This document shows, piece after piece, positions 1-18,664 of a stretch of DNA of 18,664 nucleotides (position 1 is its first letter; each line of letters starts with the position of its first letter). A model generated the notes under the pieces. The model was not told the DNA's origin. It did no database searches and saw nothing but the letters and a program-made list of their open reading frames with translations. Both the position numbers and the translations under genes were made by a program. The stretch is from Hyphomicrobiales bacterium (GTDB lineage Bacteria > Pseudomonadota > Alphaproteobacteria > Rhizobiales > Aestuariivirgaceae): contig JALVRJ010000050.1 of assembly GCA_027031305.1 (NCBI GenBank), positions 699-19,362 of the forward strand, given 5' to 3'.

Positions 1-94
1 GTGGCGAGGACGCCAGACCCAGCGGCAGCGCCGCCACCAGCGCCAGCACGGCCAGCTTGCGCAGCGTGTTCTTCTTGCCCCCGGTGGTCTTCAT
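1..94 (-). CDS. 5' end of an exported or membrane-anchored protein (partial)
   Basis: Only the first 31 codons lie in the window; the rest runs off the left edge. The ATG is at 92-94 on the minus strand, preceded by a GGGAG ribosome-binding site about 8 bases upstream. The peptide begins MKTTGGKKNTLRK, a basic N-region, then a hydrophobic run (LAVLALVAALPLGLA) followed by small residues, which is the layout of a Sec signal peptide or an N-terminal anchor. No functional domain is visible in this fragment, so the product cannot be named. It is divergent from the DUF1045 gene starting near 298. Confidence 0.6.
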   Translation of the reverse strand, partial: MKTTGGKKNTLRKLAVLALVAALPLGLASSP

Positions 95-186
95 GTCGCT
101 AACTCCCATCTGATCCACTCTTTCTGTCGCTTCGTTTCATCGAATGCGGCGCACTTGCCCCGCGCGCATTCCGCCCACTATCGGGC

Positions 187-209
187 GTTTGGAGTAAAAC
201 AGTCCAAAC
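187..209. promoter_or_regulatory. Operator-like dyad between divergent genes
   Basis: Perfect 7-base inverted repeat GTTTGGA / TCCAAAC with a 9-base spacer, AT-rich compared with its surroundings, between the exported-protein gene (start 94) and the DUF1045 gene (start about 298). Its position and symmetry suit a repressor or activator site, but no regulator is identified. It could also be a chance hairpin. Confidence 0.25.
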
Positions 210-297
210 ACGGCCAAATTGTGGTTGCCCCCGGTGCTTTTTCACGCAGGCGGAAACAACCTTCCCGGCGGGCTTGCCACACAGCGCCGCTTGCGGC

Positions 298-1008
298 ATG
301 AACGCTCCCGCCATGACGGGAAGATTTCACAGATACGCCATCTACTTCAGCCCCCGCGTCGACGAGCCGCTGGCGGAGTTTGGCCGGCGCTGGTTCGGCT
401 TCGACACCGAAACGCGCGCCCCCGTTCCGCAAGAACGCCGCTGGCCCGTGCCCACCGGCCTGTTGCGCACGCCGGCGCGCTACGGTTTCCACGCCACCCT
501 GAAGGCCCCCTTCCGCCTGCGTCGGGGGCGCGACGAGCGTGAACTGTTCGAGGCTGTCCAGGGCCTCGCCGGCGAATGGGCGCCGCAACGGCTTGGCCTG
601 CTCACCCCGCGCGAGCTGGGCTCCTTCCTCACGCTCCAGCAGTCCCTGCCCAACCCCAAGGTGGACGAGCTGGCCTTCGCCTGCGTGCGCGACCTCGATC
701 CCTTCCGCCAGCCGCTGACGGAAGAGGAGCAGGATCGGATATTCGGCAAGGGCATCACCCGCCAGCAGAAGGCCAACGTCTTCACCTGGGGCTACCCCTA
801 TGTGGGTGACGACTACGTCTTTCACATGACGCTCACCAGCATCCTCGCCCCACACGAGATCGCACCATGGAAAACGAAGGTCCTGGAATGGGGCATGGAA
901 TACCTCTCCGAGCCGGTCATGCTGCGCGACCTGTGCGTTTTCGCGCAAGCCTCGGCGGAAGAACCGTTCCAGCTCATCGAGCGTTTCGAGCTGCGCGGCG
1001 AGAACTGA
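298..1008 (+). CDS. DUF1045 family 2H-phosphoesterase-like protein
   Basis: Length and motifs match the DUF1045 family, proteins of the 2H phosphoesterase superfamily often annotated as putative phosphonate-metabolism protein. The N-terminal signature RYAIYFSP is followed by two H-x-T motifs, FHAT (in YGFHATLKAPF) and FHMT (in VFHMTLT), which form the paired catalytic histidines of 2H enzymes acting on 2',3'-cyclic phosphates or related phosphoesters. Family members frequently sit with phn (C-P lyase) genes; none is seen here, so the substrate is open. The start is uncertain: ATG at 298 or 313 (MTGRFHRYAIYF), neither with a strong Shine-Dalgarno; an upstream TTG at 274 is also possible. It converges on the TPP-enzyme gene, with one base between the two stop codons. 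Confidence 0.85.
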   Translation: MNAPAMTGRFHRYAIYFSPRVDEPLAEFGRRWFGFDTETRAPVPQERRWPVPTGLLRTPARYGFHATLKAPFRLRRGRDERELFEAVQGLAGEWAPQRLGLLTPRELGSFLTLQQSLPNPKVDELAFACVRDLDPFRQPLTEEEQDRIFGKGITRQQKANVFTWGYPYVGDDYVFHMTLTSILAPHEIAPWKTKVLEWGMEYLSEPVMLRDLCVFAQASAEEPFQLIERFELRGEN

Positions 1009-1009
1009 G

Positions 1010-2725
1010 TCAACTATCCCGCACATCACCCACGTTCAGCCCCGGCGCGATGGCATCGGGCGAGACATGAATGTGCAGCAGCGCCGGCCGGCCCGCCGCC
1101 GCCACCTCTTCCGCCTTCCCGAAGGCCTCCATGAACTCCCCCGTCTCGCGCACGTGCAGCCCCAGCCCACCACAGGCCTCGGCGAAGGCGGCGAAATCGG
1201 GGTTGTGCAGCGCCGTGGCGCAATCGGCGTTCGGGAAACGCCGCAACTGGTGCAGCCGGATGGTGCCCAGCTGGCCGTTGTCCAGCACCAGCGTGATGAT
1301 CCCCAGCCCATGCTGCGCGGCGGTGGCGAAGTCCGTCATGCTCATCTGGAAACAGCCATCGCCCGCCACCGCCAACACCGGCCGTCCGGGAAAGCGCAGC
1401 TTCGCCGCCAGCGCCGCCGGCAGGCCATAGCCCATCACCCCGCCCACCGGCGCCAGCTGGCCGTGCAGGTTTCGGTGATGAAAGAAGCGATGCAGCCACA
1501 GGGCGTAGTTGCCGGCGCCGCTGGCGACGATGGTTTCCGCCGGCAGACGCTCCCGCAGCCAGACGAAGATCTCCCCCGGATACACGCCCTCGGGCACCGG
1601 CGGCACGGCATTGGAATGGTCCAGGTGCGCCTTGTGCAGTCGTTCCATCCAGGCGCGTCGTTCCTCATTGCCGTGCAGCGCCTCCGGCGGCAGAGCCGCG
1701 AGGAATTGTTCCGGGGTCATGACACCCACGTGCGCCGCATGAACGTTGCGCCCGCACGTTTGCGCGTCCGGATGAACATGCACCACCGGCATCGGCGGCG
1801 CGGCAAGGTTGAAGGCGGCGGCCAGGTTCTGTTGCGTGATCGCCGTCGCCCGCGTCCCCAGCAGGACGAGCAGGTCGGCCCGCGCCAGCGCCTCGCCCAG
1901 CGCCTCATGGGTGCGAAACCCCAGCGTGCCGGCGGCCGCCGGGTGCAGGGGATCCACCAGCCCCTGGCGGCGAAAGGCCGTCACCAGCGGCACGCTGGCC
2001 CGCGCCCCCAACGCGTGCAGCATCGCGCGGGCGCGTTCCGTCCACATGTGCGGTCCGCCGCCGGCGATCAAAAGGGGCCGCGCGCTTCCTTCCAGCAGGT
2101 CGAGAAACCTCTCCGCGTCCCATTCCCGCGCCGATCCGGCATCCGTGCCGGTGCCAGCCGTCCGCGCCGCGCCGGAAAGGCCCCCTTCCCCACCGCTCGC
2201 CGCGCCCACATCGCCGAACAGCACGTCTTCCGGCAAGGACAGCATCACCGGCCCCGGCGTGCCCGTGGAAGCGGTCGCGCACGCCTTGGCGATGGCCTCC
2301 GCCAGCCCGTCCCTGTCCCTCACCTCCTCCACATGCTTGCACAAGGGCGCGGCGATGTCGGTCAGCTCCGCCTCCTGAAAGGCCTGCCTGCCCCGCTGTT
2401 GCGTCGCCACCTGCCCGGCCAGCACCACCAATGGCGTCGCGTCCTGCATGGCCAGGTTGATGCCCGCCATGGCGTTCATCAGCCCAGGCGAGCGCGTCAC
2501 CAGGCACAGCCCCGGAACGCCCCGTTTCAGCCGCCCCATGGCCTCCGCCGCCAGGCTCGCGCTCCCCTCGTGCCGGCAGGTAATGGGCACAATGCCCACC
2601 TCTCCCAGCGCCGCCAGCAGGGGCAGGTAACTCTCGCCGGGCACGCAGAAGGCATGGTCGATCCCCGCCTCGGCCAGCGCGCGCGCGGCGATCATTCCCC
2701 CATGCAAACTGGTCCGCGCTGTCAT
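1010..2725 (-). CDS. Acetolactate-synthase-like thiamine pyrophosphate enzyme
   Basis: A 571-residue protein with the three-domain layout of the ThDP-dependent acetolactate synthase/pyruvate oxidase superfamily. The N-terminal PYR domain carries the cofactor-activating glutamate (E53 in CRHEGSAS) after FCVPGESYLPLL; a central domain follows; the C-terminal PP domain has the GDG...N metal/ThDP motif (AGDGCFQMSM ... LDNGQLGTIR). This chemistry decarboxylates a 2-keto acid and transfers or oxidises the product. The length fits an AHAS large subunit, but no ilvN/ilvH small subunit or ilvC lies nearby, so it is more likely one of the stand-alone ALS-like paralogues of unknown substrate than the biosynthetic IlvB. 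GGAAGG lies just upstream of the ATG at 2723-2725. Confidence 0.88.
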   Translation of the reverse strand: MTARTSLHGGMIAARALAEAGIDHAFCVPGESYLPLLAALGEVGIVPITCRHEGSASLAAEAMGRLKRGVPGLCLVTRSPGLMNAMAGINLAMQDATPLVVLAGQVATQQRGRQAFQEAELTDIAAPLCKHVEEVRDRDGLAEAIAKACATASTGTPGPVMLSLPEDVLFGDVGAASGGEGGLSGAARTAGTGTDAGSAREWDAERFLDLLEGSARPLLIAGGGPHMWTERARAMLHALGARASVPLVTAFRRQGLVDPLHPAAAGTLGFRTHEALGEALARADLLVLLGTRATAITQQNLAAAFNLAAPPMPVVHVHPDAQTCGRNVHAAHVGVMTPEQFLAALPPEALHGNEERRAWMERLHKAHLDHSNAVPPVPEGVYPGEIFVWLRERLPAETIVASGAGNYALWLHRFFHHRNLHGQLAPVGGVMGYGLPAALAAKLRFPGRPVLAVAGDGCFQMSMTDFATAAQHGLGIITLVLDNGQLGTIRLHQLRRFPNADCATALHNPDFAAFAEACGGLGLHVRETGEFMEAFGKAEEVAAAGRPALLHIHVSPDAIAPGLNVGDVRDS

Positions 2726-2872
2726 GAAGGCCTTCCCGCAACGAGGTGGAATAGGAAGAGATTGAGATTGAAAGGCATGTGAAGAAACTCACGGCCCAAT
2801 GTGCCACGCCAGTTCATCCAGTCAACACGCAATCGGGGCAAGGCCCCCTTCGTTTCCGCAATGAGCGTTTTT

Positions 2873-3895
2873 TCACGTTTCTTCGCCCATCCAGCCGGCC
2901 AGCTCCCGCCGCGCCAATGCTTCCAGCATGTCCACGCCCGCCGGAGAATCGTTCAGACACGGAACGAGCGTGAACTTCTCCCCGCCATGCGCGCGGAAGG
3001 TTTCCGCCCCGCCTATGGCGATTTCCTCCAGCGTCTCCAGGCAGTCCGCGGCGAACGCCGGCGTGATGACGGCAAGCCTGCGCACCCCCCGCTCGGCCAG
3101 CGCGGCGATGGTTTCGTCGGTGTAGGGCTTCAGCCACTCCGCCTTGCCCAGTCGCGACTGAAAGCTCATCGGCATCCGCTCGGCCGAAAGCCCCGTGGCC
3201 GCCCGCAACAGATCCGTGGTGACCGCGCAATGCCGCGCATAAGGATCGCCCTTCTCGACGAACCGTTTCGGCACGCCATGGTAGGAAGCCAGGATGACTT
3301 CCGGCTCCCACTCCAGCCTCGCCAGATGTTCCTCGATGCTCGCCCGCAGCGCCGAAATGTAGGCCGGATGATCGTAATACGGTGCGCCCACGCGCACCGC
3401 CGGCTGATGCCGCATTCCCCGCAGCGCCTCGCCCAGCGCATCGGTCACGCTGGCCACCGTGGCCCCGGAATACTGCGGATACAGCGGCAGCACCACGATG
3501 CGCTCATGCCCCTCTTCCATCAGCGCACGCAACCGCTCGCCCAGCGCCGGGTTGCCGTAGCGCATGGCAAAGTCCACCCGCGCCGCCGCCCCCAGCCGTT
3601 CCTGCAGGGCAGTCGCCTGCCGCCGGGTGATTTCCAGCAGTGGCGAACAGCCCCGCTCGTGGTCCCAGATCTTTTCATAGGCCTGCGCCGAGCGCCGCGC
3701 CCGCAACGGCAGGATGACCCCATGCAGGATGGGCAGCCACAATACCCGCGGCATCTCCACCACCCGCGGGTCGGACAGGAATTCGCGCAGATAGCGGCGC
3801 ACGGCGGTCGCCGTCGGCGCCTCCGGCGTGCCCAGGTTCACCAGCAGCACGGCGGGCCGCGCATCGCCGGTTTGGACGCGGAGTTTTTGCGTCAT
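2873..3895 (-). CDS. hemH: Ferrochelatase (protoheme ferro-lyase)
   Basis: Inserts Fe2+ into protoporphyrin IX, the last step of protoheme synthesis, in the cytoplasm or at the membrane face. The 340-residue protein is of normal family length. Signatures visible: AVLLVNLGTPEAP at the N-terminus, the YPQYSGAT loop, SYHGVPKRF with the metal-site histidine (H206), and PAFAADCLETLEEI containing the conserved glutamate. The start ATG at 3893-3895 follows an AGGGAG ribosome-binding site. It is transcribed divergently from the DeoC-like gene across a 180-bp intergenic region with an operator-like dyad. It is upstream of, and on the same strand as, the TPP enzyme (147-bp gap), so co-transcription is possible but not shown. 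Confidence 0.96.
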   Translation of the reverse strand: MTQKLRVQTGDARPAVLLVNLGTPEAPTATAVRRYLREFLSDPRVVEMPRVLWLPILHGVILPLRARRSAQAYEKIWDHERGCSPLLEITRRQATALQERLGAAARVDFAMRYGNPALGERLRALMEEGHERIVVLPLYPQYSGATVASVTDALGEALRGMRHQPAVRVGAPYYDHPAYISALRASIEEHLARLEWEPEVILASYHGVPKRFVEKGDPYARHCAVTTDLLRAATGLSAERMPMSFQSRLGKAEWLKPYTDETIAALAERGVRRLAVITPAFAADCLETLEEIAIGGAETFRAHGGEKFTLVPCLNDSPAGVDMLEALARRELAGWMGEET

Positions 3896-3947
3896 TGTTT
3901 TCTCCCTTGTTCGCCGCGCATGATGGCGGAAGCGTGCCCGTGGGGCA

Positions 3948-3962
3948 AAGCGAAAATCGCTT
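3948..3962. promoter_or_regulatory. Short perfect dyad in the hemH / DeoC-like divergent region
   Basis: AAGCGA-AAA-TCGCTT, a 6-base perfect inverted repeat with a 3-base spacer, about 50 bases upstream of the hemH start and about 115 upstream of the DeoC-like start. The position suits an operator for either gene. It does not match an iron-regulator consensus I can name, and a chance palindrome is possible. Confidence 0.2.
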
Positions 3963-4075
3963 CGCCGCGCGTTTGCCGCTGCATGGAACGGCCCGTCTTG
4001 ACTGAAACGGGACATGCGTCGAAATGTTGGCGAAAGACAAGGCGAATGGGAACCGGCGAACGAAGAGGAAGCGAC

Positions 4076-4819
4076 ATGGCGTTCGAGGACAGGAAGCAAC
4101 TGGCGGCGAAGGTGCTGGAAGTGCTGGAGCTGACCCAGCTGGCCGACGACACCACGGAAGAGGATGTCCGCCGCCTGTGTGAAAGGGCGGACACCGAGCA
4201 CGGCCCCGTCGCCGCCGTCTGCGTGCCTCAGAAATTCGTCATGACCGCGCGCCAGGTCCTTGGCAAGCGCTCGCCCATCGCCGTGTGCACCGTGGCCAAC
4301 TGGCCGCGCGGCCGCTCGAAGGTCGACTACGTGGTGGCGGAAACGGAAATCGCCTTCTTCGAAGGCGCTTCGGAGGTCAACATGGTGGTGCCCTGGCGCC
4401 AGTTCCGCTCAAACGACCAGCACACCCTGCCCGACATGGTGGAGGGCTGCGTGCGCATGAGCTCGCGGCGCAAGTTCGTGAAGGCCACGCTGGAAGCCGG
4501 CGCCCTGGAAGAGGATTTCATCATCCGCGAGGCGGCCCGCCAGGCGCTCGATTCCGGCGCCGAATTTCTCGAGGCGGATTCCGGCCACGCCGGCCGGCGC
4601 TGCACGCTGGACCAGGTCCGCGCGCTGCTGGAGGAAATCCGCGACCATCGCGTCGAGGCGGGGCTGAAGGTGGGCCCGGTGAGCACCCTGGACGAATGCC
4701 GTCCCTACCTGCAATTGGCGGCCGAGGTCATGGGCGAGGACTGGATAGATCCGGAAAACTTCCGCATCGGCGGCAAGGAACCCCTGCTCGACGAGATCCT
4801 GGAAGAGCTCTCCCGCTGA
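4076..4819 (+). CDS. DeoC-fold protein (deoxyribose-phosphate aldolase homologue) with altered active site
   Basis: The 247-residue protein aligns almost end to end with E. coli-type deoxyribose-5-phosphate aldolase: AAVCVPQKFV, CTVANWPRG, GASEVNMVVPWR, FVKATLEAGAL, GAEFLEADSG, and a C-terminal GEDWIDPENFRIGG matching the GADWADARHYRFG region. However, the Schiff-base lysine (E. coli K167 in IKTSTG) is E166 here, the proton-relay aspartate D102 is N102, D16 is E18, and the AGGVR phosphate loop reads VGPVS. The other active-site lysines are kept (K136, K198). Normal aldolase chemistry is therefore unlikely. ATG at 4076-4078 follows GAGGAA. The flanking genes give no deo-operon context. It may be a pseudo-enzyme, or a repurposed aldolase or lyase. 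Confidence 0.85.
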   Translation: MAFEDRKQLAAKVLEVLELTQLADDTTEEDVRRLCERADTEHGPVAAVCVPQKFVMTARQVLGKRSPIAVCTVANWPRGRSKVDYVVAETEIAFFEGASEVNMVVPWRQFRSNDQHTLPDMVEGCVRMSSRRKFVKATLEAGALEEDFIIREAARQALDSGAEFLEADSGHAGRRCTLDQVRALLEEIRDHRVEAGLKVGPVSTLDECRPYLQLAAEVMGEDWIDPENFRIGGKEPLLDEILEELSR

Positions 4820-4834
4820 AGACACAGGACAAAA

Positions 4835-4897
4835 GGCTCCCGCCTCCGCCCCACCACCTCGTCCCGTGACATCGGGTGGCTGGACGGAGGCCGGAGC
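4835..4897 (-). terminator. Long hairpin, probable terminator for fliJ (possibly bidirectional)
   Basis: Arms 4835-4848 and 4884-4897 pair over 14 bases with one mismatch (GGCTCCCGCCTCCG against CGGAGGCCGGAGCC), with an inner CCACC/GGTGG pairing. On the minus strand the stem is followed by TTTTGTCC, giving intrinsic-terminator form downstream of fliJ. On the plus strand it lies just after the DeoC-like gene but has no T-run. Confidence 0.55.
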
Positions 4898-4979
4898 CGT
4901 TCATCTTGCGTGAAAGCTCGCAAGAAAGGTGGGCTTTCCCAGCGCCAAACATGAAGGATCCGCGCCGGTTCCGCGCCCC

Positions 4980-5375
4980 TTACAGCGTGGGATGCATTCC
5001 CGGGGCCATGCCCGGCACCATCGGCGCGTCCACGCCCTCGCGCGCGGCGGCCTCGCGGATGCGCTCCAGTTCCGCCTCTTCCGTGCGCACGCGCTCCATG
5101 GCCACTTCCAGCTGCTGTTGCAGATCGGCGATGGAACTGCCCAGGTTGGCGTGGCGCTTGCGCATTTCCTTCGCCGCCAGCGGATAGCGCACGTCCTTCA
5201 GGTCGCGAATGCCTGCGCGCTCTTCCTCGTAGTCGATGGCGGTTTCCAGTTCCTTCTGCCGATTACGAAAATCAGCGATCATCAGCTCGATGTCGCCCAC
5301 CTGGCGGCGCACTTCCTCCACCTGGAAGGCCTGTAGGCGCAGCCTGGCTTCCCATTCCCTCTGACGAATCGACAC
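4980..5375 (-). CDS. fliJ: FliJ-like flagellar export chaperone
   Basis: A 131-residue, highly charged, almost wholly helical protein: WEARLRLQAFQVEEVRRQVGDIELMIADF, then ETAIDYEEERAGI, then a second helix HANLGSSIADLQQQLEVA. This is the pattern of alphaproteobacterial FliJ, the soluble coiled-coil component of the flagellar type III export apparatus that contacts the FliI ATPase and FlhA. The start is a GTG at 5373-5375 after GGAGTAGGG. It is divergent from ctrA, an arrangement seen in other alphaproteobacteria, where flagellar genes are CtrA-controlled. The tail (MVPGMAPGMHPTL) is Met/Pro-rich and probably disordered. FliJ sequences are poorly conserved, so the call relies on pattern and context. 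Confidence 0.75.
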   Translation of the reverse strand: MSIRQREWEARLRLQAFQVEEVRRQVGDIELMIADFRNRQKELETAIDYEEERAGIRDLKDVRYPLAAKEMRKRHANLGSSIADLQQQLEVAMERVRTEEAELERIREAAAREGVDAPMVPGMAPGMHPTL

Positions 5376-5453
5376 GATACCCTACTCCCTCACTCGAACC
5401 ACACATTCCCATTCACGCCCGGCCAGCGAGGCGACAAACGGCTTTACGGCAGG

Positions 5454-5498
5454 GGGCCGAATCACATAGCCTCGATATTGTCGAAGGTGATTCGGCCC
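5454..5498. repeat. Perfect 12-bp inverted repeat carrying GANTC methylation sites
   Basis: Arms GGGCCGAATCAC (5454-5465) and GTGATTCGGCCC (5487-5498) are exact reverse complements around a 21-base centre that itself contains TCGA-tattg-TCGA. Each arm contains one GANTC (5459-5463 GAATC, 5489-5493 GATTC), the recognition sequence of the alphaproteobacterial CcrM methyltransferase. No T-run follows on either strand, so it is more likely a DNA-level regulatory element than a terminator. Confidence 0.6.
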
Positions 5499-5662
5499 GC
5501 TTCCCGACCCCCGCGTCGACCCTGTCGGACGGACGGCTCAAGGCATATTTAACCGTGGTCAGGCTTAAGGGCGGGTAAACCGGCCGCCGACAATCCTCGG
5601 CCTCGGCTCGGCCTGCCGGGATGGGGCGGGCGGAAGATGAGCGGACCACCTTCGCCACGTCC

Positions 5663-5679
5663 TTTAACTTCGGTTAACC
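5663..5679 (+). promoter_or_regulatory. Putative CtrA box upstream of ctrA
   Basis: TTTA-N7-TTAACC, one mismatch from the CtrA consensus TTAA-N7-TTAA(C), about 180 bases before the ctrA start codon. TTAA is rare in this GC-rich window, which raises the significance. CtrA autoregulation is established in Caulobacter; here it is inferred. The same bases also form the palindrome TTAAC-TTCG-GTTAA. Confidence 0.5.
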
Positions 5680-5859
5680 ATTCTTGTTTATCTTGCGTTG
5701 GCGTGATTGAGGCCGAAGGCCAGGCGGGCCGAGACAACTCCGCCGGAGCGCCTTCGAGCCCGAGAATTTGTTGCCGGAGCCGCCGAACCGGCCCGCACCC
5801 GGCAGAATGGATGGAATGGAACGCGGCTAGCCGCTGGGGGATATCAGGGGATTTGACCA

Positions 5860-6582
<723 letters not shown>

Positions 6583-6651
6583 GCGTCCGCTCTCGGCACG
6601 CTCCGCCATGAAAGGCGCGACCGCGCCATCTCCCACGAGCCAGACACCGCA

Positions 6652-6673
6652 AAACCCGGCGCAAGCCGGGTTT
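6652..6673 (+). terminator. Intrinsic terminator of ctrA
   Basis: AAACCCGGC-GCAA-GCCGGGTTT: a perfect 9-bp stem closed by a GCAA tetraloop and followed by CTCCTT, 70 bases after the ctrA stop codon. Confidence 0.8.
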
Positions 6674-6761
6674 CTCCTTGCGCCACGCCAGGTCGTCCGC
6701 GCCAGGCCATCGCCACGCCGCGTCTCTCATCACCCCGCTACCGGGCGCGGCCCCGCATCGC

Positions 6762-7035
6762 TCAAGGCCCGGCGCGCAGCACGATCCCGTCCTCGCCCCG
6801 CTCCACCTCCAGCCCATGGCCCGCCTCCTGCGACAACAGCGGGGCGTAATGCCAACTTGCGTAAAGGCTGAAGGCTTCAAGCCCTCCAAGTCCCTGTTTT
6901 CGACAATTTGGGAATTGGGGGGCGCGGGGCTTCTGCGTGGTTCTTTATGCATTCCGGTATAACAGGCCGCACCACAGGGACGTCGACCTTCTCCGCCGCC
7001 ACCGCGCCACTCGGTACGGCGGCCGGCTTCTCCGG
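6762..7035 (-). pseudogene. Decayed 3' end of a second chpT, interrupted by an insertion
   Basis: Two blocks match the 3' end of intact chpT in the same orientation and reading frame. Block A (6762-6848) aligns gap-free with 10004-10090 with 73 of 87 bases identical and ends at the same stop position; its conceptual translation, YAPLLSQEAGHGLEVERG then EDGIVLRAGP-stop, matches YTLLLLQEANYGLDVEQG then EDEIVLRAAP. Block B (6961-7035) aligns with 10091-10165 (54 of 75 identical) and reads PEKPAAVPSGAVAAEKVDVP against PEKLVAVLTGEMAAERIDAH. The blocks are contiguous in chpT but separated here by 112 bases, which shift the frame and add an in-frame TAA. Homology stops abruptly near 7035, so the 5' two thirds is absent. 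Not functional. Confidence 0.8.
6849..6960. other. 112-bp insertion inside the chpT remnant
   Basis: Bases absent from the matching position of intact chpT (between 10090 and 10091). The insert is less GC-rich than its surroundings and contains an imperfect hairpin: AAGCCC (6879-6884), CCAA and TCCC pair with GGGA, TTGG and GGGCTT (6927-6932) around a 15-base loop. GTA occurs at both junctions (6846-6848 and 6957-6959), which may be a short target duplication or coincidence. No coding sequence is visible. It could be a small non-autonomous element or a patch of unrelated DNA. Confidence 0.5.
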
Positions 7036-7239
7036 CTTTCTGGACAGGGGAAAATCCTATGTGGCATACCATGCCGCGCGAAGATCGCCGGTGACCGCAC
7101 CCCGCGGGAAGGCGGAGGAATCTTCCGGTTTCGACAGGATACGCTGGCGCGGCGCGCGGCGCGCTGCGGAACGACAGGAAAAAGGGACGAGGACATGCAG
7201 TCGGCGGAAGCCCGCCGACAACCGCCCGGAGGAACATCA

Positions 7240-8724
7240 TTGCTGTTCAGCTCGCCCATTTTCCTGTTCGCCTTCCTGCCGGTGGTGCTCGCGGCGCTGT
7301 TTTCCATCGCGCGAAAAGGACTGACCTGGCAGAAGACGTTTCTGCTGGCGGCGTCGTTGTTCTTCTACGGCTGGTGGGAGTTCGGATACGTCTTTCTCCT
7401 GCTCCTCTCCATTGCCGCGAACTACCTGATCGCCACCAGGATTCTGTCCAACGGGCCGAATCCCGAAAGGGCGCGCCGGTGGCTGGTGGCGGGCCTGGCG
7501 CTGAACCTGGCGCTCATCGGATATTACAAGTATTTCAATTTCTTCGTGGACAACATCAACGCCCTGTTCGGTGACGTCGTTCCGCACTTTTCCATCATTC
7601 TTCCCATCGGCATTTCCTTCTTCACATTCCAGCAGATCGCCTTTCTGGTGGACGCCTACAAGGGGAAGGTGGAACACACGAATCCGCTGGACTACGGCCT
7701 GTTCGTCACCTTCTTTCCGCAGCTCATCGCCGGGCCCATCGTGCATCACAGCGACGTCATGCCGCAATTCGCCAGACGGCTGCGGCTGGAGCCGCATTAC
7801 TTCTCCACGGGCGCCAGCCTGTTCACCATCGGCCTGTTCAAGAAGCTGGTCGTCGCCGACGGGCTGGCGCCCATCGCCAATTTCGTCTTCGGCCAGGCGG
7901 ACAAGGGAGAGCCGCTGACCGCGGCGGTGAGCGCCATCGGTTTGCTCGCCTACACGTTTCAGCTCTATTTCGACTTCTCCGGCTATTCCGACATGGCCAT
8001 CGGCCTGGGGCTGATGATGGGCATCCGGCTGCCCATCAACTTTCTCTCCCCCTACAAGGCGGCCAGCGTCATCGACTTCTGGCGGCGATGGCACATCACC
8101 CTGTCGCGCTTTCTGCGCGACTATCTCTACATCCCGCTGGGCGGCAACCGGAAAGGCAAGGTGCGGCGCTACATCAACCTGATGATCACCATGCTGCTGG
8201 GTGGACTGTGGCACGGCGCCAGCTGGAACTTCGTCATCTGGGGCGGCCTGCATGGCCTCTACCTGATGATCAACCATGCCTGGAACGCCGTGAGGGAGCG
8301 TCGCTCCCTGCCGCATCTGCCGCGGCCGGCGGGGCTGGCGCTCACCTTCGGCGGCGTCATCATGGCCTGGGCCTTCTTCCGCGCGGAGACGCTATCCGGC
8401 GCGCTCTCGATGCTCTCCGCCCTCGTCGATCCTTCCGCCTACGTGGTGGACAAGGAAAGCCTGAAGGCGGTGGTGAAGGCGACGGGAAACAAGACGTCGC
8501 ACGTGCTGGCCCTGTTCGCCGCCGCCTTCGTCATCACGTTTGCGCTGCCGGCGGCTTCCGCCTATCACTTGCGGGCGCTCGATGGAGATGCGCGGGGCGC
8601 GCCGGCGGAATTCAGCCGAACCTTCCGCGCGGATGCGGCGCATTTCGCACTCTTCGTCATCGTGTGGGCGGCCATCCTCTTCGCTTCCGGTGGGGCAAAT
8701 GAATTCCTCTACTTCCAGTTCTGA
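7240..8724 (+). CDS. MBOAT-family O-acyltransferase (AlgI/DltB/PatA-like)
   Basis: Polytopic membrane protein of about 494 residues, typical for AlgI-type MBOATs, which take acyl groups from a cytoplasmic donor and pass them across the inner membrane for O-acylation of polysaccharide. Family landmarks: LFSSPIFLFAFLPVV at the start, FFYGWWE, PIGISFFTFQQIAFLVD, FFPQLIAGPIVHH, SGYSDMAIGLG, INFLSPYKAASVIDFWRRWH, and the catalytic-histidine region GGLWHGASWNFVIWGGLHG near residues 320-338. The preferred start is TTG at 7240 behind CGGAGGA, because homologues begin ML-F-S-P. An in-frame ATG at 7195 behind GAGG is an alternative; a CGGCGG/CCGCCG hairpin (7202-7217) lies between them. It overlaps the SGNH gene by 26 bases, so the two form an operon. 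Confidence 0.92.
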   Translation: MLFSSPIFLFAFLPVVLAALFSIARKGLTWQKTFLLAASLFFYGWWEFGYVFLLLLSIAANYLIATRILSNGPNPERARRWLVAGLALNLALIGYYKYFNFFVDNINALFGDVVPHFSIILPIGISFFTFQQIAFLVDAYKGKVEHTNPLDYGLFVTFFPQLIAGPIVHHSDVMPQFARRLRLEPHYFSTGASLFTIGLFKKLVVADGLAPIANFVFGQADKGEPLTAAVSAIGLLAYTFQLYFDFSGYSDMAIGLGLMMGIRLPINFLSPYKAASVIDFWRRWHITLSRFLRDYLYIPLGGNRKGKVRRYINLMITMLLGGLWHGASWNFVIWGGLHGLYLMINHAWNAVRERRSLPHLPRPAGLALTFGGVIMAWAFFRAETLSGALSMLSALVDPSAYVVDKESLKAVVKATGNKTSHVLALFAAAFVITFALPAASAYHLRALDGDARGAPAEFSRTFRADAAHFALFVIVWAAILFASGGANEFLYFQF

Positions 8725-9976
8725 CAGGCACGATTTCGCCAGGGCCTTCGCCATTGGCGCGGCCGCCCTGTTGCTGGCGCTGGCGGCCGGATACTGGCTC
8801 GTGCGGATCTATTTCACCCTCACCGGGGACTTCCTGCCGCTGTCCAAGGCGGCGGAACGGTTGCTGGAAAACAACGAACGGCGAGTGTGCCTCTACATGA
8901 ACGTCATTTCCTCCGGCACGGACGCGAACCTGAAATTCGAGCTGTTTCGAAGGAGGAAAAGGCCTCCGGAGCTCGTCGTGCTGGGCTCTTCCCGCGTTTT
9001 GGCCCTCTATCAGCCCATGTTCCGCGCCCCCTTCCTGAACATGGGCAGGGCCTATCAGTTCCCCGCCTGGGAAAGGGAAGTCATCGACGCGATCGACGCC
9101 AAGGGCGCCAGGCCCCGGCTGGCGCTGATCGGCGTGGATTTCTGGTGGTTCAACGCGCGCTACATGAGAAAATCGCGCGCGGTGTCCTCGGGCGGGATCA
9201 CCCGCATCGATCCGAACGATCCACGCCAGTTGCGCATCATCGTGAAAAGGAGCTGGGAAAATCCTTCCTACTGGAGCCTGCTTCCGCAGATGGCCAGCCT
9301 GCCGGCCTGTCCGGTGGGCATCCTCGCACGGCTGAAGAACGTCGGCTACCTGCCCGATGGCGGTGTGGTTTACCGGATAACGCCGGCCACCTCCAAGGAT
9401 CGGCGCTTTCGGGACTCCCTTGGCAGAATACGGCGTGACAAGGGGGAATTCTCGACGGCGTCCGCCCCGGACGAACGGCAGACAGGAATCGTCCTGCGCT
9501 TCATGCGCCAACTGCGGGAGCGGGGCGTGAAGGTCGTCGCCTATGCGCCACCCGTGGCGCCAACCGTGTATCGGGCGATGCGCGAAAACGGCGATTACAG
9601 CTACATCGAGCGGGCCTTCACAGCCCTGAAGCGGGCCGGCATCACGTTCCACGACTATCTCGACCCGGCCCGGCTGGGGCTTGAGGATTGCGAATTTCTC
9701 GACGGCTTCCACCCGGGCGACGTCGCCAATGCCCTGTTGCTGCTGGACATGGCGCGGCGCGAACCGCAACTGTCCCGGGTTATGGACCTTTCGTTCCTGC
9801 GGCGGCTGGCCGCGAACCGGGGCATGTCCATGGCGATTTCCGATGCGCTGACGGGACGGAAGGAAGGAGACCACCTCGGTCTCGGCTGCCCGAAACGGCT
9901 GTCCGCCCCCCTGCCGATGGAGAAACTCTCCCGGGCCTATCTTCGTCCGCCACGCTCCGGGCGAGAGGCTCACTGA
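8699..9976 (+). CDS. Membrane-anchored SGNH-hydrolase-like protein, partner of the MBOAT acyltransferase
   Basis: 425 residues: N-terminal signal anchor (about 14-35, FARAFAIGAAALLLALAAGY), then an extracytoplasmic domain. Block I reads VVLGSSR (G96-S97-S98), a GSS-type nucleophile motif as in DltD, AlgJ/AlgX and PatB-type proteins. GVDFWWFN follows in the middle, and the block V Asp-x-x-His is DGFHPGD (D335, H338). In such pairs the MBOAT exports the acyl group and the SGNH protein transfers it to, or edits it on, the polysaccharide. ATG at 8699 lies inside the end of the MBOAT gene, implying translational coupling. The gene ends 27 bases from the convergent chpT stop. No alginate or cellulose synthase is nearby, so the acceptor polymer is unknown. 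Confidence 0.82.
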   Translation: MNSSTSSSDRHDFARAFAIGAAALLLALAAGYWLVRIYFTLTGDFLPLSKAAERLLENNERRVCLYMNVISSGTDANLKFELFRRRKRPPELVVLGSSRVLALYQPMFRAPFLNMGRAYQFPAWEREVIDAIDAKGARPRLALIGVDFWWFNARYMRKSRAVSSGGITRIDPNDPRQLRIIVKRSWENPSYWSLLPQMASLPACPVGILARLKNVGYLPDGGVVYRITPATSKDRRFRDSLGRIRRDKGEFSTASAPDERQTGIVLRFMRQLRERGVKVVAYAPPVAPTVYRAMRENGDYSYIERAFTALKRAGITFHDYLDPARLGLEDCEFLDGFHPGDVANALLLLDMARREPQLSRVMDLSFLRRLAANRGMSMAISDALTGRKEGDHLGLGCPKRLSAPLPMEKLSRAYLRPPRSGREAH

Positions 9977-10003
9977 AGCCGCGGCAGCGAGCGTGTTGGA
10001 AGG

Positions 10004-10165
10004 TCAGGGCGCGGCGCGCAGAACGATCTCGTCCTCGCCCTGCTCCACGTCCAGCCCGTAGTTCGCCTCCTGCAACAGCAGCAGGGTGTAGTAGGGCTGC
10101 ACCAGGTGGGCGTCGATCCTCTCCGCCGCCATCTCTCCGGTCAGCACGGCGACCAGCTTTTCCGG
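10004..10165. repeat. Right copy of the direct repeat flanking the acylation cassette (3' end of chpT)
   Basis: These 162 bases, the last 54 codons of intact chpT including the stop, are the counterpart of 6762-6848 plus 6961-7035. Both copies are in the same orientation, so the MBOAT and SGNH genes lie between direct repeats. Confidence 0.75.
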
Positions 10166-10636
10166 CAGCGCCGCCCGCGATCCCTTCGCCGTCAGCACCA
10201 TTTCATCGCCGTTCACGTCCACCACCAGCTCGCCACCACGCGGAATGCACTCCCGCGCGATCAGCAACAGGTTCAGCAGCAGCTTCACCACCGCCTTCGG
10301 CCGGTTTTCCAGCGGCGCCCGCCAGTTCAGCGTGGCCCGCTTGTCGTCCGCCAGCAGGTTCTCCGCCAGGGCCCGCGCGTCGCCCAGGGAGATGTCGTCG
10401 CCCAGCGACCCCGCCGCGCCGAAGGCCAGCCGCGCATAGGCCAGCCGGTTGGCCGCGCGGCGGCCCGAATTGGCGATCAGGTCCAGCGCCGCCCGCCTGA
10501 TTTCCGGGTCCTGGCTGGTTTCCAGCATCTCCATGCCGTTGCCGATGTTGCCCATCAGCGAGATGATGTCGTGACAGATGCGGCTACCGATGAGCGAGGC
10601 GAGCTGCAAGTCGTTCAGGCGGTTGGAATCGGTCAT
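10004..10636 (-). CDS. chpT: Histidine phosphotransferase ChpT
   Basis: A 210-residue protein with the ChpT layout: an N-terminal helical-hairpin dimerisation domain bearing the phospho-histidine H22 in SRICHDIISLMGNIGNGMEM, and a degenerate GHKL/ATPase-like C-terminal domain (RPKAVVKLLLNLLLIARECI, GGELVVDVNGDEMVLTAKG) that does not bind ATP in characterised homologues. ChpT relays phosphate from the hybrid kinase CckA to CtrA and CpdR in the cytoplasm. The start is ATG at 10634-10636 after GGGAGGGGG. It is divergent from cysQ and convergent with the SGNH gene. In several alphaproteobacteria chpT lies beside ctrA; here the acylation cassette and a chpT remnant separate them. Confidence 0.93.
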   Translation of the reverse strand: MTDSNRLNDLQLASLIGSRICHDIISLMGNIGNGMEMLETSQDPEIRRAALDLIANSGRRAANRLAYARLAFGAAGSLGDDISLGDARALAENLLADDKRATLNWRAPLENRPKAVVKLLLNLLLIARECIPRGGELVVDVNGDEMVLTAKGSRAALPEKLVAVLTGEMAAERIDAHLVQPYYTLLLLQEANYGLDVEQGEDEIVLRAAP

Positions 10637-10770
10637 GGTGGCATCCCCCTCCCGTTGGCGCGAAACGCCGCGGCTGAAAGCCTTGCGTATTCCGGCGCCC
10701 GTGCGAATCATTGCAAAAGGCATCCGTTTTTTCCATACAGGGCGCGAAGCGCATTGCAAGGAAAGACCGC

Positions 10771-11583
10771 ATGTCCACGCCCCTGCCCGAAATGCTCGAA
10801 ACCCTCGCCCGCGCCGCCCACGGCGCCGGCCGCATCGTGCTGGACGTGCGCGAAGGCGGCATGAAGGTGCGCCGCAAGCCCGATGATTCGCCGGTCACAC
10901 AGGCCGACACCATGGCCGAGGAATACATCGAGCGCGCGCTCGCCAGCGCCTTCCCCGGCCTGCCGTTCATCGGTGAAGAGCTCACCGCCGCCGGTCGCCA
11001 GGTGGCCCCCGCCGAGCGCTTCTTTCTTGTCGACCCGCTGGACGGCACCAGGGAATTCATCGCCGGGCGCGATTCCTTCTCCACCAACATCGCGCTCGTC
11101 GAGCACGGCCGGCCGGTGGCCGGGGTCATCTACGCGCCACTGCGCGCCGAGATGATCGCGGGGGCCCCCGGCGAGGGCCTGTGGCGCGCCCGCGTGGACG
11201 CCCACGCCCCCTTCGACGCTTCGGCGCTGCGCCCCTTCACCCCCTTCGTCGAACCGCGCCCCATGCGCCGGGCCGTCGTGTCGTTCTCGCACCTCGATGA
11301 AAGAACCCTGCGTTGGCTGAAGGCGCGCGGCGTGACCGATCAGGTGCGCATGGGCTCCGCCTACAAGTTCTGCCTGTTGCTCACCGGCGAGGCCGACGTC
11401 TATCCGCGTTTTGGCCCCACCATGGAGTGGGACACCGCCGCCGGCCATGCCCTGCTGCAAGCCGCCGGCGGCGCGGTGCTATTGCCCGACGGCTCCGCCC
11501 CCCTCACCTACGGCCACGTGAACAGGGGCTTTCTCAACCCCGGCTTCGTCGCCTTCGCGCCGGGCGTGGAGGCCCGCACATGA
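10771..11583 (+). CDS. cysQ: 3'(2'),5'-bisphosphate nucleotidase, inositol monophosphatase family
   Basis: Hydrolyses 3'-phosphoadenosine 5'-phosphate (PAP) to AMP, recycling the by-product of sulfate activation; it also belongs to the Li+-sensitive, Mg2+-dependent phosphatase family. 270 residues. Metal-site motifs are complete: GEE (68-70), DPLDGT (88-93) and WDTAAGHALLQAAGG (from W220), plus SPVTQADTMAEEYI near residue 40. ATG at 10771 follows AAGGAAAG; an in-frame extension to 10711 has no comparable ribosome-binding site. Its TGA overlaps the next gene's ATG (ATGA), so it is translationally coupled with the lytic transglycosylase, an unexpected pairing of nucleotide salvage and cell-wall turnover. 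Confidence 0.92.
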   Translation: MSTPLPEMLETLARAAHGAGRIVLDVREGGMKVRRKPDDSPVTQADTMAEEYIERALASAFPGLPFIGEELTAAGRQVAPAERFFLVDPLDGTREFIAGRDSFSTNIALVEHGRPVAGVIYAPLRAEMIAGAPGEGLWRARVDAHAPFDASALRPFTPFVEPRPMRRAVVSFSHLDERTLRWLKARGVTDQVRMGSAYKFCLLLTGEADVYPRFGPTMEWDTAAGHALLQAAGGAVLLPDGSAPLTYGHVNRGFLNPGFVAFAPGVEART

Positions 11584-12881
11584 TCCCGCCGCGACGCCGC
11601 CACCCGCCCCTGTTGGCGGCGCTGGTCATGGCGCTCGCGCTCGCGGCGCCGCCCCTCGCGCCAGCCCCCCCGGCGCTGGCCCTGAAGGTTTCGAAAGAAC
11701 GCGAGGCGCGGCTGGAGGCCGACTTCCGGCGCTGGCTGCACGGGCCCTTCCGCCGACGGGCATTGAAGGAAGGCATTCCGGAAAAGGTGTTCGACGCCGC
11801 GCTCGGCCACGTGAAGCCCATTCTCAAGCTTCCCGACCTCGTGCTCCCCGGCACCGCGCCCATTCCGCCGCGGCAGCGGCAGGCGGAGTTCTCCAGCCCG
11901 GCGCACTACTTCGACGAACGTTCCCTGCGCATCCATGCCGAACGCGGACGCAGGCTGCACCGCCAACACGCCCGCCTGCTGCGCCGCCTCGAGCGACGCT
12001 TTGGCGTGCCGGGCGACATCGTGTTGGCCATCTGGGCGCGCGAATCCAATTACGGCCGCGCTTCCATCCGCCATGACGCCTTCGCCATCCTCGCCACCCA
12101 GGCCTGGCTGGGCCGCCGCAAGAAGCTGTTCCGCCGCGAACTGCTGGCGGCGTTGCGCATGGTGGCCTCCGGCGAGGTGCCGCTGCGACGCATGAAGGGT
12201 TCCTGGGCCGGGGCGCTGGGCCAGCCGCAGATGATGCCCTCGGATTACCTGAGATACGCGGTGGACTTCGATGGAGACGGACGGCGCGACATCTGGCGCT
12301 CCGTGCCGGACGTGCTGGCCTCCATCGCCAACCACCTGGCACGCCACGGCTGGCGGCGGGGTGTGCATTGGGGCGTGGAAGTGCGGTTGCCTGAAAGCGT
12401 GCCCTGCCACCTGGAAGGCCCGGACCAGGGCAGGCCACTGGCGGAATGGCGGCGCATGGGAATCGTGCGGGTTGGTCATCAACCCTTCCCGAAGAGCTGG
12501 CGCAAGCGAACGAGAATATTCCTGCTCACCCCCGCCGGGCGTTATGGGCCGGCGTTTCTCGTCAGCCGCAATTTCCATGTCGTCAAGGAATACAACACGA
12601 GCGACCTCTATGCCCTGTTCATCGGCCATCTGGCCGACCGCATCGCCGGCCGCGTCTGGGGGCCGTTCGAGACGCCATGGCGAGACACCGGCCCCATGAC
12701 CCGCGCCGACGTGGCCCGCATCCAGCGCGAGCTGGAGAAACGGGGCCATGACGTTGGCGGTGTCGACGGCCTGCCGGGTTTCAGGACCCGCCGCGCCATC
12801 GGCCGCTGGCAACAGGCGCGGAAGATGTTCCCCACCTGTTTCCCCACCCCGCGCCTGAAGCGCCGGCTGCCGGGCGGCTGA
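11580..12881 (+). CDS. Lytic murein transglycosylase, MltB family, with C-terminal peptidoglycan-binding domain
   Basis: 433 residues. An N-terminal signal peptide (LLAALVMALALAAPPLAPAPPALA, no lipobox cysteine) points to a soluble periplasmic protein. The MltB-like catalytic domain runs from about 45 to 350: FRRRALKEGIPEKVFDAAL, then IWARESNYGR with the catalytic glutamate E155, then GSWAGALGQPQMMPSDYL and AVDFDGDGRRDIW. A C-terminal PG_binding_1 domain follows (about 370-425: VARIQRELEKRGHDVGGVDG). It cleaves the MurNAc-GlcNAc bond of peptidoglycan with formation of 1,6-anhydroMurNAc. The start overlaps the cysQ stop. The signal region is rich in Ala/Pro. It lies upstream of eipA, another periplasmic envelope factor, but with its own gap of 166 bases. 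Confidence 0.93.
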   Translation: MIPPRRRHPPLLAALVMALALAAPPLAPAPPALALKVSKEREARLEADFRRWLHGPFRRRALKEGIPEKVFDAALGHVKPILKLPDLVLPGTAPIPPRQRQAEFSSPAHYFDERSLRIHAERGRRLHRQHARLLRRLERRFGVPGDIVLAIWARESNYGRASIRHDAFAILATQAWLGRRKKLFRRELLAALRMVASGEVPLRRMKGSWAGALGQPQMMPSDYLRYAVDFDGDGRRDIWRSVPDVLASIANHLARHGWRRGVHWGVEVRLPESVPCHLEGPDQGRPLAEWRRMGIVRVGHQPFPKSWRKRTRIFLLTPAGRYGPAFLVSRNFHVVKEYNTSDLYALFIGHLADRIAGRVWGPFETPWRDTGPMTRADVARIQRELEKRGHDVGGVDGLPGFRTRRAIGRWQQARKMFPTCFPTPRLKRRLPGG

Positions 12882-12922
12882 GCCCGGCCCTGGGCGCCGC
12901 GCGTCCTTGCAGCCGCCTCTGG

Positions 12923-12937
12923 TTAACAGATCGCTAA
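12923..12937 (+). promoter_or_regulatory. Putative CtrA box upstream of eipA
   Basis: TTAA-N7-CTAA (TTAACAGATCGCTAA), one mismatch from TTAA-N7-TTAA with exact spacing, 110 bases before the eipA ATG. CtrA directly activates eipA in Brucella abortus (established); the box here is the expected cis-element (inferred). Confidence 0.6.
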
Positions 12938-13047
12938 TCCTTTTGCTGCAAGATGCCGACAAATGGCCGCAAAAGGGCCACGGGTGGAACACGCCGCCAT
13001 GGCATCAACACCCCGCCCCATCCCATGCACTCGCAGGAGAATCGACC

Positions 13048-13656
13048 ATGACCAGGCGCTGGATGCTCACCACTACCCTGTTGCTCTCCCTCGCCGCGGC
13101 CATGCCCGCCATGGCCGCCGGCCAGTCCGTCACGGTGCGCCCCGCCAACGCGCCGGCCACCACCCAGCAGCGCGAAACCTTCAGCGTGGATGAGATCGTC
13201 GATGCCGGGCACAAGTTCTTCGGCACCACCACCAAGGGGCTGGCGCGGGCCATCGAATCCGTGTTCAAGGCCCACGGCCGCCCCACCGGCTACGTGCTGG
13301 GCGAAGAGGCCTCCGGCGCCTTCGTCGCCGGCCTGCGCTATGGCGAGGGCACGCTCTATCTCAAGAACGGCCGCCAGCAGAAGATATTCTGGCAGGGCCC
13401 CAGCATCGGGCTGGACGCCGGTGGCAATGGCTCCAAGGTCCTCATGCTGGTCTACGACATCGACATCCCGCGCGAGATCTTCGATCGCTTCATCGGCATT
13501 TCCGGCTCCGCCTACCTGGTGGCGGGCCTCAGCGTGAGCGTGCATTCCAACGACAAGATCACCCTCATTCCCGTGCGCACCGGTGTCGGCGCCCGCCTGG
13601 GCGGCAACCTGGGCTACCTGAAAGTCACCGCCCGCCCCACCTGGAATCCGTTCTGA
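13048..13656 (+). CDS. eipA: Periplasmic envelope-integrity protein EipA (DUF1134)
   Basis: 202 residues with a clear Sec signal peptide (MTRRWMLTTTLLLSLAAAMPAMA, cleavage about residue 23) and a DUF1134 domain: FSVDEIVDAGHKFFGTTTKG, GYVLGEEASGAFVAGLRYGE, GTLYLKNG, IFWQGPSIGLDAGGNGSKVL, MLVYDID, and VGARLGGNLGYLKVT. EipA is a small beta-barrel-like periplasmic protein needed for envelope-stress resistance in Brucella, genetically linked to O-polysaccharide synthesis and directly activated by CtrA. The start ATG at 13048 has AGGAG ten bases upstream. A CtrA-like box lies at 12923-12937 and a hairpin follows the gene. Confidence 0.92.
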   Translation: MTRRWMLTTTLLLSLAAAMPAMAAGQSVTVRPANAPATTQQRETFSVDEIVDAGHKFFGTTTKGLARAIESVFKAHGRPTGYVLGEEASGAFVAGLRYGEGTLYLKNGRQQKIFWQGPSIGLDAGGNGSKVLMLVYDIDIPREIFDRFIGISGSAYLVAGLSVSVHSNDKITLIPVRTGVGARLGGNLGYLKVTARPTWNPF

Positions 13657-13703
13657 TACGGCTTCGCGCCAACCCGCCTATCCCTATCCGGAGTGATCCT
13701 GTC

Positions 13704-13736
13704 ATGCCGCGCCCCATCTCGCTACGGGTGCGGCAT
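13704..13736 (+). terminator. Hairpin downstream of eipA
   Basis: ATGCCGC (13704-13710) pairs with GCGGCAT (13730-13736), with an inner CCC/GGG pairing, 48 bases after the eipA stop. There is no T-run after it, so it may be a Rho-assisted pause or RNA-stability hairpin rather than a full intrinsic terminator. Confidence 0.35.
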
Positions 13737-13832
13737 TAAGGATTCCTCCACCTTCGCATTGCCCCTGCGCCGGTTTTTCGCTTCAATGCCGGCAATGAAC
13801 ACGATCGTGCCGAATCTGGGGGCATTCGAGAA

Positions 13833-14684
13833 ATGGGCCTGAACCTCACACCCGCCGAGGTCTTCATGCTGGCGCTGCTGGGCCTTGGCGCGCTCATGCT
13901 GGCGCTGCTGGTGCTGCTTTACGTCAGCCGCCTGACGCGCCGCAAGGTGCGGCAATGGCGCGAGTCGCGCCGTCGCAAACCTGATGTGTTGGCCGACCTG
14001 CAAACCCGGAACAGCCACCTGAAGGCCGAGCATGCCATGATGGCCCACAGGCTGGAAAGGACCATGCAAGAGGCCGAGGAGCGCATCACCCGGTACCGCG
14101 CCGAGGCCGCCCGCGCCGACAACCGCGCCGGCATCCTGGCGGAAAGACTGGACAAGGCCAACGAGCGTATCGCCGACCTCGAGGACACCATCGCCGGGCT
14201 GAAACGAACCATCGCCGAGATGCGGAAAGAACTGGCCGAGACGCAAACCCGCGCCGAAAAACTCTTCGCCGAACGCTCCGACCTGAACCTGCAACTGGCG
14301 TCTCTGCGAGAAAAGCACGACGCCCTCGCCGCCAGGGAGCGAACCCGCGCCAGCGAGCTGGCCGACGCCGCAAAAGCCCTGAAACAGGCCCGGGCGGAAG
14401 CGAAGGACCTGGCCGCTCGCCTGCGCGAGGCCGAGGCAGCGCGCAAGACCCAGGCCGGCCGCATCGAGGAGCTGGAGCGGCAACTGCAAGAACGCGACGC
14501 CGCCCACGCCCGGCTGGAAACCGAGCTGGCCGACGAACGCGCCCATTTCCTGCGCGAGAAAATGCGCCTGCAAGAGCAAATCGCCACCTTTTCCGAAAGG
14601 CTGGAAAAGGCCAAGAGCGGCATCACCGGCCCCGCGCCCACAAAAATGGCGGATGAAAAACGTCAAACGGCCAACGCCAACTAA
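13833..14684 (+). CDS. Single-pass membrane protein with long coiled coil
   Basis: No family recognised. 283 residues: a short N-terminus, one transmembrane helix (about 9-30, VFMLALLGLGALMLALLVLLYV), a very basic juxtamembrane stretch (SRLTRRKVRQWRESRRRKP, positive-inside, so the rest is probably cytoplasmic), then roughly 215 residues of heptad-rich coiled coil dominated by Glu, Arg, Ala and Leu (ERLDKANERIADLEDTIAG, LEAELAD-like repeats), and a short polar tail. It resembles membrane-tethered scaffold or tubulation proteins in general shape only. ATG at 13833 has a weak GAG-type ribosome-binding site. It follows eipA on the same strand after 176 bases including a hairpin, so a separate promoter is likely. 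Confidence 0.75.
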   Translation: MGLNLTPAEVFMLALLGLGALMLALLVLLYVSRLTRRKVRQWRESRRRKPDVLADLQTRNSHLKAEHAMMAHRLERTMQEAEERITRYRAEAARADNRAGILAERLDKANERIADLEDTIAGLKRTIAEMRKELAETQTRAEKLFAERSDLNLQLASLREKHDALAARERTRASELADAAKALKQARAEAKDLAARLREAEAARKTQAGRIEELERQLQERDAAHARLETELADERAHFLREKMRLQEQIATFSERLEKAKSGITGPAPTKMADEKRQTANAN

Positions 14685-14829
14685 ACGCGGGGTAACGACC
14701 CCAGAAGCTCCTCAGCGAAGTTTTTTCGTGTTCCGCCCAGAAAAGGAGAATGCGCCGTCCATTACCGCACCGTGCATGCACACGTTATTTTTCCGTTTCC
14801 CGGCGTCACTGGCGCGGGGTTGAAGATCT

Positions 14830-15621
14830 TTAGCGCAACCTACCCCATACCCTGTGCATTGCTTCCAGGATGATGGCTTCCGTCGTCTTTTTTGCTTCCG
14901 GGTTGGGCTTGGAGTGGAAAGCACGATTCGCGGAATGCCAGGTGCCCTCCCATTGCCCGTCAAAACCGTGGTGCGCATTGTCCAGAAGATGGAAGAACGT
15001 TCTTTCGTATCTCGAAGCGGTTCTTTGGCACGCCGCCCGATTCCCCTGATACGTGCCCCAGTCATCGAGACTGCCGTAGAATATGTGGGTTTCCACGGAG
15101 TTGCCGTAGGAGTTCGGGCATTGCCCGCCGACGCCGGGGTAAAGCGCGAAAATCAACGATGGCCGAGCGCCGTTCGTGAAATGCCGCGCGGATTTCAACG
15201 CGACGGTTGCCCCACGGGAGAACCCCATCACCGCGAAACGCGTCAGATCGATTTCGGGATGGGTATCACGCACCATTTTCATCGCCATCGGCACATCCTG
15301 CCCATAATCGAATACGTGCATGCCACCGAAACGCTTTCTGCCCCTCATGCCGGCACTGTCTATGAGAATGGCCGAAACGCCGTGCCGGGCGAACCATTTG
15401 GCCCAGTGACGGTGCGCGCGCACCGGCCCGCTGCCCTGCAAAAGAAAAACGGCCGGAGAGTTTTCGCCGGCGGGGTAGATCTCTATATGATCGCGAACAC
15501 GCTCCTGTTGTCCGTCCGGATCGAGAGCGTTCGTGGTCTGGCACGAGGCAAGGAACAAAGCCACGCCCGCCAAAAGGACTATGCGGAAAAGCGAAAGGAA
15601 AAAATCACGGGCGGGTTTCAT
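14830..15621 (-). CDS. Alpha/beta-hydrolase lipoprotein
   Basis: 263 residues. The N-terminus is a lipoprotein signal with lipobox LASC (C27), so the mature protein is probably lipid-anchored in the envelope. The body has alpha/beta-hydrolase features: FLLQGSGPVRAHRHWAKWFA (oxyanion region), the nucleophile elbow GFSRG (S135), an acid in FYGSLDDWG (D186/D187), and a histidine in DNAHHGF (H217/H218), as in dienelactone-hydrolase-like enzymes. The substrate is unknown. ATG at 15619-15621 follows GGAGGGGAG; a TTG one codon earlier is possible. The gene and its flanks look noticeably less GC-rich than neighbours, suggesting horizontal origin. It lies 46 bases downstream of the methyltransferase, probably in the same transcript. 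Confidence 0.82.
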   Translation of the reverse strand: MKPARDFFLSLFRIVLLAGVALFLASCQTTNALDPDGQQERVRDHIEIYPAGENSPAVFLLQGSGPVRAHRHWAKWFARHGVSAILIDSAGMRGRKRFGGMHVFDYGQDVPMAMKMVRDTHPEIDLTRFAVMGFSRGATVALKSARHFTNGARPSLIFALYPGVGGQCPNSYGNSVETHIFYGSLDDWGTYQGNRAACQRTASRYERTFFHLLDNAHHGFDGQWEGTWHSANRAFHSKPNPEAKKTTEAIILEAMHRVWGRLR

Positions 15622-15667
15622 CAATTTTCTCCCCTCCGGTCGTCAACAGCCCCTTGCGCACACTTGT

Positions 15668-16366
15668 CTAGCAAGGGTCTTCATATACCACAAGAAAATG
15701 CGGGATGCGCCGCCCGTCCTCGCGCTCCTCGATGAACTCCTCGAAGTCTGAGCGCTTCAGGCCGAGGCGGGAGAATTCCGCCAGCTCCGCCACTGAAAGA
15801 GGCCACGGCGGACCTTCCGCCACCGTGTCGTCCTGGCGAGCGCGGGTGATGACCAGCAGCCGCCCGCCGGGCGCCAGCAGCGAGGCGATGGCCGCCATGA
15901 CACGCGCGCGCATCTCGATCGGCAGCGACTGGATGGTGTAGGTCTCGTGCACCAGGTCGAAGGCCCCGCGCAATTCCTCCGGCAGATCGAACAGGTCGGC
16001 GACGCGGAAATCGGCCACCTCGCCATGACGCTTCTTCGCCCATTCAATGGCGCTGGGCGAGATGTCGATGGCCGTCGTCTCATAGCCGCATTTGGCGAGA
16101 AAGGCGGCATTGTCCCCCAGCCCGCAGCCCACGTCGATAGCCCGCGTGCCTTTCGGTGGTGGCGGCTGGCGGCGCATCCACTCCACCAGCGCCGGGTGCG
16201 GTTCGAGCCCGGCCCACGGAACCAGCGCCACGTCGCCTTGCGCCGAGGCATAGAGTTCCTCGAACCAGCCGGTGAAATCGCCGCCCTTCTCCAGGTACTC
16301 CGCCTGCAACCGGTCCGCCCGCTCCCGTCCTTTCCTGCGCGCCTCGCTGTCGTCGATATGGCTCAT
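15668..16366 (-). CDS. Class I SAM-dependent methyltransferase (TPMT-like)
   Basis: 232 residues with a Rossmann methyltransferase core. Motif I is RAIDVGCGLGDNAAFLA (about 75-91); the acidic loop after strand 2 is TTAIDISPSAIEWAKKR; motif post-I is ADFRVADLFDLP; GAFDLVHETYTIQSLP corresponds to motif IV and LLAPGGRLLVITRAR to motif VI. The pre-core segment GLEPHPALVEWM and the overall arrangement resemble the thiopurine-S-methyltransferase-like bacterial family, which methylates small thiol, selenium or other soft nucleophiles. The substrate here is not known. ATG at 16364-16366 has only a weak GGAAAA upstream. The hydrolase lipoprotein follows on the same strand. Confidence 0.88.
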   Translation of the reverse strand: MSHIDDSEARRKGRERADRLQAEYLEKGGDFTGWFEELYASAQGDVALVPWAGLEPHPALVEWMRRQPPPPKGTRAIDVGCGLGDNAAFLAKCGYETTAIDISPSAIEWAKKRHGEVADFRVADLFDLPEELRGAFDLVHETYTIQSLPIEMRARVMAAIASLLAPGGRLLVITRARQDDTVAEGPPWPLSVAELAEFSRLGLKRSDFEEFIEEREDGRRIPHFLVVYEDPC

Positions 16367-16430
16367 TGTTTTTTCCGAGAGGTTTGCAAGAAGACTTCAA
16401 AAGCACTCAAACTCATCATTTCCACTCTTT

Positions 16431-16495
16431 CTCCGTCATTCCCGCGCAAGCGGGAATGACGGAGGCTGTCAATGAATCCCCGCTTGCGCGGGGAT
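16431..16495. repeat. Inverted pair of REP-like palindromes
   Basis: Unit 1: a perfect 15-bp stem (16431-16445 with 16450-16464) closed by GCAA, core CATTCCCGC-GCAA-GCGGGAATG. Unit 2: ATCCCCGC-TTGC-GCGGGGAT (16476-16495), which read on the minus strand is the same core with CCCC/GGGG in place of TCCC/GGGA. The two lie head to head 11 bases apart, like a BIME. They sit downstream of the DUF2233 gene and upstream of the methyltransferase, and can act as a terminator or RNA-stabilising structure. Similar GTCATTCCCGC palindromes are dispersed repeats in many proteobacteria. Confidence 0.8.
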
Positions 16496-16532
16496 GACGA
16501 GGAAAAAACATCTGCCCCTTTTCCTTCAGCAT

Positions 16533-17423
16533 TTATTTTTTCCCTTCCTTGTGCATCGCCCCTTCCTTCGCCGGCAGGGCCAGCCCGACGATGGGCCCGA
16601 AGGGAATGAGGTTGCTCTCTTCCCTGATCCCCAACGCGAAAAGGCGCGATATCGTGCCGTCCAGGAACAGTGCGTCGGGTGTCTTCAGAACGTCGCGGAA
16701 CAGCCGCGCGAAGGCGTGGAAGTTCACCCGGCTTTCCGACAGCACGAAGAACACGTCCCGCCCGTTGGCGCGCACGCCCACACCATTGCGGATCTTCCGC
16801 GAGGTGGAATCGCGCCGGAACTTCGGGTGCAGCCGCCCGTTTATCACCAGCATCGGCCCCGACTGCGTGGCGAACCGCGGCCGCAGCCGCCCGGCCCGAA
16901 AGGCCTTGTCGAAGGCGTGTGATTCCATCACCCCGGCACGCCCGGCAGCGATCCAGAACACACCGTTGGGCAGCAGGTGAAAATTGCCAAAGCCGCGCCG
17001 CAGGTTGATTTTCTTCTTCAGCGCGCCTTCCTCGATATACAGCCCGGCGGGATTGTATCGTGGCGTATACATGCCGGCGTTCATGGCGAACACCAGCTTC
17101 TGACCGCGCGCCGCCAGCCACTCGCGCAGCCGCGCGAAGGTGCCGAACCGCTCGCCCTCCTCGTCCGTCAGCCACAACCGCAATGGCAACCGGCCGACAT
17201 CGAAGTGACACACCACATGGCGCGCCTGTTCATGCGTCAGCCGCTTGCAGCCATTGACGGGAAGCGCAGCGCGTGGCGCAGACGGATCTTCCGCCGCCAC
17301 CTCCACGGCCATGGCCACCGGCATAACGTCGCCCGCCAGCGCCAACAGCGCCGCGAACACCATCGCGCCACGTCCACGGCCCCGCGCCCGCAACCATCTC
17401 GTCTGTCCATCCACGCCGTTCAT
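16533..17423 (-). CDS. Exported DUF2233 / phosphodiester glycosidase family protein
   Basis: 296 residues from the chosen start. Twin-Arg-rich N-region (TRWLRARGRGRGA) and hydrophobic stretch (MVFAALLALAGDVMPVAMA) form a likely Sec signal peptide with cleavage near residue 39. The mature part follows the DUF2233/NAGPA fold: CHFDVGRLPLRLWL, LVFAMNAGMYTPRYNPAGLY, GNFHLLPNGVFWI, FATQSGPMLVINGR, IRNGVGV, and PDALFLDGTISRLF. Relatives include YigE and phosphodiester alpha-GlcNAcase-type enzymes; a role on sugar phosphodiesters in the periplasm is inferred. ATG at 17421-17423 is chosen because it gives a normal signal peptide; longer in-frame starts up to 17588 run into the promoter region of the divergent pfp gene. 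Confidence 0.85.
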   Translation of the reverse strand: MNGVDGQTRWLRARGRGRGAMVFAALLALAGDVMPVAMAVEVAAEDPSAPRAALPVNGCKRLTHEQARHVVCHFDVGRLPLRLWLTDEEGERFGTFARLREWLAARGQKLVFAMNAGMYTPRYNPAGLYIEEGALKKKINLRRGFGNFHLLPNGVFWIAAGRAGVMESHAFDKAFRAGRLRPRFATQSGPMLVINGRLHPKFRRDSTSRKIRNGVGVRANGRDVFFVLSESRVNFHAFARLFRDVLKTPDALFLDGTISRLFALGIREESNLIPFGPIVGLALPAKEGAMHKEGKK

Positions 17424-17586
17424 CCATCCGTTCCCAGCCCGGCCACACTTCACAATCAGGCGTAGTTGGGCTAACACGCTTTGCGAAAGTGGGCCAGCGC
17501 GCGACAGCCGTTTTTTCATTCTCACCGGCATCATCGGTGGCTGGCCCTGTCGGGATTTTCTTGAACCATCCGCGAGGGGAACAAAC

Positions 17587-18664
17587 ATGCCAAAGAACGC
17601 CTTCTATGCCCAGTCCGGCGGCGTCACCGCCGTCATCAACGCCTCCGCCTGCGGCGTCATCGAAACCGCCCGCGCCAATCCGGACAAGATCGGCAAGGTC
17701 TACGCCGGCAAGAACGGCATCATCGGCGCGCTCACCGAGGAGCTGATCGACACCAGCAAGGAATCCGACGAGGCCATCGCCGCGCTGCGCCACACGCCCG
17801 CCGGCGCCTTCGGCTCCTGCCGCTACAAGCTCAAGAGCCTGGAGGAGAACCAGCGCGAATACGAGCGCCTCATCGAGGTCTTCAAGGCCCACGACATCGG
17901 CTACTTCTTCTACAACGGCGGCGGCGACTCGGCGGACACCTGCTACAAGGTCAGCCAGCTTTCGGAGAAGATGGGCTTCCCCGTGCAGGCCATTCACGTG
18001 CCCAAGACCGTGGACAACGACCTGCCGATCACCGACAACTGCCCCGGCTTCGGCTCGGTGGCGAAATACATCGCCGTGTCCACCCGCGAGGCCAGCTTCG
18101 ACGTGCGCTCCATGGCCAAGACCTCCACGAAGATCTTCGTGCTGGAGGTGATGGGCCGCCACGCCGGCTGGATCGCCGCCGCCGGTGGGCTGGCCGCGGA
18201 CGCGGAGACGGACATTCCGGTGGTGATCCTGTTCCCGGAGATCGAGTTCGACCAGGAGGCCTTCTTCGCGCGGGTGAAGGAGAACGTGGAGAAATACGAC
18301 TACTGCACCGTGGTCGTCTCCGAGGGCTGCAAATGGCCCGACGGCCGCTTCCTCGCCGAGCAGGGCACGCGCGACGCCTTCGGCCACGCCCAGCTGGGCG
18401 GCGCCGCGCCGGTGGTGGCGAACATGATCAAGGACGCGCTGGGCTACAAGTATCACTGGGCCGTGGCCGACTACCTCCAGCGCGCCGCGCGGCACCTGGC
18501 CAGCCAAACGGATGTCGAGCAGGCCTACGCCGTCGGCAAGGCCGCCGTGGAGAAGGCCTTGGAGGGCAAGAACTCCATCATGCCCACCATCGACCGGGTG
18601 TCGAGCAACCCCTACAAGTGGGAGATCGGCGAGGCGCCGCTGGAGAAGGTGGCGAACGTGGAAA
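17587..18664 (+). CDS. pfp: PPi-dependent 6-phosphofructokinase (3' end beyond window)
   Basis: Phosphorylates fructose 6-phosphate to the 1,6-bisphosphate (reversibly) with pyrophosphate as donor, in glycolysis/gluconeogenesis. 359 codons are present, out of about 400-420 for the family. N-terminal FYAQSGGVTAVINASACGVI, phosphoryl-donor loop NGGGDSADT (110-118), the catalytic PKTVDND motif (139-145), in which Lys replaces the Gly typical of ATP-PFKs and marks PPi use, and the substrate motif MGRHAGW near residue 195. ATG at 17587 follows GAGGGGA. It is divergent from the DUF2233 gene with 163 bases between starts. The reading frame is open to the window edge. Confidence 0.93.
   Translation, partial: MPKNAFYAQSGGVTAVINASACGVIETARANPDKIGKVYAGKNGIIGALTEELIDTSKESDEAIAALRHTPAGAFGSCRYKLKSLEENQREYERLIEVFKAHDIGYFFYNGGGDSADTCYKVSQLSEKMGFPVQAIHVPKTVDNDLPITDNCPGFGSVAKYIAVSTREASFDVRSMAKTSTKIFVLEVMGRHAGWIAAAGGLAADAETDIPVVILFPEIEFDQEAFFARVKENVEKYDYCTVVVSEGCKWPDGRFLAEQGTRDAFGHAQLGGAAPVVANMIKDALGYKYHWAVADYLQRAARHLASQTDVEQAYAVGKAAVEKALEGKNSIMPTIDRVSSNPYKWEIGEAPLEKVANVE

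Follow-up and report, generated by a model that had tools for sequence, protein, structure and literature searches.

The segment beside ctrA at positions 6762-7038 of the window (the whole stretch of 18,664 nucleotides analyzed here) is probably a dead partial duplicate of the 3' end of the organism's own chpT gene, made in this lineage together with the insertion of a gene pair and later hit by a MITE-like element. The gene order in the window is ctrA, the orphan chpT tail, an MBOAT and DUF1574-like pair, and the intact chpT. The ctrA gene (5860..6582, plus strand) encodes a response regulator with the Pfam domains Response_reg and Trans_reg_C and matches the NCBIfam CtrA model NF045991 with 399 bits (cutoff 350); the intact chpT (10004..10639, minus strand) matches Pfam HPTransfase with 117 bits and the NCBIfam ChpT model with 222 bits, slightly below the cutoff of 240. 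The inserted pair consists of an MBOAT O-acyltransferase gene (7240..8724, plus strand, TTG start inferred; Pfam MBOAT, 125.5 bits) and a DUF1574-like partner gene (8702..9976, plus strand, start uncertain), and on the other side of the intact chpT lies an inositol monophosphatase-family, cysQ-like gene (10771..11583, plus strand; Pfam Inositol_P, 164 bits). The source genome is the draft of an uncultured bacterium, 2.0 Mb in 438 contigs and 87% complete.

The tail copy consists of two halves, both on the minus strand. The stop-side half (6762..6849) is identical to the 3' end of the intact chpT at 73 of 87 bases (6762-6848 versus 10004-10090), and the body-side half at 54 of 75 bases (6961-7035 versus 10091-10165); these are exactly the counts given in a preliminary description, which had taken the segment for the remnant of a second chpT allele. 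The stop triplets of the two copies coincide (TCA on the plus strand), as had also been claimed. Followed to the end of the similarity, the body-side half (6963..7038) is identical at 55 of 76 positions at an offset of 3130. BLASTN yields E = 1e-23 for the stop-side block and 3e-11 for the body-side block (6965-7036, 55/72), and the top local score between the tail copy and chpT, 104, is far above the maximum of 38 in 1000 dinucleotide shuffles. Chance similarity is rejected by this control, and the proposed descent from a real chpT is borne out by it and by the significant nucleotide homology. When the own genome was searched in six frames with ChpT, the stop-side half was recovered separately (E = 2.2e-4, 66%, residues 183-211), and the body-side half was absent from the match list.

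The similarity sets on at the stop codon and reaches background level by approximately 7038-7042, and no homology to chpT was found past approximately 7042. The copy spans only the last ~163 nt (~54 codons) of chpT, with neither the gene body nor a start codon. The halves are separated by a 110-bp element (6850..6959) with TAA on both sides, the left duplicate at 6847-6849 and the right one at 6960..6962; the preliminary description had overlooked this transposable repeat. Between the two homologous blocks the register shifts by 112, one less than the 113 bp of the element with one TAA, hence the tail copy has suffered a net deletion of one base and is frameshifted even apart from the element. 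Homology to chpT, a disabled frame, the missing body and start, and the lack of coding constraint described below characterize a pseudogene fragment. A second functional chpT allele is not supported, as only the last ~54 codons can be read as ChpT, with an interruption and a shift of frame, in place of a complete HPTransfase frame.

The preliminary description held most differences between the two copies to be codon-compatible, which did not hold up: the 35 differences between the remnant and the intact chpT fall on codon positions 1, 2 and 3 as 9/16/10, without third-position bias. The distribution fits neutrality, with little power (p = 0.29 for uniformity). Against the chpT of the relative G004 the remnant differs at 12/15/16 sites, and the respective counts for the intact own chpT are 7/5/12 (G004), 13/6/16 (G005) and 16/8/19 (G007). 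Using G004, G005 and G007 for comparison, we could place 25 of the changes on the remnant and 4 on the intact gene (25 versus 4, p = 1e-4), the remaining 6 being assigned to neither. Among 90 sites invariant in five relatives, 18 are broken in the remnant versus 5 in the intact gene (p = 0.006). The codon-position counts and the assigned changes point to neutral decay of a dead tail, not of a once-living second allele; most likely the remnant decayed without selection, although the power of these sequence comparisons is modest.

A tree was built from 163 alignable columns of seven sequences, namely the remnant, the own intact chpT, and chpT of G002, G004, G005, G007 and G008; the other five of the ten genus relatives have tails that are out of register or of different length and were excluded. 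The remnant and the own intact chpT group together with bootstrap 87. The AU test gives p = 0.89 for this grouping, 0.17 for the remnant joining G004, 0.06 for its placement just outside the own gene and G004, and approximately 0.001 for both deeper placements tested, rejecting a deep-branching foreign allele. Given the tree and the AU values, the copy most likely arose within this lineage, around the time of its divergence from G004 or later, with the modest power that 163 bases afford. The intact chpT itself does not look foreign, since the identity of its product to those of G004 and G005 (73% and 69%) resembles that of the neighbor genes (74% and 70% for the CysQ-like protein, 76% and 74% for SLT). 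The earlier suggestion of a gene duplication or allele replacement thus stands in its first part, as a partial duplication, and is not supported in its second, because the intact ChpT is about as similar to G004 and G005 as its neighbors are and the remnant groups with the own gene. A second chpT allele is likewise not supported; with only the 3' end present, nothing points to a complete second chpT at any time.

Comparison of the ctrA-chpT interval in relatives, which had been proposed as a check, demonstrated that the two genes are direct convergent neighbors, with no called gene and no MBOAT and DUF1574-like pair between them, in G004, G005, G007 and G013, the last of which belongs to another genus of the family. 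The spacing between the ctrA and chpT matches is about 75-235 bp in G004, G005 and G007, and in G015 the ctrA match ends about 210 bp from chpT. The window has the same neighbor genes to the left and right, so we regard the insertion between ctrA and chpT as derived; the tail copy, which adjoins ctrA, occupies the ancestral place of the chpT end. On the other side, the cysQ-like gene adjoins chpT in the fetched stretches of 15 of 16 relatives (no match in that of G001, L083) and is the ancestral right-hand neighbor of chpT. The adjacency of ctrA and chpT is not universal: the genes are about 2 kb apart in G009 and G010, 1.2 kb in G027 and 39 kb in G003, and they lie on separate contigs in G002, G006 and G008. 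The stretches fetched around chpT in G002, G003, G006, G008, G017, G018 and G030 contain no ctrA, and G001 has no ctrA match at E <= 1e-60.

In G009 (L117) and G010 (L086) a different gene pair lies between ctrA and chpT, coding for a large membrane protein and a smaller one and presumably DUF2157/GDYXXLXY-like; the junction has therefore held different genes. A TBLASTN search for second chpT tails near ctrA, covering L118-L121 (G008, G002, G003 and G006), L085 and L117 (G009), and L086 (G010), gave only the intact genes and one match with E = 3.7, at a protein level where a decayed tail could escape. In G011, a tail-only chpT match (L115) reaches a contig end, and the other contig with chpT (L116) is also cut at its own end; since both stop at contig ends, this is probably one gene split in the assembly.

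The inserted genes look foreign. The only NCBIfam match of the MBOAT gene is DltB, with 164 bits, below the cutoff of 375, and the partner gene (8768-9973) has no Pfam or NCBIfam match; it is called DUF1574-like because one of the ten proteins listed for it, its own product included, carries PF07611, which we take to be DUF1574. Two matches of the partner protein to PDB sequences (E = 0.06 and 0.14) were discarded as not meaningful. The listed frames of the two genes overlap slightly (window 7240-9976). A survey of 60 genomes, queried with the partner gene only, found it in three, namely the own genome, G003 and G026, and the distribution of the pair is sporadic. In both G003 and G026 the partner adjoins an MBOAT gene, with MBOAT identities of 59% and 51%, respectively, and no CtrA or ChpT match was detected beside the pair in the 10 and 9.5 kb compared. 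An MBOAT gene adjoining a DUF1574-like partner in all three genomes resembles the paired MBOAT/DltD-type acylation genes, with the partner as a possible analogue of DltD; the difference is that the DltB model match here is below cutoff. No convincing terminal repeats of the insert were found in 6960-10060.

The element between the tail halves is a copy of a dispersed MITE-like palindrome with inverted ends TACCAG...CTGGTA and an imperfect end-to-end inverted repeat that forms a long hairpin. Full-length copies are 110-127 bp, and the 125-nt consensus of 29 of them (the window copy included) folds end to end with -78.4 kcal/mol as RNA; a further entry, L029, had zero length and was set aside as an artefact. 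A search of the own genome with 6600-7240 returned the segment itself, two pieces of the intact chpT and at least 38 further places, all of which match the stretch between the tail halves; this number is a lower bound, with 40 of 162 candidates scored. The own genome holds at least 39 other copies, full or partial, two of them in a single locus (L027) and some cut by contig ends. Identical TNA trinucleotides flank both sides of 19 of the 29 full-length own-genome copies, including the one in the window, and are lacking or cut in the other 10. Allowing up to three mismatches, we counted 34 occurrences of the 31-base right end in the own genome and 0 of the reversed control. Among the 60 genomes, the element was matched (E <= 1e-5) only in the own genome (G000), G004, G005 and G007, all four of the same genus, and the three relatives contain 17 copies with identical TNA on both sides. 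The exact right-end pattern was not found in the genome_contigs (35 bases) or viral_contigs (30 bases) collections, which may lack entries from the own genome or close to it. In the vicinity of the tail copy, no Rfam match was obtained in 6560-7260 at E <= 1, and a scan of 6500-7300 detected no promoter-like site and one terminator-like site, within the element, versus 1.0 expected.

Short and non-coding, with terminal inverted repeats and a target-site duplication, the element is a MITE by its structure, and its small size, inverted repeat, 3-bp TNA flanks and dozens of copies are like those of bacterial MITEs. TNA is the target of IS427 and IS1031. A search for PF01609 in G000, G004, G005 and G007 found no parent transposase with the ends of the element; there was no match at all in G000, G005 and G007 and one place in G004, the fetched locus of which is without element-like ends. 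According to a passage of PMC2516522, insertion at a three-nucleotide site characterizes the IS1031 group of the IS5 family, and the Paracoccus elements of the IS427 group mostly have 2-bp repeats according to an excerpt of PMC3281130. As no parent transposase was found, its family is one that we infer: it is perhaps related to IS5-family insertion sequences, with the group not fixed.

Several other features of the repeat loci were observed. Several draft contigs end in or near the element. The copies in L028 and L033 have the left half replaced by other DNA, or stand beside another palindromic repeat, GAAGCGCCAATGGCGA...TCGCCATTGGCGCTTC; the same is seen in the flanks of L009, L040 and L140, and by eye this repeat constitutes a second dispersed family. 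In L037, the central segment of the copy appears by eye to be inverted relative to the consensus. Finally, L124 (contig C35 of G004) contains a repeat array that looks CRISPR-like by eye, with a unit translating as LQPSPEEKGIKT, and adjoins a transposase with two separate matching pieces, of which the second contains an internal stop.

We also analyzed the insertion targets of the family. The consensus gave 56 BLASTN hits, partial ones counted, on either strand of the loci fetched from the own genome and relatives. When the ends were permitted to move by a few bases, 35 distinct copies had identical TNA on both sides and were retained; the remaining hits were discarded, as was the window copy. 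Read in the orientation of the element, the target is TAA or TGA in 27 copies versus TCA or TTA in 8 (n = 35, p = 0.002). In 9 of the 35 the target coincides with the stop that ends a called frame of 100 codons or more, versus 47 of 503 intergenic TNA sites (p = 0.004), and a cruder count gave 12/29 versus 209/1388 TNA sites. The nine stop-codon targets split 6 versus 3 between the left and right sides, which is not significant (p = 0.51). Because of this split, the crude gene calling and spurious frames in GC-rich DNA, the excess is a lead only. That the family is adapted to stop codons, with TNA targets at stops in excess, the TAA/TGA orientation preferred, and the upstream gene keeping its stop and gaining a strong 3' hairpin, is a possibility that we regard as rather doubtful. 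The term "stop codon" is absent from the main text of one MITE review (PMC10969869), which is no proof that such a preference is unpublished.

These observations are consistent with the following scenario. In the ancestral state, ctrA and chpT would have faced each other directly. The MBOAT and DUF1574-like segment would have entered at the chpT end along with another copy of the final ~160 nt of the gene, most simply if a molecule carrying such a piece beside the gene pair recombined with the chpT 3' end in a single crossover. The orphan tail would then lie between ctrA and the new genes, with the intact chpT behind them. As a direct repeat, the duplicated block stands on both sides of the insert, and its orphan copy reaches from the stop codon, nearest ctrA, to about 7038, where it is cut toward the gene body; this is the geometry that a single crossover would produce. 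A partial tandem duplication followed by insertion can lead to the same arrangement, and the crossover needs fewer steps; the tail and the gene pair could also have arrived in separate events. Neither a donor molecule nor an intermediate strain was found. The orphan tail, free of selection, would then have decayed and lost one base, and a non-autonomous transposable element of ~110 bp would have landed in it at TAA. The MITE came later, since the halves follow each other as they do in chpT and have the TAA in common.

Other histories of the segment have to be weighed against this partial duplication. The orphan tail could be the original chpT end, if an intact chpT from another strain, with or without the gene pair, displaced the original gene. 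The ancestral position of the orphan next to ctrA would agree with such an allele replacement, as would two residues, G and K, that the orphan and G004 share and that are N and R in the intact gene, and the AU value of 0.06 for a placement just outside the own gene and G004. However, the intact ChpT is about as distant from G004 and G005 as the neighbor genes are, and most assigned changes lie on the remnant without codon bias, thus leaving no trace of time as a functional foreign allele. We consider a replacement unlikely on these grounds; a very close strain as donor would be compatible with them. A complete tandem duplication of chpT, followed by a deletion down to the last 160 nt that brought in or preceded the gene pair, would explain the common orientation and stop codon position; it is quite improbable, as it requires an extra deletion ending in the tail and chpT leaves no trace past ~7042.

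Integration islands are known to use gene ends as sites, and an island with a recombinase, integrated at the chpT 3' end, would produce an identical geometry: a replacement end would come with the island, and the displaced one would remain beyond it. In this case the recombinase would since have been lost. Against this reading, no recombinase domain is seen in the MBOAT gene or in its partner, which lacks any Pfam match, and G009 and G010, with another gene pair at the same junction, gave no second chpT match at the protein level, where a decayed tail could go unnoticed. Site-specific integration of this kind is very improbable. For a draft of 438 contigs, several of them ending in or near the repeat, a chimeric assembly through the repeat also had to be considered, but a chimeric join would not give two halves that follow directly on each other in chpT, with the same TAA at both flanks; together with chance similarity, at odds with the shuffle scores, it has a negligible probability.

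The partial duplicate resembles truncated gene copies (pseudogene fragments) at insertions in being partial, frameshifted, without codon bias, and part of a direct repeat around inserted genes; only its place, the ctrA-chpT junction, is unusual here. No chpT remnant of such kind is mentioned in the titles and abstract openings of the papers listed on ChpT-CtrA synteny in alphaproteobacteria or on chpT pseudogenes. The tail copy is an ordinary genomic scar and not a second allele in the phosphorelay. The CckA-ChpT-CtrA module is not duplicated in the sequence examined, and one ChpT remains. A match to a gene tail beside a core regulator can flag an insertion site rather than regulatory evolution, and the ctrA-chpT junction tolerates insertions in the genus, the inserted genes differing between species.
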